From NCBI RefSeq assembly GCF_003966955.1, contig NZ_AP019367.1, positions 868,001 through 932,000 of the forward strand: a stretch of DNA of 64,000 nucleotides, written 5' to 3'. This document shows, one piece after another, positions 1 through 64,000 of this stretch. A program made the translations under genes and the position numbers. The stretch's first letter is position 1, and each line of letters begins with the position of its first letter. The notes beneath the pieces are model-generated. The model ran no database searches. It was not told where the DNA came from and saw nothing but the letters and a program-made list of their open reading frames with translations. The stretch comes from Parolsenella catena (GTDB lineage Bacteria > Actinomycetota > Coriobacteriia > Coriobacteriales > Atopobiaceae).

Positions 1-432
1 CGCGGGTGAGCGAACAAGCCTGATGAGCCCGCAGTCAGCCATCTTCCTTACGATGGCCAAGCTTACGCCCAACAGCTCGGGAATCCTGTCGATGGGGTGC
101 ATCTCGTCCGCAAGCTCAGGACTGATCCTGGATGCGCGCTCACGAGACGCGCCAAACATCTCTTCTGGTGTGCTCTCTTCCTGCGTCGTCCTGCCATCGA
201 GCTCATCCTTGATAACGCTCAGGGGCAGGAATTTCGTCTTCTGCAGGTACAGGATCGTCTCGAGACGCTGAATGTCGCGCGAGGAATAGAGACGGTATCC
301 GCCAGGGGTGCGAGAGGGCGTGAGCAACCCCTCGTCCTCAAGGTAGCGGACCTTCGAGATGGAAAGGTCGGGATACTGCTCCTGGAGCCTTCTTACAACC
401 TTGCCTATGGTGAGATAGCCGGCGTCGGCCAT
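1..432 (-). CDS. ftsR: MerR-family regulator, FtsR-like (3' end cut by window)
   Basis: The reading frame opens at an ATG at 432 and runs off the left window edge without a stop, giving 144 codons. The N-terminal part is a MerR winged helix: YLTIGKVVRRL, then SISKVRYLEDEGLLTP and TPGGYRLYSSRDIQRLETI, which are the recognition helix and wing. A second, weaker MerR-like stretch follows near residue 120 (IPELLGVSLAIVRKMADCGL). It lies 5 bases after the GarA-like FHA gene. The FHA-MerR pair is typical of actinobacteria, where the MerR protein (FtsR) controls ftsZ and related genes. The FtsR role is inferred from the family and the neighbour, and the effector is unknown. Confidence 0.8.
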   Translation of the reverse strand, partial: MADAGYLTIGKVVRRLQEQYPDLSISKVRYLEDEGLLTPSRTPGGYRLYSSRDIQRLETILYLQKTKFLPLSVIKDELDGRTTQEESTPEEMFGASRERASRISPELADEMHPIDRIPELLGVSLAIVRKMADCGLIRLVRSPA

Positions 433-437
433 GTGCG

Positions 438-857
438 CTACTCGCCCGTCTGGATTCTCTGGGGACGGGTCGTGTGGTAGACCATGCGGAACGTCCCCAC
501 CTGGATGGTCGAGCCGTCAACGATCGGTGCGCTCTTGACGATGGCGCCGTCAACCCAAGTCCCATTGAGAGACCCGAGGTCTTCGATGCGGGCAGAGTTC
601 CCGTTGATGTGCAGGACCGCGTGACGACGAGAGACGGTCATGTCGTTGAGAAACACGGAGGACGACGGGTCGCGGCCAATCGTGATCTCTGGCGTGTCGA
701 GCACGAACGAGGCGCCCGTCTGCGGTCCCTTGAGGATGGAGAGGGTTGGGTAGCCGGGACGCGTCGAGCCCATGAGGTCGGGCACGGTGGCGTCCGCCGA
801 GGGCATGCAGAAAATGGCCGTGGCGTCCGCTGCGTTCTTGATGTTCTCGTCGGACAT
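438..857 (-). CDS. garA: FHA-domain protein, GarA/OdhI-like
   Basis: This 139-residue protein has one C-terminal FHA domain (about residues 50-125) with the phosphothreonine-binding signature: ITIGRDPSSSVFLND, TVSRRHAVL and SLNGTWVDG. In mycobacterial GarA an N-terminal ETTSVF motif is phosphorylated, folds back on the FHA domain and switches control of 2-oxoglutarate and glutamate enzymes. Here the N-terminus carries DATAIF (residues 11-16). It keeps one threonine (T13) and lacks the first of the pair. The start has AGAGAGGG upstream. The GarA-type role is inferred; no Ser/Thr kinase is in the window. Confidence 0.8.
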   Translation of the reverse strand: MSDENIKNAADATAIFCMPSADATVPDLMGSTRPGYPTLSILKGPQTGASFVLDTPEITIGRDPSSSVFLNDMTVSRRHAVLHINGNSARIEDLGSLNGTWVDGAIVKSAPIVDGSTIQVGTFRMVYHTTRPQRIQTGE

Positions 858-891
858 GGAATCCCTCTCTTGGTTGTCTATTCGAACTTCG

Positions 892-897
892 ATTGTA
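892..897 (-). promoter_or_regulatory. candidate -10 box for the FHA-MerR pair
   Basis: On the minus strand TACAAT lies 35 bases upstream of the FHA start, preceded at 16 bases by CTGCCG. The -10 is good and the -35 weak. A short inverted repeat AGCGC-N5-GCGCT lies in the spacer. This is inferred from sequence only. Confidence 0.3.
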
Positions 898-909
898 GCG
901 CTCTTGGCG

Positions 910-1284
910 CTATCGGCAGGCTATAGCCTCGATTGCGACGGGGGCGCCCTGGGCGATGGAAACCACTTGCACGCGAGAACAGGCGGGCATGGGCCTGGGG
1001 AAACGTTCCTCGCACGCGGCGTCGACAGCCGAGAAGTCATCGGTACCGGCAAGCAGGACTGTTACCTTCGTGACGTCGGAAAGCGTAAGGTCGAGTTCGG
1101 AGAGCACCGCCTCGACGTTGTCGAGGCATTGTGAGGCCATCTCCTTGAGCGAGCCTTTGACGAGTGCGCCCGTCTTGGGGTCGGCGGGAGGCTGTGCGGA
1201 GACGAACACGTAACGGCCGGCACTCGTTCCCTCAGAAAAGGGCGCTGAGGTCCGCGGCGCCCTACTTGCCGAGATGGCATACAT
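910..1284 (-). CDS. RidA/YjgF-family protein with altered active site
   Basis: This 124-residue protein matches the RidA (YER057c/UK114) fold along its whole length, with SAQPPADPKTGALV, QCLDNVEAVL, VTKVTVLL and a C-terminal IEAIACR. RidA enzymes hydrolyse reactive enamine/imine intermediates from PLP enzymes. The catalytic arginine of RidA sits in a PARS motif; here the aligned stretch is PACSRVQV, so Cys102 stands where Arg105 of E. coli RidA would be, with an arginine two residues later. It may be a non-canonical Rid subgroup without imine deaminase activity. It lies 17 bases after the carboxypeptidase gene and may share its transcript. Confidence 0.85.
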   Translation of the reverse strand: MYAISASRAPRTSAPFSEGTSAGRYVFVSAQPPADPKTGALVKGSLKEMASQCLDNVEAVLSELDLTLSDVTKVTVLLAGTDDFSAVDAACEERFPRPMPACSRVQVVSIAQGAPVAIEAIACR

Positions 1285-1301
1285 TGCTTATCCACCGTCC
1301 T

Positions 1302-2468
1302 TTAGGCAGACTTTGCTCCCATGAGGTTGGGGCTCAGCTCGTCAACGAGACCGAAACCGCTCCTCGCATAGGTAAGCTTAGCAGTTGCGACGTACGTGCA
1401 TGCCCCAACCGTGCGTCCTGCCTGCGACCATGTGCAGACGCCCGCGGCGTCGCTCGGTGCGCATAGCTGGGCCGTTGAAGACATGGTCCTCACATAGGTC
1501 GTGGGGCCGGCGTCTGGCCATACGAGTCCCTTGGTGGTTGCCTGGGTGGCAACGGGACACATCAGCGCGAGGTCATAGGCAAAGGGCCGCTCGCCCATGG
1601 CCTTCTCGGGACTTGCGAGGACGTACGAGTCATAGGTGCCAAAGGCCCAGTCGAGCAGCGCCTCGGTGTCCGTGAAGCGGCCCTCGCGCGTCTGGCAGCC
1701 AAGGACAACGGTGTAGAGCGTGGTGCCATGGCGCCTGGCGCAGCCCATGAATGCCGTCACGTAGTTGCCTGCCCCCGTCTTGATGCCCAGAAGCCCGTCA
1801 TAGCTGCCGAGTAGGTGGTCGACCGTGGGAAAGGTCGTCTCGATGCCGTTGACGTTGACGGTCGTCGACTGCATGCGGACCGTGTCAGCGATGAAGGGCT
1901 GCGTTGTCATGGCGTAGCGGGCGAGGATGGCGAGGTCGTGGACGGTCGAGTGATGCCCGTCGGCATCGAGTCCGTGGGGGTTCTCGAAGTGGGTGTCGTT
2001 CATGCCGAGCTCGACTGCCTTGTCGTTCATCATCTGGACGAAGGCGTCCTCGGAGCCAGCGACAGCAACGGCCACCTCGTAGGCGGCGTCGTTAGCGGAG
2101 TAGACGAGCATGACGTGGAGCAGGTCCTCAAGGCTCGACGTGCTGCCGGCCTCGTAGCCTGCCACCATGGCGTTCTCTGCAAGCTCTGGCTTCGAGAGGG
2201 TGCAGACCTTGTCGAGTGGTGTGCCACTCTCGAGCGCCACGACCGCCGTCATGACCTTGGTGACCGACGCCATGTTGATCTGCTCGTCCGGGTTCTTCTC
2301 ATAGAGCACCGAGCCCGTGGAGTCCACGACGATGGCGGCCTGGGCCTCGCTGAGGCTGGGCTCGGAGTCGGCGGCTAGGGCATGGCGTGGCACCATGACG
2401 AGGGCGGCGATGACGGAGAACGTAGCGACGAGCGTCCAGGCGGCCACACGCGAGTGTCTTGTTCCCAT
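1302..2468 (-). CDS. Serine-type D-Ala-D-Ala carboxypeptidase (peptidase S11)
   Basis: This 388-residue exported penicillin-binding protein trims the terminal D-alanine from peptidoglycan pentapeptides. A signal peptide (MGTRHSR, hydrophobic core, HALA-AD cleavage near residue 32) opens the protein. The S11 catalytic motifs are present: SVTK (nucleophile Ser68, Lys71), YSAN (SxN) and GIKTGAG (KTG). I chose the ATG at 2468, directly after the pgsA stop (TAGCATG), because it gives a clean signal peptide; a start at 2516 would overlap pgsA by 47 bases. No clear C-terminal membrane anchor is visible, unlike E. coli PBP5. Confidence 0.92.
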   Translation of the reverse strand: MGTRHSRVAAWTLVATFSVIAALVMVPRHALAADSEPSLSEAQAAIVVDSTGSVLYEKNPDEQINMASVTKVMTAVVALESGTPLDKVCTLSKPELAENAMVAGYEAGSTSSLEDLLHVMLVYSANDAAYEVAVAVAGSEDAFVQMMNDKAVELGMNDTHFENPHGLDADGHHSTVHDLAILARYAMTTQPFIADTVRMQSTTVNVNGIETTFPTVDHLLGSYDGLLGIKTGAGNYVTAFMGCARRHGTTLYTVVLGCQTREGRFTDTEALLDWAFGTYDSYVLASPEKAMGERPFAYDLALMCPVATQATTKGLVWPDAGPTTYVRTMSSTAQLCAPSDAAGVCTWSQAGRTVGACTYVATAKLTYARSGFGLVDELSPNLMGAKSA

Positions 2469-2469
2469 G

Positions 2470-3168
2470 CTAGCTACGACGTCCCCTTCTGATGGATTCT
2501 CTGACGATGGCCGCACCCTCCGCCGTGTAGACGATAGCCGTGATGACGGACATCACGCATCCCGCGTAGACGAACAGCAGGCCCACGGGACCACCCACGG
2601 AGTTGAGACCGGGAAGCCACGCGGCCCTGATTATGCCGAGTCCTTCGATGGTGGGAAGCCCAAGGAGCAGGTCGCAGAACCCGAACATGAGCAGCGCCGT
2701 AGTTATCTTGCCGATGTAGACCACGTCTACCGGCCTCTCGCGGAATCTTCTCACGATGAGGCCGCCAACTGCGAGGTAGCAGTCCCTCGCGATGACGAGG
2801 ATGGCCACCCAAACGGGCAGCTCGCCGACGATGACGAGGCCAAGGACGCCCGTGAAGAGCAGAAACCTGTCGCAGATCGGATCGAGGAGCTTTCCAAACC
2901 AGCTGACCGTCTGCGTGCGCCTGGCAATCTGGCCGTCCGCCCAGTCCGTGCATGCGGCGACGGCGTAGGTGGCGATGGCGAGCGGCCGGCAGATGCCCTG
3001 GATGAAGAGCACGAGGAAGAGGCAGGTAAGCAGCATCCTCATGACCGTGAAGGCGTTCGCCACGGTGAGAATCCTGTTCGAAGGGTTGTCCGAGCTGCCC
3101 ACGGGCGCGCTCGTGTCGGGCTCGAAGCCCTGGCTTACCTTCTTCTCTAGCCAATCCCTGAACGTCAA
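2470..3168 (-). CDS. pgsA: CDP-diacylglycerol-glycerol-3-phosphate 3-phosphatidyltransferase
   Basis: This 232-residue membrane enzyme makes phosphatidylglycerophosphate, the committed step to phosphatidylglycerol and cardiolipin. The CDP-alcohol phosphotransferase signature D-x2-D-G-x2-A-R-x8-G-x3-D-x3-D is complete: DWADGQIARR, then G, LLDPICDR. Several hydrophobic segments follow. The first ~35 residues are a hydrophilic extension before the first membrane helix (NAFTVMRMLLTCLFLVLFI). The start has GGAGCAG upstream. Other CDP-alcohol transferases are possible, but the context fits PgsA. Confidence 0.85.
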   Translation of the reverse strand: MTFRDWLEKKVSQGFEPDTSAPVGSSDNPSNRILTVANAFTVMRMLLTCLFLVLFIQGICRPLAIATYAVAACTDWADGQIARRTQTVSWFGKLLDPICDRFLLFTGVLGLVIVGELPVWVAILVIARDCYLAVGGLIVRRFRERPVDVVYIGKITTALLMFGFCDLLLGLPTIEGLGIIRAAWLPGLNSVGGPVGLLFVYAGCVMSVITAIVYTAEGAAIVRESIRRGRRS

Positions 3169-3260
3169 AGCTGCTCCTTGATAGATGCGACGCCCTCTCC
3201 TGCCAAAAGCGCTTTAGGGATGATACCCCATTGGTAGCGCTCCCCCACCACTTGTGAGTC

Positions 3261-3272
3261 CCTCTGCAGAGG
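3261..3272. repeat. 12-bp perfect palindrome between exporter and pgsA
   Basis: CCTCTGCAGAGG lies in the 136-base gap between the end of the ABC exporter and pgsA, with imperfect GTGAGTC/AGTGAC flanks. No T-run follows, so it does not look like a terminator. A TATCAT candidate -10 for pgsA lies at 3220-3225, but no matching -35 is evident. Confidence 0.4.
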
Positions 3273-3304
3273 AGTGACAAAACCGTAAGAAACCGGGTGG
3301 TGCC

Positions 3305-5062
3305 CTAGCTGAACTGGCTCTCGTACAGAGAGGCGTAGAAGCCGCCTCGGGCGAGCAGCTCGTCGTGGGTGCCCGTCTCGACGATTCGGCCGTCCCTCAT
3401 GGCCACGATGACGTCTGCGCCCACGATCGTGGAGAGTCGGTGCGCCACGATGAAGCTCGTGCGGCCCTCCATGAGCCGCTCGAACGCCTTCTGGACCTTG
3501 ACCTCGGTCCTCGTGTCGATGTTGCTCGTGGCCTCGTCGAGGATGAGCATGGGGGCGTCGGCGAGCATGGCGCGGGCTATGCAGAGCAGCTGCCTCTGCC
3601 CGGCAGAGATCGAGGCCTCCTCGCCGTTGAGCATCGTGTCATAGCCATGCGGGAGCCGCTCGATGAACTCGTCTGCAAAGGCGGCCCGCGCCGCGGCCTT
3701 GACCTGCTCGTCCGTTGCGTCGGGGCGCCCCAGCGTCAGGTTCTCCCTCACGGTGGCGCTCTTGACCCACGTCTCCTGGAGCACCATGCCAAAGCTTGAC
3801 CTGAGGCTCTTCCTCGTCACGTCACGGATGTCGTGGCCGTCAATGGCTATGGTGCCCGCGTCAACGTCGTAGAAGCGCATGAGCAGGTTGATCATCGTCG
3901 TCTTGCCGCAGCCCGTGGGGCCAACGATGGCCACACGCGTGCCCGGCCTGACTTCGAGCGTGAGGTCGCGGATGAGCGGGCGGCCGGGGACGTAGGAGAA
4001 GCACACGTTGGAAAGGCTTACGGCCCCCATTACCCCCCTGAGCTCGATGGCTCCAGGACGATCGGGCTCGACCTGCGGCTCGTCGAGCAGCTCGAACAGG
4101 CGTGCGGCGCAGGCAAACGAGTTCTGCAGCTCCGTTGCCACCTCGGAGATGTCGTTGAAGGGCTTCGTGTACTGGCTGGCGTAGCTCAGGAAGGCCGTGA
4201 GGCCGCCCACAGTGAGCGTGCCCGCGATGGCGGCGAGCGCGCCGAATATCCCGACACCTGCGTAAACGAGTGCGTTCACGAAGCGCGTGGTGGGATTCAC
4301 GAGCGAGGAGTAGAACACGGCCTTGAAGCTCGACTCCCCGAGCCTCGCATCAACATCGTGGAACCTCTCGCAGGCCTGCCCCTGCGCGTCGAAGGCCTCG
4401 AGGACGTCCTTGCCGCCCACAAGCTCCTCGACGACTCCCGTGAGCTCCCCGCGTCTCACGGACTGGTCATGGAAGTAGGCGAAGCCACGCTGCGCTATGA
4501 ACTTGGCCGCAAAGACCGAGACGGGCGTCACGCAGACGACGACGAGCGTGACGCCGGCGTTGAGCCTGAACATGAAGACAAGTGTGAGTACGATGGTCAG
4601 CACGCCGCAGAACAGCTGCTGGAACGTCATGGTGAGGCCGTTGGAGAACTGCTCGACGTCGGTCACGACGCGGTTCACGATGTCTCCGTGGCGATGGGAG
4701 TCCACGTAGGAGACGGGCAGGACCTGAAGCTTTGCGAAGGCTTTCTGGCGCATCTCGCGAACGATGGAGATCGCTATGCGGTTCGTGAGTGCCGTGAGCA
4801 GCCACTGCGAGGCTACCGTGGTGAGGATCGCCACGGCAAGCAGCCTGAGGTTGGCGAGAAGGCCCGCGATATCCGCCCCGCCCGCGCTTGCGACGCAGTC
4901 GACGGCTTTGCCCGAGAGGACGGGCACGAGTAGCGTCGAGACCACGACGAAGGCCGCGAGCGCCAGCGACCCCACTATTCCTGGGATGTGGGTGCCCAGC
5001 TGCCTGATCGTCCTCGCGACGGTTCCCTTGGGGACGGCTGATGCCTTGGTCTGCCTAGCCAT
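3305..5062 (-). CDS. ABC exporter half-transporter, consensus ATPase subunit
   Basis: This 585-residue protein has an N-terminal type IV exporter membrane domain (about residues 20-325) and a C-terminal ATPase domain. Walker A is GPTGCGKTT, the signature is ISAGQRQ (SAGQ instead of SGGQ), Walker B is MLILDEATSNID with the catalytic Glu, and the switch His is present (FIVAHRLS). The ATG at 5062 overlaps the stop of the upstream half-transporter by 8 bases and has GGGGGAGGAGG before it. Upstream in-frame starts lie inside that gene and are unlikely. It pairs with the next subunit as a heterodimer. The substrate (drug, lipid or peptide) cannot be told. Confidence 0.9.
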   Translation of the reverse strand: MARQTKASAVPKGTVARTIRQLGTHIPGIVGSLALAAFVVVSTLLVPVLSGKAVDCVASAGGADIAGLLANLRLLAVAILTTVASQWLLTALTNRIAISIVREMRQKAFAKLQVLPVSYVDSHRHGDIVNRVVTDVEQFSNGLTMTFQQLFCGVLTIVLTLVFMFRLNAGVTLVVVCVTPVSVFAAKFIAQRGFAYFHDQSVRRGELTGVVEELVGGKDVLEAFDAQGQACERFHDVDARLGESSFKAVFYSSLVNPTTRFVNALVYAGVGIFGALAAIAGTLTVGGLTAFLSYASQYTKPFNDISEVATELQNSFACAARLFELLDEPQVEPDRPGAIELRGVMGAVSLSNVCFSYVPGRPLIRDLTLEVRPGTRVAIVGPTGCGKTTMINLLMRFYDVDAGTIAIDGHDIRDVTRKSLRSSFGMVLQETWVKSATVRENLTLGRPDATDEQVKAAARAAFADEFIERLPHGYDTMLNGEEASISAGQRQLLCIARAMLADAPMLILDEATSNIDTRTEVKVQKAFERLMEGRTSFIVAHRLSTIVGADVIVAMRDGRIVETGTHDELLARGGFYASLYESQFS

Positions 5063-6779
5063 GGCGCACCTCCTCCCCCTCGAGCTGGGACGCGCAGATC
5101 TCCTCGTAGACGTCACAGGTCCTCCTCAGCTCCTCGTGCGTTCCCTGGCCCACGACGCGGCCGGCGTCCAGCACGAGAATGAGGTCTGCGTGGCGTATGG
5201 CCGAGATGCGCTGCGAGATGACGACCTGGGTGACGCCTGGAAACTCAGACGCGAGGGCGTGGCGGAGCCGAGCATCGGTCGCAAGGTCGAGAGCTGAGCT
5301 TGCGTCGTCGAGCACGAGAATGCGGGGCCCCCTCGAGAGGATCCTGGCTATGGAGAGGCGTTGGCGCTGGCCTCCCGAGAGGTTTCTCCCGAGCTGCTCC
5401 ACCGCGCCCGCCACTCCTCCTTTGGCGGCAACGACATCGGCCGCCTGGGCGGCTTCAACGGCGTGCTCGAGCTGGTCTGGGGAGGCGTCCGGCGCGGCGA
5501 GCCTCAGGTTACTCTCTATGGTGCCCGAGAAGAGCCTCGGGCGCTGGTCGACGATGCTCACGAGGCGATGGAGGCTCTCGAGCGTGAGGGTGCGGACGTC
5601 TCGGCCGCCCACGAGCACCGACCCACTTGTGGCGTCGTAGAAGCGCATCAGGAGGCTTGCGAGTGTGGACTTGCCCGAGCCGGTTCCGCCGATGACTCCC
5701 ACGACCTGCCCCGGTCTGGCCGAGAAGCTCACGTGGGAGAGCGAGGGCGCGGCGGCACCGGGGTAGCTGAACGTGACGTCGCAAAACTCGATGGAGCCAG
5801 AAAGACCGTCTGCGCTCAGCTCTCCGTCGGTCATGGACGGGACGCGCTCGAAGACCTCGTTCACGCGCCGTGCGCATGCCTCGGACTTCGAGAGGGTGTT
5901 CACGAGGTTTGCGAGCTTGAGCAGCTCCACGAGCATCTGGCTCATGTAGTTCACGAGCGCCACGAGGGCTCCCTGCGTGAGGTTACCCGCCTGGATGCTG
6001 ATGCCGCCGACGTAGAGCACAACGACGAGCCCCAGGTTCACGGCGGCATACGTGAGCGGGTTCATGAGGCCGGAGACGTCACCCACGTAGACCTGACGAT
6101 GCCAGAGGCCATCGAGCAGGTCGTCGAACAGGCGGCGCTCCTCGTCCTCTCGACCGAAGGCTCGCAGGACGCGCACGCCCTCGAGCTGCTCGGCCGTGGA
6201 GAGCAGGACGCCATCGAGGCCGTGCTGGACCTCGCGGTAGCCCCGGATGGCCACGCGCATGACGAGCCAGACGAGCAGAAAGACGATGGCGGACACGACA
6301 ACGAACAGCGCTCCCTCGGTGCCGCTCACGAGGTATGCGGCACCTATGGAGCCGAGGATGGCGATGGGGCAGCGAAGGACGAGGCGAAAGAAGAGGTTCA
6401 CGCCGTCCTGGACCTGGCTCGTGTCGTTGGTGAGCCGCGTGACGAGCGTGGAGGTGCCGAGCTCGTCGACGTTGGAGCGGGAGAGCGACATGACATGGGC
6501 GAAGAGATCGTCTCGAAGTGCCGTGCCAAACCCGGCGCCAAGCTTGGCCGAGAAGTACTGGGCCGCGACTGCGCAGACCCAGCCCACGACGCCCATGGCA
6601 ATGAGGGCGGCCGCGCTCGCCATGATGTGGTGGGTGTTGCCTGCTGCTATGCCCTCGTCGACGACGCTTGCCATGACGAGAGGCACGAGAATCTGGAATG
6701 CGGCCTCAAGGCACTTGAACAGCGGCGCCAGAACGCATTCCTTGCCATAGCCCCTGAGGTATCTGACAAGCTTGAGCAT
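5055..6779 (-). CDS. ABC exporter half-transporter, degenerate ATPase subunit
   Basis: This 574-residue protein has a six-helix exporter domain followed by an ATPase domain with Walker A GGTGSGKST and signature LSGGQRQRLS. Walker B reads LVLDDASSALD, so the catalytic Glu is Asp, and the switch-loop His is Gln (VISQRIS). Both changes mark the degenerate site of heterodimeric exporters such as TM287/288. I chose the ATG at 6779 because GGCGGAGG lies 8 bases before it; the longer frame to 6986 only reads through tRNA-Pro and its terminator. Only 31 bases separate the start from that terminator, so no separate promoter fits. Confidence 0.9.
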   Translation of the reverse strand: MLKLVRYLRGYGKECVLAPLFKCLEAAFQILVPLVMASVVDEGIAAGNTHHIMASAAALIAMGVVGWVCAVAAQYFSAKLGAGFGTALRDDLFAHVMSLSRSNVDELGTSTLVTRLTNDTSQVQDGVNLFFRLVLRCPIAILGSIGAAYLVSGTEGALFVVVSAIVFLLVWLVMRVAIRGYREVQHGLDGVLLSTAEQLEGVRVLRAFGREDEERRLFDDLLDGLWHRQVYVGDVSGLMNPLTYAAVNLGLVVVLYVGGISIQAGNLTQGALVALVNYMSQMLVELLKLANLVNTLSKSEACARRVNEVFERVPSMTDGELSADGLSGSIEFCDVTFSYPGAAAPSLSHVSFSARPGQVVGVIGGTGSGKSTLASLLMRFYDATSGSVLVGGRDVRTLTLESLHRLVSIVDQRPRLFSGTIESNLRLAAPDASPDQLEHAVEAAQAADVVAAKGGVAGAVEQLGRNLSGGQRQRLSIARILSRGPRILVLDDASSALDLATDARLRHALASEFPGVTQVVISQRISAIRHADLILVLDAGRVVGQGTHEELRRTCDVYEEICASQLEGEEVRHG

Positions 6780-6810
6780 GCGGGAGACCTCCGCCTGATG
6801 GTTCGATAAC

Positions 6811-6839
6811 AAAAAAGCCTGAGACATATGCCCCAGGCT
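6811..6839 (-). terminator. Rho-independent terminator after tRNA-Pro
   Basis: On the minus strand AGCCTG, a 17-base loop region and CAGGCT run straight into TTTTTTGTTA. It lies 11 bases after the encoded CCA of tRNA-Pro and 32 bases before the exporter start. Confidence 0.8.
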
Positions 6840-6849
6840 CCTAAAGATC

Positions 6850-6926
<77 letters not shown>

Positions 6927-6951
6927 TTGCCGCTCACTCGCAGCAGAAAAG

Positions 6952-6980
6952 ATAATAACAGCTACGTCCCTACCGTGCAA
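6952..6980 (-). promoter_or_regulatory. tRNA-Pro promoter
   Basis: On the minus strand -35 TTGCAC and -10 TATTAT are separated by 17 bases. The predicted start is about 20 bases before the tRNA 5' end. Because nothing else fits, this promoter may also serve the ABC exporter by read-through. The -35 abuts a perfect inverted repeat. Confidence 0.7.
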
Positions 6981-7011
6981 GGACAAATTTCACTTATTTT
7001 GAAATTTGTCC
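6981..7011. repeat. 12-bp perfect inverted repeat next to tRNA-Pro promoter
   Basis: GGACAAATTTCA and TGAAATTTGTCC flank a 7-base loop. The element lies between the degV stop (7032) and the -35 box of the tRNA-Pro promoter. It is AT-rich in a GC-rich genome and has no T-run. It may be an operator or the 3' hairpin of degV. Confidence 0.6.
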
Positions 7012-7031
7012 GATATGCGTCCGCTGACCAG

Positions 7032-7976
7032 CTACTTTGAGTTGCGAACGCCCTTGACTCTCGTGATCTGCTTGTCTTGGCGGCGGTCCTTGCCCCAGAA
7101 GCAGCACGAGACCATGCCGGGACCTACGTGCGACCCGATGGTGGGCCCGATCGTGGGCCTGGTTATGGCGAGCTCAGGGTCGAACTCATGGAGCTCGGAT
7201 GCTATGGCATAGCCGTCATCGGGGGCGTCCGCGTCTCCAACGCAGCACACGTGGCCATAGGGCTTAAGCTCACGCGTCCTCTCGAAGAAGTCAACGATCT
7301 TGCGAAGGCCCTTCTTGCGCCCGCGCGCGACTCCGCGAATGCCGAGCGTTCCATCGAGGTTGAAGTGAAGCAGCGCCTTGACGTCGAGCGCGTCGCCGAT
7401 GACGGCCACGCCCTTGGGCAGCCTGCCGCCGCGGTGAAGCGCGTCGAGGTTGTCGACCATGAATATGGTGTGCAGGAAGTAACGAGCCTCCTCGGCCCAC
7501 TGCGCGAGCTGCTCGGCGTTGAGGCCGGCGTCTCGCTTTCGGCACGCCTCCTGGACGAGCAGCGTGAGCGGCGTGGACGCCACGAGCGTGTCGATGACGT
7601 AGATGCGTATCTCCTCGCCTGGGTGCTGCTCTCGAAGGCGCTCGAGTGACATGCGTGCGCCCTCGTAGCCGCCGGACAGGCCGCTTGAGATGCAGAACAG
7701 CACCGTGGGGACGCCGCTTTCGTAGGCCCGCTGGAACGCCTCGTCATACTCGAGCTGGGAGGGCTGCGAGGTTATGGGCATGGCGCCGTGGCGTATGGCG
7801 TCATAGAACTCGTGGGCACTCCTCGTCTGGAAGAGGTCGTCATCTCCGGAAAGGCCGCCATCCGGCTTTCCGGCCTCTACGTAGTGGAACGGCAGGATGG
7901 TGACGCCAAGTTCGGTGGCCATCTGCGGCGTGAAGTCGCATGTGGAGTCCGCCATGATCTGACAAATGGCTCCCAT
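7032..7976 (-). CDS. DegV-family fatty-acid-binding protein
   Basis: This 314-residue protein is a full-length DegV/FakB-type protein. These bind a fatty acid and, as FakB, present it to the kinase FakA. Visible hallmarks are QIMADSTCDFTP at the N-terminus, MPITSQPSQLEYDEAF, and the lipid-binding loop FCISSGLSGGYEGARM. The start has GAGGGGAGACAACC before it. No FakA homologue is in the window, so use in fatty-acid scavenging is inferred from the family. The hydrophilic C-terminus (SCCFWGKDRRQDKQITR) is beyond the common core. Confidence 0.88.
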   Translation of the reverse strand: MGAICQIMADSTCDFTPQMATELGVTILPFHYVEAGKPDGGLSGDDDLFQTRSAHEFYDAIRHGAMPITSQPSQLEYDEAFQRAYESGVPTVLFCISSGLSGGYEGARMSLERLREQHPGEEIRIYVIDTLVASTPLTLLVQEACRKRDAGLNAEQLAQWAEEARYFLHTIFMVDNLDALHRGGRLPKGVAVIGDALDVKALLHFNLDGTLGIRGVARGRKKGLRKIVDFFERTRELKPYGHVCCVGDADAPDDGYAIASELHEFDPELAITRPTIGPTIGSHVGPGMVSCCFWGKDRRQDKQITRVKGVRNSK

Positions 7977-8075
7977 GGTTGTCTCCCCTCTCTCCCGGTC
8001 CGATTCGCCGGGCGACGTCTGTGTCCTAGCGCGTGGCCACGGACGCCACGTTCATGCCTGGTTGGTTCCTATCCG

Positions 8076-9908
8076 TTATCCCTCGAGGGTCTCCTCGAGC
8101 TCGAGCCACTCGGCCTCGAGCTCGTCCAGTGCCTGCTTGGCGGCGTCAACGTCTGCCTGCGCGTTCTCGAGCGCCACGTAGTCCGTGGGGTCGACCTCCC
8201 CCATCGCTCGCTCGAGCTCCTCGATGCGGCCGCGCTGCGTCTCCATCTTGCGCTCAATGCTCGCGACCTGCTTCTTGAGACGCCACTCCTCGGCGCTCGA
8301 CAGACCCGAGGCCTGCGCCTGGACCTGGGGGCTCGAGGTGGCCGGCGCCGCCGTGACGGGTGCCTTGGGGGCCGGGCCCTTGCCGGAGACGTTGCCGTCC
8401 CCGTGGCGGTTGCCAATGAGCGAGAGGTACTCGTCCACGCCGCCCGGCACGTGCGTGAGCTTGCCGCCGATGAGGGCGAACTGGTCGTCTGTCACGCGCT
8501 CCATGAGGTAGCGGTCGTGCGAGACGAGCAGCAGCGTGCCCGGCCATGTGTCGAGCAGATCCTCCATGACGGCGAGCATGTCTGTGTCCAGGTCGTTGCC
8601 GGGCTCGTCGAGGATGAGGACGTTCGGCTCGTCGAGAAGCACGCACATCAGGGCGAGGCGCCTCGACTGGCCGCCCGAGAGGTCGGCGATGGGCGTGTCG
8701 AGCTCCCGCTTGTCGAACCCGAGGCTCTCGAGCAGCTTCGTGGGCGTGTACTCCTTGCCGCCGATGACGTAGCTGCGCTTGTAGGTCCCAAGCAGCTCGC
8801 GCACGCGCCAGTCGAGCTTGTCTGCGAGCAGGTCGATGTGCTGGGAGAGGATGCCTAGCTTCACGGACTTGCCCATCTTCACGCGTCCGCTCGTGGGGGC
8901 AAGCTTGCCGTCGAGCAGACGAAGCAGCGTCGTCTTGCCGGCGCCGTTCTCGCCGAGGATGCCATAGCGGTCGCCGGGCCCGATGAGCCAGTCGAGGTGA
9001 TCGAGGACCACGTGTCCGTCATAGCAGACCGTTGCCCCCTTGAGCTCGAACACCTGCTTGCCGAGCCTGCTCACGGCCAGGCGCTTGAGCTCGAGCGGGT
9101 TTCTCATGGGAGGCACGTCTGCCACGAGCGCGCGTGCCGCCTCGATGCGGAACTTCGGCTTGCTCGAGCGCGCCTGGGCGCCGCGTGAGAGCCATGCGAG
9201 CTCCTTGCGCAGGATGTTCTGGCGGCGCTCCTCGCTTGCCTGGGCCATGCGCTCGCGCTCGGCCCGCTGCTGGATGTAGGCGGAGTAGCCGCCCTCGAAG
9301 GGCTCCACCACGCGGTCGTGGACCTCCCACATGCTCTCGCACGTCTCGTCGAGAAACCAGCGGTCGTGCGTGATGACGAGCATGGCGCCGCTGCCCCTCT
9401 GCCAGCGGTGGCGAAGGTGGCCTGCCAGCCAGGTGATGGCGCCCATGTCGAGGTGGTTCGTGGGCTCGTCGAGCAACAGCACGTCATAGGTGCCGATGAG
9501 CAGCCTCGTGAGGTCCACGCGGCGTCGCTGGCCGCCGGAGAGCGTGCCCACCTTGGCGTTCCAGTCCACGTCGCCGATGAGCTCGGCGATGATGCGGCGG
9601 GTCTCGGGGTTGGAGGCCCACTCATACTCGGGAACGTCGCCCACGACCTCGTGGCCCACGCTCTGGTCGTCATCGAGCGCGTCTGACTGGCCGAGCATGC
9701 CAACGGTGATGCCGCCCCTCCAGGTGACGGCGCCGTGGTCTGGCTCGAGCGTGTGCGCGATGAGCTGGAGGAGCGTCGACTTGCCGTCGCCGTTCTTGCC
9801 CACGATACCGATGCGGTCGCCCTCGTTCACGCCGATGGTGACGTCATCCAGAACGGGCTTGCCCGGCCACTCGTGGCCGAGGTGCTCGCATCCTATGAGA
9901 ATTCCCAC
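8076..9908 (-). CDS. ABC-F family ATPase, Uup-like
   Basis: This 610-residue protein has two ABC ATPase domains and no membrane segments, the ABC-F layout of ribosome-acting translation factors. Domain 1 has GKNGDGKST, LSGGQRRRVD and [11 protein letters not shown]. Domain 2 has [18 protein letters not shown] and LILDEPGNDLD, with Gly where Thr is usual. A C-terminal coiled coil (about residues 525-610) ends the protein, as in Uup. The start is GTG at 9908, with AAGGA five bases before it; upstream ATGs lie inside the endonuclease gene. Its exact role on the ribosome is not known from sequence. Confidence 0.88.
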   Translation of the reverse strand: MGILIGCEHLGHEWPGKPVLDDVTIGVNEGDRIGIVGKNGDGKSTLLQLIAHTLEPDHGAVTWRGGITVGMLGQSDALDDDQSVGHEVVGDVPEYEWASNPETRRIIAELIGDVDWNAKVGTLSGGQRRRVDLTRLLIGTYDVLLLDEPTNHLDMGAITWLAGHLRHRWQRGSGAMLVITHDRWFLDETCESMWEVHDRVVEPFEGGYSAYIQQRAERERMAQASEERRQNILRKELAWLSRGAQARSSKPKFRIEAARALVADVPPMRNPLELKRLAVSRLGKQVFELKGATVCYDGHVVLDHLDWLIGPGDRYGILGENGAGKTTLLRLLDGKLAPTSGRVKMGKSVKLGILSQHIDLLADKLDWRVRELLGTYKRSYVIGGKEYTPTKLLESLGFDKRELDTPIADLSGGQSRRLALMCVLLDEPNVLILDEPGNDLDTDMLAVMEDLLDTWPGTLLLVSHDRYLMERVTDDQFALIGGKLTHVPGGVDEYLSLIGNRHGDGNVSGKGPAPKAPVTAAPATSSPQVQAQASGLSSAEEWRLKKQVASIERKMETQRGRIEELERAMGEVDPTDYVALENAQADVDAAKQALDELEAEWLELEETLEG

Positions 9909-9925
9909 GTGATTCCTTGCCTTGT

Positions 9926-10807
9926 CTACTCGTCTCGCTCGTGTGCCAGGCGAGCCATCGTCTCTTCCGTGTCCGCTCCGTCCGCGAGTGCCCTCAGGGC
10001 AGCGATCTCTGCCGCGTATCCCGCGGCCTCGTTGGGCGTCTCGAGGATCATCGGCAGGTCTCGCGTGCGCTTGTCGCGCACGATAGCCGAGAAGCACCCC
10101 AGGCCAAGGTGGCCCAGGCCAAGCCGCTCGTGGCGGTCCTTGTGTGCGCCTACCGGGTTCTTGGAGTCGTTGAGGTGGAGCGCCTTGAGCCTGGACAGGC
10201 CAATCACCCGGTCGAACTCCTGCAGTACCCCGTCGAGGCTTGCGGAGACGTCATATCCGGCATCGCTGACGTGGCAGGTGTCCAGGCACACGCCGATGAG
10301 CTCGTCGTGCTCCGTGAGCTCAATGATGCGCGCGAGTTCCTCGAAGGTCCTGCCCACTTCGGTGCCCTTCCCGGCCATTGTCTCGAGAAGCACGTAGGTG
10401 GACTGGCCGGGTTCGAGCGCCTCGTTCAGGCCCTCCGCGATGAGGCGTATCCCCTCGTCGGCACCCTGGCCCACGTGGGAGCCGGGGTGGAAGTTGTAGT
10501 AGTTCCCGGGGATGAGCTCCATGGTTTGGAGGTCCTCCGCCAGGGCGCGGCGCGCGAACAAGCGGACGTCCGGCTTTGCCGAGCAGAGGTTCAGCGTGTA
10601 GGGGGCGTGGGCCACGAGACGCCCGAAGCCGTTCTCAGCCATGATCTTGCGAAGGCTGGCCGCGTCCTCGGGGTCGGCCGCCTTGGCGGCGCCACCCCGA
10701 GGATTTCTCGTGAAATAAGCAAACGTCGTGGCCCCGAGTGCGAGGGCTCGCTTGCCCATGGCCTCAAAGCCTCCGGAGCTCGATATGTGGCAGCCGACTG
10801 CTAGCAA
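9926..10807 (-). CDS. nfo: Endonuclease IV (AP endonuclease)
   Basis: This 293-residue TIM-barrel enzyme cuts DNA 5' of abasic sites in base-excision repair and uses three metal ions. AP-endonuclease family 2 signatures are present: VAHAPYTLNL, YNFHPGSHVG, VCLDTCHVSDAGYD, HLNDSKNPVGAHKDRH and ILETPNE. The start is TTG at 10807 and overlaps the coaBC stop by 7 bases, so translation is probably coupled. Aligned with homologues, MLAVGCHISSSGGF is the normal N-terminus. Confidence 0.93.
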   Translation of the reverse strand: MLAVGCHISSSGGFEAMGKRALALGATTFAYFTRNPRGGAAKAADPEDAASLRKIMAENGFGRLVAHAPYTLNLCSAKPDVRLFARRALAEDLQTMELIPGNYYNFHPGSHVGQGADEGIRLIAEGLNEALEPGQSTYVLLETMAGKGTEVGRTFEELARIIELTEHDELIGVCLDTCHVSDAGYDVSASLDGVLQEFDRVIGLSRLKALHLNDSKNPVGAHKDRHERLGLGHLGLGCFSAIVRDKRTRDLPMILETPNEAAGYAAEIAALRALADGADTEETMARLAHERDE

Positions 10808-12081
10808 TCCGCACCCGTCCTCGGCATGAGCAGCGTCTGGTCTGCGGCGCTGGCCTGCTGGAGGGGCTCGTCCGGCTCGAGCAGGTCGTGGAGGCGCTCG
10901 ATGATCTTCTCGGCAACCTGCTCCTTGGGCATGCAGTCGAGCTCTGTCTCGTCGTGCGGGCCAACGAGCGTAACGCGGTTGGTGTCGGAGCCAAAGGTGG
11001 AGTCGTCTCGCGAGACGTCGTTTGCCACGATGAGGTCGCAGCCCTTGGTTGCGAGCTTCTTGCGCGCATTCTCGAGCACGTTGTCGGTCTCTGCGGCAAA
11101 GCCGATGACGACGCGGCTCCCGCGGCTCTGGGAGAGCGTGGCGAGGATGTCCGGGTTCTCAGCCAGGGCGATGTTGTCGATGGGCTCGGCGGCCTTCTTG
11201 AGCTTATGGTCGGCTGCCTGCTCGGGACGGTAGTCCGAGACGGCCGCGGCGAGGATGGCCGCGTCTGCCGTGGCGAAGGCGTCCTGCGTTGCCTCGAGCA
11301 TCTGAGCTGCGGTCGTGACGTGGATGACGCCGACGCCGGCGGGCTCGGGAAGCGAGACGGGACCCGAGACAAGCGTGACGTGCGCGCCGTGGGCCGCAGC
11401 GGCGGCCGCGATGGCGTATCCCATCTTGCCCGAGGACGCGTTGGAGAGATAGCGCACGGGGTCCACCGGCTCGTGCGTGGGGCCCGCCGTGATGACGATG
11501 CGGCGTCCGGCGAGGTCTCCGCGGGCACGAATTCGATAGAGTGCGGCCGAGACGATCTGCTCGATCGACGCGAGCTTGCCGGCACCCGTCTCGCCGCAGG
11601 CCAGCCTGCCGCTCTCGGGGCCCACGAAGAGATAGTTGCGGTTCTTGAGCGTCTCCACGTTGGCGACCGTGGCGAGGTTCTGCCACATGTGGACGTTCAT
11701 GGCGGGCGCCACGACGACGGGGCAGGGGCACGCGAGCAACGTGGTGCTCACGGCGTCATCGGCGATGCCGTGGGCCATCTTGGCGATGACGTTGGCGGTG
11801 GCAGGGCACACGAGCGCAAGGTCGGCCCACTCGGCGAGCTCGATGTGGGGAATGGGTGAGCTCGCGTCATCGAAGAGGCCGAGCGTGACGTGATGGCCCG
11901 AGAGGGCCTCGAACGTCTTGGGTCCCACGAGCTCGCACGCGTGCGCCGACATGGCGACGCGTACCTCGCAGCCCTGCTTCTGAAGCCCGCGCAGCACCTC
12001 GCAAGCCTTGTACGCGGCGATGCCGCCCGTCACGAAGAGCGCGACGCGGGCGGCGTGGCCGTCAACGAGCGTCTCTGCCAT
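10801..12081 (-). CDS. coaBC: Phosphopantothenoylcysteine decarboxylase / synthetase
   Basis: This 426-residue bifunctional enzyme makes 4'-phosphopantetheine for coenzyme A. The N-terminal FMN flavoprotein domain (CoaC, residues ~10-190) begins RVALFVTGGIAAYKACEV and has the PAMN motif (VAPAMNVHMWQNL) and GRLACGETGAGKL. The CoaB domain (from ~residue 195) begins IVITAGPTHEPVDPVRYLSN, with SGKMGYAIA and the lysine-rich DHKLKK. GAGGAGG lies before the ATG. It sits between the zinc-ribbon gene and nfo with a few bases of gap or overlap. Confidence 0.95.
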   Translation of the reverse strand: MAETLVDGHAARVALFVTGGIAAYKACEVLRGLQKQGCEVRVAMSAHACELVGPKTFEALSGHHVTLGLFDDASSPIPHIELAEWADLALVCPATANVIAKMAHGIADDAVSTTLLACPCPVVVAPAMNVHMWQNLATVANVETLKNRNYLFVGPESGRLACGETGAGKLASIEQIVSAALYRIRARGDLAGRRIVITAGPTHEPVDPVRYLSNASSGKMGYAIAAAAAAHGAHVTLVSGPVSLPEPAGVGVIHVTTAAQMLEATQDAFATADAAILAAAVSDYRPEQAADHKLKKAAEPIDNIALAENPDILATLSQSRGSRVVIGFAAETDNVLENARKKLATKGCDLIVANDVSRDDSTFGSDTNRVTLVGPHDETELDCMPKEQVAEKIIERLHDLLEPDEPLQQASAADQTLLMPRTGADC

Positions 12082-12086
12082 GATGC

Positions 12087-12803
12087 CTACGCCTCCTCAG
12101 TCGCCACGACGAGGATGCGCTTGCAGTAGGGGCACGTCGTGACCTCGGCTCCGCTGCGACGGATGTCGGTGAACGAGCTGGGCTGCAGGGCCACGCGGCA
12201 TGCGGAGGGGCGGTTTCCCTCGAGCGTCTCGACGGCCACGCCGCCAAAGCGCTTGCGAGCCGCCTCATAGCTGGCGACGAGCGTGGCGGGCAGGCTGGCG
12301 ACGATGCGCTCGCGCTCGGCGGCCAACGACTTCACCCGACTGGTGATCTGCTCCATGGCCTCCTTGAACGAGGCAACCTGCGCTGCCTCCTCCTTCTCGA
12401 GCCTGTCGGCGAGCGCGCGGGCGTTCTTCTCGGCGCGCTCGGCGGTCTCGAGCCTGGGTAGCAGGTGCTCGGTGTCGTAGTCGCACTTCTCGATCTTCTT
12501 GGCGAGGGTCGAGAGGGTGAAGTCCAGTTCCTGTGCCGAGCGGAAGTCCTGGTTGTAGGTGCCCTCCTGGATCTCGGTGACCTTGCCGGAGAAGAACTTC
12601 TTGGAATCCTCGAGCTCGTTGAGCTCAATCTCGAGGTCCTTGCGCTGGCCAACGATCTTGGTGAGCTCACCGGCGACCTTCTTGGCGGCTGCGCGGGCGG
12701 CGGCCACCTTCTGGCGCTGCGGCAGGGCCTCGGCGGTCTTCTTGGTCCTCATGAGCTCTAGGTCGATTTCCTGCAGCCTCAGCAGTGCAGATGCCTCAGA
12801 CAT
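12087..12803 (-). CDS. Coiled-coil protein with C-terminal zinc ribbon (C4-type family), one Cys missing
   Basis: This 238-residue protein belongs to the bacterial coiled-coil plus C4 zinc-ribbon family usually found beside the NIF3-like gene, as here. Residues ~15-185 form a long helical coiled coil rich in Glu, Lys and Ala. The ribbon would normally be CxxC...CxxC. The second pair is present (CPYCKRIL, Cys224/227), but the first is only ACRVALQP (Cys202), with Pro at position 199 where a Cys is expected. AAGGAGG precedes the ATG, which overlaps the end of the NIF3-like gene by 8 bases. The function is unknown; RNA or nucleic-acid binding has been suggested for the family. Confidence 0.85.
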   Translation of the reverse strand: MSEASALLRLQEIDLELMRTKKTAEALPQRQKVAAARAAAKKVAGELTKIVGQRKDLEIELNELEDSKKFFSGKVTEIQEGTYNQDFRSAQELDFTLSTLAKKIEKCDYDTEHLLPRLETAERAEKNARALADRLEKEEAAQVASFKEAMEQITSRVKSLAAERERIVASLPATLVASYEAARKRFGGVAVETLEGNRPSACRVALQPSSFTDIRRSGAEVTTCPYCKRILVVATEEA

Positions 12804-13590
12804 GTGGTCCTCCTTCTGTGACGTGCGCGTGCCAGCGCAGGTCCTCGTCCAAGATGTGTATGCGCGTATCAGGTGCGACCTCGCGTGCCGTGCGGGCGAG
12901 AAGCCCGGCATAGGGCAGCTCGGACGCTTCGTGCCCTACGAGTATAGCGGCAACACCGCACTCGGACAGCTCCAAAGCACGGTGATACCCCGCCTCCCCA
13001 GCAATCACGCAATCCACCCCGCGCCGGGTTGCCTGCATGCCGAGCGAGCCGAGCGAACCCGAGCAGTAGGCCACCCGTCCGAGGCTCTTGCCCTCGTCTC
13101 CCCATACCGTCGCGCTTGCGCCAAGCGCGAGCGCGACGCGCTCGGTGAGCTCACCGAGCGTCATCCCGTCGGCGTCGAGCAGCGCTCCGTAGCCATCAGG
13201 CTCGACGAGCCGCCCGACCCTGGTAAGCCCGATCAGCGACGCGGCTAGGTCGAGGGCCTCCTCGGAGCGGTCGAGGTTCGTGTGCATCGCTATGAGCGAG
13301 ACGCCCAGGCGCGCGGCCTCGTAGGCCGCCGCCCCACCCTGCGAGCTCGTGCGCGCCTCCGGGGTCATGGGAAACGGTGGGTCGAGAAAGGCGGGGTGAT
13401 GCGTGAGCAGGACGTTCGCGCCAAGGCTGGCGGCGGCGCGGACATTGGTGGGCGTGGGGTCGAGGGCGCACGCGATGCAGGCTACCTCTTCTGTGGGGTC
13501 ACCCACGGAAAGTCCCGGCCTGTCCCAGCTCTCGGCGAGCTGCCTTGGGAACCTCTCGAACACGAGCCGCTCGAGGTCTCGAACCTGCAT
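12796..13590 (-). CDS. NIF3-like dinuclear metal-centre protein (YqfO/YbgI family)
   Basis: This 264-residue protein matches the NIF3 family over its length. Metal-ligand motifs are LLTHHPAFLDPP near residue 60, IAMHTNLDRSEEALD, and the C-terminal VIAGEAGYHRALE and LVGHEASE. Family members bind two metal ions and are annotated as GTP cyclohydrolase 1 type 2 homologues, but the physiological substrate is unclear. It lacks the extra PII-like middle domain of the longer ~370-residue homologues. AGAGGGGAG lies before the start. Confidence 0.88.
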   Translation of the reverse strand: MQVRDLERLVFERFPRQLAESWDRPGLSVGDPTEEVACIACALDPTPTNVRAAASLGANVLLTHHPAFLDPPFPMTPEARTSSQGGAAAYEAARLGVSLIAMHTNLDRSEEALDLAASLIGLTRVGRLVEPDGYGALLDADGMTLGELTERVALALGASATVWGDEGKSLGRVAYCSGSLGSLGMQATRRGVDCVIAGEAGYHRALELSECGVAAILVGHEASELPYAGLLARTAREVAPDTRIHILDEDLRWHAHVTEGGPHV

Positions 13591-13653
13591 GCCACTCCCC
13601 TCTCATCAAGTGGGCGGGCCAACACGTCTGGCTGGCCCGCCCATGCGTCAAAG

Positions 13654-14823
13654 CTAGTGACTCGCCACGATGGCGAGCAGCGCGTCGCAGAACGCGTCGA
13701 GCTCGCCTGGCGTGACGCGCTCGTCGAAGCTCACGCGCAGCGAGCCGAGCGCCTGGTCGCGCGCGATGCCCATGGCGGAGAGCACGTGGCTCGGGTCCAG
13801 CGACCCGGAGGAGCAGGCAGACCCGGCAGAGACCTCGAAGCCAGCGTCGTCAAGCTTGAGCACGAGCGACTCGGAGTCCATGCTGGGGACCATGACGCTC
13901 ACCATTCCGGGGAGTCGCGTCTGGTCCACGTGCGCCACCGTGGTGGGGACGATTCCCGTATCCGCGGCGCAGAGGCGCTCGTAGACGTGGTTCGCGAGGG
14001 CCTCCACCTGGGGCCTTACTGAGGGCAGCTCTCGGCAGACCTGCTCGGCCGCCGCTGCGAACGCCACGGCTCCGGCAACGTCCTGGGTTCCGGGCCTTCT
14101 GCCCATCTCCTGGCCGCCGCCGAGGGCCTGTGCCTCGAAGGGGCAGCGTGTGCGCATGGCCAGGGCACCCACGCCCAAAGGGCCTCCGATCTTGTGGGCG
14201 GCCACGGAGATGGCGTCCGCCCCGGAGCAATCGAGGTCGATGCGTCCGAAGGCCTGGACGGCGTCCACGTGCGCGAGCGCGCCTGCGGAGTGGGCGGCCT
14301 CGATGACCTTGGCCGTTGGCTGTACGACGCCAGTCTCGTTGTTTGCGGCCATGACGCTCACGAGCGCCGTGGCATCGTCTGCCAGACGCTCGACCTCCTC
14401 GGCGCTCACGACGCCGTCTCGCCCCGGCTTGGCCAGGACCACCTCGAAGCCCCTCGAGCGCAGGATGCTCGCGACGTCGAGAACCGAGTCGTGCTCGATG
14501 GCAGAGAGGATGACCCTGTTGCGCCTGTTGGCGCTCTTCCTGCGCGCGCCCTCGGCCATGCCGAGGACGGCGAGGTTGTTGGATTCGGTCCCGCCGCTCG
14601 TGAGGATGATCTCGTTGGGCCTAAAACCACAGCCTATGCAGTGCGCGAGCGTACGGTGCGCCGCCTCGAGGTCGCGGGCGGCGCTGCGCCCGAGCGTGTG
14701 GAGCGAGTTTGCGTTGGCGACCGCATGGGGCTTCTCGTGGTAGCCAACCCATGCCTCCATCGCGCAGGGGCGAAGCGGCGCGGAGGCCGCGTAGTCTAGG
14801 TAGGTGTAGCTCTTCTCGGCCAT
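13654..14823 (-). CDS. Cysteine desulfurase (NifS/IscS-like)
   Basis: This 389-residue PLP enzyme removes sulfur from cysteine for Fe-S clusters or tRNA thiolation. TYLDYAASAPLRP opens the protein, ILTSGGTESNNLAVLG is the substrate/PLP region, VSVAAHKIGGPLGVGAL carries the Schiff-base lysine, and SAGSACSSGSLDPSHVL carries the persulfide cysteine. It follows rpe by 4 bases, and the start at 14823 has only a weak AGG. No IscU or MnmA gene is adjacent, so the acceptor pathway is unknown. Confidence 0.92.
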   Translation of the reverse strand: MAEKSYTYLDYAASAPLRPCAMEAWVGYHEKPHAVANANSLHTLGRSAARDLEAAHRTLAHCIGCGFRPNEIILTSGGTESNNLAVLGMAEGARRKSANRRNRVILSAIEHDSVLDVASILRSRGFEVVLAKPGRDGVVSAEEVERLADDATALVSVMAANNETGVVQPTAKVIEAAHSAGALAHVDAVQAFGRIDLDCSGADAISVAAHKIGGPLGVGALAMRTRCPFEAQALGGGQEMGRRPGTQDVAGAVAFAAAAEQVCRELPSVRPQVEALANHVYERLCAADTGIVPTTVAHVDQTRLPGMVSVMVPSMDSESLVLKLDDAGFEVSAGSACSSGSLDPSHVLSAMGIARDQALGSLRVSFDERVTPGELDAFCDALLAIVASH

Positions 14824-14827
14824 CAAC

Positions 14828-15505
14828 CTACGCCCTCTTGGCGATGCCGGCGCGACCAGCCTCGCGGATCTCGGCGATGGCGGCGGCGCGATCGACCTTG
14901 CCATAGACGGCGCTGCCGGCCACGAGCATCGTGGCGCCGGCCTCGATGAGCTCGGCGGCGTTGGCGGCAGAGCAGCCGCCGTCAACCTCGATGATGGGGC
15001 TCACGCCGTGCTCGCGGGCAAGGGCACGGACCTGAGAGACCTTGCGCAGGGAGTTCGGAATGAACTTCTGGCCGCCAAAGCCGGGGTTCACGGACATGAC
15101 GAGCACGAGGTCAAGGTCGTCGATGATGGCCTCGAGCGAGCTCACGGGCGTGGCAGGGTTGATGACGATGCCAGCCTTGGCGCCCGCCTCGTGGATGGCG
15201 GAGACGATGCGGTGCGCGTGCGTGGCGGCCTCGATGTGGAAGCTCACGATGTCGGCGCCGGCCTTGGCGTACTCGGCGGCCATCTCGTCGGGATTGGAGA
15301 TCATGAGGTGTACGTCGGCCGGGACGCTCGTGTTGGCCTTGACGGCCTTCACGACGTTGGGGCCAAACGTGAGGTTGGGCACGAAGTGGCCGTCCATGAC
15401 GTCGACGTGCACGTAGTCTGCCGTGGAAATGGCGTCGAGGTCGGCGGCGAGGTTGGCGATGTCCGCCGAGAGGATGGACGGGGCGATCATGACGTCTTCG
15501 AGCAT
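14828..15505 (-). CDS. rpe: Ribulose-phosphate 3-epimerase
   Basis: This 225-residue TIM-barrel enzyme interconverts ribulose-5-phosphate and xylulose-5-phosphate. Family motifs are IAPSILSADIANL, YVHVDVMDGHFVPNLTFGP, DVHLMISNP, MSVNPGFGGQKF and IEVDGGCSAANA, the last carrying the catalytic aspartate. AAAGG lies 6 bases before the ATG at 15505. It follows gpsA by 38 bases. Confidence 0.96.
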   Translation of the reverse strand: MLEDVMIAPSILSADIANLAADLDAISTADYVHVDVMDGHFVPNLTFGPNVVKAVKANTSVPADVHLMISNPDEMAAEYAKAGADIVSFHIEAATHAHRIVSAIHEAGAKAGIVINPATPVSSLEAIIDDLDLVLVMSVNPGFGGQKFIPNSLRKVSQVRALAREHGVSPIIEVDGGCSAANAAELIEAGATMLVAGSAVYGKVDRAAAIAEIREAGRAGIAKRA

Positions 15506-15543
15506 GGTGTGCCTTTCTGTCTGGTCTTTGACCGATTGATGAC

Positions 15544-16569
15544 TTATTTGGAGGCAGGGCCGTTGCCCATGCCGTAGAACTCGGTGTTTGGGACGCGTCC
15601 CCTGAGGGACGAGGCGACCTCCTCTATGGACAGGCCGCCGTGGATGAGGTTCCACACGCCCTCGACGATGGGCACCTCGACGCCCCTGGCCTGAGCGAGC
15701 TCGCGGACACTCGTGGCAGAGTGCGCCCCCTCGACCACCATATGCGTCTGTCGCTCGAACTGCTCGAGCGTGGTGCCGCGCACGAAGGCCTCGCCAAAGC
15801 GGCGGTTGCGAGAATGCTCGGAGGTGCAGGTGGCCACGAGGTCCCCCATGCCGGCGAGCCCCATGCAGGTCATGGGCTGTCCTCCCGTGGCCGCCACGAC
15901 ACGCCCGATTTCTGCGATGCCGCGCGTCATGATGGCGGCGAGGGTGTTGTCGCCAAGTCCCAGACCTGCGCAGACGCCGCACGCGATCGCGATGACGTTC
16001 TTCACGGCGCCGCAGGTCTCAACGCCCCGGATGTCCTCGGACACGTAGACGCGAAACGTCGGCGTGGCCACGAGCGGACGCATGCGTTCGGCGAGCTTAC
16101 GGTCGGGCGAGGCAAGCACGGCACATGAGAACATGCCGTGACTGACCTCCTCCGCGTGGTTGGGACCGCTGAGGGCGAGCACGCGACGCTCGTTGCCGAG
16201 CTCGTCTGCGACCACCTCGCTCATGAGAAGGCCGCTGCCGGCCTCGACGCCCTTCGTGAGCACGACGACGGGGAGCTCCTCGCCCACCGTGTCAGCCAGC
16301 TCGTGGCTTATGGTTCTCAGATGCGTGGAGGGCGTGGCGAGCACCACGGCGTCTGCACCCTTTGACGCGGCGGACAGGTCCGAGGTGGCCGTGATGTTTG
16401 CGGGCAGCTCGACGTCTGTGAGGTAGCGGGGGTTGCGGTGAGTCTCGTTTATTGCCTTGGCGCCTTCGGAGCCATGACTCCAGAGCACGACCTCGTCGGC
16501 GTTCTGCGCAACGAGCGCGCTCACGGCCGTTCCCCACGAGCCGGCGCCTATGACGGCGACGCGCGTCAC
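15544..16569 (-). CDS. gpsA: Glycerol-3-phosphate dehydrogenase [NAD(P)+]
   Basis: This 341-residue enzyme makes sn-glycerol 3-phosphate from dihydroxyacetone phosphate for phospholipids. The Rossmann motif VAVIGAGSWGTAVSAL opens it, and the catalytic-lysine region reads VETCGAVKNVIAIACG. The start is GTG at 16569, in a GTGA overlap with the plsY stop, so the two are translationally coupled. Together they supply and first-acylate glycerol 3-phosphate. Confidence 0.95.
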   Translation of the reverse strand: MTRVAVIGAGSWGTAVSALVAQNADEVVLWSHGSEGAKAINETHRNPRYLTDVELPANITATSDLSAASKGADAVVLATPSTHLRTISHELADTVGEELPVVVLTKGVEAGSGLLMSEVVADELGNERRVLALSGPNHAEEVSHGMFSCAVLASPDRKLAERMRPLVATPTFRVYVSEDIRGVETCGAVKNVIAIACGVCAGLGLGDNTLAAIMTRGIAEIGRVVAATGGQPMTCMGLAGMGDLVATCTSEHSRNRRFGEAFVRGTTLEQFERQTHMVVEGAHSATSVRELAQARGVEVPIVEGVWNLIHGGLSIEEVASSLRGRVPNTEFYGMGNGPASK

Positions 16570-17261
16570 CTGGATCCGCCTACGGACGGATCGTCCGGCA
16601 TGGGCCTCTCGCCCTTCTTGTGGAACGAGAAGGGCTTCTCCTGACCGCTGACGAGCTTCTTGATGTTGGAGCGGTGCGCCCACACCACAACGAGGCCAGC
16701 CGCCTCGACGATGAGGTCCTGGCCCAGGTTGGGGCCGTAGAAGAGTGCGAGCACGAGTCCGACGATGGCCGCGACCGTCACGGACCCTGCCGAGACGCGC
16801 TTGGTGGCATAGGCGATGACGAAGAAGATGCCGAGCTCGATGAGGCCGACGGGCCATGCAAACCCGAGGAGGGACCCCACGCCCACGGCTATGCCCTTGC
16901 CGCCGTGAAATCCCAGAAACGGCGAGAAGATGTGGCCGCAGACGGCCGCGAGCATGACGAGCCCCACGAGAGCGGCCGCCGGGGATTGCGGGTCAACCGA
17001 GACACCACCCGTGACGCACAGCGGGAAGACGACGCCGGCCAGGCCCGTGGCAAGCGCGCCCTTGCCGGCGTCAAACAGCAGCGTGAGGGCTGCCGCCCCC
17101 TTGCCAATCTCTCTCGCGACGTTCGTCGTGCCGATGTTTCCCGACCCCACGTGCTGAATGTCCACGCCCTTTGCGCGGGCGATGATCTTGCCAAACGGAA
17201 TGCCGCAGACGAGAAACGTTGCGGCAAGGTAGGCAACGAGCGCAGCTACGTTGATGTTCAT
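16566..17261 (-). CDS. plsY: Acyl-phosphate:glycerol-3-phosphate acyltransferase
   Basis: This 231-residue integral membrane enzyme uses acyl-phosphate to make lysophosphatidic acid. Family motifs are IPFGKIIARAKGVDI, VGSGNIGTTNVAR, FDAGKG and GFHGGKGIAVGVG. A hydrophilic C-terminal tail (FSFHKKGERPMPDDPS) follows the last helix. GGAGGG precedes the start. A PlsX gene is not in the window. Confidence 0.95.
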   Translation of the reverse strand: MNINVAALVAYLAATFLVCGIPFGKIIARAKGVDIQHVGSGNIGTTNVAREIGKGAAALTLLFDAGKGALATGLAGVVFPLCVTGGVSVDPQSPAAALVGLVMLAAVCGHIFSPFLGFHGGKGIAVGVGSLLGFAWPVGLIELGIFFVIAYATKRVSAGSVTVAAIVGLVLALFYGPNLGQDLIVEAAGLVVVWAHRSNIKKLVSGQEKPFSFHKKGERPMPDDPSVGGSR

Positions 17262-17291
17262 CTAGAGAAAGCCCTCCGGTACCTGGACGTC

Positions 17292-18614
17292 CTAGGCCTG
17301 CTGCTTCTTGCGGAAGCGCAGGCGGATGGGCGTACCCTCGAGGTTGAAGTTCTCGCGCAGGCGGTTCTCGAGGAAGCGCTTGAAGTTCTCATCGATGAGC
17401 TCGGGGAAGTTGCAGAAGAACGTCAGGGCCGGCGGGCAGTTGCCCGTCTGGTTGGCGTACTGGATGCGCAGGCGCTTGGCTCCCTTCGTGACCGTGTGGC
17501 CGCTCTCGCGCATGGAGGCCAAGAGGTTGTTGAGGGCGTTCGTGGAGATCTTGCCCGCGTGCGCCGCGCCCACGCGGTCCACGACGGCCCAGACCTTGTC
17601 GAGCGAGCGGCCCGTGAGTGCGGAGACGCGGATGACGGGCGCCCAGGGGGCAAACGTCATGCGGCGCGCAACGCTCATCATGACGTCCTCGCGCTTCTCG
17701 TCGGTACGCACGAGGTCCCACTTGTTGAGCAGGATGACGAGCGCGCAACCGCGCTCGATCGCAAGGCCTGCGACCTTCTGGTCCTGCTCGGTGACGCCCT
17801 CGGAGGCGTCCACGACGAGCAGGCACACGTCCGCCTCGTCGATGGCGCGAAGGCCCCTGACGAGGCTGTAGTACTCGACGTCCTCGTGCACGAGGTTGCG
17901 CTTGCGCATGCCTGCGGTGTCGACGAGTCGGTAGCGCTTGCCCTCGCGCTCCACGACCACGTCGAGCGCGTCACGCGTGGTGCCGGCGACGTCGCTCACG
18001 ATGGAGCGGTTCTTGCCGGCAAAGCGGTTGGTGATGGAGGACTTGCCCACGTTCGGGCGGCCGATGATTGCCACACGCAGGGCGTCCTCGGGATACTCGG
18101 GCTCCTCGGCCTGCTCGGGCAGGGCCGCCACGACCTCGTCGAGCAGGTCTCCCGTGCCGTGTCCGTGAACGGCCGAGATGGGCCTGGGCTCGCCGAGTCC
18201 CAGGGAGTAGAAGTCCCACAGGGTCTTCTCGTCAGAGGGATTGTCAAGCTTGTTGGCCACGAGGAAGACCGGCTTGCCCGCGCGGCGCAGGATGCGGGCG
18301 ACCGTCTCGTCCTCGTCCGTGACGCCCGTGGTTGCGTCGACGACGAAGACGATGACGTCGGCCTCGACGCGGGCGGCCTCGGCCTGCTCGCGGATGCGGC
18401 CGGAGAAGGCGTCGTCGGAGCGGCCGGTCTCGATGCCGCCCGTGTCAACGAGCGTGAAGTCCACGCCGTTCCAGTCGGCGTCATGGTAGCTGCGGTCGCG
18501 CGTGACGCCGCGGCTCTCATGGACGATGGCTTCCTTCTTCTGGGCTATGCGGTTCACCAGGGTCGACTTGCCGACGTTGGGTCGGCCGACGATGGCGACG
18601 ATGGGCTTGGACAT
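17292..18614 (-). CDS. der: Ribosome-assembly GTPase Der (EngA)
   Basis: This 440-residue protein has the tandem GTPase domains unique to Der, needed for 50S subunit maturation. Domain 1 has GRPNVGKSTL, DTGGI and ANKLD. Domain 2 has GRPNVGKSSI, DTAGM and LNKWD. A C-terminal KH-like domain begins near residue 350 (LNNLLASMRESGHT) and ends in a basic RLRFRKKQQA. AAGGAG lies before the ATG. It starts the Der-PlsY-GpsA run, 75 bases after ispH. Confidence 0.97.
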   Translation of the reverse strand: MSKPIVAIVGRPNVGKSTLVNRIAQKKEAIVHESRGVTRDRSYHDADWNGVDFTLVDTGGIETGRSDDAFSGRIREQAEAARVEADVIVFVVDATTGVTDEDETVARILRRAGKPVFLVANKLDNPSDEKTLWDFYSLGLGEPRPISAVHGHGTGDLLDEVVAALPEQAEEPEYPEDALRVAIIGRPNVGKSSITNRFAGKNRSIVSDVAGTTRDALDVVVEREGKRYRLVDTAGMRKRNLVHEDVEYYSLVRGLRAIDEADVCLLVVDASEGVTEQDQKVAGLAIERGCALVILLNKWDLVRTDEKREDVMMSVARRMTFAPWAPVIRVSALTGRSLDKVWAVVDRVGAAHAGKISTNALNNLLASMRESGHTVTKGAKRLRIQYANQTGNCPPALTFFCNFPELIDENFKRFLENRLRENFNLEGTPIRLRFRKKQQA

Positions 18615-18689
18615 GCTTGCTCCTTGCTCGGTTGTACCTAAACGCAGAATCTTAGCATGCGAGATGCGGGCGTTTCTGCTCGGCCTTGG

Positions 18690-19538
18690 CTACGAAGAGG
18701 AAGCACAGAGGCTCTCTATGCGACTGACGAGCTCGTCGATCTGGGCCGTGGGCGTGCTCGCGCCCGCGGTGACGCCGATGCTCGAGGCACCCTCGAACCA
18801 GCTGGCACTGAGCTCGTCGCACGTCTCGATGTGGTGAGTCTTGGCGCACGACGACAGGCAGATCTTTGCGAGTCGCGTGGTGTTGGCGGAGTTCCTGCCA
18901 CCGATCACCACCATGACGTCGGAGGCGGCGGCAAGCTTGCGCGCGGCCTGCTGTCGCTCGCTCGTTGCCTCGCAGATGGTGTTGACCACGCATACCTCCG
19001 ACACGCGGGAGGTGAGCTCGCTGATGACGGCGTCAAGCGTCGTCTTGGCCTGGGTCGTCTGCACGACGACGCCCACGCGTCGGCCAAGCTCGAGGCCATC
19101 GAGCTGCTCCACGCCCGCGACTGCCTGCGCCCCGGGTGCGTGGCCGAGAATCGCTTCGACCTCGGGGTGCCCCGCCTCGCCCACGACGAGCACCTGATAG
19201 CCCAGCTCCTGGAGCCGCTCGGCGGCGTGGTGGACGCGTTTGACGTAGGGGCAGGTCGCGTCGACCACGTCAAGGCCGAAATCGCGGGCGGCCTGCTCCA
19301 CCTGCGGAACGACGCCATGGGTGCGCAGCACGAGCGTGGAGCCTGCCTGTGTGGGCACATCGTCCACCACGGTGACGCCCTGGCTCGCCAGGCCCTCGAC
19401 CACCTGGGGGTTATGGATGAGCGGGCCCAGCGTGTGGACGGGGCCTGTGGCCTGCTGGGCCACCTTTTGCACGAGCTCGAGCGCACGCTGGACGCCATAG
19501 CAGGCGCCGGCGTGGTCGGCCACGGTGATGGTTGGCAT
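18690..19538 (-). CDS. ispH: 4-hydroxy-3-methylbut-2-enyl diphosphate reductase
   Basis: This 282-residue [4Fe-4S] enzyme performs the last MEP-pathway step to IPP and DMAPP. ADHAGACYGVQRAL has the first cluster cysteine. HTLGPLIHNPQVV, LRTHGVV, DATCPYVKRVH (second Cys), VVIGGRNSANTTRLA and SIGVTAGASTPT follow. The third cluster cysteine lies in VCVVNTICEATSERQ. I chose the ATG at 19538 because AGGAGGT is 10 bases upstream of it and too close to the ATG at 19547. IspG and Dxr are elsewhere in the window. Confidence 0.95.
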   Translation of the reverse strand: MPTITVADHAGACYGVQRALELVQKVAQQATGPVHTLGPLIHNPQVVEGLASQGVTVVDDVPTQAGSTLVLRTHGVVPQVEQAARDFGLDVVDATCPYVKRVHHAAERLQELGYQVLVVGEAGHPEVEAILGHAPGAQAVAGVEQLDGLELGRRVGVVVQTTQAKTTLDAVISELTSRVSEVCVVNTICEATSERQQAARKLAAASDVMVVIGGRNSANTTRLAKICLSSCAKTHHIETCDELSASWFEGASSIGVTAGASTPTAQIDELVSRIESLCASSS

Positions 19539-19575
19539 CTCTTGCATACCTCCTATGGCGTAGCGATGCGATCCG

Positions 19576-20319
19576 CTACCAGAGACCGGGATAGTCGTGG
19601 CGAAGCTCGTCTCTCAGAGCATAGACGCGCTCCATGGCCACACGCTCCATCTCGGCGAGCTTCTCCTTGCGGTTCGTGCCGTCAAGCTCGGTAAACGAGA
19701 TGGGCCTGCCGCAACGGATCCGCGGCTTGCGGCGATGTGTGGGACGGGTCTTGTAGGGATCGGCGGCGCCAACGACGGCGGTGGGCGTGACGTCGCTCTT
19801 CCCCATCTGCGCAATCATGGCAAAGCCGCCGTGGACCTTGATGGGCTGGTCGTCGTTCTTGATGCGCGTCCCCTCGGGATAGATAAGCACGCACTCGCCG
19901 CGGCCGAGGGCGTCCCTGGCGGCCTTGAGTGCCTTGAGGTCTGCGGATCCCCTGTCAACCGGGATGCCGCCCATGCGGCGGAACAGCCACTTGGCGGGGC
20001 CGATCTTCTCGAACTCCACCTTGTAGATGGGCCGCACGCGCACGTGGCGGCGCCACAGCCCGACGATGAACACGACCGGCTCGACCATGGACGTGTGGTT
20101 CATGACGATGACCGTGCCGCGCTCGCGCACGTGGTCGACGAGCTCGTCGAGTCTCTCGAACCTTGTGGGCCACACGATGCTCGAGAACAGCCACAGCACA
20201 AAGGCGACGAAGTTGTAGACGAGCCGAGCGGGAAGGGGATAGTCGTCTATGCCGTTGCGAATGAAGTCATATCCGCCCTTGCCGCGCTCGCCCTTGGGCT
20301 TCTGTCGTGTCTGCGTCAT
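19576..20319 (-). CDS. plsC: 1-acyl-sn-glycerol-3-phosphate acyltransferase (PlsC-like)
   Basis: This 247-residue membrane-associated acyltransferase makes phosphatidic acid. The catalytic block usually reads NHx4D; here it is NHTSMVEP, so Glu80 replaces the Asp of the His-Asp dyad (His75). The other motifs are normal: GGIPVDRGSAD and YPEGTRIKND. One hydrophobic segment (LVYNFVAFVLWLFSSIVW) is near residue 35. The start overlaps the cmk stop (ATGA). The cmk-plsC-ispH order is common in this lineage. The Glu could be tolerated or could point to a different acyl acceptor. Confidence 0.88.
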   Translation of the reverse strand: MTQTRQKPKGERGKGGYDFIRNGIDDYPLPARLVYNFVAFVLWLFSSIVWPTRFERLDELVDHVRERGTVIVMNHTSMVEPVVFIVGLWRRHVRVRPIYKVEFEKIGPAKWLFRRMGGIPVDRGSADLKALKAARDALGRGECVLIYPEGTRIKNDDQPIKVHGGFAMIAQMGKSDVTPTAVVGAADPYKTRPTHRRKPRIRCGRPISFTELDGTNRKEKLAEMERVAMERVYALRDELRHDYPGLW

Positions 20320-21005
20320 GCGCGCGCCCCCGCGATGAGCTCGCTGATGGCGTCGCACACCTCGTCTACCGTGAGGTCAGTCGAGTCGATGCGCACGGCG
20401 TCCTCGGCTGGCTTGAGCGGGGCCGTCTCGCGCGTGGAGTCGGCCTTGTCGCGGGCGATGAGCTCGGCCTCGATTTTCGCCTGTTCCTCGGCGTTGGCGG
20501 TTGCGTTGGCGTCTGTGGCGGTGTCGCCGCCGTGACGTTGCACGGCGCGGCGGCGCGCTCGGGCCGATGCGTCGGCAGACAGGAACACCTTGACCTCGGC
20601 CGCGGGGAACACGACGGTGCCGATGTCACGGCCCTCGGCGACGACGTCTGCGCTCTCGGCGGCCTTGCGCTGCAGCGCCACCATGGCCTCGCGCACAGCC
20701 GGCACCGCGGCGACGGCAGAGACGTTCGCGTCCACCTCAGGCGTGCGGATGGCGCGCGTGCGGTCCTGGCCGTCGACGGTGACGGTGGGGCCGTCTGCGC
20801 CGTTGTCCAAGACGATGTCGATGGCATGAGCCAGCTCGGAGACCGCCTGGGCGTCTGCGACGTCTATCCCACGCGTGAGCGCCGCATCGGTCACGGCGCG
20901 ATACATAGCGCCCGTATCGAGGTAGGTGAGCCCCTCACGGGCCGCCATGGCCCTGGCGACGGTAGACTTGCCGGACCCGGCGGGCCCGTCGATGGCAACG
21001 ATCAT
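20316..21005 (-). CDS. cmk: Cytidylate kinase
   Basis: This 229-residue P-loop kinase phosphorylates CMP and dCMP. The N-terminus is VAIDGPAGSGKSTVARAMA, followed by YLDTGAMYRAVT. VVAEGRDIGTVVFP and KVFLSADASARARRR are the family's binding and lid motifs. AAAGGAC lies before the start. It follows the histidine phosphatase gene by 34 bases and overlaps plsC. Confidence 0.95.
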   Translation of the reverse strand: MIVAIDGPAGSGKSTVARAMAAREGLTYLDTGAMYRAVTDAALTRGIDVADAQAVSELAHAIDIVLDNGADGPTVTVDGQDRTRAIRTPEVDANVSAVAAVPAVREAMVALQRKAAESADVVAEGRDIGTVVFPAAEVKVFLSADASARARRRAVQRHGGDTATDANATANAEEQAKIEAELIARDKADSTRETAPLKPAEDAVRIDSTDLTVDEVCDAISELIAGARA

Positions 21006-21039
21006 GTGCTTGTCCTTTCCCGGATGGCGGCGCAGCCGC

Positions 21040-21729
21040 CTAGTTGCTCGAGAGGTCGTCCGTGGGCTCGGAGAACGCAGCGCTCACGGAGTCGTGCGGA
21101 ACGAAGTTGGCGTCAGCCCTGCGGTGTAGCTCCTCGGGCGTGAGGCCTGCCGTCTGAAGCGCGAGCCTGCGACCGTTGGTGACGAACACCTGCGAGGAGA
21201 CGTTGGGGATCACGCGATCCCAGAACAGCTCGACCGGCTCGTGGTAGACGGCGGCGAAAACGGCGCGCGAGAATCCCCCGTGCGTGACGCAGGCCGTCTT
21301 TCCGGGCAGCTTGGCCACGTAGTCCACGAAGTGACCGGCGCGCCCGATGAGCTGCTCGAACGTCTCGGCGCCCGGCGCCGCGACGGAGCGACCGTCCACG
21401 ATCTGCCACGGGAAGGAGAGCCCCTGCTGCTCGAGCGCCGCCTTCTCGACGCCCTCGAGCGGACCGAAGTCGAGCTCGATGAGGCGCTCGTCCACGATGA
21501 CGTCCTGGCCGAGCGCCGCTGCCGCCTCGTCTGCGATGGCTCGGCAGCGCCGAAGCGGCGAGCACAGGATGCGGTCTGGCTGCCACGCCGCGAGGGCAGC
21601 GGCGGCGCGGTGCGCCTGGGAGACGCCCGCCTCGGAGAGCTCCACGTCGATGTGGCCGGACAGAAGACCCGTGTCGTTGAAGACCGTCCTGGGGTGCCTC
21701 ATGAACAGCACGCGCCCATATTCACCCAT
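21040..21729 (-). CDS. Histidine phosphatase superfamily protein
   Basis: This 229-residue protein has the branch-1 histidine phosphatase layout: VLFMRHPRTVFN holds the phospho-accepting His (RHP instead of RHG), ILCSPLRRCRAIADE the second Arg, LIELDFGPLEGVE the acid, and CVTHGGFSRAVFA the second His. The substrate is unknown; relatives act on phosphoglycerate, alpha-ribazole phosphate and other small phosphoesters. AGGGGAG lies 8 bases before the ATG at 21729. It sits in the scpAB-rluB-cmk run. Confidence 0.85.
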   Translation of the reverse strand: MGEYGRVLFMRHPRTVFNDTGLLSGHIDVELSEAGVSQAHRAAAALAAWQPDRILCSPLRRCRAIADEAAAALGQDVIVDERLIELDFGPLEGVEKAALEQQGLSFPWQIVDGRSVAAPGAETFEQLIGRAGHFVDYVAKLPGKTACVTHGGFSRAVFAAVYHEPVELFWDRVIPNVSSQVFVTNGRRLALQTAGLTPEELHRRADANFVPHDSVSAAFSEPTDDLSSN

Positions 21730-21731
21730 CG

Positions 21732-22532
21732 CTAGCTCTCCCCTCTCGCTGCGCCTCGTAGCGCTTCTCGCTCGGCGTCTGTGAGCATACGCCACTGGCC
21801 CGGCCCCACGCCAGAGAGTGCGAGCGGGCCAAACGTGTCGCGGTGAAGTGCGATGACCTCGTGGCCAACGGCCGAGAGCATGCGCTTTACCTGATGCTTC
21901 CTTCCCTCATGGATCGTGAGGCCCACGAGGGACGCGCCGTCGCCGCCTGTCCACGCGAGCGTGGTCGCCCTCGGGTCGCCTCGCTCGATGAACTCCACCT
22001 TGGCAGGCGCGCAGGGGCCGTCATCGAGCGTGATGCCTCGCTCGAGCGCCCTTCTCTCCTCGCGTCCGATCACGCCCTCGACAAGCGCCACATAGTGCTT
22101 GTCCTTCTCGTAGGAGGGGTGCAGCAGCCGCTGCGCGGCCTCGCCGTCGGTCGTGAAGAGCAGAAGGCCCGTCGTGTCACGGTCGAGCCTGCCCACGGGA
22201 AAGAGCCCCGGGTAGCGATCGGACGGCACGAGCTCGGCCACGCAGGGGCGCCCGCCCGGGTCTCGCATCGTGGTTACGTAGCCGGCGGGCTTGTTGAGCA
22301 TGAGGTAGACCGAGCCGTCCGCGAGCCTCACCTCGCGCCCGTCCACCGTGACCGTGTCCACGCGAGGGTCCACCTTGCTGCCGAGCTCGGTGACCACCTG
22401 CCCGTTGACGCGCACGCGCCCTGCCGTCATGAGGTTCTCGGAGCCGCGCCTGCTCGCCACGCCCGCGCGGGCGAGGAACTTCTGCACGCGCATGGGGACG
22501 AGGCGCTCCTCGCCTGTCTGATCGCTACTCAT
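21732..22532 (-). CDS. rluB: rRNA pseudouridine synthase, RsuA/RluB family
   Basis: This 266-residue enzyme has an N-terminal S4 RNA-binding domain (MRVQKFLARAGVASRRGSE...VRVNGQVV) and a catalytic domain with the aspartate motif PVGRLDRDTTGLLLFT, then KHYVALVEG and IHEGRKHQVKRM. It isomerises a uridine in 23S (RluB) or 16S (RsuA) rRNA; position next to scpB fits RluB. The ATG at 22532 overlaps the scpB stop. An internal ATG at 22493, just before the S4 domain, is an alternative. Confidence 0.9.
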   Translation of the reverse strand: MSSDQTGEERLVPMRVQKFLARAGVASRRGSENLMTAGRVRVNGQVVTELGSKVDPRVDTVTVDGREVRLADGSVYLMLNKPAGYVTTMRDPGGRPCVAELVPSDRYPGLFPVGRLDRDTTGLLLFTTDGEAAQRLLHPSYEKDKHYVALVEGVIGREERRALERGITLDDGPCAPAKVEFIERGDPRATTLAWTGGDGASLVGLTIHEGRKHQVKRMLSAVGHEVIALHRDTFGPLALSGVGPGQWRMLTDAEREALRGAARGES

Positions 22533-23193
22533 CGCTGGCCTCGCCCGCGTCCTCGAGCAGCTCGCGCTCCTCGTCCACGTCGGCCGCGGCCTCCTCGAGC
22601 GTTGACTCGATGGAGCGGCCCGAGAGACGCTCGCGTATGAACTTGCGTGACTCCTCGTCTGGGGCAAACTGCTCGAGGTCAGGAAGCTCGCGAAGGCTCT
22701 TGAGGCCAAATCGCTCGAGGAACGCCTGCGTGGTGGCATAGCGGATGGCCTGGGCCCGCTGCGGGTCTCGCCCGGCCTCGCGCACGAGGCCCTTGTCCAC
22801 GAGCGAGGAGATTACGCCGTCGGAGTTGACGCCGCGGATGGCCTTGACGCCCTCGCGCGTCACCGGCTGGTGGTAGGCGATGACGGCGAGCGTCTCGAGC
22901 GCCGCCTGCGAGAGGCGCCTCGTGTCCCAGCTCATGACGAGCGCCTCCACCTGGTCGTGGAAGGCCGGGTGCGTGAACAGCCGCCAGCCGCCGGCGACCT
23001 CCCGCAGCTGGATGCCACGGTTGGCGTCCGAGTACTCGGCGGCGAGGTCGGCGAGCGCCGACGAGACCTCGCCTGGTGCCACGCCGAGGACGGCGGCGAG
23101 GCTGGTTGCGCTCACGGGGTCCGAGGACGCGAGCAGCATTGCCTCGAGCGCTCCCTTGACCGATCCTGCGCCGAGCTTTTCGAGCTCCCGCAT
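22525..23193 (-). CDS. scpB: Segregation and condensation protein B
   Basis: This 222-residue kleisin-interacting protein of the SMC-ScpAB condensin consists of two winged-helix domains: LGAGSVKGALEAMLLASSDPVS at the N-terminus, and LSQAALETLAVIAYHQPVTR plus IRGVNSDGVISSLVDKGLV in the second. An acidic C-terminal tail follows. It starts in a one-base overlap (TGATG) with scpA. SMC itself is not in the window. Confidence 0.95.
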   Translation of the reverse strand: MRELEKLGAGSVKGALEAMLLASSDPVSATSLAAVLGVAPGEVSSALADLAAEYSDANRGIQLREVAGGWRLFTHPAFHDQVEALVMSWDTRRLSQAALETLAVIAYHQPVTREGVKAIRGVNSDGVISSLVDKGLVREAGRDPQRAQAIRYATTQAFLERFGLKSLRELPDLEQFAPDEESRKFIRERLSGRSIESTLEEAAADVDEERELLEDAGEASDE

Positions 23194-24002
23194 CAGTACT
23201 CTCCCTCCAGCTCGGCCAGCGCCGCGGCGTCCACCTCGTAGGCGGGCGCGCCCTCGACGCGGTCAATCTCTATCGTCCCGAAGTTATCCTGCTGCGCGAG
23301 CGTCACGCTGCCAAGCTTGTAGAGATGCAGAATCGCGAGAAACGTCACGACCACCTGCTCGGGCGTGGACTCACCGTCGAGCAGGGCCTCGAAGGTCGTG
23401 TGCGGGTTTGCCATCGTCACGCGGTCGACGGAGGCCACGGTGAGAGCCACGGGCAGGCGCTTGGGCGCGATGTGCTCCGCCTCGAGCAGAAAGCCCTCGC
23501 GCCTGCTGTCAAGGTCCGCGCAGATGACGGCGAGCCCGCGCAGCGTGATGCCCTCGAGGTAGTCGGGCATGGTATTGAGAAACTCCGGATCTGGGCCGGC
23601 GGTCCTGGGGTGCATGCGGGCCTGTGCCTCCATGCGGCTCCCAAGCGCGGCGGCGGCGTTTCTGAACTGCTTGTAGGCGATGAGCCTGGCGATGAGCACC
23701 TCACGCGCCTCGTCCGCGGAGAGGTCGGCGAACTCGTCCTCGTCCTGCTGGTCCTCGTGGCGCGTGGGCTCGTCGTCCGGGACGAGCGAGGCGGCCTTGA
23801 TGTCTAGCAGCGTGGAGGCAACGAGGACAAAGTCGCTCGCCACGTCAAGGTCGAGCTCACCCATGCGCTCGACCTCCGCGAGGTACTGGTCTGCGACCTC
23901 AGAGATGGATATGGCGCCGATGTCGACGCGCTGGCGGCTCACGAGCTGCAGGAGAAGGTCGAACGGTCCCGAGTAAGCCTGGGTTTGCACGCGGTAGCTC
24001 AC
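23193..24002 (-). CDS. scpA: Segregation and condensation protein A (kleisin)
   Basis: This 269-residue kleisin bridges the SMC heads. The N-terminal domain begins YSGPFDLLLQLVSRQRVDIGAISISEVADQYL and continues LDVASDFVLVASTLLDIKAASLVP. A winged-helix C-terminal domain ends the protein. I chose the GTG at 24002 (VSYRVQTQAYSGPF), 5 bases after the M50 protease stop; its ribosome-binding site is weak. Longer frames lie inside the protease gene. Confidence 0.92.
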   Translation of the reverse strand: MSYRVQTQAYSGPFDLLLQLVSRQRVDIGAISISEVADQYLAEVERMGELDLDVASDFVLVASTLLDIKAASLVPDDEPTRHEDQQDEDEFADLSADEAREVLIARLIAYKQFRNAAAALGSRMEAQARMHPRTAGPDPEFLNTMPDYLEGITLRGLAVICADLDSRREGFLLEAEHIAPKRLPVALTVASVDRVTMANPHTTFEALLDGESTPEQVVVTFLAILHLYKLGSVTLAQQDNFGTIEIDRVEGAPAYEVDAAALAELEGEY

Positions 24003-24006
24003 GCGA

Positions 24007-24705
24007 TCACATCCCAAGAAGCAGATCGTAGAGGTTGCCCGCAAAGAAGTCGAGGTAGGCTCCGAGCGGGTCGATGCCAAGCCTCGGCAGCAGGTAGAGC
24101 ACCGCGATGAGGATGGGCATGGCGTAGCGCTGCACCTCGTAGTAGCGCGTGAGTGCATCGCCCTTGAGGAAGTAGCAGACGACCTTCGATCCGTCGAGCG
24201 GCGGCAGGGGGATGAGGTTGAAGAACGCCAGCATGAGGTTGACCCACACGTAGGTGGAGAGCGCCGTGAGCAGCCATTGCATGCCCGTCAGCCCAAGCAC
24301 GACGGGGCCGGAGAAGTAGAGCTCGTTGCTGGCCTCTACGAGAGCCCACGCACCATTGAAGCACAGGGCGCCCACGACGGCCTGGAGCAGGTTCGAAGCG
24401 GGCCCGGCGAGCGCCACGAGCACCTCGTCGCGCCTCCTGTTCTTGAGTCGGTAGGGGTTGTAGGGAACGGGCTTGGCGTACGAGAACACGAAGCCGCCCG
24501 CGATGGCCATGATGATGGGCAGCACGACGGAACCAAACGGGTCGAGGTGCCTGGCGGGGTTCAGGGTTAGCCTGCCGGCCTCCTTGGCCGTGTCGTCCCC
24601 GCACAGGTGGGCCACGTAGCCATGGGCGACCTCGTGGATTATGGCGGCGACGAGCAGAAGCGCCACGGTGAGCACGATCCGTGCGATATTTTCGAGCGAG
24701 TACAC
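24007..24705 (-). CDS. Site-2 protease family membrane metalloprotease (M50, no PDZ)
   Basis: This 232-residue protein has five or six membrane segments. The zinc motif is IIHEVAHGY (HExxH) in the first, and the third-ligand motif is NLIPLPPLDGSKV. AGRLTLNPARHLDPFGSV and VALAGPASNLLQA are typical of the short YwhC-like M50 branch. Such enzymes cleave membrane proteins; the substrate is unknown. The start is GTG at 24705 with GGGAGG upstream. It precedes scpA, a frequent arrangement. Confidence 0.9.
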   Translation of the reverse strand: MYSLENIARIVLTVALLLVAAIIHEVAHGYVAHLCGDDTAKEAGRLTLNPARHLDPFGSVVLPIIMAIAGGFVFSYAKPVPYNPYRLKNRRRDEVLVALAGPASNLLQAVVGALCFNGAWALVEASNELYFSGPVVLGLTGMQWLLTALSTYVWVNLMLAFFNLIPLPPLDGSKVVCYFLKGDALTRYYEVQRYAMPILIAVLYLLPRLGIDPLGAYLDFFAGNLYDLLLGM

Positions 24706-24722
24706 GTCGCCTCCCGTCTGGT

Positions 24723-25019
24723 CTAGAGCCCCTGCGATGTGCGAGAGGCGCGTCCGAGTATCCAGTCTAGGAGAAGCAGCGCCGCGGCGCAGAGCAGAAA
24801 GTCACCCCGGACGGCGCCGCCGGCCCCGGTGCCAAGCACGAGAAGTCCCCTGACGCATGTGGGCTCGAGTCCCTGCACGGCGAGCGTGAGCTCAATCTGC
24901 GCCGCCCTGAGCTCGGGCAGCGGCACCAGCAGGAAGGCCGCGGCGGCAACAAGCAAAGCCGCGGCCACGCGCAGGCAGACATCGACCGCACGCAGGACGC
25001 CGCTGCGTGCGCTAGGCAT
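24723..25019 (-). CDS. Small two-helix membrane protein, unrecognised
   Basis: This 98-residue frame starts at an ATG that overlaps the ABC-F stop (ATGCCTAGC) and ends 17 bases before the protease gene. Two hydrophobic segments are clear, near residues 14-30 ([19 protein letters not shown]) and 73-85 ([14 protein letters not shown]), separated by a loop with one Cys. The ribosome-binding site is poor. It fills the gap between two operon genes exactly, which argues for a real gene. No family is recognised. Confidence 0.55.
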
Positions 25020-27060
25020 TCTGCTTTGCCTCCTCAAGCTTCTCGGAGAGCTCGAGCCACTCCTCCTCGAGGGCGGGGATCTTCTTCTTGAGCGCGTTGT
25101 ACTCGGCAAGTGCGGCGTCGAACTTCTTGGCGTCTGCGTAGAGCTCCTCGGAGGCCATGAGCTCCATGAGCTCGTCATAGCGCGCACGTGCCGGCTCTAG
25201 GGCGTCCTCGACCTCCTTGAGGCGCTTCTTCGTGGAGCGCAGGGCCTTGTTGAGCGCGTTTCTGGCCTCGGCCTCCGCTCTGCGCTGCTCCTTGGTCTTG
25301 ACGTTGCGGCCACCCGTGTCTTGGCCCGAGACGGGCTTTTCGGCCTGCTTGGAGCCCGTTGTCCGGGCAGCGGGAGCCTGCTGCTCCTGCGCGGTCGCCT
25401 CGAGCTCGGCTCGCTTGTAGAGGTAGTAGTCGTAGTCGCCGTCATAGATGGTCACGCGGCCGTCTCGGACGTCGACGACCTTGTTCGCCACGGCGCGAAC
25501 GAGGTGCTCGTCGTGGCTGATGAGCATGATCGTGCCCTTGAAGTCCACGAGAGCGCGCTCGAGCACGTCGACGGAGTCGATGTCGAGGTGGTTCGTGGGC
25601 TCGTCCAGGCACAGCAGCGGGTCGGGCGCCACAAGCATCTTCGCAAGCGCGAGGCGGGCACGCTCGCCTCCGGAGAGAACGCCCACGCGCTTCTCGACGT
25701 CGTCTCCGGAGAAGAGGAACGCGCCGAGCAGACGACGCTCCTCGGAGCTCGTCCAGCCAGGGGCCGCCTTGTCCATCTCGCCCATGACGGTGTTGGACTC
25801 GTTGAGCGTCTCGAGCTGGTGCTGCGCGTAGTAGGCGCTCGTGACGTTCTGACCGAGCTCGACCGTGCCCGCGTCGGGCTTCTCGAAGCCGAGCGCGAGC
25901 TTCATGAGCGTGGACTTGCCCGCGCCGTTGGGACCTACGAGCGCCACGTGGTCGCCACGGTAGAACGTTGCGTTGGCGTCTGCGTAGACGAGGTTGTCGC
26001 CGAAGGCCTTGCGGATGTGCTCGAGCGAGACCACCATGTCGCCCGTGCGCGGGGGCTCGGGGAACTGGAAGCTCACCTTGCGCGAGGACTCGGGCAGGAT
26101 GACGAGCTCGCTCTTGATCTGCTCGATGCGCTTCATGCGCTCCTGCGCCTGTGCGGCCTTCGTGGGCTTATAGCGGAACTTGTCGACGAAGACCTGCATA
26201 TGGGCGATCTCTCGCTCCTGCGCGGCTCGCTTGGCCCGCAGCTGCTCGAGGTTGTCCTCGCGCTGGCGCAGGTAGGCGGAGTAGTTTCCGGTGTAGGTGG
26301 TGAGCCGGCGGTTCTCGAGGGCCGCCACGTGGGAGACGCAGGCGTCCATGAAGGCGCGGTCGTGGCTCACGAGCAGCACGGCACCGTCGTAGCCAGAGAG
26401 GAACTGTTCGAGCCACTGGACGCTCTCGAGGTCCAGGTGGTTCGTGGGCTCGTCGAGCAGCAACAGGTCAGGGTGGCGAAGCAGCAGCTTGGACAGGGCG
26501 ATGCGCATCTGCCAGCCACCGGAGAAGTCCTCGGCGGGTTTGTCGAGGTCCTCGACGGGAAACCCGAGGCCACACAGGATGGCGCGGGCGCGGCTGTCGA
26601 GCTCGTAGCCGCCCAGGCGCTCGAAGCGGTCCTGGGCGTGGCCGTACTCCTCGAGAAGGGCGTTGAGCTCATCGCCCTCAGGCGTGTTGGCAATCTGGGC
26701 CTCGAGCTCGGAGATGCGCTCGCCGAGGCGGCGGATCTCCGTTGCAGAGGACTTGACCTCCTCGAGCGCGGTCTCGTGACCGGCCAGCTTTGCCTCCTGC
26801 TCGAGGTAGCCCACCGAGGTGCCCTTCTGAAAGCTCACGGTTCCCTCGTCTGGGGTCTCCACTCCCATGATGATCTTGAGAAGGGTCGTCTTGCCGGCGC
26901 CGTTAGGCCCAACGAGCGCCCAACGCTGGCCGGCGTTGAGCTGCAGCGTGGCGCCCTCGTAGAGGGTGCGTCCGCCAAAGGACTTGGATACCTTGTCTGC
27001 GAGAAGAATCAAGGGAGCTCCCTGGTTGTTTGCTTGCGATGCGCGTGAAGGGTGGGACAT
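25012..27060 (-). CDS. ABC-F family ATPase, YheS-like
   Basis: This protein of up to 682 residues has two soluble ABC ATPase domains. Domain 1 has [20 protein letters not shown] and [11 protein letters not shown]; domain 2 has [20 protein letters not shown] and [13 protein letters not shown]-terminal coiled coil of about 90 residues carries Lys/Glu-rich helices. The start is uncertain: the ATG at 27060 lies inside an inverted repeat and has no good ribosome-binding site, while TTG at 27012 ([12 protein letters not shown]) has AGGGAG 5 bases upstream. The second start removes a poorly conserved 16-residue leader. A role on the ribosome is inferred from the family. Confidence 0.88.
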
Positions 27061-27105
27061 AAGCTGCGTCCCAGTTGGTCACAGCTTATGTCCCTGCTTA
27101 TGTCC
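27054..27105. repeat. Inverted repeat plus third half-copy, VOC to ABC-F gap
   Basis: GGGACATAAGCTG (27054-27066) and its exact complement CAGCTTATGTCCC (27082-27094) flank a 15-base centre that itself contains CGTCCC. A third half-copy, GCTTATGTCC, follows at 27096-27105 and touches the VOC-gene stop. There is no T-run. The spacing suggests an operator or an mRNA structure, not an intrinsic terminator. Confidence 0.65.
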
Positions 27106-27479
27106 TAGTCCTGGCAGAGGTGGATGGCGAAGCCCGCAATCTGGCGCTTGAAGTAGACGAGCTTTGTGGAGCCATCGGGGTTGAGGGCGCGAGAGTCCTC
27201 GTTGATCTCGAAGCCACGGGCGGCGAACCACTTCTCGGCGGCGGCGATGTCATTGACGCCAAAGCCGATGTGGCCCTTCTCTCCCCTGCCACAACCGCTC
27301 ATGACCTCTACGAGCGTGCCTGCGAAGACCGAGACGGGCGTGACGTTGGGCTCAAGCCCCATGAGGGCCTGGAAGAGGTCGGCGACCTGCTGGGCCTCCT
27401 CGGGGCTGGCGGCGTTGATGCCCACGTGGGCGACGTGCAGCCCAAAGGCCTTGACGGGGTTCTCGATCTGCTCGCTCAT
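27105..27479 (-). CDS. VOC/glyoxalase-fold protein resembling the C-terminal domain of KDPG aldolase fusions
   Basis: This 124-residue protein is a single VOC-fold domain. Segments FGLHVAHVGINAASPEEAQ, VSVFAGTLVEVM, GRGEKGHIGFGVNDI and KRQIAGFAIHLCQD resemble, from memory, the extra domain fused to some Firmicutes 2-keto-3-deoxy-6-phosphogluconate aldolases (HIGINxxxEEEA, IFAGxxIEVM, GHIAIGTN, GGFAIHL). Here it is free-standing, with no aldolase in the window. I chose the ATG at 27479 (GAGGAG upstream); the longer frame reads through two tRNAs. It lies 33 bases after a tRNA terminator. Confidence 0.8.
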   Translation of the reverse strand: MSEQIENPVKAFGLHVAHVGINAASPEEAQQVADLFQALMGLEPNVTPVSVFAGTLVEVMSGCGRGEKGHIGFGVNDIAAAEKWFAARGFEINEDSRALNPDGSTKLVYFKRQIAGFAIHLCQD

Positions 27480-27501
27480 GGCTCTCTCCTCGGTTGAGGC
27501 C

Positions 27502-27511
27502 GTTACGTAAC
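27502..27511. repeat. 10-bp palindrome after tRNA-Ala terminator
   Basis: GTTACGTAAC is a perfect palindrome directly after the terminator T-run and 23 bases upstream of the VOC start. It could be an operator, but the same TTTTTTGTTA context follows other tRNA terminators here, so half of it is probably terminator tail. Confidence 0.3.
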
Positions 27512-27541
27512 AAAAAAGGCCGGAACGAATGTCCCGGCCTT
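27512..27541 (-). terminator. Rho-independent terminator after tRNA-Val/tRNA-Ala
   Basis: On the minus strand AAGGCCGG, a 10-base loop and CCGGCCTT are followed by TTTTTTGTTA. It ends the tRNA-Val-tRNA-Ala transcript. Confidence 0.85.
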
Positions 27542-27549
27542 CTCGATTA

Positions 27550-27625
27550 TGGTGGAGATAAGGGGGTTCGAACCCCTGACCTCGTGACTGCCAGTCACGC
27601 GCTCTCCCAACTGAGCTATATCCCC
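27550..27625 (-). tRNA. tRNA-Ala(GGC), copy 1
   Basis: This 76-nt cloverleaf on the minus strand has acceptor GGGGATA/TATCTCC, with a G3-U70 wobble, the alanine identity element. The anticodon loop is CTGGCAG (GGC) and CCA is encoded. It lies 4 bases after tRNA-Val and is presumably co-transcribed. Two identical copies are at 29280 and 29471. Confidence 0.96.
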
Positions 27626-27629
27626 GAAG

Positions 27630-27704
27630 TGGTGGGCGATGCTGGATTCGAACCAGCGACCCCATCCGTGTGAAGGATGTGCTCTACCCCTGAGCCAATC
27701 GCCC
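27630..27704 (-). tRNA. tRNA-Val(CAC)
   Basis: This 75-nt cloverleaf on the minus strand has 5' GGGCGAT pairing with ATCGCCC, anticodon loop TTCACAC (CAC) between CATCC and GGATG, and an encoded CCA. It is the first gene of a Val-Ala pair. Confidence 0.95.
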
Positions 27705-27971
27705 ACTTCGAGCTGCCGTCGTGCGCAGCGAGTTGTACTCTACCATAGGATTTTGCCGATGCGCAAGAAGAATTTTAAAAGAAGTTTCGACGAGTTCGTC
27801 TAGCTGGTATTTTAGCGCAATGCTCAGCGTGAGATATGCCTTTGGATCATTTGATTCGTGGGCAATTGAAACCTCGCGAATCCAAGAAGTAGAGACGAAG
27901 CTCACCGAATGATGTTTGTGTCTCGCCCAATGAAATCTAATCTTGAACGGGGATGCCCCCGCTCTCACCTT
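27705..27971. other. Low-GC intergenic region, possible decayed gene
   Basis: This 267-base stretch is clearly more AT-rich than its surroundings. A minus-strand frame (27684-27968, 94 codons) has protein-like sequence in its middle (YLTLSIALKYQLDELVE) but runs into tRNA-Val and lacks a ribosome-binding site. It may be a relic, and it carries the tRNA-Val promoter. Confidence 0.4.
27737..27766 (-). promoter_or_regulatory. tRNA-Val/tRNA-Ala promoter
   Basis: On the minus strand -35 TTGCGC and -10 TAGAGT are 18 bases apart, with a predicted start ~25 bases before tRNA-Val. The -35 matches those of tRNA-Pro, rpsB and rplS. Confidence 0.55.
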
Positions 27972-28919
27972 CTACGCTTCCTTGAGCTTGCTGGCGCTGA
28001 ACAAACCAGCTCCGCAAAGAGCGAGGTCCACCACGGCGCAGAATGTCTCGCCCGCCGCGGGCGCCAGGCCACCGAGGAGCAAGAAGACGAACAGGACGAG
28101 CGCGGCGCCCGCAACGATCACGCCAATGCGACAGAGCCCCATGAACGTGTCAAGCTTTCCAGAGCCGCTGAGTGCCGTCTTTCCGTATCTCCCGGCGACG
28201 ATGAGATAAACCCCCACGCACATGATCACGAGCGACGAGGCAAGCCCGTACATAACGTATCGAGCGCCAGAGGCAAGCGGCAGCGATATGAGCGTCGCGA
28301 TGCCATACAGCACTCGAAGCGCGCCCCAGACGAGCATGATGGTTGCGTAGCCTGATGTGGCCCTGAACCTTGAGCGTGCGGCATCAGAGAGGGACTCGAG
28401 CCTCACCGGCTCCTCATCGATCGCCTCCGCCACGAAGCTCTTCTGCGGGGCACCTTGGTCTATCCCCCTGCTTGCCCTACGTACCTCGAGTGCGAGAGAG
28501 CCCGTGAGCACCAGGGAGACCGAACCCGTAATTATCGAAACGGAATCGCCCTGAACCACACTCGTGAGCAGGTCGATGACGCAGAGGGCAAACATGATGC
28601 GTCCGAGGATGATGGCCCTTGTCAGGCGTACGTGTTCCCGCTGGAACGTGAGTGCCGAGACGGCAAACGAGATGCCGGCAAGCGTGACGAGCGCAAGGAT
28701 TGCCCAAGAGCCGCCAATGAAGAGCCATGCCGAGACGTCAAAGCCCATGAGCGATACCGTCTGCGGCAACTGACCTTGAACGGAGTAGATGCCCGCGTAG
28801 GCAAGCGTCGTGAACATCAGGATCACGAGAATCGCAAGCTTGGAGATGCAATGCCAGACGAGATAGCCAACCCCAAGTGGCTTGAGACTGCGCGTTGCGA
28901 CCGCCTGCTCGTCTGCCAT
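27972..28919 (-). CDS. Eight-helix integral membrane protein, unrecognised
   Basis: This 315-residue protein has about eight hydrophobic segments in two groups of four, split by a hydrophilic stretch at residues ~155-185 (SFVAEAIDEEPVRLES). Segments in order include LAILVILMFTTLAYAGIYSV, FIGGSWAILALVTLAGIS, ALCVIDLLTSVV and SVSLVLTGSLAL, then ATIMLVWGALRVLYGIATL, ASSLVIMCVGVYLIVAG, GLCRIGVIVAGAALVLFVF and VVDLALCGAGLFSASK. The halves could be an internal duplication. The ATG at 28919 has GGGGAG upstream; a longer frame to 29033 is unlikely. No family or function is recognised. It stands alone between tRNA genes, with its own promoter. Confidence 0.8.
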   Translation of the reverse strand: MADEQAVATRSLKPLGVGYLVWHCISKLAILVILMFTTLAYAGIYSVQGQLPQTVSLMGFDVSAWLFIGGSWAILALVTLAGISFAVSALTFQREHVRLTRAIILGRIMFALCVIDLLTSVVQGDSVSIITGSVSLVLTGSLALEVRRASRGIDQGAPQKSFVAEAIDEEPVRLESLSDAARSRFRATSGYATIMLVWGALRVLYGIATLISLPLASGARYVMYGLASSLVIMCVGVYLIVAGRYGKTALSGSGKLDTFMGLCRIGVIVAGAALVLFVFLLLGGLAPAAGETFCAVVDLALCGAGLFSASKLKEA

Positions 28920-28960
28920 GTCTCTCCCCTGCCGTCGATCTGTACATAACCATGGTTCCC

Positions 28961-28966
28961 ATTCTA
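28961..28966 (-). promoter_or_regulatory. candidate -10 box for the membrane protein gene
   Basis: TAGAAT on the minus strand lies 42 bases upstream of the start codon. The -35 (AAACTT at 17 bases) is poor. Confidence 0.35.
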
Positions 28967-29104
28967 TCCAACGAAATCGCGAGAAGTTTCGAGTCATGGG
29001 ACCGTTGCTGACAATTAATGCCGACGGCGGCAAGAACGCGCATCTAATTTCTGCTGAAGAGATCCTCCTTGCATAAATATGCTCAAATCGAGGCGTTATT
29101 AGTT

Positions 29105-29147
29105 CAAAAAATTATGCAGGTCAGAGGATACACACCCTCTGACCTGC
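29105..29147 (-). terminator. Strong terminator after CAT-anticodon tRNA
   Basis: On the minus strand GCAGGTCAGAGG pairs perfectly with CCTCTGACCTGC across an 8-base loop, followed by ATAATTTTTTG. The 12-bp stem is the strongest in the window. Confidence 0.9.
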
Positions 29148-29155
29148 GTAAACGT

Positions 29156-29231
29156 TGGTGGGCCCAGTAGGATTCGAACCTACAACCCAGGGATTATGAG
29201 TCCCCTGCGCTAACCGTTGCGCCATAGGCCC
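29156..29231 (-). tRNA. tRNA with CAT anticodon (probably tRNA-Ile2, else elongator Met)
   Basis: This 76-nt cloverleaf on the minus strand has acceptor GGGCCTA/TGGGCCC, anticodon loop CTCATAA (CAT) between GGGGA and TCCCT, and an encoded CCA. The sequence does not start like initiator tRNA. G1-C72 with a GC-rich acceptor suits the lysidine-modified Ile2 type, but elongator tRNA-Met cannot be excluded by eye. Only 9 bases separate its 5' end from the previous terminator. Confidence 0.85.
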
Positions 29232-29240
29232 TCTGATATG

Positions 29241-29271
29241 AAAAAAGGCGGAGACAATGTGCCTCCGCCTT
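29241..29271 (-). terminator. Terminator between tRNA-Ala copy 2 and the CAT tRNA
   Basis: On the minus strand AAGGCGGAG, a loop and CTCCGCCTT run into TTTTTTCATATC. It ends 9 bases before the next tRNA. Confidence 0.85.
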
Positions 29272-29279
29272 GTCATATG

Positions 29280-29355
29280 TGGTGGAGATAAGGGGGTTCG
29301 AACCCCTGACCTCGTGACTGCCAGTCACGCGCTCTCCCAACTGAGCTATATCCCC
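29280..29355 (-). tRNA. tRNA-Ala(GGC), copy 2
   Basis: Identical over 76 nt to the copies at 27550 and 29471: anticodon GGC, G3-U70 pair, encoded CCA. Confidence 0.96.
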
Positions 29356-29374
29356 GTGCGCAAGTGCATTGATA

Positions 29375-29402
29375 ACTATACGGAAATCTGAGGTTGATGC
29401 AA
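29375..29402 (-). promoter_or_regulatory. tRNA-Ala copy 2 promoter
   Basis: On the minus strand -35 TTGCAT and -10 TATAGT are 16 bases apart, about 20 bases before the tRNA. Confidence 0.6.
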
Positions 29403-29433
29403 GTCCCAATTTCGCGAATTTGCACGAGCTAAC

Positions 29434-29461
29434 AAAAAAGGTGGCAACCGAAGCTGCCACC
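29434..29461 (-). terminator. Terminator after tRNA-Ala copy 3
   Basis: On the minus strand GGTGGCA and TGCCACC flank GCTTCGGT, followed by TTTTTTGTTA, the same tail as after tRNA-Pro and tRNA-Ala copy 1. Confidence 0.88.
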
Positions 29462-29470
29462 CATCACTTC

Positions 29471-29546
29471 TGGTGGAGATAAGGGGGTTCGAACCCCTGA
29501 CCTCGTGACTGCCAGTCACGCGCTCTCCCAACTGAGCTATATCCCC
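29471..29546 (-). tRNA. tRNA-Ala(GGC), copy 3
   Basis: Identical to copies 1 and 2, with its own promoter and terminator, so it is a monocistronic tRNA gene. Confidence 0.96.
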
Positions 29547-29561
29547 GAATCAACGAAACAC

Positions 29562-29589
29562 ATAGTACCAAAAGCGCGTAGCGGCACAA
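29562..29589 (-). promoter_or_regulatory. tRNA-Ala copy 3 promoter
   Basis: On the minus strand -35 TTGTGC and -10 TACTAT are 16 bases apart, about 16 bases before the tRNA. Confidence 0.55.
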
Positions 29590-29628
29590 GCCAGAAAGCT
29601 AAAAAAGATTGAGCTATCCAACTGGTCG

Positions 29629-30822
29629 TTAGTCGCGCAGCGCCGTCACAAACTTCTCGAGCCTGTCGAGTCCCGTCTCCAGGTCATCGTCTGACACGCA
29701 ATAGCTCAGGCGCACGAAGCCCTCGGCCCCAAAGCACGTTCCCGGCACAAGCGCCACGCCCGCCTCGCGAATCGCGCGCTCACAGAACTCCTCGGAACCC
29801 ATTCCGAGGTGCGAGATGCTAGGGAACGCGTAGAAGGCACCGGACGGCTCCTCAACAGGCAGGCCCATCTCCCCGAGCCTGCTCACGACGAGGCCCCTCC
29901 TGCGTCGATACGTCTCCCTCATGGGCTCAACGTCGCACCCAAGCGCCACGACAGCGGCGTCCTGCACGAACGCGGGCACGCTCGAGACGAGGTACTGGTG
30001 CATCTTCTCGATCTGGGCCTTGAGCTCCCTCGGAGCGGCAAGCCAACCCAGCCTCCAGCCCGTCATGGCCCAGGGCTTTGAGAACGAGTCGACGACGACC
30101 GTCCTGTCCGCAAGGCCATGGAACTCGCGGTCTGCACGCTCGTCTTTGGCAAGCCTCTCCTGCTCGTGCTGGGCGAGAACGGCGAAGCGTTCATAGCCCT
30201 CGTCATACGCAAGGCGGTTGTAGACGTCGTCGCAGATCACGTAGATGCCGCTCTGGAACTGGGCCAGCCCCACGGCCTCGAGCGTCTCATGGCTGTACAC
30301 GCAGCCCGTGGGGTTGTTCGGAGAGGTGATGACGATGGCCTTCGTGCGCTCGGTCAGCGCGTTGCCTATGTCTGTCGGGCTGATCTGGAACCCTCGTTTA
30401 CTCGTGTCGATGGGCACCACAACCCCGTGCGAGGCACGCACTATCGACTCGTAGAGCCCGAACGCAGGCGTGGGAACGATGACCTCGTCGCCCGGGTCAA
30501 GAATCGCCATGAGCGTGGCTGCGAGCGCCTCTGTTGCGCCGCACGTCACGATGAGCTCGTCGGGAGCATAGGAGAGCCCATGACGGGCCATATAGCCCGA
30601 GATGGCCTCAAGTAGCTCGGGACGCCCGTTGTTGGGCGGGTAGTGCGTGAGCCCACGAGCAAGCGAATCGCTCACGGCGGCACGTACGGGCTCGGGCGTG
30701 TCGAACTCCGGCTCGCCGAGCGTGAGCTTCACGCAACCCGGCGTCTGGTTTGCAAGGGCCGTGAACCGGCGGATCCCGCTCGTCGCGAGACCCGCCAGGT
30801 CACTGTTGGTTCTGCGTCCCAC
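29629..30822 (-). CDS. Class I/II PLP aminotransferase
   Basis: This 397-residue fold-type I aminotransferase has GEPEFDTPEPV and HYPPNNGRPELLEAI at the N-terminus, ITSPNNPTGCVYS, DDVYNRLAYD, the Schiff-base lysine in VDSFSKPWAMTGWRLGWL, and the carboxylate-binding arginine in FVRLSYCVS. It resembles the aspartate/aromatic aminotransferase branch (PatA/AspB-like). A charged stretch near residues 215-235 (EQERLAKDERADREF) is longer than usual. It follows proS by 15 bases; the amino-acid substrate is not determinable. Confidence 0.88.
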   Translation of the reverse strand: MGRRTNSDLAGLATSGIRRFTALANQTPGCVKLTLGEPEFDTPEPVRAAVSDSLARGLTHYPPNNGRPELLEAISGYMARHGLSYAPDELIVTCGATEALAATLMAILDPGDEVIVPTPAFGLYESIVRASHGVVVPIDTSKRGFQISPTDIGNALTERTKAIVITSPNNPTGCVYSHETLEAVGLAQFQSGIYVICDDVYNRLAYDEGYERFAVLAQHEQERLAKDERADREFHGLADRTVVVDSFSKPWAMTGWRLGWLAAPRELKAQIEKMHQYLVSSVPAFVQDAAVVALGCDVEPMRETYRRRRGLVVSRLGEMGLPVEEPSGAFYAFPSISHLGMGSEEFCERAIREAGVALVPGTCFGAEGFVRLSYCVSDDDLETGLDRLEKFVTALRD

Positions 30823-30837
30823 GTTGACCGAGCCCGC

Positions 30838-32556
30838 CTAGGCGCGCGCGGCGCGGATGAGACCGGCGACCTTCTCGGCCACCTCGTCGATCGAAACCTC
30901 GACGCGCTCGCCCGTGGCACGATCCTTGAGCTCGCAGCAACCGTTCTTGACGGCTCGCTTGCCAAAGACGAGCTGGTAGGGGAAGCCCATGAGGTCGTTG
31001 TCTGCGAACTTGACACCCGGGCGCTCCTTGCGGTCATCGATGACGACCTCGATACCAGCCTGGGAGAGCTCGTCTGCAACCTTCTGGGCCGCGGGCCACA
31101 CGAGCTCGTCGTTCACGTCCAGAGGCACGATGGAGACCTCATAGGGAGCCACGGAGACGGGCCAGACGATGCCGTTCTCGTCGTTGTGCTGCTCCACGAC
31201 GGCAGCGAGCGTGCGGGAGACGCCAACGCCGTAGCAGCCCATGATGAGCGGCTTGTCCTTGCCGTCCTCGTCCATGAACGTGGCGCCCATGGCCTCGGAG
31301 TACTTGGTGCCCAGCTGGAAGACCTGGGAGACCTCGATGCCGCGCGCCGCCGAGAGGGGCTTGCCGCAGTGCGGGCAGGGGTCGCCGGCGACGACGGTCA
31401 CGATGTCGGCCCACTCGTCGGCCGTGAAGTCTCGGCCAGGCTCGACGCCGATGAAGTGGTAGCCGTCGACGTTGGCGCCGCAGCCCCAGCTGTGGACGTC
31501 CTCGAGCGTGGCGTCACAGACGATGCGGATGCCCTCCGGAAGGTTGACCGGTCCGATGGAGCCCTTGGGAAGGCCGAAGCCCTCGAGCTCCTCGTCGGTC
31601 ATCATGCGGTAGCCCTCGCCAAAGACGTGCTCGGCCTTGCAGTCGTTGAGCTCGTGGTCACCGGGGACGAGCGCCAGGACCGGGTTGCCCTCGGCGTCGA
31701 TGATGCACAGGGACTTGACGGTGGCGTTCTCGGGGACGTCGAGGAACTTGGCGAGGTCCTCGATCGAGTGGACGCCCGGGGTCTCGATCTTGGTGAGCAC
31801 GCCGTTGCCGGGGCCGTCGAGGACGGGAACCTTCGTGGTGGCCGCCTCGTCGTCTGCCGCAAAGCCGCAGCAGTCACAGTAGACGAGGCTTGCCTCGCCG
31901 GCGTCGGCGAGCGCCATGAACTCGACGGATGTGTCTCCGCCGATCTGGCCGGTGTCAGCCACGACGGGCAGGGCCTTGAGGCCGCAGCGCACGCAGATGT
32001 TGGCGTAGGCCGCCTTCATCTTGTCGTACTCCTCCTGCAGGCTCTCCTGCGTGGCGGAGAAGCTGTAGCCGTCCTTCATGATGAACTCGCGGCCGCGCAT
32101 GAGGCCGTAGCGGGGGCGAAACTCGTCGCGGAACTTGTCCTGGATGTGGTAGAGGTTCACGGGGAGCTGCTTGTAGCTGCGAAGCTCGTTGCGCACGAGC
32201 GCCGTGACGGTCTCCTCGTGCGTGGGGCCCAGGACGAACTCGCGCTCGTGGCGGTCGTGGAAGCGGATGAGCTCCTTGCCGTAGGCGTCGATGCGGCCGC
32301 TCTGGCGCCAGAGGTCGGCGTCGACCATGATGGGCATCATGAGCTCCTGGGCGCCCGCGTTGTCCATCTCGTCTCGAACGATGTTCTCGATCTTCATGAT
32401 GGAGCGCCAGGCCAGCGGCAGGTAGGTGTAGAGGCCGGCCGCCTCCTTGCGAATCATGCCGGCGCGAAGCAGCAGGCGGTGGCTCGCGAGCTCGGCCTCG
32501 GTCGGGTCCTCCTTGAGCGTGGGTGCGTACAGGCGGCTCATCTTCATCGGCTTCAT
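30838..32556 (-). CDS. proS: Prolyl-tRNA synthetase, bacterial type with editing domain
   Basis: This 572-residue class II synthetase shows motif 1 in RSIMKIENIVRDEMDNAGAQEL, motif 2 in FRDEFRPRYGLMRGREFIMKD, and motif 3 in CYGVGVSRTLAAVVEQ. The YbaK-like editing insertion, which hydrolyses Ala-tRNA-Pro, spans about residues 225-400 (VHSIEDLAKFLDVP, LVPGDHELND). A C-terminal anticodon-binding domain ends the protein. GGAGGG lies 6 bases before the ATG. It ends the rpsB-to-proS cluster, as in many bacteria. Confidence 0.97.
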   Translation of the reverse strand: MKPMKMSRLYAPTLKEDPTEAELASHRLLLRAGMIRKEAAGLYTYLPLAWRSIMKIENIVRDEMDNAGAQELMMPIMVDADLWRQSGRIDAYGKELIRFHDRHEREFVLGPTHEETVTALVRNELRSYKQLPVNLYHIQDKFRDEFRPRYGLMRGREFIMKDGYSFSATQESLQEEYDKMKAAYANICVRCGLKALPVVADTGQIGGDTSVEFMALADAGEASLVYCDCCGFAADDEAATTKVPVLDGPGNGVLTKIETPGVHSIEDLAKFLDVPENATVKSLCIIDAEGNPVLALVPGDHELNDCKAEHVFGEGYRMMTDEELEGFGLPKGSIGPVNLPEGIRIVCDATLEDVHSWGCGANVDGYHFIGVEPGRDFTADEWADIVTVVAGDPCPHCGKPLSAARGIEVSQVFQLGTKYSEAMGATFMDEDGKDKPLIMGCYGVGVSRTLAAVVEQHNDENGIVWPVSVAPYEVSIVPLDVNDELVWPAAQKVADELSQAGIEVVIDDRKERPGVKFADNDLMGFPYQLVFGKRAVKNGCCELKDRATGERVEVSIDEVAEKVAGLIRAARA

Positions 32557-32575
32557 TAGTATCCCTCCATGTCGA

Positions 32576-32597
32576 GCGGCCCCAGTCCAGGGGCCGC
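32576..32597 (-). promoter_or_regulatory. GC-only hairpin in the proS leader
   Basis: GCGGCCCC and GGGGCCGC flank a 6-base loop, giving a perfect 8-bp stem about 20 bases upstream of the proS start and just before its ribosome-binding site. No T-run follows. Confidence 0.5.
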
Positions 32598-32615
32598 ATC
32601 AGTTTCAACCGTGCC

Positions 32616-32621
32616 ATTTTA
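32616..32621 (-). promoter_or_regulatory. candidate -10 box for proS
   Basis: TAAAAT on the minus strand lies 60 bases before proS. No good -35 is seen. The upstream GC-rich arms (GCGCCGGC/GCTGGCGC) followed by TTT could be a weak ispG terminator. Confidence 0.3.
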
Positions 32622-32668
32622 GCGCGAAAGCGCCAGCCCCACAGAAGCCGGCGCCCAGGCTTAGTGCC

Positions 32669-33763
32669 TCACTCGAAGCGCTCGTGGATCTCCTCGAACA
32701 GCTCGTCGACGATACGCTCCTCGGGAACCTTGCGCAGCGTCTCCCCGCCAGCGATGAGAAGGCCCGTTCCCCTGCCGCAGGCGACGCCGATGTCTGCCCC
32801 GCGGGCCTCGCCGGGGCCGTTGACGACGCATCCCATGACGGCCACCGAGATGGGGGCGCTCACCGTCTGGAGGCGACGCTCCACCTCGTTGGCGATCTCG
32901 ATGAGGTTCACCTGGCAGCGCCCGCAGGTGGGACAGCTCACGAGCTCGGGCGTGCGGCGGCGCATGCCAAGCGACTGCAGCAGCTCCCAGGCAACGGGCA
33001 CCTCCTCCTGGGGAGGGGCCGTGAGAGACAAGCGCATCGTGTCGCCAATGCCCTCAGAGAGCAGCACGGAAAGCGCGCTCACGTTCTTGACGGTTCCCTG
33101 GCGAACCGTGCCTGCCTCGGTAACGCCAAGGTGCAGCGGCACGTGAGGCAGAACGCGTGAGAGCTCGCGGTTCGTGAGGATGGTCGAGGGCACGTCGTGG
33201 ACCTTGGCAGACAGCACGATGTCCGAGAAGCCGCGCTCCTCGAAGTGGCGCACGAACGAGACGGCGCTCTGCACGAGCTTCTGGGGCTGCGTGAGGTCAT
33301 CGCGCGCGTCAATGTCCTTGTCGAGGGAGCCCGCGTTCACGCCGATTCGAATGGGGATACCGGCCTCCCCCGCCGCGTCGATGACGGCGTCCACGCGGTC
33401 GAAGGAACCGATGTTGCCCGGGTTGATGCGAAGGCCGGACGCCCCGCGCCTCGCCGCCTCGATGGCGAGCTTGTGATCGAAGTGGATGTCGGCAACTACG
33501 GGGATGGGAGACCCGGCGCAGGTTTCGGCAAAGCCGTCCAGGGCGTCTGCGTGGGGAATGGCCACCCGGACGATCTCACACCCAAGCTGGGCAAGCTCGC
33601 CAATCTGGGCGAGCGTCGAGACGGGGTCGGTCGTCTTGGTGGTGCACATGGACTGGACGGACACGGGAGCTCCGCCGCCCACGGCAACCTTGCCCACATG
33701 AACCTGATGGGTGAGTTCGCGCGGGAGTGCAGAGGTGCCCGCGCTTGTTCTGAGGTCGATCAT
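32669..33763 (-). CDS. ispG: 4-hydroxy-3-methylbut-2-enyl diphosphate synthase
   Basis: This 364-residue TIM-barrel plus [4Fe-4S] enzyme makes HMBPP in the MEP pathway. VGGGAPVSVQSMCTTKTTD, VADIHFDHKLAIEAA and GLRINPGNIGS are the barrel motifs; the cluster motifs are SCPTCGRCQVN and AVMGCVVNGPGEA. It starts 6 bases after the rseP stop. Dxr, two genes upstream, and IspH at 18690 are in the same pathway. Confidence 0.97.
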   Translation of the reverse strand: MIDLRTSAGTSALPRELTHQVHVGKVAVGGGAPVSVQSMCTTKTTDPVSTLAQIGELAQLGCEIVRVAIPHADALDGFAETCAGSPIPVVADIHFDHKLAIEAARRGASGLRINPGNIGSFDRVDAVIDAAGEAGIPIRIGVNAGSLDKDIDARDDLTQPQKLVQSAVSFVRHFEERGFSDIVLSAKVHDVPSTILTNRELSRVLPHVPLHLGVTEAGTVRQGTVKNVSALSVLLSEGIGDTMRLSLTAPPQEEVPVAWELLQSLGMRRRTPELVSCPTCGRCQVNLIEIANEVERRLQTVSAPISVAVMGCVVNGPGEARGADIGVACGRGTGLLIAGGETLRKVPEERIVDELFEEIHERFE

Positions 33764-33769
33764 GGTTCG

Positions 33770-35161
33770 CTAGCCTCCAATGACGAATCGCACGATGTCC
33801 TGGCGAAGCACCACAAAGAACAGCAGCAGGGCCAGGGCGAGGCCGAGGTAGGACAGGTACCCCTGGACACGCATGGGCACGTCTCTTTTGATCACAAGCT
33901 GGACGAGCTCGATGAGAAGCTTTCCGCCATCGAGGGGCGGTATGGGGATGAGGTTCATGATGCCGAGCGAAAGCGAGATGGCGGCCATGAGGAACAGGAA
34001 GCTCTCTGCGCCAGACGCGGCTGCCTCGGAGGCCATGACCGAGATGCCGACGACCGACGTTGACTGCGAGACCACCTCCGCCGTGTGAGCGGGCTGGAAG
34101 AGCTGAGCCACGTAGCCTAAGGTTGCCGTGAGGTAGTTCCACGCAAGGGAGAGCGACTGGACCGGACTTGGGTGGATTCGCTCGATGGTTGCCGTCACAC
34201 CGAGCTTACCGTCGCCATCCACGGAAGCGGGATCTACCGTGAGCGCGAGTGACTGTCCCGCACGCTGAACCTCGAGCACAAATGGCTCACCGGACGAAAT
34301 GGCATCGCGAACCATCTGGCCCATGGAGTCCCAGTCCTCGCAGGGCTGCCCCGCAACGCTCGTGACCGCGTTCCCAGCCTCGAGGCCGCTCGCCTGCGCA
34401 AGCGACCCCTCGGCGACGGCACCGATGACGGTTGAGTTGCTTGCGACGTCGATGCCGCAGGCTGACAGGACGCCGGCGATGAGGGCAATACCGAGAACGA
34501 CGTTGACGACAGGTCCCGCAAGCAGCGTGATCACACGCGCGAGAAAGCCCTTCCCTTGGTACGTGTGGGCGCGCTCAAGTGCTAGGAGCCCCTCGGCGCC
34601 GCCCCCAGGAAGCGCGTGGGGCTCCCCAGCCAACGTGGAGCCATCGAGCGAGAAGTCGTGTCCGGAGTCGAACGCGGTGAGCAGGTTGGCGTCACGCTCG
34701 ACGGTCTGGACGCAACGAGGCCACTCCTTTTGGCTTGGCCTCTCCCCCGCCGCTTCGTCGTAGTAGGGCTCAACGGATGCCCAGTCCACCAGAATGGAGA
34801 GCTGCTCGCACACCTGCTCCTCGCTAAAGCCAAGCTCTGAGGCGATGTCAGCAATGGCAACGCGTCCATGGCGAGCCACGCATTCCAGGATTTGGGCTGC
34901 TAGCGGGCTTGCCTGGCCTTCCATGCCACAGATGCGGTTGTACCCGCCGAGCAGGACGGGCGTGACGCCCACCTCGGTTCCGTGGTCTGCGCTCTTGTGA
35001 GAGATGCGCCAGCGACACGGCATGCCGAGGAAGAATTCGGTCACACGCATGCCGAACGCACGCGCCGCCAGATAATGGCCCGCCTCGTGAACGAAGACGA
35101 GCGACGAGAGCAGGATGACGCCCCAAAAGATGGCAGAGAGCGCACCCATGACCGCGCTCAC
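33770..35161 (-). CDS. rseP: RseP/RasP-type site-2 protease with winged-helix-like insertion
   Basis: This 463-residue membrane protease has HEAGH (residues 25-29) in the first helix, LLGGYNRICGM, one PDZ domain (about 240-312), VITLLAGPVVNVVLG, and NLIPIPPLDGG (403-413). The gap between GGY and the second helix is unusually long. Residues ~84-133 (PLAAQILECVARHGRVAI, IASELGFSEEQVCEQL) look like a winged helix, followed by a ~65-residue linker. RasP-type proteins of ~420 residues lack this. The start is GTG at 35161, in a GTGA overlap with the dxr stop. It probably cleaves anti-sigma factors or signal peptides; the substrate is unknown. Confidence 0.9.
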   Translation of the reverse strand: MSAVMGALSAIFWGVILLSSLVFVHEAGHYLAARAFGMRVTEFFLGMPCRWRISHKSADHGTEVGVTPVLLGGYNRICGMEGQASPLAAQILECVARHGRVAIADIASELGFSEEQVCEQLSILVDWASVEPYYDEAAGERPSQKEWPRCVQTVERDANLLTAFDSGHDFSLDGSTLAGEPHALPGGGAEGLLALERAHTYQGKGFLARVITLLAGPVVNVVLGIALIAGVLSACGIDVASNSTVIGAVAEGSLAQASGLEAGNAVTSVAGQPCEDWDSMGQMVRDAISSGEPFVLEVQRAGQSLALTVDPASVDGDGKLGVTATIERIHPSPVQSLSLAWNYLTATLGYVAQLFQPAHTAEVVSQSTSVVGISVMASEAAASGAESFLFLMAAISLSLGIMNLIPIPPLDGGKLLIELVQLVIKRDVPMRVQGYLSYLGLALALLLFFVVLRQDIVRFVIGG

Positions 35162-36354
35162 GAAAGCCTCTCGAGAAGCTCGCGGGCCTGGGCGCGCGCC
35201 AGCGAGTCCACCTCGGCCACCTGTCCGAGCGAGGTGAGCGGCTCGACGTTCGTTACGTCCATGACGCCCTCGACGATGGCGTCAACGTCAGTAAATCCGC
35301 AACGACCGGCTCGGAACGCCTCGTTGGCAACTTCGTTCGCAGCGTTCATCGCACAGGGCAGCGTGCCGCCGGTCCTGCCTGCGCAAAGCGCGAGGTCGAG
35401 ACAGCGGAAGGCGTCTGTGTCGGGCGCCGCAAATGTGAGAGGCTCGGAGGTGCGCCAGTCAACGTGGGTTGCGGGAGACTCCCAACGCTCGGGATAGCTG
35501 AGCGCATACTGGATTGCCACGCGCATGTCGGAGGGTCCCAGCTGCGCCTTCACGGAGCCGTCCGCAAACTCAACGGCGGAGTGAATCTTGCTCTGGCGGT
35601 GCACGAGGACCTCGACGTCGTCGATGGGCACGTCGAAGAGGTGGTGTGCCTCGATGACCTCAAGGCCCTTGTTCATGAGCGTGGCGCAGTCGATCGTGAT
35701 CTTTGCGCCCATCTTCCACGTGGGATGCGCCAGGGCATCCGCGGCCGTGACGTCTGCGAGCTCGGCTCGGCTGCGGCCAAAGAATGGGCCTCCGGAGCAC
35801 GTGATCCAGATCTTTCTCACGTCATGCCTGCGCTCGCCAACGAGGCACTGGTAGATGGCGTTGTGCTCGGAGTCAACGGGCAGGACGCGCCCGGGCTTTG
35901 CCATCGGCATGAGGATGTCGCCGCCGATGACGAGGGCCTCCTTGTTGGCCGGTGCCCAGATCTTTCCGGCACGAAGCGCCTCGTGGCTTGCCCAGATACC
36001 GGCCTCGCCCACGACGGCAACGAGAACGCAGTCCACGTCGGGAAGGCTGGCAAGCCTCGTGACGGCGTCCCGTCCAAAGCCAAGCTTGCAACCCTCGGGA
36101 AGCTCGTCGAGAATGGGGTCGTTCCTGCGAGACTCGTCGGCCACGGCAACGTGCGCGGCGCCGAACTCGCGGGCGGCGTCGACAAGGCCCCTGCAGGAGC
36201 TGTTGACCGCAAGGGCCGTGAGCCTAAGCTTGTCTGGGTGCATGCGGACGACGTCGAGCGTCTGCATGCCGATGGAGCCCGTACAGCCAAGGAGCGCCAC
36301 ACGCAGCGGACGCTCCCTGGTCATGGGGCTCGAGATGTCCTCGAAGATGTTCAC
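35158..36354 (-). CDS. dxr: 1-deoxy-D-xylulose 5-phosphate reductoisomerase
   Basis: This 398-residue enzyme commits DXP to the MEP pathway. The NADPH-binding N-terminus is VALLGCTGSIGMQTLDVV. WAPANKEALVIGG, VLPVDSEHNAIYQCL, ITCSGGPFF and MGAKITIDCATLMNKGLE carry the metal and substrate residues. It overlaps cdsA at its start and rseP at its end, so the three are coupled. Confidence 0.97.
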   Translation of the reverse strand: MNIFEDISSPMTRERPLRVALLGCTGSIGMQTLDVVRMHPDKLRLTALAVNSSCRGLVDAAREFGAAHVAVADESRRNDPILDELPEGCKLGFGRDAVTRLASLPDVDCVLVAVVGEAGIWASHEALRAGKIWAPANKEALVIGGDILMPMAKPGRVLPVDSEHNAIYQCLVGERRHDVRKIWITCSGGPFFGRSRAELADVTAADALAHPTWKMGAKITIDCATLMNKGLEVIEAHHLFDVPIDDVEVLVHRQSKIHSAVEFADGSVKAQLGPSDMRVAIQYALSYPERWESPATHVDWRTSEPLTFAAPDTDAFRCLDLALCAGRTGGTLPCAMNAANEVANEAFRAGRCGFTDVDAIVEGVMDVTNVEPLTSLGQVAEVDSLARAQARELLERLS

Positions 36355-37292
36355 AGAATTCCTCCGTAGTGGAGCACGAAGTAGGCCGTCATGCAGGCAA
36401 AGAGCATGGAGTCAGACCGATCGAGCAGACCACCATGGCCCGGCATGAAGTTGCCCGAGTCCTTGACGCCCACGCTGCGTTTGAGACGGCTCTCGAACAG
36501 GTCGCCTATGACGCCGGCACATCCGCACAGAAGGCCGGCGAGCAGGGCGAGCGGAAGCTCGATGCCCCTCACACCTAGAGCCCACACGATGGTCCAGACG
36601 ATGCATGACCCAAACAGGCCGCCGACGAGTCCCTCCCAGCTCTTGTTGGGAGAGATTCGCGGGGCAAGCTTGTGCTTGCCAAGCTTGGAACCCACGAGAT
36701 AGGCAAAGGCGTCGTTCACCCAGACCGACCCCATGACGCCGAGCGTGAGCAGGGCTCCGTCATATCCCGGGTCACACGAGCGGATCGTGACGACCGAGGA
36801 GAACAGAAGTCCCGTGTAGACGGCGCCGAACAGCGTGATGGAGGCGTCCGAGATGCTGGCCCTGGGGGTAAGCACGTACCACGTCCCGCACGCAAGCATG
36901 AGCAGCAACGTAATGCCCGTCTCGGCCTCGGGGCGGGCAAGCGCGGCCAGCGGATAGAGCACGGTGGCAAAAAGGCCCACGAACTCGTTGGGCATGCGGC
37001 CCGCCAAGCGAGACATCCTGAAGAACTCCGAGCCGCACAGCCAGGCCATCGCTGCCACGAGCACCGTGGTCGGAATCTTTCCCAGGAACAGGCAGGCGAA
37101 GATGCACAGCGCATAGACGAGGCCCGACGTCGTTCTCGTGAGGAGCTTCTCGGTCCAGTTGCGGGCCTTTTGGCTCTTGAGGCCGCCGACGACGCGCTCC
37201 CCCTCGTGGGCTTTGCGCCGGCGCTCGAGGGACTCGGAGGCCGAGTCGAGGGTCTTGGGCACGCCAGCGCCCTCGTGCCTGGGGTGACTCAC
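36351..37292 (-). CDS. cdsA: Phosphatidate cytidylyltransferase
   Basis: This 313-residue membrane enzyme makes CDP-diacylglycerol, the substrate of PgsA. The signature is near the C-terminus: RLKRSVGVKDSGNFMPGHGG, LLDRSDSM. About eight membrane segments precede it. The first ~50 residues are hydrophilic and basic. The start is GTG at 37292, in a GTGA overlap with the uppS stop. Confidence 0.95.
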   Translation of the reverse strand: MSHPRHEGAGVPKTLDSASESLERRRKAHEGERVVGGLKSQKARNWTEKLLTRTTSGLVYALCIFACLFLGKIPTTVLVAAMAWLCGSEFFRMSRLAGRMPNEFVGLFATVLYPLAALARPEAETGITLLLMLACGTWYVLTPRASISDASITLFGAVYTGLLFSSVVTIRSCDPGYDGALLTLGVMGSVWVNDAFAYLVGSKLGKHKLAPRISPNKSWEGLVGGLFGSCIVWTIVWALGVRGIELPLALLAGLLCGCAGVIGDLFESRLKRSVGVKDSGNFMPGHGGLLDRSDSMLFACMTAYFVLHYGGIL

Positions 37293-38083
37293 TTGGCGCT
37301 CACCCCACCGAAGCGACGGTCACGCGTCTGGAACGAGCGGATGGCCCTGAGAAGCTCCCAGCGATCGAAGTCAGGCCAGAGCGTGTCGGTGATGTAGAAC
37401 TCGCTGTACGCGAGCTGCCAGAGCAGGTAGTTGGAGAGGCGCAGCTCGCCAGACGTGCGGATGAGCAGCTCTGGGTCTGGCAAGTCTGCCGTGTAGAGGT
37501 GCCTGGCGACGCAGTCCTGGTCAATCTCGTCCGCAGCGAGCGTACCCGCGGCAACCTCCTGAGAGATGAGGCGTGCGGCACGGGCAAGCTCGGCCCGCGC
37601 CCCATAGTTCACCGCGAGCGCGAGCGTCATGCCCGTGTGACCGGCCGTCTCGGACAGGCCCTCTTCGAAGACCTCACGGGTCTTCTGGGGTAGGGCCTCG
37701 ATGTCGCCGAGAAACTCGAGACGAACGTTCTCCTGGTGAAACAGCGGCAGCTCCTTCACGAGCGTGGTCGCAAAGAGGTGCATCAGCAGGTCGACCTCGT
37801 GCTGGGGACGCTTCCAGTTCTCCGTGGAGAATGCATAGGCGCTCAGCACGTTTATGCCGAGGCGCACGCACGCGGTGATGGTCTCCCTCAGGCTCGAGAT
37901 GCCCGCGATGTGACCCTGGCCGCGCTCCATTCCCTGGCGAGTGGCCCAGCGGCCGTTGCCGTCCATGATGACGGAAATGTGGCTTGGGAGCCTGTCGAGG
38001 TCGATGTCCTCTAGGCGCACGTCCTCGACAGGCTCCGCGAAGTACTTGATCAGCTCTTGTTCATCACGCTGCACGCAATACAC
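37289..38083 (-). CDS. uppS: Isoprenyl (undecaprenyl) diphosphate synthase, cis type
   Basis: This 264-residue enzyme condenses IPP onto farnesyl diphosphate to make the C55 carrier for peptidoglycan. ISVIMDGNGRWATRQG holds the catalytic Asp, AYAFSTENWKRP follows, and the C-terminal LIRTSGELRLSNYLLWQLAY and LWPDF complete the set. The start is GTG at 38083; the ribosome-binding site is poor. A second GTG at 38074 is an alternative. Confidence 0.95.
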   Translation of the reverse strand: MYCVQRDEQELIKYFAEPVEDVRLEDIDLDRLPSHISVIMDGNGRWATRQGMERGQGHIAGISSLRETITACVRLGINVLSAYAFSTENWKRPQHEVDLLMHLFATTLVKELPLFHQENVRLEFLGDIEALPQKTREVFEEGLSETAGHTGMTLALAVNYGARAELARAARLISQEVAAGTLAADEIDQDCVARHLYTADLPDPELLIRTSGELRLSNYLLWQLAYSEFYITDTLWPDFDRWELLRAIRSFQTRDRRFGGVSAK

Positions 38084-38091
38084 CCGCTGTT

Positions 38092-38637
38092 CTAGATCTC
38101 CATGACCTCGGCCTCTTTGGCCTTGGTCGCCTCGTCAATCTTCTTGATGAACTCGTCGGTGAGCTTCTGGACCTTGGTCTGCTCGCGGCGCACGTCGTCC
38201 TCGGAGAGCTCCTCGTCACGCTCGAGCTTGCCATTGGCCTCGCGACGGACGTTACGCACGGCGACGCGGGCCTCCTCGGCGAGGGTGCGGCACTCCTTGG
38301 CGAGCTCCTTGCGACGCTCACCGGTGGGCTTGGGGAACGGCAGGCGGATGACCTGACCATCGTTGGACGGGGTGATGCCGAGGTCAGACTGCGAGATTGC
38401 CTTCTCGATGGCATTGAGGCTGGTCTTGTCCCAGGGCTCGACGACGAGCATGCTCGCCTCGGGAACCTTGACGCCGGCGAGCTGCGTCACGGGCGTTGAC
38501 TGACCGTAGTAGTCGACCATGATGGAGTCGAGGACGTGCGGGTTGGCACGGCCCGTGCGAACCTTGCCAAAGTTGGTCTTGAGCGCCTCGAGGCACTTCT
38601 CCATGCGGTCACGGGCGGTATCGGTGATCTCGCTCAT
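38092..38637 (-). CDS. frr: Ribosome recycling factor
   Basis: This 181-residue two-domain protein splits post-termination ribosomes with EF-G. TGRANPHVLDSIMVDYYG, PLTQ-like TPVTQLAGVKVPEASMLVVEPWD, and GVRN-like VAVRNVRREANGKL are diagnostic. The start shares bases with the pyrH stop (TAATG), with GGAGGAG upstream. Confidence 0.97.
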   Translation of the reverse strand: MSEITDTARDRMEKCLEALKTNFGKVRTGRANPHVLDSIMVDYYGQSTPVTQLAGVKVPEASMLVVEPWDKTSLNAIEKAISQSDLGITPSNDGQVIRLPFPKPTGERRKELAKECRTLAEEARVAVRNVRREANGKLERDEELSEDDVRREQTKVQKLTDEFIKKIDEATKAKEAEVMEI

Positions 38638-39365
38638 TAGTGGGTCTCCTCCCCAACGACGGTGGTGCCAACCGGCAGTCCCTTGAGCGCGTCTGCGAAG
38701 ACGTGCGGCTGGTCGATGTTGAAAACGATCATGGACATGTTGTTGTCAGAGCACAGGGCCGTGGCAGTGGCATCCATGACCTTGAGGTCGCGCGTGAGGA
38801 CCTCGCGGTACGTGATGGTGTCGAAGCGCTTGGCGTCCGGATTCTTCATCGGGTCCGCATCGTAGATGCCGTCAACCTTCGTGGCCTTCATGAGGCAGTC
38901 GGCGTCGATCTCGCAGGCACGGAGCGCTGCCGCGGTGTCAGTCGTGAAGTAGGGGTTGCCGGAACCGGCGGCGAAGATGGCGATGTAGCCCTTCTCGAGG
39001 TGCTTGATGGCACGACGACGGATGTAGGGCTCGGCGACCTCGTCCATCTTGATAGCGCTCATGACGCGGGCCGTCATGCCGTTGCGCTCGAAGCCGTCCT
39101 GGAGGGCAAGCGCGTTCATGACGGTGGCAAGCATGCCCATGTAGTCTGCCTGCGCGCGGTCCATGCCGCCGGCTGCACCGGCGACGCCACGGAAGATGTT
39201 GCCGCCGCCAACGACGACGCCGACCTCGATGCCGTCGTCGTGGATGACCTTGATCTCCTTGGCAAGATGATCGACGACCTTGGGGTCGATGCCGTAGCCG
39301 CCCTCCCCCATGAGGGCCTCACCGGAGAGCTTGAGCAGCACGCGCTTGTACTTATAGTCCGTCAA
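38637..39365 (-). CDS. pyrH: UMP kinase
   Basis: This 242-residue amino-acid-kinase-fold enzyme makes [55 protein letters not shown] and [13 protein letters not shown] are the family motifs. The start is TTG at 39365, with AAGGGAAG 6 bases upstream. It is separated from tsf by a hairpin terminator, so it may be partly attenuated. Confidence 0.97.
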
Positions 39366-39454
39366 GGGATACTTCCCTTCCTCTTGGTTAGCCTATTCGT
39401 AAAGATACTAGCAGAGCGGCGCCGCGTGACGCCGATTTGAACGGTACGCGCATA

Positions 39455-39491
39455 AGAACGGGCCCGACATCGCCATGGATGCCGGGCCCGT
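39455..39491 (-). terminator. Hairpin terminator or attenuator between tsf and pyrH
   Basis: On the minus strand CGGGCCCG arms (ACGGGCCCG and CGGGCCCGT) flank a 16-base loop, then TTCTTATG. The stem is very strong and the T-run poor, which suits partial termination after tsf. Confidence 0.65.
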
Positions 39492-39514
39492 GCGCCATGC
39501 TTATGCCAAAAGGG

Positions 39515-40387
39515 CTACTCGCCGAAGGTGAAGCGATCAAAGGCAATGACCTCGATGGTGTCGCCGAGCTCCTTGCCTACCTTCTCGGCGTACTGGCGGA
39601 TGGTGATGTTGCCATCCTTGATGAAGGCCTGCTCGGAGAGGACGGACTCGCCGTAGAACTTGTTGAGGCGACCCTCGGCGATCTTGACCTGGATGGCCTC
39701 GGGCTTGCCGGACTCAGCGGCCTGGGCCTTGTAGATGCTCATCTCGTGCTCGACGATCTCGGCCGGGACGTCCTCGCGACGGGCGGAGATGGCGCCGGCG
39801 GCAGCGGCCTGCATGGCGACGTCGTGGGCGAACGTCTTGAAGGACTCGGCCTGGGCGGTCTCGGGCTTGGAGAACGTGAACTCGACGATGGTGCCGAGCT
39901 TGCCGTTGGCGTGGACGTAGGAGCCGAAGGCACCGTTCTCGACCTCGCGACGGGCGAAGCGGGCGATCTTCATGTTCTCGCCCATGGTGTGGATCATCTC
40001 GGTGAGGGCGGCGTCAACGGTCTCGTTCGTGGAGAACTCGGCGGCCTTGAGGGCGTCCACGTCGGCCGGGTTTGCCTTGGCGACGACGGCGGCGACGTTC
40101 TTGGCGAAGCCGGTGAACTTGGGGTTGCCGCCGACAAAGTCGGTCTCGCAGGTGACCTCGACGAGCGCGGCGACCTTGCCACACTCGGAGACGTACGCGG
40201 CGACGGTGCCCTCGTTCGTCTCACGGCCGGCCTTCTTGACGGCCTTGGCCATGCCCATCTTGCGAAGGACGTCGACGGCCTTCTCGATGTCGCCGTCAGC
40301 CTCGACGAGCGCCTTCTTGCACTCCATCATCGGGGAGTCGGTCATCTCGCGGAGCTGCTTGACGAGCGCGGCGGTGATCTGAGCCAT
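39515..40387 (-). CDS. tsf: Elongation factor Ts
   Basis: This 290-residue protein is the guanine-nucleotide exchange factor of EF-Tu. The N-terminal UBA-like domain VKQLREMTDSPMMECKKALV and GDIEKAVDVLRKMGM lead, followed by the EF-Tu-binding core CETDFVGGNPKF. It follows rpsB in the standard pair, with a GC-rich hairpin in the 115-base gap. Confidence 0.97.
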   Translation of the reverse strand: MAQITAALVKQLREMTDSPMMECKKALVEADGDIEKAVDVLRKMGMAKAVKKAGRETNEGTVAAYVSECGKVAALVEVTCETDFVGGNPKFTGFAKNVAAVVAKANPADVDALKAAEFSTNETVDAALTEMIHTMGENMKIARFARREVENGAFGSYVHANGKLGTIVEFTFSKPETAQAESFKTFAHDVAMQAAAAGAISARREDVPAEIVEHEMSIYKAQAAESGKPEAIQVKIAEGRLNKFYGESVLSEQAFIKDGNITIRQYAEKVGKELGDTIEVIAFDRFTFGE

Positions 40388-40441
40388 GAGTGCCTCTCTC
40401 TCGTTTCTATGCGCTATCGCGCATGGTTTCGCTTTACATGC

Positions 40442-40468
40442 GGACGCCGCCCAAGAAGGACGGCGCCC
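40442..40468 (-). other. GC-rich hairpin between rpsB and tsf
   Basis: On the minus strand GGGCGCCGTCC and GGGCGGCGTCC flank TTCTT and pair along 11 positions, with two G-U wobbles. No T-run follows. It may stabilise rpsB mRNA or tune tsf. Confidence 0.5.
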
Positions 40469-40502
40469 ATAGATCCAGTTTTGCTGCTACGCGGCCTTGC
40501 GG

Positions 40503-41258
40503 CTACTCGGCAGCGGGCGCCTCGACGGCAGGGGTGGTCTCGCCAGCGGCCATCTCCTCGGCCGTGATCTGCTCCTTGCCGGTGCCAGCGAGCACGGCGT
40601 CGGCGACGAGCTCGGTCATGAGGGCGACGGAGCGGATGGCGTCGTCGTTGGCAGGGATGCCGTAGTCAACGACGTCCGGGTCAGAGTTGGTGTCGAGCAG
40701 GGCGACGACCGGGATGTGCAGGCGGTTGGCCTCGCGGATGGCGAGTTCCTCGCGCTTGGAGTCGATGACGAACAGGGCGGCGGGAAGCTGGCGCATCTCG
40801 CGGACGCCACCGAGGTTGCGCTGGAGCTTCTCGAGCTCCTTGGTCAGGACAGCCTGCTCCTTCTTGCCGCGGGCAGCCATGCGGCCGTCCTCGACCATGG
40901 CCTCGAGCTCCTCCATGCGGTCGATGCGGGAGCGCATGGTGACGAAGTTGGTGAGCACGCCGCCGAGCCAGCGCTGGTTGATGTAGGGCATGCCGCAGCG
41001 CTGGGCCTGCGTGGCGACAGGCTCCTGGGCCTGCTTCTTGGTGCCGACGAACAGAATCTTGCCACCCTTGGCGGCCGTCTCCTTGAGGAACGTGTAGGCG
41101 CGGTCAGCGTCGAGGATCGTCTGCTTGAGGTCGAGGATGTAGATGCCGTTGCGCTCGCCGAAGATGTAGGGCTTCATCTTGGGGTTCCAGCGGCGGGTCT
41201 GGTGGCCGTAGTGGCAACCGGCCTCGAGCAGGGTGTTAAGGTTGATCTTGACTGCCAT
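40503..41258 (-). CDS. rpsB: 30S ribosomal protein S2
   Basis: This 251-residue protein matches S2: [61 protein letters not shown], and the C-terminal [21 protein letters not shown] ~20-residue Ala/Glu tail follows. Its own promoter and a structured ~118-base leader lie upstream, typical of an autoregulated ribosomal operon. Confidence 0.98.
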
Positions 41259-41302
41259 GGTGCTACCTTTCTTGGTTGGCCTCCGCGCCGGTCATCCCAT
41301 CG

Positions 41303-41331
41303 GGCCACCCGCACAGGCGGGCACCGTGGCC
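41303..41331 (-). promoter_or_regulatory. Hairpin in the rpsB 5' leader
   Basis: GGCCAC and GTGGCC enclose an inner CCCGC/GCGGG stem that can form as an alternative. It lies 45-73 bases upstream of the rpsB start, inside the predicted leader. Autoregulation by S2 is known in other bacteria; here it is inferred. Confidence 0.4.
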
Positions 41332-41383
41332 GTTTGGTCGCGACGCGTGTGTTTTCATGCTGGCGATTGCACAGCGGTTGGAT

Positions 41384-41412
41384 AGTTTAGCAGCGCTCTA
41401 CATTGGGCGCAA
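41384..41412 (-). promoter_or_regulatory. rpsB promoter
   Basis: On the minus strand -35 TTGCGC and -10 TAAACT are separated by exactly 17 bases. The transcript would start near 41377. Confidence 0.6.
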
Positions 41413-41460
41413 GATGGCACTTGCCACGCTTCAAGCAGAGCACACAAGCGCTTCGCACGC

Positions 41461-42399
41461 TCAGTTCCCAGACCGCGGATGAGCCTGCAGTGCCGCCGCC
41501 TTGAGCCGACCGACGGACAGGTGCGTGTAGATCTGGGTGGTCGAGAGGCTTTCGTGTCCGAGAAGCTCCTGCACGCTCCTGAGGTCCGCGCCGCCATCGA
41601 GCAGCTGCGTCGCGAACGTGTGGCGCATGGCGTGTGGAGTCAGCGAGGGGTCGAGGCCTGCCACCTCGACGAGGCGCTCGAACCTCGTGCGAAGTGCGGC
41701 CGCGCTCATCCTCTGCCCCCTCGAGGAGAGAAACAGGGCGTTGGATTGAGTCTTGGACGCGCGGGCAAACGTCGGCCGCGCGTTGCGGACGTAGCGCTCG
41801 ATAGCCCTCACGGCGCTGTCGTAGAGCGGCACGATGCGCTCCTTTGCGCCCTTGCCAAAGAGACGGACCTGTCGCTGCAAGACGTCGACGTCTCGCACGT
41901 CAAGTGCCGAGACCTCGGAGATGCGCGCCCCGCTCGCATAGAGCAGCTCGATGAGCGCACGGTCTCTGACGCCGGCGCAATCGGAAGAACATGACTGGAT
42001 GAGACGCTCCACGTCCGAGTCCGCAAGCACGCACGGCAGGCGCTTGGAGAGTTTGGGGCTTGCCACGGCCGCTGCGGCATCCTCCTGCGTGAGCTCCCTG
42101 CTCACAAGCCACTTGTAGAGACAGCGAACGGCGGAGAGATGGCGGTTCTGGGTGGTCGTGGCGTATCCGGCGTCATTGAGCTCGGCCAACCAGCTCCTGA
42201 GCTCGGCATGCGTGACGTGGAGAGGGTCTATTCCCTCTCTCCTCGTCCACTCGAGGTATGCCGCAAGATCCGTCTCGTAGGCTCTCGTGGTGTTCGGTGA
42301 CAGGTTGCGGACATCGCGCAGGTAGGACAGGTACTCCCCCGCCATGCGCTCGAACTCGTCCTGCGAGACGCAGCGCAGCTCACTAGCCGAACAGGTCAT
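41461..42399 (-). CDS. xerC: Tyrosine recombinase XerC
   Basis: This 312-residue recombinase resolves chromosome dimers at dif. The N-terminal core-binding domain has GEYLSYLRDVRNLSPNTTRAY. The catalytic set is complete: Arg in ASGARISEV, Lys in FGKGAKERIVP, HAMRHTFA, GHESLSTTQIY with the nucleophilic Tyr. I chose the ATG at 42399, which overlaps the trmFO end, because helix A starts well before the alternative ATG at 42345. Next to trmFO, as in Bacillus, it is a housekeeping enzyme and not a phage integrase. Confidence 0.92.
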   Translation of the reverse strand: MTCSASELRCVSQDEFERMAGEYLSYLRDVRNLSPNTTRAYETDLAAYLEWTRREGIDPLHVTHAELRSWLAELNDAGYATTTQNRHLSAVRCLYKWLVSRELTQEDAAAAVASPKLSKRLPCVLADSDVERLIQSCSSDCAGVRDRALIELLYASGARISEVSALDVRDVDVLQRQVRLFGKGAKERIVPLYDSAVRAIERYVRNARPTFARASKTQSNALFLSSRGQRMSAAALRTRFERLVEVAGLDPSLTPHAMRHTFATQLLDGGADLRSVQELLGHESLSTTQIYTHLSVGRLKAAALQAHPRSGN

Positions 42400-43708
42400 C
42401 GCGGGAGGAGACGTAGGCCGTGAGGTCTTGCAGGGCACGGTCGGCATAGCGCGCGTAGCGCTCGCGCTTCTTGAGCCTTGGACTCTCCAGCGGCGGGACG
42501 ATGCCAAAGTTGACGTGCATCGGCTGGTAGGGAGAGGTGGCCGGGCTCGTGGCGTATGCGACCAGAGAGCCCAGCGCACCCGTGCGCGGAAGGCTCGCGT
42601 GGGCAACTCCCGAGACGTCAGCGAAGGTGTTGAGGGCGGCAAGCAGTCCGGAGGCTATGGCCTCCGTATAGCCCTCGGTGCCGCAGATCTGACCCGCGAG
42701 CCTCGTCTTGGTTCCCGGAATGGCGAACGTGTCGTCAAGGACGCGCGGGGCATCCACGAAGGAGTTGCGATGCATGACGCCATAGCGGAAGAACTCCGCG
42801 TTCTCGAGGCCCGGAATGAGACGAAAGACGCGCTTCTGCTCGGGCCAGGTGAGGTTCGTCTGGAAGCCAACGAGGTTGTACGCCGTGCACTCAGCATTCT
42901 CGGGCCTGAGCTGGACCACCGCCCAGGGCCTGCGCCCCGTCCTTGGGTCCGTAAGGCCAACGGGCTTCATGGCGCCATAGCGGGCGGCGTCCATGCCGGT
43001 GCGGGCAACCTCCTCCACGGGCTGACACGCGCAGAACAGGTCCTTCTGCTCGAACTCGCGGGCAACGACCCTGTCGGCTCCCAGTAGGGCCTCCATGAAC
43101 GTCTCGTACTCGGACTTGTCCATGGGACAGTTGAGGTAGTCGCCAACCCCCTGCTCCTCGTAGCGAGACTGCGAGAACACAATAGAGCGGTCGATCGTCT
43201 CGGCGTCCACGATGGGTGCGGCAGCATCAAAGAAGGAGAGCGACTCCGCGCCGATGAGGCTTGCGAGCGAGGACGCGAGGGCATCCGAGCACAGCGGGCC
43301 GGCGGCGATTACGGACCTTCCCTCCGGAATGCTCGTGACCTCCTCGCGCACCACCTCAATGAGCGGCTCGGAGGCAATGCGCTTCCCCACGAGTTCGGAG
43401 AAACGCTCGCGGTCGACCGCAAGCGCACCGCCGGCCGGCACCGAGGCCCGTTTGGCGCACTCGAGGAGCTCGGAGCCCATAAGCTCGAGCTCCGCCTTGA
43501 GCAGACCAGCGGCAGAGTCGCGTCTCGTGGACTTGAGCGAGTTGGAGCAGACGAGCTCGGCCATGCCGTCGGTATGGTGGGCCGGCGAGCTCTTGAGCGG
43601 CCTTTGCTCGACGAGCCTCACGCGCACACCACGCTTGGCGAGCTGAAGCGCGCACTCGCATCCCGCAAGACCAGCGCCAACAACCGTTACCGTCTCGAAA
43701 TCGCCCAT
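42383..43708 (-). CDS. trmFO: tRNA uracil-54 C5-methyltransferase (folate/FAD)
   Basis: This 441-residue flavoprotein makes ribothymidine-54 using methylenetetrahydrofolate. VTVVGAGLAGCECALQLAKR is the FAD-binding motif. ELVCSNSLKST holds a conserved Cys, and FCACQPVEEVARTG matches the second catalytic Cys region. KPVGLTDPRTG and the GTEGYTEAIASGL FAD-binding end are typical. The ATG at 43708 has GGGAGA upstream. TrmFO is mostly known from Firmicutes-type bacteria, and its presence fits a Coriobacteriia genome. Confidence 0.94.
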   Translation of the reverse strand: MGDFETVTVVGAGLAGCECALQLAKRGVRVRLVEQRPLKSSPAHHTDGMAELVCSNSLKSTRRDSAAGLLKAELELMGSELLECAKRASVPAGGALAVDRERFSELVGKRIASEPLIEVVREEVTSIPEGRSVIAAGPLCSDALASSLASLIGAESLSFFDAAAPIVDAETIDRSIVFSQSRYEEQGVGDYLNCPMDKSEYETFMEALLGADRVVAREFEQKDLFCACQPVEEVARTGMDAARYGAMKPVGLTDPRTGRRPWAVVQLRPENAECTAYNLVGFQTNLTWPEQKRVFRLIPGLENAEFFRYGVMHRNSFVDAPRVLDDTFAIPGTKTRLAGQICGTEGYTEAIASGLLAALNTFADVSGVAHASLPRTGALGSLVAYATSPATSPYQPMHVNFGIVPPLESPRLKKRERYARYADRALQDLTAYVSSRDDLFG

Positions 43709-43733
43709 GAATCTCCCGTCAAAGCCAGTGAAT

Positions 43734-44660
43734 CTATGCCGATACATTGTGCCCCAGCAGAGCTAGCTCTGTGGGCGCAAATCGAGAGTCGGGAAGTCGG
43801 CACACAAGCCCGAGCGCCTCCTGCTCCGCAAGGACGGCAAGCGTCTGGGGAAGACCCAGGCCGAGAAGCACGGATATCTCGTCTGCCCTCATGGGAGAGG
43901 CCACGAGGGCATCGAGCAAGGCTCCCCTTGGAAGGTCATGTGACTCAACCTGAGTTCTAAGCCTGCCGTAGTCAAGCGAGATGAGCCCCTCGAGGGACTC
44001 CTCGTCAGTCACGATGGACGCGCCTGACTCGATGAGCCAGTTCGTTCCCCGAGAGTTTGCCGAGAAGATCGAACCGGGAACGGCATAGACCCTTCGCCCA
44101 AGCTCCGCCGCCGTCGTGGCGGTGTGAAACGTTCCCGAGGGCCTTGCGGCCTCGCAGACCACGAGGACCGTGGAAAGCGCTGCTATGGCCTTGTTCCTCC
44201 TCACGAATGTATAGCGAGCCGGGGGCGCGCCCCAATGCTCAAGGGAGACGACGCACCCTCCCCCGCGGACAGCTCTGGCAAACAGCTCGTCGCTTGAGGA
44301 TGGGTAGACGCAGTCCGCGCCACACCCCGGAATGACGACCGTCCTTCCCCCGGCGTCGAGAGCGGCCGTGCCCGCGCACTGGTCGCAGCCGATGGCGCCT
44401 CCGGAGACCACGGTGATCCCGCACTCAGCGGCGGCGCGTCCGGCCATCTTGGCGCATGTTCTTCCGTAAGGCGTGGCCTTCCTGGCGCCAACGATCGAGA
44501 TGCACTCGCCGCTGAGGACCGAGGGGTCCCCGTAGCCACGGAGCACGGGCGCCTCATGGCCAAGGTCGAGCAAGGCCGGCGGATAGGAGGGGTCATTCGG
44601 CGCGATCTCCCAGCGCTGCAGTCCCTCTATGATTGAGCGGTACTCGCTATGAGCTGCCAT
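43734..44660 (-). CDS. dprA: DNA-processing protein DprA
   Basis: This 308-residue protein loads RecA on incoming single-stranded DNA in transformation. The Rossmann-like core has ISIVGARKATPYG, VVSGGAIGCDQCAGTAAL, VIPGCGADCVYP and FVRRNKAIAALS. A C-terminal winged helix (DALVASPMRADEISVLLGL) follows. GGAGGG lies 8 bases before the ATG at 44660. The start overlaps comM by 14 bases. No late competence machinery is in the window. Confidence 0.93.
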   Translation of the reverse strand: MAAHSEYRSIIEGLQRWEIAPNDPSYPPALLDLGHEAPVLRGYGDPSVLSGECISIVGARKATPYGRTCAKMAGRAAAECGITVVSGGAIGCDQCAGTAALDAGGRTVVIPGCGADCVYPSSSDELFARAVRGGGCVVSLEHWGAPPARYTFVRRNKAIAALSTVLVVCEAARPSGTFHTATTAAELGRRVYAVPGSIFSANSRGTNWLIESGASIVTDEESLEGLISLDYGRLRTQVESHDLPRGALLDALVASPMRADEISVLLGLGLPQTLAVLAEQEALGLVCRLPDSRFAPTELALLGHNVSA

Positions 44661-46164
44661 GTGCATCGCCCTCCAAGGCGTAGCGGCTTCTATACGCGCA
44701 TGCCTCCGCAATGTCGTCTGCCTCCACGCTCTCTCGCTCGACGAGGTCGGCAATCGTGCGCGCCACGCGTGCGGTCCTCGCAATCGCCCTGCCTCCAAGC
44801 GACAGTCGCTCAGCCATAAGCTCGAGCAGGGACTGAGCCTTACCAGACAGCGAGCACCCCTCGATGGTGCCGTCTAGCTCCATGTGTTGCCGCGACCTTC
44901 TCCAGGACGCGAACTCTCGCCCTCTCATGACCTGCGCGCGCATCTCGGACGAGCTAAGACCCCTCGTACCCTTGATGACATCCGAGGCGGATGGCCTCGT
45001 GACGTCAACGAACACGTCGATGCGATCCATAAGGGCGCCTCCGACCCTCGACTGATAGCGAGCGATCTGGGACGGCGAGCAGCGACACACGTGCCCTCGG
45101 TCGCCAAAGTGACCGCAGGGGCAGGGGTTTGCGGCAGCCAGAAGCTGGAACCTGCTGGGAAACGAGTAGGTGCCATCGGCGCGGACGAGGCGAATCTCTC
45201 CGTCCTCCATCGGCTGACGCAGCGACTGCAGCACGGAGGGCGAGAACTCTGGGAGCTCATCGAGAAACAGGACGCCACCATGTGCCAGTGACGCCTCGCC
45301 AGGCGTCACGGGGTTGCCGCCTCCGACGAGGCCCGCCAGGGATATGGCATGATGGGGCGCCCTAAAGGGCCTGCGCCCCAAGACGATGTCGTCCACGGGA
45401 AGCGCGCAGACGGAGTGCACCAGCATGGCCTCCAGAGCCTCGTCCTCCTCTAGGGGAGGCAGTATCGTGGGCAGCCGCTTGGCGAGCATGGTCTTACCCG
45501 CCCCGGGAGGTCCCGTCATAAGCGCACCATGGCCTCCCGCCGCCGCAATCACGAGGGCTCGTTTCGCTTGCTCCTGATCGACCACGTCGGCATAGTCGAG
45601 CGCCGAAGCATCCACGTTGTCGCAGCGAGTAGCGTAGCCTTCGGACGCCGTCAGACTTGGTACCCCTCGCTTGAGCTGCGAGAGATTGTCGAGGATGAGC
45701 GTGTCCTCCCCCGTTGACGCCCCAACTGAGGAGAGTATGAAGTCACGTGGCCCCACAAGCGCAAGGCCAAGCCCTCGAGCCAGGAGAGCATAGGCAATGC
45801 CGCCGGAGACACCGCTCACCATCCCTCCGAGCCCAAGTTCTCCCACGAACAGGCACCGGTCCAGGTCGTTGGTTGGAATCTGGCCTGTGGCCGCCAGGAT
45901 CGCGATGGCCATCGGAAGGTCGAGACCGGTACCCGTCTTCTTCATGTCACTCGGGGCGAGATTGACCGTGACGCCCATACGTGGGACCTCGAACCCGCAT
46001 TGCGAGAGCGCGCAGCGGATTCGGTTCCTTGACTCGAGCACGGAGGCAGACGGCTTGCCGACGATCGTGATGTTGGGAAGCCCGCCGGTCAGGGCCACCT
46101 CAACGGTGACATGAGCGGCCTCGACGCCCCTGAGCGTTGCCGCGTGAATGGTGAGGCAGCCCAT
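44647..46164 (-). CDS. comM: Mg-chelatase-like AAA+ ATPase ComM (YifB)
   Basis: This 505-residue protein helps branch migration in natural transformation. An N-terminal Lon-like domain (TVEVALTGGLPNITIVGKPSAS) is followed by an AAA+ core with Walker A GPPGAGKTMLAKRLP, Walker B GGVLFLDELPEF, and a Cys-rich CPCGHFGDRGHVCRCS. The C-terminal magnesium-chelatase domain ends it. The ATG at 46164 shares a base with the yraN stop (TGATG) and has AAGAGG upstream. Confidence 0.94.
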   Translation of the reverse strand: MGCLTIHAATLRGVEAAHVTVEVALTGGLPNITIVGKPSASVLESRNRIRCALSQCGFEVPRMGVTVNLAPSDMKKTGTGLDLPMAIAILAATGQIPTNDLDRCLFVGELGLGGMVSGVSGGIAYALLARGLGLALVGPRDFILSSVGASTGEDTLILDNLSQLKRGVPSLTASEGYATRCDNVDASALDYADVVDQEQAKRALVIAAAGGHGALMTGPPGAGKTMLAKRLPTILPPLEEDEALEAMLVHSVCALPVDDIVLGRRPFRAPHHAISLAGLVGGGNPVTPGEASLAHGGVLFLDELPEFSPSVLQSLRQPMEDGEIRLVRADGTYSFPSRFQLLAAANPCPCGHFGDRGHVCRCSPSQIARYQSRVGGALMDRIDVFVDVTRPSASDVIKGTRGLSSSEMRAQVMRGREFASWRRSRQHMELDGTIEGCSLSGKAQSLLELMAERLSLGGRAIARTARVARTIADLVERESVEADDIAEACAYRSRYALEGDAHGSS

Positions 46165-46586
46165 CAGCACACCTCTTGGAGGCTGATGCCGCGCAGATAA
46201 TGGACGTGGGCCTTACGTTCCTCGCGCTCCTCGAGCGTGACGGCAATGACGTCGAGCCGAACGCTTGGCGGCACCTCGAACCTCGCCTGGTAAGCCAGCC
46301 GCATGTTAGCGTAGCGAGCGAGCTTCTCGGCGTCGACGGCCACCTCGGGATAGACCGCAAGCTCGTAGTCCGGCGGCAAGGCCCTGGACTTGACCTCGAC
46401 GAGGACGTGCTCGGCACCATCCCTACAGACGATGTCCGCCTCTCCCTGCGAGCTGCGCCAGTTCCTGTCGAGGATCTCATAGCCCCTCATCTCAAGAAAC
46501 GAGGCCGCAATGTCCTCTCCAAGCCTTCCCACCTCGTGAGGCGTCAGCTCACAGACGGGCTTGTGGCGGTAGTCGAGCGCTTCCAT
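46164..46586 (-). CDS. yraN: UPF0102 (YraN) nuclease-fold protein
   Basis: This 140-residue protein has the restriction-endonuclease-like fold of YraN: GRLGEDIAASFLEMRGYEIL, QGEADIVCRDG and LVEVKSRA, the E...D...ExK active-site pattern. The role is unproven; its place between rnhB and comM-dprA suggests DNA metabolism. AAGGGAG lies before the ATG at 46586. Confidence 0.9.
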   Translation of the reverse strand: MEALDYRHKPVCELTPHEVGRLGEDIAASFLEMRGYEILDRNWRSSQGEADIVCRDGAEHVLVEVKSRALPPDYELAVYPEVAVDAEKLARYANMRLAYQARFEVPPSVRLDVIAVTLEEREERKAHVHYLRGISLQEVC

Positions 46587-46678
46587 GGTGCTCCCTTCGA
46601 CGCAGGTACGTAAGGGGAGCGTGCCAGAAGGGCCCAACGCAAATCCGGGTCCCGTCAAACGCAAACCTGACAGCGCAG

Positions 46679-47467
46679 CTAGAAGAGCCGCTCCGTCTCG
46701 AGAAAGTTTTGGCAGAAGCTCACGCGATGGATGGGCGTGAGCCCCCTCTCTCGAATTGCCTCGATATGCTCGGGCGATGCATAGCCCTTGGAGCTGGCGA
46801 GGTGATATCCGGGGAACTGCTCGTCATACTCCACCATCATTTCGTCACGAGTGACCTTCGCCACGATGCTTGCGGCGGCAATGCAGGCTACCCTGGCATC
46901 GCCCTTCACGAGCGTGCGCTCCTTGGGGTGTATGTGGAGCGGGTTACCATCGATGAGAACGGCGTCAGGCTCAACGCCCGTGTCCGCAATGGCGCCAAGC
47001 ATTGCCTCGCGAAGGGCGCGAGCCATGCCCACCTCGTCGATTCTTGCAGGGGGAACGTGGCAGATGCCGACGGCCTGGGCAACCTGGCGGATCTTGACGG
47101 CAAGCTCGCCTCTGCGTTGGGCAGAGAGCTGCTTGGAGTCATTGACGCCCCACACCTTGGGGTCGTCTGGCAGCGCCACGGCGCAGACCGTGACGGGCCC
47201 CGCAACGGAGCCTCGCCCGACCTCGTCAAGGCCCAAGACGATGCCATCGCCGCCCATCTCGCGCATGAGCGCGTACATCCCCTCGACTCGCTCTCGCTCG
47301 GCCCTCTGCCTCGCGACGCGCCTCGTGGCAACGCCGCAGGCGCGCCTGACCTGGGCGCGCGGATCGTCGGCATAACGCTCGAGCAGCGCCTCGAGCTCTG
47401 ACTCGGTTGCCTCGGCAAGCGTCGCGGAGATCTCCGCGGCGGTGGCCGGATGGGTGTTGCCAGCCAT
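46679..47467 (-). CDS. rnhB: Ribonuclease HII
   Basis: This 262-residue enzyme removes ribonucleotides from DNA. The catalytic Asp-Glu motif is VLGLDEVGRGSVAGPVTV, and PDAVLIDGNPLHI, KGDARVACIAAASIVAKVTRD follow. About 70 residues of N-terminal helix precede the core, as in the Bacillus-type enzyme, which is longer than the E. coli enzyme (~200). It follows the rplS terminator by 19 bases. Confidence 0.95.
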   Translation of the reverse strand: MAGNTHPATAAEISATLAEATESELEALLERYADDPRAQVRRACGVATRRVARQRAERERVEGMYALMREMGGDGIVLGLDEVGRGSVAGPVTVCAVALPDDPKVWGVNDSKQLSAQRRGELAVKIRQVAQAVGICHVPPARIDEVGMARALREAMLGAIADTGVEPDAVLIDGNPLHIHPKERTLVKGDARVACIAAASIVAKVTRDEMMVEYDEQFPGYHLASSKGYASPEHIEAIRERGLTPIHRVSFCQNFLETERLF

Positions 47468-47485
47468 ACCCTTCTCCCCTCACAG

Positions 47486-47517
47486 AAAAGAGCCGCCCCG
47501 CAAATGCGGAACGGCTC
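47486..47517 (-). terminator. Terminator after rplS
   Basis: On the minus strand GAGCCG and CGGCTC, with inner CCGC/GCGG, are followed by TTTTC. Genes downstream (rnhB onward) need read-through or a promoter not seen here. Confidence 0.8.
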
Positions 47518-47541
47518 CCGACAATCGCAACTGCCTTGGGG

Positions 47542-47886
47542 CTAGTCGCGCTTCTCGCGAATGCGAGCAGCCTTGCCCACGCGATCGCGCAGGTAGAAGA
47601 GCTTGGCGCGACGGACGTCACCGTGACGGACGACCTCGAGCTTGGCGATCTTGGGCGAGTGAAGCGGGAACGTGCGCTCCACGCCGACGCCAAAGGAGAT
47701 CTTGCGGACGGTGAAGGTCTCACGAGAAGAGCCACCGCTCATGCGGATGACGTCACCCTCGAACACCTGGATGCGCTCGCGGTCACCCTCCTTGATGCGG
47801 TAGTGCACCTTGACGTGGTCGCCAGGGATGACCGTGGGGATGTCCTCACGAATCTGCTGACGCTCGATGGCGCGAATGTAGTCCAT
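47542..47886 (-). CDS. rplS: 50S ribosomal protein L19
   Basis: This 114-residue protein matches L19: [50 protein letters not shown] and [14 protein letters not shown]. It stands as its own unit between a strong promoter and a terminator. Confidence 0.98.
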
Positions 47887-47962
47887 GCTGCAATCCTTGT
47901 CTCTTTGCCCAGAGGTCCCGTCTGATCTGCCAGCGGTACGTGGGGTTTACACACAAGCGAGA

Positions 47963-47991
47963 AGTATAGCGAAGCGAATGCCAGCGCGCAA
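47963..47991 (-). promoter_or_regulatory. rplS promoter
   Basis: On the minus strand -35 TTGCGC and -10 TATACT are separated by 17 bases. It is the best promoter match in the window. Confidence 0.75.
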
Positions 47992-48018
47992 CGATTAAAT
48001 CGAACGCGCTCAGCTACC

Positions 48019-49074
48019 TCAGCGTCTCCATGCGCGCGGCAGGAACAGGCGCTCGTAGTCCCGTATGGCGTAGCGGTCGGTCATGCCCGAGATATAGTCT
48101 GCCACCTGCACTTCGGGGGCGTCGCTGTCATGCAGCCGGTATTCGGCCGGAACCTCGTCAAGATGCCCGATGTAGTGCATGAAGAGTCGCTCCACGAGCC
48201 CGTTGGCCTTGGGCTCCTCGACCTTGGCGTCGCTTTGCGTGTAGACATTCTCGAACAGCCATGACCTGAGCTCCATCATGGCCTCCCACACGGGCTCGCT
48301 CATCGCGATGTCGCCGCGACGTGCGCTCGTGGAGACGAGGTCGGCCACCATGGTGGCGATGCGCTGGGAGGACGATGAGCCAAGACGCTCGAGCACGACG
48401 CTCGGCAGGCCTGCCTCGCAGATTATCCCGGCACGCTCGGCGTCCTGAATGTCATGCGTGACGTAGGCAACTCGGTCTGCGACGGCGACGATGCGCCCCT
48501 CGAGCGTGGCGGCACGCTGCGAGCCCGTGTGGCACACGATTCCGTCAACCACCTCGCGAGAGAGATTGAGGCCGCGTCCGTCCTTCTCGAGAAGGTCCAC
48601 CACGCGGGCGGACTGCTCGTTGTGGCGAAACAGCCGCCTTCCCTCGTCTCCATCCGGATCCAGGCCCCTCCAACGGGCGATGGCACGGGAGAGCGCTCCC
48701 TCCCCCGTGTGCCCAAAGGGCGTGTGTCCCAAATCGTGCCCGAGGGCGATGGCCTCGGTGAGGTCCTCGTTCAGGCGAAGCGGGGCGGCCACGCTGCGGG
48801 CAATCTGCGCAACCTCAAGCGTGTGCGTGAGCCTCGTGCGGTAGTGGTCCCCCTCGGGAGCGAGAAACACCTGCGTCTTGTGCGAGAGGCGCCTGAAGGC
48901 CTTGCAGTGGACGATGCGGTCCCGGTCGCGCTGGTAGCATGTGCGAAGCGCATCGGCCTGCTCAGGCACGAGCCGGCCGACGGAGGCATCCGAGAACGCC
49001 GCGAGCGGCGAGAGCAACTCGTGCTCCCGCCGCTCGACGTCTGCCCTTGTGAGTATGGAAAGGCCCGTACCCAT
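48019..49074 (-). CDS. dgt: dGTP triphosphohydrolase-like HD enzyme
   Basis: This 351-residue HD-domain protein has the Dgt N-terminus RDRDRIVHCKAFRRLSHKTQVF, YRTRLTHTLEVAQIA and the metal-binding HDLGHTPFGHTGE. It removes the triphosphate from dGTP or other dNTPs. The start is 3 bases after the PPDK-regulator stop. Substrate preference is not known from the sequence. Confidence 0.93.
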   Translation of the reverse strand: MGTGLSILTRADVERREHELLSPLAAFSDASVGRLVPEQADALRTCYQRDRDRIVHCKAFRRLSHKTQVFLAPEGDHYRTRLTHTLEVAQIARSVAAPLRLNEDLTEAIALGHDLGHTPFGHTGEGALSRAIARWRGLDPDGDEGRRLFRHNEQSARVVDLLEKDGRGLNLSREVVDGIVCHTGSQRAATLEGRIVAVADRVAYVTHDIQDAERAGIICEAGLPSVVLERLGSSSSQRIATMVADLVSTSARRGDIAMSEPVWEAMMELRSWLFENVYTQSDAKVEEPKANGLVERLFMHYIGHLDEVPAEYRLHDSDAPEVQVADYISGMTDRYAIRDYERLFLPRAWRR

Positions 49075-49077
49075 GCG

Positions 49078-49914
49078 TTACGCGCGCTCGACCTGCGAGA
49101 TGACGTCGGCGGAGAGCTCCTCGACCGTCTTCTCGTCGCTGAACAGGCGCGTGCACCCAAGCTCGTCCATGACCCGTGAGGCATGGGCCACCGCGCTCTC
49201 GGCGTTGGCGACCTCCTCGCTGGCCAAGCCCTCGGCATCCTTTACGCGGATGCTCGCGCTGGCAAGCACGCCCGTGGAGTTCTCGAGTCCAAACAGGCGT
49301 CCCTTGTCGACCTGGGCGAGCTCCCCGGGAATGTCGCAGCCAGGATCGAGCGAGACGCTCGCCACGTTGTAGCCGAGGAACGACAGGTACATGGCAAGCG
49401 GCGTCTTCGCAGAGCCCGAGAGTCCCACGAGGACCACGTCCGCCTTCACGAGGTCCTGGGGATTCTTGCCGTCATCGTGCTCGACGAAGAAATCCATGGA
49501 GGACACGCGACGCAGGTAGCGCTTGTCCACCATGTGGTGGGCGCGCGCCTGGTTCTTGGGCTTCTCGCCCGTGAGGCCGGCGAGAAGCTGCACAACGGGA
49601 CCAAGAATGTCTACGGACAGGATGCCGCGGTTGTTGAGGTCGCTGCGCACCCGCTTGCGAAGCGCGGGGTCGACGATGGAATGGAAGACCGCCGTGGAGA
49701 CGAAGTCCTCCTCGTGCTCGTCAAAGTACTCGGAGACCTCCTCGGCGCTCTTGATCTGCGACAGGCGCACGACGCGAACCGCGCCGTCGGAGAACTGCGC
49801 GGCAGCCGACAGCACGACGTTGTTCGCGGAGTCTCCGAGCGAGTCTGAGACGACGTAGACGATGGCCGAGTCCTCGGAGCGACCCTCGCCGAGCTGATCG
49901 TAGGTAACCTTCAT
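49078..49914 (-). CDS. ppsR: Pyruvate, phosphate dikinase regulatory protein (DUF299)
   Basis: This 278-residue protein is a bifunctional ADP-dependent kinase/phosphorylase that switches PPDK or PEP synthase. VYVVSDSLGDSANNVV opens it; the P-loop VGLSGSAKTPLAMYLSFLG and SLDPGCDIPGEL follow. The family P-loop is usually GVSRTSKTP. The ATG at 49914 has GGAGGG upstream. The dikinase target is outside the window. Confidence 0.9.
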   Translation of the reverse strand: MKVTYDQLGEGRSEDSAIVYVVSDSLGDSANNVVLSAAAQFSDGAVRVVRLSQIKSAEEVSEYFDEHEEDFVSTAVFHSIVDPALRKRVRSDLNNRGILSVDILGPVVQLLAGLTGEKPKNQARAHHMVDKRYLRRVSSMDFFVEHDDGKNPQDLVKADVVLVGLSGSAKTPLAMYLSFLGYNVASVSLDPGCDIPGELAQVDKGRLFGLENSTGVLASASIRVKDAEGLASEEVANAESAVAHASRVMDELGCTRLFSDEKTVEELSADVISQVERA

Positions 49915-49973
49915 GAGACCCTCCAACCGCGGCGGCCACGTGGCCGCGCATCACTTGTTGGCTTCCTTATACC

Positions 49974-52070
49974 CTACTTCTTGCGCGCGAGCTCGCCCAC
50001 GTTCGCGATGCCCGAGAACACCTCGACGAGGTTGTTGAGCAGACGGAGCCTGTTCTCGCGAAGCGCCACGTCCTCGTCCATGACCATGACGTCGGCAAAG
50101 AAGGCGTCGATGGGCTCGCGGAGAGACGCGAGCTGGCCGATGACGTCATCGAGCCTCTTGGCCTCGAGGGCCTCGGAGATGGATGCGCGAGAGGCGCGGA
50201 CGGCCTGGGAGAGCGCCTTCTCGGCGTCGCCCATGAGCGACTCGTCGAGCTCGGTGCCCAGCGAGGCGTCGGCGAGGTGCGCGGCGCGGGCATAGGCCAC
50301 GGCGAGGTTCTCGAACGTCTCGGGGTCGTTGGCGCGGGCGCCCTCGAGCGCGTGCGCGAGGGCGAAGAAGTCGTCGGGAGCGGTGACGGAACCGGCGCTC
50401 ACGGCGCTGACCGTGTCTGCGGAGATGCCGTCCTCGCGGGCCATCTGCTGCATGCGGCCCAGGATGAACGCGTTCACGTCCTCGGCGACCTTGCCGGCGT
50501 CGAACTCGATGCCCTGGTCCGCAAGGGACTCGAGGGCGGCTGCCACGAGCGGCTCGTAGCCAACGTGCAGGCGGTCGCGCAGGATCGTCACGACGCCGAT
50601 GGCCGCGCGACGCAGCGCGTAGGGGTCCTTGGAGCCGGTGGGCGGCTCGCCGATGGCGAACATGCCGGCGATGGTGTCGAGCTTGTCGGCGACGGCGACG
50701 ACGCAGCCGCACGTGCCCTCGGGCAGCTCGTCTCCGGCAAAGCGCGGACGATAGTGGTCGCGGATGCCCTCGGCGACGTCCTCGCCCTCGCCGGCGGCAA
50801 GCGCGTAGTAGCCTCCCATGACGCCCTGCTGGTTCGTGAACTCTACGACGGCGCTCGAGACGAGGTCTGCCTTGCACAGGTGCGCGGCGCGCGCACTCGC
50901 CGCGGCGAGCTTGGCGCCGATGCGGGCCTCGTGCGTGATGGCGAGCGCGAGGCTCTCGATGCGCTCGGACTTCTGCAGGACGTTGCCGAGCTTCTGCTGG
51001 AACTTGACGTTCGCGAGGCGCTCGCGGAACGTGTCGAGCGAGACCTTGAGGTCCTCCTCGTAGAAGAACTTGGCGTCGTCGAGACGCGGGCGAACGACAC
51101 GCTCGTTGCCCGAGACGACCGTCTCGGAGACCTTAGGATCTGCGTTGGAGACGATAACGAACTCGCGGGTGAGCTTGCCGGCCCCATCAAAGATCGGGAA
51201 GTAGCGCTGGTTGGAGAGCATGGACTCGCAGATGATCTCCTGCGGCACCTTGAGGAACTCCTCGTCGAAGGTGCCCACGAGGACGGTGGGCCACTCGCAG
51301 AGGTTCACGACCTCGTCGAACGTGCGCTTGGGGGTGTCGACGTGCGAGCCAGGGCGCTCGGCCTCGATCTTGGCGATGCCCTCGCGGATGACCTGCTCGC
51401 GGCGCTCGGAGGACAGCACGTAGGCGTCCTCGAGGACCTTCTCGTAGGCGGAGGGCTCTGCGACCACGTGCTCGCCCGGAGCGAGGACGCGGTGGCCGCG
51501 CGTGGTGTTGCCGCTCCTGACGTCGGCATACTCCACGGGCACGACCTCGCCGCCGAGCAGCGCGCAGATCCAGCGAATGGGGCGCACGAAGGTCTCGTGC
51601 TCAGAGCCCCAGCGCTGGGAGCGGTAGTTGGGCCACTCGATGGAGGCGATCACGTCGTGGCCGAGCTCAGACAGGATGGGCACGGCGGGGGCGGAGGGCA
51701 CGTTCTTCTCGGCAAAGACGTACTCGTTGCCATCGGTGTCAACACGACGCTCGAGCTCGGAGGCATCGACGCCGAACTTGCGCGCGAAGCCCTGGGCGGC
51801 CTTGGTCGGGTTGCCCTCGGCGTCGAAGGCGATCTGGGTCTTGGGCCCGCGCATGACCTCATGCACCGCCTCGGTCTCGGTTGCCACGTCGGAGACGATG
51901 GCTGCCAGACGGCGGGGCGAGGAGATGACTCGAATGCCACCATGGGAGAGGCCGGCCGCGTCGAGCGCCTTCTCGACGAGCTTGGGGAGCTGCTTGGACG
52001 CGTTGATGAGAGGGGCGGAGGGCATCTCCTCGCACCCGATCTCGAGCAGGAAATCCTTCGTCTGTGCCAT
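49974..52070 (-). CDS. glyS: Glycyl-tRNA synthetase beta subunit
   Basis: This 698-residue subunit of the heterotetrameric enzyme recognises tRNA-Gly. FLLEIGCEEMPSAPLI, FVRPIRWICALLGG, LVGTFDEEFLKVPQEII and RYFPIFDGAGKLTREFV are diagnostic, and the HD-type region and C-terminal anticodon domain follow. It starts one base after the glyQ stop. Confidence 0.97.
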   Translation of the reverse strand: MAQTKDFLLEIGCEEMPSAPLINASKQLPKLVEKALDAAGLSHGGIRVISSPRRLAAIVSDVATETEAVHEVMRGPKTQIAFDAEGNPTKAAQGFARKFGVDASELERRVDTDGNEYVFAEKNVPSAPAVPILSELGHDVIASIEWPNYRSQRWGSEHETFVRPIRWICALLGGEVVPVEYADVRSGNTTRGHRVLAPGEHVVAEPSAYEKVLEDAYVLSSERREQVIREGIAKIEAERPGSHVDTPKRTFDEVVNLCEWPTVLVGTFDEEFLKVPQEIICESMLSNQRYFPIFDGAGKLTREFVIVSNADPKVSETVVSGNERVVRPRLDDAKFFYEEDLKVSLDTFRERLANVKFQQKLGNVLQKSERIESLALAITHEARIGAKLAAASARAAHLCKADLVSSAVVEFTNQQGVMGGYYALAAGEGEDVAEGIRDHYRPRFAGDELPEGTCGCVVAVADKLDTIAGMFAIGEPPTGSKDPYALRRAAIGVVTILRDRLHVGYEPLVAAALESLADQGIEFDAGKVAEDVNAFILGRMQQMAREDGISADTVSAVSAGSVTAPDDFFALAHALEGARANDPETFENLAVAYARAAHLADASLGTELDESLMGDAEKALSQAVRASRASISEALEAKRLDDVIGQLASLREPIDAFFADVMVMDEDVALRENRLRLLNNLVEVFSGIANVGELARKK

Positions 52071-52982
52071 TTAGGCCACCTCGCCCTTCGTGGAATACGT
52101 GTCCTTCTTGCCGGCGACCTCCGCGAGGTAGCTCTCGCAGCAGGCCTTGGCAACGGCGCGGACGCGCAGGATGTAGTTGGCTCGCTCCGTGGCAGAGATC
52201 GCACCGCGGGCATCGAGGATGTTGAACGCGTGGCTGCACTTCATGACGCAGTCATAGGCCGGAAGAGGAAGCTTGCGCTCGAGGCAGGAGTGGCACTCTG
52301 CCTCGTACTCGTCGAACTTGCGACGCATCATGTCGACGTCGGCAACCTCGAAGTTGTACGTGGAGAACTCCACCTCGTTCTCATGGAAGACGTCGCCGTA
52401 GGTCATGGGAGTGCCGTCGGGCAGGTAGGACCACACGAGGTCGTAGACCGAGTCGACACCCTGCGCGTACATGGCGATGCGCTCGAGGCCGTACGTGATC
52501 TCCACCGGGACGGGATCGACCTCGATGCCGCCAACCTGCTGGAAGTACGTGTACTGCGTGACCTCCATGCCGTCCATCCAGACCTCCCAGCCAAGGCCCC
52601 AGGCGCCCAGCGTGGGGCTCTCCCAGTCGTCCTCGACGAAGCGGACGTCATGCTCGGCCGGGTCGAGGCCGATGGCCTTGAGCGAGCCGAGGTAGAGGTC
52701 CTGGGAGTCCACGGGGCAGGGCTTCAGGATGACCTGGAACTGGTAGTAGTGCTGCATGCGGTTGGGGTTCTCGCCGTAGCGGCCGTCCGCGGGGCGGCGA
52801 CACGGCTGCGGGTAGCACGTACGCCAGGCGTTGGGACCCAGGCTGCGCAGGGTCGTTGCCGTGTGGAAGGTTCCGGCGCCAACCTCGGAGTCATAGGGCT
52901 GCATGACCGTGCAGCCCTTATCTGCCCAGTAGTGCTCGAGGGCAAGAATCATGTCTTGGAACGTGAGGGCGTTTTCCTTCAT
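52071..52982 (-). CDS. glyQ: Glycyl-tRNA synthetase alpha subunit
   Basis: This 303-residue catalytic subunit has [54 protein letters not shown] and [20 protein letters not shown]. The ATG at 52982 has AGGAGAGG upstream. No T-box leader is seen in the 60 bases before it. The alpha/beta type supports a non-mycobacterial actinobacterial lineage. Confidence 0.97.
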
Positions 52983-53042
52983 GCCTCTCCTACCTTCCTG
53001 CCGCAGGGGCATGTCCCCTGCGCGCGTAACGTGCAGACGGTG

Positions 53043-53606
53043 CTAGATGGTACCAGCATCCTCGAGCGGCCAAAAGACGAACAGGGCCTTCGAGGTGACG
53101 CTCGAGACGGAAATGGCGCCAAAGTAGCGCGAGTCCTGCGAGTTCGTGCGGTTGTCTCCCATGACCCATATGCAGCCCTGCGGCACCACGTAGGGATACG
53201 AGACGCCGCTAGCAAGCTGGGAAGAGTGTGTGGGCAGCGGATTGCTCGGCTTGCCGTCGGTGTAGGGCTCGTCAAGCGCCTCGCCGTCAACGTAGACGAC
53301 GCCGTCCACGAGCTCGACCGTCTGGCCTGCCGTGGCGATGACGCGCTTGATGAGCGTGAGGCTGCCGTCCTCGGGGTCGGTGAACGTCACGATGTCCCCA
53401 ACCTGGGGCTCAGAGGTTCGGTACGTGAGCTTCTCGCCTACGAGACGGTCGCCCACCTTGAGGGTGTCGGACATCGAGGCCGAGGGGATGATGAACGGCT
53501 CTGCCACGAACGTCCTGATACCGAGCGCAAGGAAAATCGCAACGGCGATGAGGACGATGACCTCGGCAATGTCTCTCAAAACCCCACCTCGTTCGCGTCT
53601 TGCCAT
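53043..53606 (-). CDS. lepB: Signal peptidase I
   Basis: This 187-residue membrane serine protease removes signal peptides. One N-terminal helix (EVIVLIAVAIFLALGI) anchors it. The nucleophile is in IPSASMSDTL, the catalytic lysine in LIKRVIA, and WVMGDNRTNSQDSR is the C-terminal box. It follows trmD directly. Confidence 0.96.
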   Translation of the reverse strand: MARRERGGVLRDIAEVIVLIAVAIFLALGIRTFVAEPFIIPSASMSDTLKVGDRLVGEKLTYRTSEPQVGDIVTFTDPEDGSLTLIKRVIATAGQTVELVDGVVYVDGEALDEPYTDGKPSNPLPTHSSQLASGVSYPYVVPQGCIWVMGDNRTNSQDSRYFGAISVSSVTSKALFVFWPLEDAGTI

Positions 53607-54344
53607 CTAGCTCACGCTCCCGTCAAGAAGCTCGCGGGCATAGGCGCGCTCATCGACCGTAAGCTCGGCCGCATCAAGGAGATCGGGCCTGAGGCGAGCC
53701 GTTCGCTCGATGGCGTTTCTCCGGCGCCAGGCGTCAACCTTGGCATGGTCGCCCGAGAGCAGAACCTCGGGGACAGTTCGGCCCTCGTAGTCTGCGGGCC
53801 TCGTGTACTGGGCGTACTCGAGAAGCCCCGAGGAGAACGACTCGTCCACGGAGCTCATCTCGTCACCAAGTGCTCCAGGCAGCAGCCTCACGACGGCATC
53901 CGTGACGACCATCGCCGGAAGCTCCCCGCCCGTGAGGACGTAGTCACCAAGGCTCAGCGACTCATCGGCGAGCTCGTAGACGCGCTCGTCCATGCCCTCA
54001 TAGCGACCGCAGACGAACACGAGACGCTCCTCGTGCGAGAGCCTCTCGGCGACGTCTTGCGTGAACGGCGTGCCGACCGGCGTGAAGAAGATGACCCACG
54101 CGGGCCTGGAATCAGACGCCTTGATGTCAGCCATCGCCTCGAAGATGGGCGCGGGCTTCATGAGCATGCCCTGCCCACCGCCAAACGGTGCATCGTCGAC
54201 CGTACGGTGCCTGTCATGCGTCCAGTCGCGAAGGTCGTGGGCCCTAAACTCGAGGATGCCCTTGTCCTGGGCACGCCCCATGATTGAGGCGCCGAGGTAG
54301 GAGCCAAACACGCCCGGAAAGACCGAAAGCGTCTCGATGAGCAT
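53607..54344 (-). CDS. trmD: tRNA (guanine-37-N1)-methyltransferase
   Basis: This 245-residue SPOUT methyltransferase makes m1G37, which prevents +1 frameshifts. FPGVFGSYLGASIMG, DDAPFGGGQGMLMKP, LVFVCGRYEGMDERV, LGDYVLTGGELPAM and the C-terminal RPADYEGRTVPEVLLSGDH are diagnostic. GGAGGAG lies before the ATG at 54344. Confidence 0.97.
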   Translation of the reverse strand: MLIETLSVFPGVFGSYLGASIMGRAQDKGILEFRAHDLRDWTHDRHRTVDDAPFGGGQGMLMKPAPIFEAMADIKASDSRPAWVIFFTPVGTPFTQDVAERLSHEERLVFVCGRYEGMDERVYELADESLSLGDYVLTGGELPAMVVTDAVVRLLPGALGDEMSSVDESFSSGLLEYAQYTRPADYEGRTVPEVLLSGDHAKVDAWRRRNAIERTARLRPDLLDAAELTVDERAYARELLDGSVS

Positions 54345-54346
54345 GT

Positions 54347-54883
54347 CTACTCCTCCCCCGCCTCTCCGTCGTCCCAGGGGGCGAGGCCAACCGGGATGTT
54401 GACGTAGATCGTCCCGTCCTCGTCCACGCCATCGAGCATCTCCTCGACGACGGGAACGAGCGTCTCGCCGAGCTCGCCGTCCACGACCCACACGTCGTTG
54501 GCCGGCCCCACCATGACCTCCTCGATCTGGCCGAGAAGTCCGAGGCGGCCATCGACGACGTCGCGGCCACACAGGCTCTGGGGGTCATGCATCTCGAGGT
54601 CGTCGGGCAGGTCCTCCTCGGCGGCGATGAGAGACTTGCCCGCAAGCTCGCTCGCGTCCCCGAGGCTCTTGATACCGGAGAGCGAGACGAGCTGGCCGGC
54701 AGGGCTCGTCTCCACGTCCTCGACCGTGTGCCAGCGCTTGCCCTTGAGCGCAGGCGGCACGACGGCGACGCGAAGCCCTGCCGACAAAACAGGGGGAAGG
54801 CCGCCTGCGGGAACCGCAACGACCTCCCCCTTGGTCCCGTGGGTCTTTACCACACGGGCTATGAGCCTATATCCGGCTGCCAC
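54347..54883 (-). CDS. rimM: 16S rRNA processing protein RimM
   Basis: This 178-residue 30S assembly factor has an N-terminal barrel (LIARVVKTHGTKGEVVAVP) and a C-terminal PRC-barrel (LLGQIEEVMVGPANDVWVV, LVPVVEEMLDGVDEDG). The start is GTG at 54883, 3 bases after the KH-protein stop. The acidic tail is short. Confidence 0.92.
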   Translation of the reverse strand: MAAGYRLIARVVKTHGTKGEVVAVPAGGLPPVLSAGLRVAVVPPALKGKRWHTVEDVETSPAGQLVSLSGIKSLGDASELAGKSLIAAEEDLPDDLEMHDPQSLCGRDVVDGRLGLLGQIEEVMVGPANDVWVVDGELGETLVPVVEEMLDGVDEDGTIYVNIPVGLAPWDDGEAGEE

Positions 54884-54886
54884 GAC

Positions 54887-55183
54887 TTAGCCAAGCACCT
54901 CGACGTCTACAGAGGAACCCACTCGCTGCCCAAGGGCTCGGGCAATCGTGCGAATGGCCTTGATCTGGCGACCGTGCCTGCCGATGACCTTACCGGCGTC
55001 GTCGGCGGCGCACTCGATCTCGATGAGCGTGCCGTCCTCTCGGTCGGTCACGTCAAGGGAGACGGCATCCTCGTCATCGACGAGCCCACACACAATGAGC
55101 TCGACAAGGTCGGCGATGCGGTCGCTCGGCAGCTCCTCTGCCGCGTCCTGCGCGTCAGCAGCCACCTGAGTCTCGGCGTCCAT
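54887..55183 (-). CDS. khpA: KH-domain RNA-binding protein (KhpA/YlqC)
   Basis: This 98-residue protein has one KH domain with the GxxG loop in VIGRHGRQIKAIRTIARAL. About 20 acidic residues precede the usual core (LVELIVCGLVDDEDAVSL). With KhpB it controls cell elongation genes in Gram-positives. It follows rpsP by 3 bases. Confidence 0.93.
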   Translation of the reverse strand: MDAETQVAADAQDAAEELPSDRIADLVELIVCGLVDDEDAVSLDVTDREDGTLIEIECAADDAGKVIGRHGRQIKAIRTIARALGQRVGSSVDVEVLG

Positions 55184-55186
55184 GCG

Positions 55187-55525
55187 CTACTCGGCGCTCT
55201 CGGCCTCAGCAGCGGCCTCGGCGGCAGCGGCGTCCTTGGCGAGCTGCTTCTTGGACTTCTTGACCTTCTTCTCGGGCGCGGGGGCACCAGAGCGAACGAT
55301 GTCGATGAGGTGAGCCACGGAGTCAGAGGGCTGGGCACCCTTGGCGATCCACTCGTCGATCTTCTCGAGGTCGAGCGTGATGGTCTTGGGGTTGGTCAGC
55401 GGGTTGTAACGACCGACCTCGTCGGTGTGACGACCGTCGCGGGGGTTGCGGCTATCGGCAACGACGACGCGATAGTACGGACGCTTCTTGGCACCGTGAC
55501 GGGCCAGGCGAATCTTGACTGCCAA
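55187..55525 (-). CDS. rpsP: 30S ribosomal protein S16
   Basis: This 112-residue protein has [40 protein letters not shown] and a Lys/Ala/Glu-rich tail. The start is TTG at 55525, with GGAGGAG 6 bases upstream and LAVKIRL matching the usual MAVKIRL. It heads the rpsP-khpA-rimM-trmD-lepB run. Confidence 0.97.
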
Positions 55526-55664
55526 TGAAAACTCCTCCATTCGTGCGACGCGAGCATGAGTTGGCGTGGCGCCGCATAACAATACAAGCAGCTCTTGATA
55601 TTACGACAATGACGCAGGTCTGTGTAGACAAAACTCGCCATTTGCCGCACAAGGGCATGACACC

Positions 55665-55689
55665 GCCCATGATTCTGCCACATATGGGC
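55665..55689. repeat. Inverted repeat in the rpsP / response-regulator divergent region
   Basis: GCCCAT and ATGGGC flank 13 bases. It lies upstream of both divergent units and may be a regulator site. Confidence 0.35.
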
Positions 55690-55724
55690 AAAAGCGTGGT
55701 GAAACCGTGTGAACTCCCCACACT

Positions 55725-55751
55725 TTCAGGAACCTTCAGACGCGCTTCAGG
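55725..55751 (+). promoter_or_regulatory. Three TTCAGR direct repeats upstream of the response regulator
   Basis: TTCAGG (55725), TTCAGA (55735) and TTCAGG (55746) are spaced 10 and 11 bases apart, one helical turn each. This is the typical pattern for OmpR-family dimers. They sit over the -35 area of a candidate -10 GACAAT at 55760-55765. Autoregulation is inferred. Confidence 0.5.
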
Positions 55752-55790
55752 GCACAAACGACAATGGTTGCATAAAAGGGAGGAGCTCGC

Positions 55791-56483
55791 ATGAACATAC
55801 TTGTTGTTGAGGACGAGAGAAACCTCGCCGATGCGATCTGCCACATTCTCGAGCAGGAGGGATACAACGCCGAGGCGGCCTACGATGGAAAGACCGGTCT
55901 CGCCTACGCCGAGAGCGGGTTGTACGACGCCGCCATTCTCGACGTCATGCTGCCGGGCATGGACGGCTTCTCCATCGTGAGGACGCTCAGGCAGGCGCAG
56001 AACGACCTTCCCATCATGATGCTCACTGCCAAGACGTCAACACGGGACAAGGTCGAGGGCCTCGACTGCGGCGCGGACGACTACATGACCAAGCCCTTCG
56101 AGGCCCCCGAGCTCCTTGCGCGCGTGCGGGCCCTCACGCGCAGAAAGGGCGAGATGGTCATCGATGCCATGGAGTTCGGAGATCTCAGCCTCGACCTCGA
56201 AACGCATGACCTGTCTTGCGGCGATGCATCGGCGCACCTCTCGAAGCGCGAGTTCGACGTCATGCGCATGCTCATGAGTGGCACGGGCCGCATCGTGTCC
56301 AAGCAGGACCTGCTCACACGCGTGTGGGGAGCCGACGCGGACGCCTCGGAGAACTCCGTCGAGGCGTACGTGAGCTTCCTGCGCAAGAAGATCAAGCACG
56401 TCAAGAGCAAGGTGGAGATCACAACGCTTCGCATGCTGGGCTATCGTCTGGAGGTCGTGGATCAGGCGGCCGAGGCAAGGTAG
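55791..56483 (+). CDS. OmpR-family response regulator
   Basis: This 230-residue regulator has a receiver domain with acidic pocket (VVEDE), phospho-acceptor Asp51 (ILDVMLPGMDG), Thr79 and Lys101 (TKPFEAP), then a winged-helix effector domain (HLSKREFDVMRMLM, ENSVEAYVSFLRKKI). GGGAGGAG lies before the ATG. The kinase starts 14 bases later. The signal and regulon are unknown. Confidence 0.95.
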   Translation: MNILVVEDERNLADAICHILEQEGYNAEAAYDGKTGLAYAESGLYDAAILDVMLPGMDGFSIVRTLRQAQNDLPIMMLTAKTSTRDKVEGLDCGADDYMTKPFEAPELLARVRALTRRKGEMVIDAMEFGDLSLDLETHDLSCGDASAHLSKREFDVMRMLMSGTGRIVSKQDLLTRVWGADADASENSVEAYVSFLRKKIKHVKSKVEITTLRMLGYRLEVVDQAAEAR

Positions 56484-56497
56484 AAGCGGGGAGCAAC

Positions 56498-57727
56498 GTG
56501 CTAGGAAAGCTCAGGAGAAGGTTCGTCGCCATCATCATGCTGCTCGTGGGCTCCCTCGTGATAGCCATGGTGGGCATCAGCTACCGCAACACGATGTCAT
56601 CGCTCGACTCCATCGTGAGCCGCTCACTCGACATGGCACTCGAGGAGCGCTCGGCGCTGCCAGACTCGGACGCAGACGGGGAGGCGCTCGGCATGGAGCA
56701 CCTCCCCGTGCTGTGGATCGACCTCTCCGGCACCGGAGCAAAGCTCGGGTCCAACGAGACGCGCCTGTGCTTTGACACGGACCATCTCACCGAGGCGATT
56801 GGCAGCGCCATCTCAAGCGACCAGGACGAGGGCCGCCTCTCGGAGTTTCACCTCACCTGGAGGCGCGTCAGCTCGCCATATGGATGGAGACTCGCCGTAG
56901 CCGACACCACGAGCATCGACGCCGAGAGAAACGCTCAGATCATAAGCAGCCTCAAGCTAGGCGGCGCTGGCATGCTCGTCCTTCTCGCCCTCGCGATCGT
57001 CCTGTCCAAGTGGGCGTCAAGGCCCGTCCAGGTTGCCTGGGAGCAGCAGCACCAGTTCGTGGCCGACGCCTCCCACGAACTCAAGACGCCACTCGCGGTC
57101 ATCATCGCCAACAACGGGATTCTCGAGCGCCGGGAGGACGAGCTCCCGCAGGACTGCGTTCGCTGGGTGAGGAGCACCCGCGACGAGGCGGAGCGGATGC
57201 GCGGGCTCATCGAGGAGATGCTCGAGCTCGCGCGGACCGAGGAGGGCGGAGGGGGCGTCAGGAGAGACGTAGACGTCGACCTCTCGGAGCTCGTCGAGGG
57301 CGAGGCGCTCCAGTTCGACGCCGTGGCCTACGAGCGTGGCACCTCCATCGAGACGGACATCTCGCCGGAAGCACACGTGAGCGGAGACCCCGAGCAGCTC
57401 GACCGCCTCGTCAAGACGCTCATCGACAACGCCTGCAAGTATGCGGCCGTGGGCACGAGGGTCACCGTGAGGCTCGAGCGCAGGGCGGGCACGGCCACGC
57501 TGTCCGTTAACAACGAAGGCGACCCCATACCGCCCGAGGACCTCCCCCACGTCTTCGACCGCTTCTACCGCTCGGACAAGGCCCGCGCCCGCTCGACGGG
57601 GGGCTTTGGGCTGGGCCTTGCCATCGCCAAGGGTATAGCCGAGAGCCACGGGGGAAGAATCGAGGTCAAGAGCAGCGCCGGGCAGGGAACGACGTTTACG
57701 GTGACGCTCCACGAGACAAGGGAGTAG
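56498..57727 (+). CDS. Sensor histidine kinase
   Basis: This 409-residue membrane kinase has two membrane segments (about residues 9-28 and 153-172) around a ~120-residue extracellular sensor. The phospho-accepting His193 is in FVADASHELKTPLAV; N-box LIDNACKYAA and GGFGLGLAIAKGIAESHGG follow. Only ~20 residues separate the second membrane helix from the His motif, so there is no HAMP domain. The start is GTG at 56498 with GGGGAG upstream; a longer frame from 56216 overlaps the regulator and is unlikely. Confidence 0.93.
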   Translation: MLGKLRRRFVAIIMLLVGSLVIAMVGISYRNTMSSLDSIVSRSLDMALEERSALPDSDADGEALGMEHLPVLWIDLSGTGAKLGSNETRLCFDTDHLTEAIGSAISSDQDEGRLSEFHLTWRRVSSPYGWRLAVADTTSIDAERNAQIISSLKLGGAGMLVLLALAIVLSKWASRPVQVAWEQQHQFVADASHELKTPLAVIIANNGILERREDELPQDCVRWVRSTRDEAERMRGLIEEMLELARTEEGGGGVRRDVDVDLSELVEGEALQFDAVAYERGTSIETDISPEAHVSGDPEQLDRLVKTLIDNACKYAAVGTRVTVRLERRAGTATLSVNNEGDPIPPEDLPHVFDRFYRSDKARARSTGGFGLGLAIAKGIAESHGGRIEVKSSAGQGTTFTVTLHETRE

Positions 57728-57732
57728 CCACC

Positions 57733-59007
57733 ATGGAACAAAGCGGAACAGGGCCGCGAGACCCCATGGACGTCCCCTGGGAGGGACGAGCCATAGGTCT
57801 CCTCGATCTTGATGCGTTCTTTGCGAGCGTCGAGCAGCTCGATCATCCGGAGTGGCGCGGCCGGCCCGTCATCGTAGGCGGCGACGCAGACCGCAGGGGC
57901 GTGGTTTCCACGGCGTCTTACGAGGCGCGTGCCTATGGCGTCCACTCCGCGATGCCGGCGGCGCAGGCGGCAAGGCTGTGCCCGGACGCAATCTGGACGC
58001 ATGGCCACTTCGATCGCTACCGAGAGATGAGCGCCCGCGTCATGGACATAATCCTGGACGAGACGCCGCTCGTTGAGCAAGTCTCGATCGATGAGGCCTT
58101 CTTTGACGTGACGCCCGGCCGTTACTCCAGGGAAAGCCCGGTGAGCATCTGTCGCAGGATCCAGGCACGCGTGGCCGAGCTTGGCGTGAGCTGCTCCATT
58201 GGCCTGGGCGTGTGCAAGAGCGTGGCCAAGGTGGCGTCCGAGGCGGAGAAACCGCGCGGGCTCACGGTAGTCCTGCCCGGCAGCGAGGCGGCATTTCTCG
58301 CTCCCCTGCCCGTGAGGGCCATGAGCGGCGTGGGTCCCGCGACCGAGGCTCGCCTCGCACGCATGGGAATCAGAACGCTTGGCGCCCTCGCCGGCGCCTC
58401 TGACGACACCCTGACGGCAGAGCTCGGGTCCATGGGTCCAGCCCTGAGGGCACGGGCGGCCGGGACCGAGCGCGCACCCGTGGGAGAGCGGGCAAAGCCC
58501 GACGAGGCAAAGTCCGTCTCCAACGAGCGCACCTTCGCGAAAGACCTCACCGACGAGAGCGCCATTCGCTCCGCCCTCGATGCCACGTGCGGCATGGTGG
58601 CGAGAAGGCTGAGGAGAAAGGGGCTCGCGGGATCGTGCGTGACCGTGCGCCTCAAGCGCGATGCCTGCACGTCTCGCACGGCCCAGGCGCGGCTCGACGA
58701 GCCGGCCGATGACGAGTTCCTCATATCCCCCGTGGCCCAACGACTCTTGGGCCAGCTCTGGAGACCAGGTGACCCGGTGAGGCTCATCGGGGTGGGCGTC
58801 TCGGACTTCTCGGTCCCCGCCCCTCGCCAGCTGGGACTGTTCGATGACCCGCGGCAGGTTCAGAGGCAAGAGTCCATGAGGGCCCTCCACCGCACGACGG
58901 ACGCGTTGCGCGATCGCTTCGGCGACGAGGCCGTAGCCTTTGGGAGGGATATCAGGCTGAGGAAGTCCACGACGAACACCCAGCCCCAGCACAAGGAGGA
59001 CGCCTAG
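57733..59007 (+). CDS. dinB: Y-family DNA polymerase IV
   Basis: This 424-residue translesion polymerase has the metal-binding LLDLDAFFASVEQ (Asp25 region), VVSTASYEARAYGVHSAMP, VSIDEAFFDVT, and the helix-hairpin-helix MSGVGPATEARLARMGI. A beta-clamp-binding motif RQLGLFDD lies near residue 385. It follows the kinase by 5 bases on the same strand, so the two-component system and dinB form one operon. Its stop overlaps the rsfS stop on the other strand (CTAG). Confidence 0.95.
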   Translation: MEQSGTGPRDPMDVPWEGRAIGLLDLDAFFASVEQLDHPEWRGRPVIVGGDADRRGVVSTASYEARAYGVHSAMPAAQAARLCPDAIWTHGHFDRYREMSARVMDIILDETPLVEQVSIDEAFFDVTPGRYSRESPVSICRRIQARVAELGVSCSIGLGVCKSVAKVASEAEKPRGLTVVLPGSEAAFLAPLPVRAMSGVGPATEARLARMGIRTLGALAGASDDTLTAELGSMGPALRARAAGTERAPVGERAKPDEAKSVSNERTFAKDLTDESAIRSALDATCGMVARRLRRKGLAGSCVTVRLKRDACTSRTAQARLDEPADDEFLISPVAQRLLGQLWRPGDPVRLIGVGVSDFSVPAPRQLGLFDDPRQVQRQESMRALHRTTDALRDRFGDEAVAFGRDIRLRKSTTNTQPQHKEDA

Positions 59008-59390
59008 GCGCCCTGGCCCGGTTCCGACGAATGAGCCTGGTCAGTTGCAACGTCGATGCGGGGCGCATCTCCCCACAGGCGCTCGATGCGGTAGTAGTCG
59101 CGGCCCTCGGGAGAGAAGACGTGGACGGAAACGCTGGCAAAGTCGACGAGCACCCAGGGACCGTCGCCCTTGCCCGAGACCGAGAGCGCGCTCAGGCCAA
59201 ACCGGAGGCGGAGCCGCTCCTCGACCTCGTCAACGACAGCGCCGGCGAGGCGCGAGTTTGCCGCCGTGCACACGACGATGGCGTCCACCACGTCAGAGAT
59301 GCCACGGACGTCGAGCACAACGACGTCGGAGGCCTTCTTGTCATCGGCGGCCATCGCAGCCTCGCGGGCGATGTCGATTGACGTCGTCAT
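59004..59390 (-). CDS. rsfS: Ribosomal silencing factor RsfS
   Basis: This 128-residue protein blocks subunit joining by binding L14. ASDVVVLDVRGISDVVDAIVV, VVDEVEERLRLRFG, WVLVDFASVSVHVFSPEGRDYYRIERLW are the family signature. The ATG at 59390 overlaps the yqeK stop (ATGA). The last gene of the obg-proB-proA-nadD-yqeK-rsfS run. Confidence 0.95.
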   Translation of the reverse strand: MTTSIDIAREAAMAADDKKASDVVVLDVRGISDVVDAIVVCTAANSRLAGAVVDEVEERLRLRFGLSALSVSGKGDGPWVLVDFASVSVHVFSPEGRDYYRIERLWGDAPRIDVATDQAHSSEPGQGA

Positions 59391-60076
59391 TTGTCGCCCC
59401 TCTCCTGAGTCCTCTCGAGCACGATGTCGTTGTAGATAGAGAGCGTGCCCGGATACAGGTAGCGCCTCGTCTCGATGACGTAGGAGACGCCGTCCGAGAA
59501 GCACTCCCAGTACAGGTCGGAGAGGCTCGCCTTGCCCACGAGCTTGCGCTGACGCTTGATGGCGTCCGCCGGCCTGCGGAGCGGCTCGATGCCATCGGCG
59601 ACGAACACGACCATATCGAGTGGGCTCATGTGCGCGTTGCCGAGCGTGTGACGGTCAATCGCCTGCCAGACGTCGTCTGGAAGCTCCGGAAAGCGCTCGG
59701 GAAGCTCGCGAGCGGCGATCATGCCGTGCAGGAGGGGCTCAACGAGCGCGAGCTCAACTCCGAGCTCGATGCCAAGCCCAGAAGCGCGGGCGATGGACTC
59801 GCGGGCGGTAAGTACCTTCTCCCAGTCATGCAGGATACCGGCAACGCGAGCCAGGTAGGGCTCAACGCCATAGATTGCCGCAAGCCTCTCTGCCGTGAGT
59901 CCCACGGACAGCGAGTGCGCGAGCCGCTTGGGCTTCGGCGCAAGCTGCTCGCGCGCAGCGTTCTCGTAGCCCTCGATAAAGGCGAGCTGGTCCTCCCCAT
60001 ACTCGACAGAGACGTCAAGCCAGGATGGGCCGCCCTTGGCCCAGGCGGACTCGAGGGACTTGGAAGGCGAGCTCAT
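59387..60076 (-). CDS. yqeK: YqeK-type HD phosphohydrolase (Ap4A hydrolase)
   Basis: This 229-residue HD-domain protein has KRLAHSLSVGLTAERLAAIYG, ILHDWEK, LLHGMIAARE, HTLGNAHMSPLDMVVFVADGIEPLR, the pattern of symmetrical diadenosine tetraphosphatases. About 45 residues precede the HD core. It sits between nadD and rsfS, its usual place, with overlaps at both ends. Confidence 0.92.
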   Translation of the reverse strand: MSSPSKSLESAWAKGGPSWLDVSVEYGEDQLAFIEGYENAAREQLAPKPKRLAHSLSVGLTAERLAAIYGVEPYLARVAGILHDWEKVLTARESIARASGLGIELGVELALVEPLLHGMIAARELPERFPELPDDVWQAIDRHTLGNAHMSPLDMVVFVADGIEPLRRPADAIKRQRKLVGKASLSDLYWECFSDGVSYVIETRRYLYPGTLSIYNDIVLERTQERGDK

Positions 60077-60831
60077 AGCGCATCCCTCCCGAAGCCATCG
60101 ATAAGGCCAAGGGCATCGGGGGCCGTGTAGGCGGGCCTCGGCGCCTCGTACAGGCCACGCTTCTCTATGTAGCCAAGGACGGCGTCCGAGGTGAGGTAGC
60201 GAAGCGACTGGCCGGAGGCGACGCGGGCGCGCAGGTCGCTCGAGGAAATGGCGAGCGCCGGGACCTCGAGGTAGCTTACCTTGAAGTCAATGCCGGACGC
60301 GGCGATGCTGGCCCGTGCGCTCTCCAGGTCATACCCCGGGCGCGTGGCACCTACGAGGTGCGCCAGCTGGGCGATGCGCGCGGCATCTCGCCACGAGATG
60401 ATGTCGATGATGGCATCGGCGCCCGTGATGAAGTAGAGCTCCACGTTGCTCGGATAATGGCTGCGAAGCAGCTCGAGCGTGTCCACCGTATAGGTGACGC
60501 CCGGACGGTCGACCTCTATGCGGCTTACGAGAAAGCGTGGGTTGTCGGCCGTGGCGAGCAGCGTCATGGCATGGCGGTCCTCGGGTGTGGAGACCCTCCT
60601 GTCCTGCTTGAAGGCCGGGCTGCCCGCAGGGACGAAGACGACGACGTCAAGGCCAAGGTCGTTGCAGGCCTGCTCGGCAGCCACGAGGTGCCCGTTGTGG
60701 ATGGGATCGAACGTGCCGCCCATGATGCCAAGGCGATACGTGCGGCTTGGATCCTGCCCGAGAACGGGAAGGTCTCGGACCAACGCGTCGCTACCGGCGA
60801 CATGGGCGCAGGCTATGTGCTCGGTGGACAT
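60073..60831 (-). CDS. nadD: Nicotinate-nucleotide adenylyltransferase
   Basis: This 252-residue enzyme makes deamido-NAD. The nucleotidyltransferase motif GIMGGTFDPIHNGHLVAAEQ and the C-terminal AISSSDLRARVASG are clear. About 45 residues of leader precede the core, more than in most NadD proteins. The ATG at 60831 overlaps the proA stop (TGATG). Confidence 0.95.
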   Translation of the reverse strand: MSTEHIACAHVAGSDALVRDLPVLGQDPSRTYRLGIMGGTFDPIHNGHLVAAEQACNDLGLDVVVFVPAGSPAFKQDRRVSTPEDRHAMTLLATADNPRFLVSRIEVDRPGVTYTVDTLELLRSHYPSNVELYFITGADAIIDIISWRDAARIAQLAHLVGATRPGYDLESARASIAASGIDFKVSYLEVPALAISSSDLRARVASGQSLRYLTSDAVLGYIEKRGLYEAPRPAYTAPDALGLIDGFGRDAL

Positions 60832-62102
60832 CAGGCGCGCACCTGGCCCTCTCCGCGAAGGAGGCACTTGGTCGTGGTGAGGGCAAGCGCACCCATGGGG
60901 CCCCTTGCGTGGAGCTTCTGCGTTGAGATGCCAATCTCGGCGCCCAGGCCGAACATACCGCCGTCGGTGAAGCGCGTGGAGGCGTTCACATACACGGCGG
61001 CCGCATCCACGCGGGCGAGGAAGGCGTCGGCCGCAGGGACCTCGTTGGTCACGATGCACTCGGAGTGCTTCGTGCCGTAGGTGTTGATGTGATCGATGGC
61101 CTCGTCAAGGCCGGAGACGACGCGGACGGCAAGCTCGAGAGCGTCGTACTCGGTGGCCCAGTCCGCGGTTGTGGCTGCGCTGAACTGCGTTCCCTCGGCG
61201 AGCCCCATATGCCTTGCGACCGACGTCACGTGCTCGTCGCCATGCACGGTGACGCCCCAAGAGGCGCATGCCTTGACGAGCATCGGGATGAACTCCAGTG
61301 AGATGGACTGGTCGACGAGGACGGTCTCAATCGCGTTGCAGACGCCAGGACGCTGTACCTTGGCATTCTCGATGATACGCAGGGCCATGTCGGGGTCGGC
61401 GGCGGCGTGGACGTAGACGTGGCAGTTTCCCTCGCCCGTCTGGATGACGGGCACGCTAGACTGCTCGACGCACGTGCGGATGAGCGAGTGGCCTCCGCGA
61501 GGAATGATCAGGTCAACGAGGCCATCGGCATGCATGAGCTCGATCGTCTGCTCGTGGCCCTCGGACTCGAGCAGACACGCCGCGTCCTGGGGCAGGCCGG
61601 CGGCGGCAATCCCCGCCCGGCATGCCTCGACGATGGCCTTGCAGGACTCGCGAGCCGCCGAGCCGCCACGAAGGACGACGGCGTTTCCCGTGCGCATCGT
61701 AAGGCAGATGGCGTCCGCCGTGACGTTGGGACGAGCCTCATAGATCATGCCGATGACGCCGAGGGGGACGCGGACCTGCGTGAGCCGGATGCCAGAGGCG
61801 AGCGTGCGACCACCCACGACCTCGCCGATGGGGTCCGGCTGGCCAGCGACCTCCCTCATGGCTGAGACGATGCCGTCGATGCGCGCGTCGTCCAGCATGA
61901 GCCTGTCGAGCATGGGCCCGGGCATTCCGTTTGCCCTTGCGCGCTGCATGTCCGCCCCGTTCGCCGCGAGGATACGATCGCGGCCGTCGCTCACGGACTG
62001 GGCCGCACCGAGAATCGCGTCAGTCCTCTCGGCGGCACTCGACTGGGCAAGCAGAGCTGCGGCGACCTTGGCGGCCGTAGCCTTCTCGATGGCCTCGGAC
62101 AT
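60831..62102 (-). CDS. proA: Gamma-glutamyl phosphate reductase
   Basis: This 423-residue NADPH-dependent enzyme makes glutamate-5-semialdehyde for proline. IYEARPNVTADAICLTMRTGNAVVLRG is shortened here to its hallmarks YEARPNVT and GNAVVLRGG; QRPGVCNAIETVL holds the catalytic Cys; GTKHSECIVTN follows. Two ATGs are adjacent at 62105 and 62102; AAGGGGG is better placed for 62102. It follows proB by 40 bases. Confidence 0.96.
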   Translation of the reverse strand: MSEAIEKATAAKVAAALLAQSSAAERTDAILGAAQSVSDGRDRILAANGADMQRARANGMPGPMLDRLMLDDARIDGIVSAMREVAGQPDPIGEVVGGRTLASGIRLTQVRVPLGVIGMIYEARPNVTADAICLTMRTGNAVVLRGGSAARESCKAIVEACRAGIAAAGLPQDAACLLESEGHEQTIELMHADGLVDLIIPRGGHSLIRTCVEQSSVPVIQTGEGNCHVYVHAAADPDMALRIIENAKVQRPGVCNAIETVLVDQSISLEFIPMLVKACASWGVTVHGDEHVTSVARHMGLAEGTQFSAATTADWATEYDALELAVRVVSGLDEAIDHINTYGTKHSECIVTNEVPAADAFLARVDAAAVYVNASTRFTDGGMFGLGAEIGISTQKLHARGPMGALALTTTKCLLRGEGQVRA

Positions 62103-62142
62103 CATTTCCCCCTTCGTAGACGTCACGTCTTGCTCAGTGTAG

Positions 62143-63249
62143 CTAGAAGACGAGCAGCTCGTCACGGTGAATGACCGGACAGTCTGCCCGCGCGGGAACA
62201 AAACGCGCTATGACGTCGAGCCTAAGGCCATGCACGCGCACGAGCTCGTCGGATGAGTACCTCGTGATGCCGCGCGCCACGAGCTGGCCGTCGGGCCCGA
62301 GCACGTTGACCGTGTCGCCCTCGTCGAACGGGCCCTCTACCCCGGTGACGCCCACCGGAAGCAACGACGCACCCTCGTTCTCGAGGGCACGGCACGCGCC
62401 CGCATCGATGCGCACCGAGCCGCGCGAGACGCCGGCAAGGCCAATCCAGAGCTTTCTGGCCTGCTCATGGGTACCCTCGCCGGGACACTCGAAGACGGTG
62501 CGCAGCCCCCTGCCGTCAGCAGCGTTGATAAGAGCCCTGTCTCCCCTGCCGCGACAGATCGTCATCGGAATTCCCGCCGCGAGCATGGCGCGGGCGGCAC
62601 GAATCTTGGTGGCCATGCCACCGGTGCCATAGCTGCTGCCGGCGCCACCGGCCATGGCAATGACGTTGGCATCAACGCGCTCGACTCGCTCGACAAGCGT
62701 CGCCGTAGGGTCGGTGTCGGGATTTGCCGTGTACAGGCCATCGATGTCGGAGAGGATCACGTAGCTGTCGGCGTCGATGAGCGAAGAAACGATGGCGCCG
62801 AGCATGTCGTTGTCGCCAAAGGAGAACTCACGAACGCTGACCGTGTCGTTCTCGTTCACGATGGGCAGCACGCCAAGGTCAAGAAGCCGCTCGAACGTGT
62901 TGCGGGCGTTGAGGTACCCCGTCCTGTCGACGACGTCTCCCCTCGTGAGCAGCACCTGGGCGCAACGCACGCCGTCCTGGGCGAGAACCTCCGCGTAGCG
63001 CTCGATGAGCGTCGTCTGGCCCGCGGCCGCGCACGCCTGAAGCGTTGGGATGTCGCTTGGACGCTCGGTGAAGCCAAGAAGCGAGCGCCCCACGGCGGCG
63101 GCTCCGCTCGAGACGAGCACGACGCAATCCCCACGGCGCTTGAGCTCGCAGATCTGCTCGCACATCGAGCGAACGAAGGCGACATCGAGCTCGCCGTCGG
63201 GCCCCATGAGCGTCGACGACCCCACCTTGAAGACGATGAGGCGGCCCAT
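62143..63249 (-). CDS. proB: Glutamate 5-kinase with PUA domain
   Basis: This 368-residue enzyme starts proline synthesis. The kinase domain has VFKVGSSTLMG, LVSSGAAAVGR, IVNENDTVSVREFSFGDND, LSDIDGLYTANP and GTGGMATKIRAA. A PUA domain (from ~residue 280, VRIDAGACRALENEGASLLPVGV) ends it. The start is one base after the obg stop region; proline feedback control is typical of the family. Confidence 0.96.
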   Translation of the reverse strand: MGRLIVFKVGSSTLMGPDGELDVAFVRSMCEQICELKRRGDCVVLVSSGAAAVGRSLLGFTERPSDIPTLQACAAAGQTTLIERYAEVLAQDGVRCAQVLLTRGDVVDRTGYLNARNTFERLLDLGVLPIVNENDTVSVREFSFGDNDMLGAIVSSLIDADSYVILSDIDGLYTANPDTDPTATLVERVERVDANVIAMAGGAGSSYGTGGMATKIRAARAMLAAGIPMTICRGRGDRALINAADGRGLRTVFECPGEGTHEQARKLWIGLAGVSRGSVRIDAGACRALENEGASLLPVGVTGVEGPFDEGDTVNVLGPDGQLVARGITRYSSDELVRVHGLRLDVIARFVPARADCPVIHRDELLVF

Positions 63250-63250
63250 G

Positions 63251-64000
63251 CTACTCCTCCTCGCCCACGGATTCATCCTGGGCGGCCTCGCCGAAGGGCG
63301 CCTGCGCGTCCTGGTCCTCGTTGGCAAGCGCGATCTCGCCGACAGTGATGACCGGCTCGTCCTCCTGGAGCTCGGCAAACTCGTCAACGTCATCGTCTCC
63401 GGCGTAGTCGAGGTCATACCCGAGGATGCGAACGGTGTCTCCCGTCACGCAGCCGGCCTTAGCGAGCGCCTTGTCAAGACCGAGGCGGTCGAAGCGGTGC
63501 TGCAGGTAGGCAACGGCCTCCTCGTTCTCCCAGTCGGTCTTGATGACCATGCGCTCGATGGCCGCACCGGAGACGCGCCAGACGCCGCCGCCAAGGTTGG
63601 AGATGGAGATGGCGTTGTCCCTGCGAATACGGCGCTGCTCCCAGACGTCGTTGCGAAGCGGCTCCTCGTCGAGCTCGCGCTCGGCCCTGAGCTTGGAGAC
63701 CATCTCGGCGCAGGCGGCCTCGAGGGAGTCGATGCCGGCACCCGTCACGGCGGAGACGGCGAAGAACGCGTGCCCGTCTGCCGCGGCGCACTGGCGCAGG
63801 CGCTCGAGGGCCTCGCTCGTCCCCGGCATGTCGCACTTGTTGGCCACGACCACCTGGGGACGCTCGGCAAGCTCGGGCGCATAGGCCTCAAGCTCATGGT
63901 TGATGGTCTTGTAGTCCTCGACGGCGTCCCTGCCCTCGTAGCCGCCCGTGAGATCCACGACGTGCATGATGAGAGCCGTACGCTCGATATGGCGAAGGAA
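63251..64000 (-). CDS. obg: Obg GTPase (5' part cut by window)
   Basis: The frame enters at the right window edge and gives 249 residues. FLRHIERTALI is the switch/G3-following region, VVVANKCDMPG the G4 motif and FFAVSAVTGAGIDSL the G5 motif. An OCT domain follows (WRVSGAAIERMVIKTDWENEEAV, GDTVRILGYDLDY), then an acidic tail. Obg works in 50S assembly and stress signalling. It leads into proB, its usual neighbour. Confidence 0.95.
   Translation of the reverse strand, partial: FLRHIERTALIMHVVDLTGGYEGRDAVEDYKTINHELEAYAPELAERPQVVVANKCDMPGTSEALERLRQCAAADGHAFFAVSAVTGAGIDSLEAACAEMVSKLRAERELDEEPLRNDVWEQRRIRRDNAISISNLGGGVWRVSGAAIERMVIKTDWENEEAVAYLQHRFDRLGLDKALAKAGCVTGDTVRILGYDLDYAGDDDVDEFAELQEDEPVITVGEIALANEDQDAQAPFGEAAQDESVGEEE

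Follow-up and report, generated by a model that had tools for sequence, protein, structure and literature searches.

The -35 element of promoters read by primary sigma factors (sigma-70/SigA) is TTGACA. In Parolsenella catena, the promoter predicted upstream of rplS instead reads TTGCGC, and five other promoters proposed in the same window (the whole 64,000-nt stretch of DNA analysed here, positions 868,001 to 932,000 of contig NZ_AP019367.1) likewise begin with TTGC or TTGT (Table 1). This raises the question of whether the main sigma factor of this organism favours C as the fourth base of the -35 element, as the original prediction proposed, or whether the spelling has a more ordinary origin. 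The six -35/-10 pairs were recovered from the sequence exactly, with hexamers, spacings and coordinates as predicted and all on the minus strand. The motif TTGCRC, under which they had been brought together, held less well: it matches four of the six sites, and the other two do not fit it.

Table 1. Predicted promoters in the window (coordinates count from its first nucleotide).
Promoter	-35 element	Spacer (nt)	-10 element	Window positions	Strand	Remark
rplS	TTGCGC (47986-47991)	17	TATACT (47963-47968)	47963-47991	minus	
rpsB	TTGCGC (41407-41412)	17	TAAACT (41384-41389)	41384-41412	minus	
tRNA-Val/tRNA-Ala	TTGCGC	18	TAGAGT	27737-27766	minus	
tRNA-Pro	TTGCAC	17	TATTAT	6952-6980	minus	
tRNA-Ala	TTGCAT	16	TATAGT	29375-29402	minus	
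tRNA-Ala	TTGTGC	16	TACTAT	29562-29589	minus	position 4 is T, not C

These sites are promoter-like, and the observation was confirmed. Each of the four tRNA sites lies upstream of a tRNA gene; from the end of the site to the start codon downstream of it, the distance is 76 nt for rplS and 125 nt for rpsB. Scanning both strands of the window for TTGNNN-N16-18-TANNNT, with one or more additional -10 matches demanded, returned 11 sites, the six included, compared with 4.6 expected from wrong spacings. Five carried C at position 4 (1.5 expected), all of them among the six; in the five sites that were not, this base was G in four and A in one. A stricter -10 box left four sites (0.6 expected), three with C and one with A.

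Other features were observed close to these promoters. An inverted repeat, GGACAAATTTC-9 nt-GAAATTTGTCC (window 6981-7011, minus strand), adjoins the -35 element of the tRNA-Pro promoter just past the point (7032) at which the upstream ORF ends, and may be a terminator, an operator or an UP-region palindrome. In the rpsB leader (window 41274-41369, minus strand), a sub-threshold match to the Rfam family t44 (22 bits, gathering threshold 44, E=0.63) sits where an S2 leader RNA would be expected.

The genome of P. catena, a gut-type member of the class Coriobacteriia (Atopobiaceae), consists of a single contig of 1.797 Mb, from which 467 kb around the tRNA, rRNA, sigma and S10 genes were combined with the window into a sample of 531 kb. 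Here, TTG was found 16-18 nt from a strict TANNNT-type -10 box at 38 sites, compared with 8.9 expected from counts at wrong spacings. By position 4, observed and expected counts were 11/2.1 for A, 21/2.7 for C, 3/2.3 for G and 3/1.9 for T, and the C count includes the promoters of all four rRNA operons, which share one sequence (TTGCGG-17-TATATT). Across the whole genome, TTGC-N18-20-TATANT occurred 23 times against 4 for a reversed-pattern control, and its TTGA version 8 times against 2. Since TTGC and TTGA are both enriched over their controls, A and C are both used in this genome. For instance, two similar regulator-like genes, which we take to be of the ArsR type, have one spelling each: TTGACT-16-TATACT at G000:C1:193875 and TTGCAA-16-TATAAT at G000:C1:1508135, both on the minus strand.

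An unselected set of promoters was obtained from all 53 tRNA genes (40 leaders) using a caller in which positions 4-6 carry no weight, with TTG required and a score of at least 7 (at least 9 for rpsB). A TTG start was present in 23 of the 40 leaders, 17 remaining uncalled, and position 4 of these 23 promoters was C in 14, A in five, G in two and T in two. A as the commonest base, which is the consensus form of group 1 promoters but not an obligatory one, was therefore not found in this set. No promoter was called in the upstream region of the S10 operon. Of the 15 P. catena tRNA leaders of at least 20 nt, 10 also had a short GC stem (e.g. CGCG...CGCG) close to where the transcript would be expected to start (shuffle mean 3.0, maximum 7; examples in L124, L128 and L131), and more weakly in Collinsella (6/16 vs 2.6).

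The same code was applied to relatives and to more distant bacteria. In Collinsella, 31 promoters were called (12 of 43 leaders uncalled), with C20 A8 G2 T1 at position 4. Gordonibacter, sampled in stretches covering part of its 49 annotated tRNAs (30 found by aragorn), gave C8 A5 T1 in 14 called promoters (13 of 27 leaders uncalled). The actinobacterium Rothia gave C16 G9 A3 in 28 (16 of 44 uncalled); unlike in Coriobacteriia, G occupied position 4 in 9/28 and T was absent (genome G114). In E. coli stretches chosen by map position to include tRNA genes, the 17 called promoters (19 of 36 leaders uncalled) had A11 C6, so that C is present there as the minority base. Coriobacteriia differed from E. 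coli in the use of A (A/not-A, p=0.0045), with p=0.06 for C/not-C.

Across 99 class genomes, the TTGC pattern occurred 1828 times (control 1086) and TTGA 1277 times (control 794). Restricted to the 44 genomes of low background, the counts were 526 (control 118) and 286 (control 82). The absolute excess of TTGC was larger than that of TTGA in 39 of these 44 genomes, and the relative enrichments, 4.5 and 3.5, were close. In class family f5, many of the TTGC sites among the matches listed continue with C. Outside the class, general counts of -10/-35 pairs gave little information. In 32 Firmicutes loci, where aragorn found no tRNAs, the strict setting gave 113/94 (observed/expected) for A and 87/65 for C, 12 other actinobacterial loci yielded only three sites, and a general scan of E. 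coli had no overall signal (52 sites vs 56.7 expected). Geobacillus had TTGA 139 times against a control of 66, and TTGC 92 times against 69; the reversed-pattern controls are distorted in AT-rich genomes because of dinucleotide bias.

The rplS promoter could also be followed across relatives. The closest rplS relatives in named genomes belong to Atopobiaceae, Olsenella, Collinsella and other Coriobacteriia, and 34 of 80 loci, chosen on rank and record title, were compared together with the P. catena locus; Actinomycetes or Actinobacteria appears in two of these titles (L065 and L068). A promoter, and hence a TTG start, was called in 32 of the 35, with C25 T6 A1 at position 4. Position 4 was identical in 64% of pairs, compared with 29% identity in the spacers, 30% at position 5 and 26% at position 6. 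Of the sites compared, the rplS orthologs argue most strongly for selection of C at position 4. The rpsB orthologs lack a conserved C: rpsB was present in 10 of the 34 loci and its promoter called in five, with G4 C1. Downstream of the -10 box, the rplS leaders (window 47887-47962 and L037-L044; 46 of the 80 loci were inspected) share conserved text, ttgtgtgtaaacc...tatgtgtcg...cggcacctctagag, in Atopobiaceae-type loci. This text resembles a ribosomal-protein leader RNA, and no Rfam match was found there.

The tRNA and ribosomal upstream regions agree with the original prediction in so far as C is the commonest base at position 4: this applies to unselected tRNA promoters of the genome (14/23) and the class, to the four rRNA operons and to the rplS orthologs (25/32). 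Its further step, that the main sigma factor prefers C to A, is not borne out in P. catena. The spacers of its tRNA promoters contain 13% A, 24% C, 40% G and 23% T, and given this composition the A:C ratio of 5:14 at position 4 fits equal acceptance (p=0.48). The same correction gives p=0.50 for the pooled Coriobacteriia (18:42) and p=0.47 for E. coli (11:6), with corrected A:C preferences of 0.65 in P. catena and 0.81 in the pooled class. As A:C at position 4 does not differ from A:C in the spacers, this species does not demonstrate that C is preferred to A, and TTGA is itself enriched (11 vs 2.1). Selection at position 4 instead separates A and C from G and T: A or C occupies 19/23 P. catena promoters (p=9e-6) and 60/68 in the pooled class, compared with 42% in spacers (p=2e-15). 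Acceptance of C by the sigma factor is thus well supported.

The recognition residues of the protein itself are ordinary. The main sigma factor is encoded in a 477-aa ORF, with region 4.2 reading VTRERIRQIESKTLAKLRHPSRS, within which VTRERIRQIE recurs unchanged in the five top-ranking alignments to primary sigma factors in the PDB. Among the -35-contact residues of E. coli given in the accessible part of PMC4943231, T583, R584, E585, R586, R588, Q589 and K593 are kept (numbering counted along the alignment), and R596 is replaced by A, a position occupied by S in both actinobacterial-type entries aligned, one of them named HrdB. A changed recognition helix, which a check of region 4.2 might have revealed, was therefore ruled out, since these contacts are unchanged; R596 to A remains as a difference.

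A description in terms of position 4 alone is wrong, as positions 4 and 5 vary jointly. Across the tRNA promoters of P. catena, Collinsella, Gordonibacter and Rothia, A at position 4 is followed by C in 20/21 sites, and C by A or G in 49/58 and by C in seven. After C, a second C occurs in 1/14 P. catena and 6/42 Coriobacteriia promoters. In E. coli, A is followed by C in 11/11, and C by four A, one G and one T. The two spellings, TTGAC and TTGCR, are thus mutually exclusive in tRNA promoters, most of which have exactly one C at positions 4-5: 20/23 in P. catena (reached by 25 of 20,000 within-genome permutations), 23/31 in Collinsella (438), 13/14 in Gordonibacter (38), 21/28 in Rothia (300) and 17/17 in E. 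coli (0). Pooled Coriobacteriia had 56/68 against a permutation mean of 36.1, which none of 20,000 permutations reached; these values are optimistic because the data had already revealed the coupling when it came to be tested, and as checks E. coli and Rothia are independent only in part.

The 531-kb sample, which covers genes of any kind, gave a similar picture. CG (11 observed, four of them identical rRNA operon copies, vs 1.0 expected), AC (7 vs 0.4) and CA (7 vs 0.4) are the pairs clearly enriched at positions 4-5, followed by TG (3 vs 0.7), AG (3 vs 1.0), CC (2 vs 1.1), AT (1 vs 0.3) and AA (0 vs 0.5). No evident difference in spacer length was found between TTGAC and TTGCR tRNA promoters.

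Upstream of the -35 element, the tRNA promoters of P. catena and Collinsella carry an A-tract, a T-tract and an A-tract in register (A 47-72% at -21 to -18, T 42-62% at -15 to -12, A 51-62% at -10 to -7). The UP element consensus of E. coli has the same arrangement, and binding of the alpha subunit is putative here.

The reading that we favour, with somewhat better than even confidence, is that these are ordinary primary-sigma promoters whose -35 element follows either of two spellings, TTGAC or TTGC(A/G), instead of a single consensus made of independent positions, with A and C about equally accepted at position 4. The sigma factor would take either base once composition is considered, and the C spelling would be more frequent in a GC-rich genome. 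In E. coli genetics, R584 acts at position 5 of the -35 element. A single arginine of region 4.2, corresponding to Arg584, may require a template-strand guanine, which could be the one paired to the C at position 5 of TTGAC or to that at position 4 of TTGC; exactly one C at positions 4-5 would then be sufficient. The UP-like element of the tRNA promoters would let such a partial -35 box suffice. Several observations run counter to this model. After correction, C still outnumbers A in Rothia and at the rplS promoters, so that tolerance plus composition is insufficient there, and the rpsB orthologs mostly have G at position 4. The coupling is also not significant among the mapped Cupriavidus promoters described below, and TTGC is often followed by C among the matches listed for family f5.

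A wider form of the two-spelling reading would extend it across phyla: primary sigma factors may read the second half of the -35 box as either of two mutually exclusive words, TTG(A/T)C and TTGC(A/G), both of which would present one template guanine to the same region 4.2 arginine, with lineages differing in the word they use and position-weight matrices hiding this. We regard this extension as possible, if rather doubtful.

An intrinsic preference of the clade's primary sigma factor for C, as originally proposed, appears unlikely. It would account for the cases where composition falls short, namely Rothia, where C exceeds A by 16 to 3 with about as much A as C in the spacers (p=0.005), and the class-wide rplS orthologs (A:C 1:25, p=7e-5), whose C persists although the spacers are only 29% identical, and also for the larger absolute excess of TTGC in most low-background genomes. 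However, the A:C ratio of tRNA promoters in P. catena and the pooled class is that of their composition, relative enrichment in the 44 genomes is similar for both patterns, the contact residues of region 4.2 are of the common type and the rpsB orthologs have G in four of five.

Pure mutation bias, in which position 4 is weakly read, GC-rich genomes drift towards C and the coupling has no function, is improbable. The A:C ratio at position 4 does track the spacers in P. catena, Collinsella, Gordonibacter and E. coli. Yet G and T are depleted there (two each of 23 in P. catena) though G is the commonest spacer base, which already strains this view; the dependence between positions 4 and 5 goes far beyond permutation in two phyla, and rplS retains its C while the spacer is saturated.

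Equally, it is hardly probable that TTGC marks a functional class, in which stable RNA genes and ribosomal genes have UP elements and are tuned for growth-rate control, with TTGA left to other genes. TTGC does occur at the rRNA operons, many tRNAs and rplS, UP-like tracts lie upstream of tRNA promoters, and TTGC is frequent at ribosomal genes in a start-site table of Cupriavidus. However, 5/23 of the P. catena tRNA promoters are TTGAC, the two regulator-like genes described above divide between the spellings, and the AT content of the UP region is alike for C and A sites, so that no clear functional split was seen. Recognition of TTGC by an alternative sigma factor or a DNA-binding regulator is very improbable: the genome encodes a second sigma-70-like protein and smaller candidates, but the -10 boxes are of the primary type (TATAGT, TATACT, TATATT) with spacers of 16-18 nt, the genes concerned are essential and region 4 of the second protein has a different recognition stretch.

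Compared with known systems, these promoters share TTG, a spacing of 16-18 nt, a TATAAT-like -10 box and the canonical region 4.2 residues with TTGACA promoters, and differ in having C more often than A at position 4 and, after C, mostly A or G rather than C at position 5. In the actinobacterium Corynebacterium glutamicum, the accessible part of PMC3917453 gives the sigma-A -35 element as TTGNCA statistically and TTG(A/C)CA functionally; A and C are both accepted at position 4 there too, but CA follows the C, compared with A or G here. Table 2 of PMC9045368 lists mapped RpoD promoters of Cupriavidus metallidurans, of which the 33 TTG rows have C16 A13 T4, with C commonest as here and many of them at ribosomal genes. 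Cupriavidus differs in being a betaproteobacterium with an authors' consensus of TTGACA, and in these rows exactly one C was found in 20/33, a coupling that is not significant (permutation p=0.17). In M. smegmatis and S. coelicolor, also actinobacteria with an altered -35 element, R584, E585 and Q589 are conserved as in P. catena, whereas TTG, retained here, is not conserved in their sigma-70 promoters, according to the accessible part of PMC8407463. For Bifidobacterium breve, the accessible part of PMC5746004 gives TTGACA, with C at position 5 notable.

Corynebacterium glutamicum and Cupriavidus provide precedents for C at position 4, which in itself is therefore no novelty. In the mostly open-access literature searched, no promoter or start-site study of Coriobacteriia and no dependence between positions 4 and 5 of the -35 element were found, nor were class-wide use of TTGC in Coriobacteriia and the exclusion between TTGAC and TTGCR. 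The TTGC -35 element is a clade-level variant of a known element, real, ordinary and only partly new; the two-spelling rule is possibly new and perhaps general. If this rule is true in E. coli too, -35 recognition would not be additive per base, which would bear on promoter prediction, promoter design and the contacts of region 4.2. For Collinsella, Gordonibacter and their relatives in Coriobacteriia, the consequence is that promoter finders based on TTGACA under-score strong promoters.
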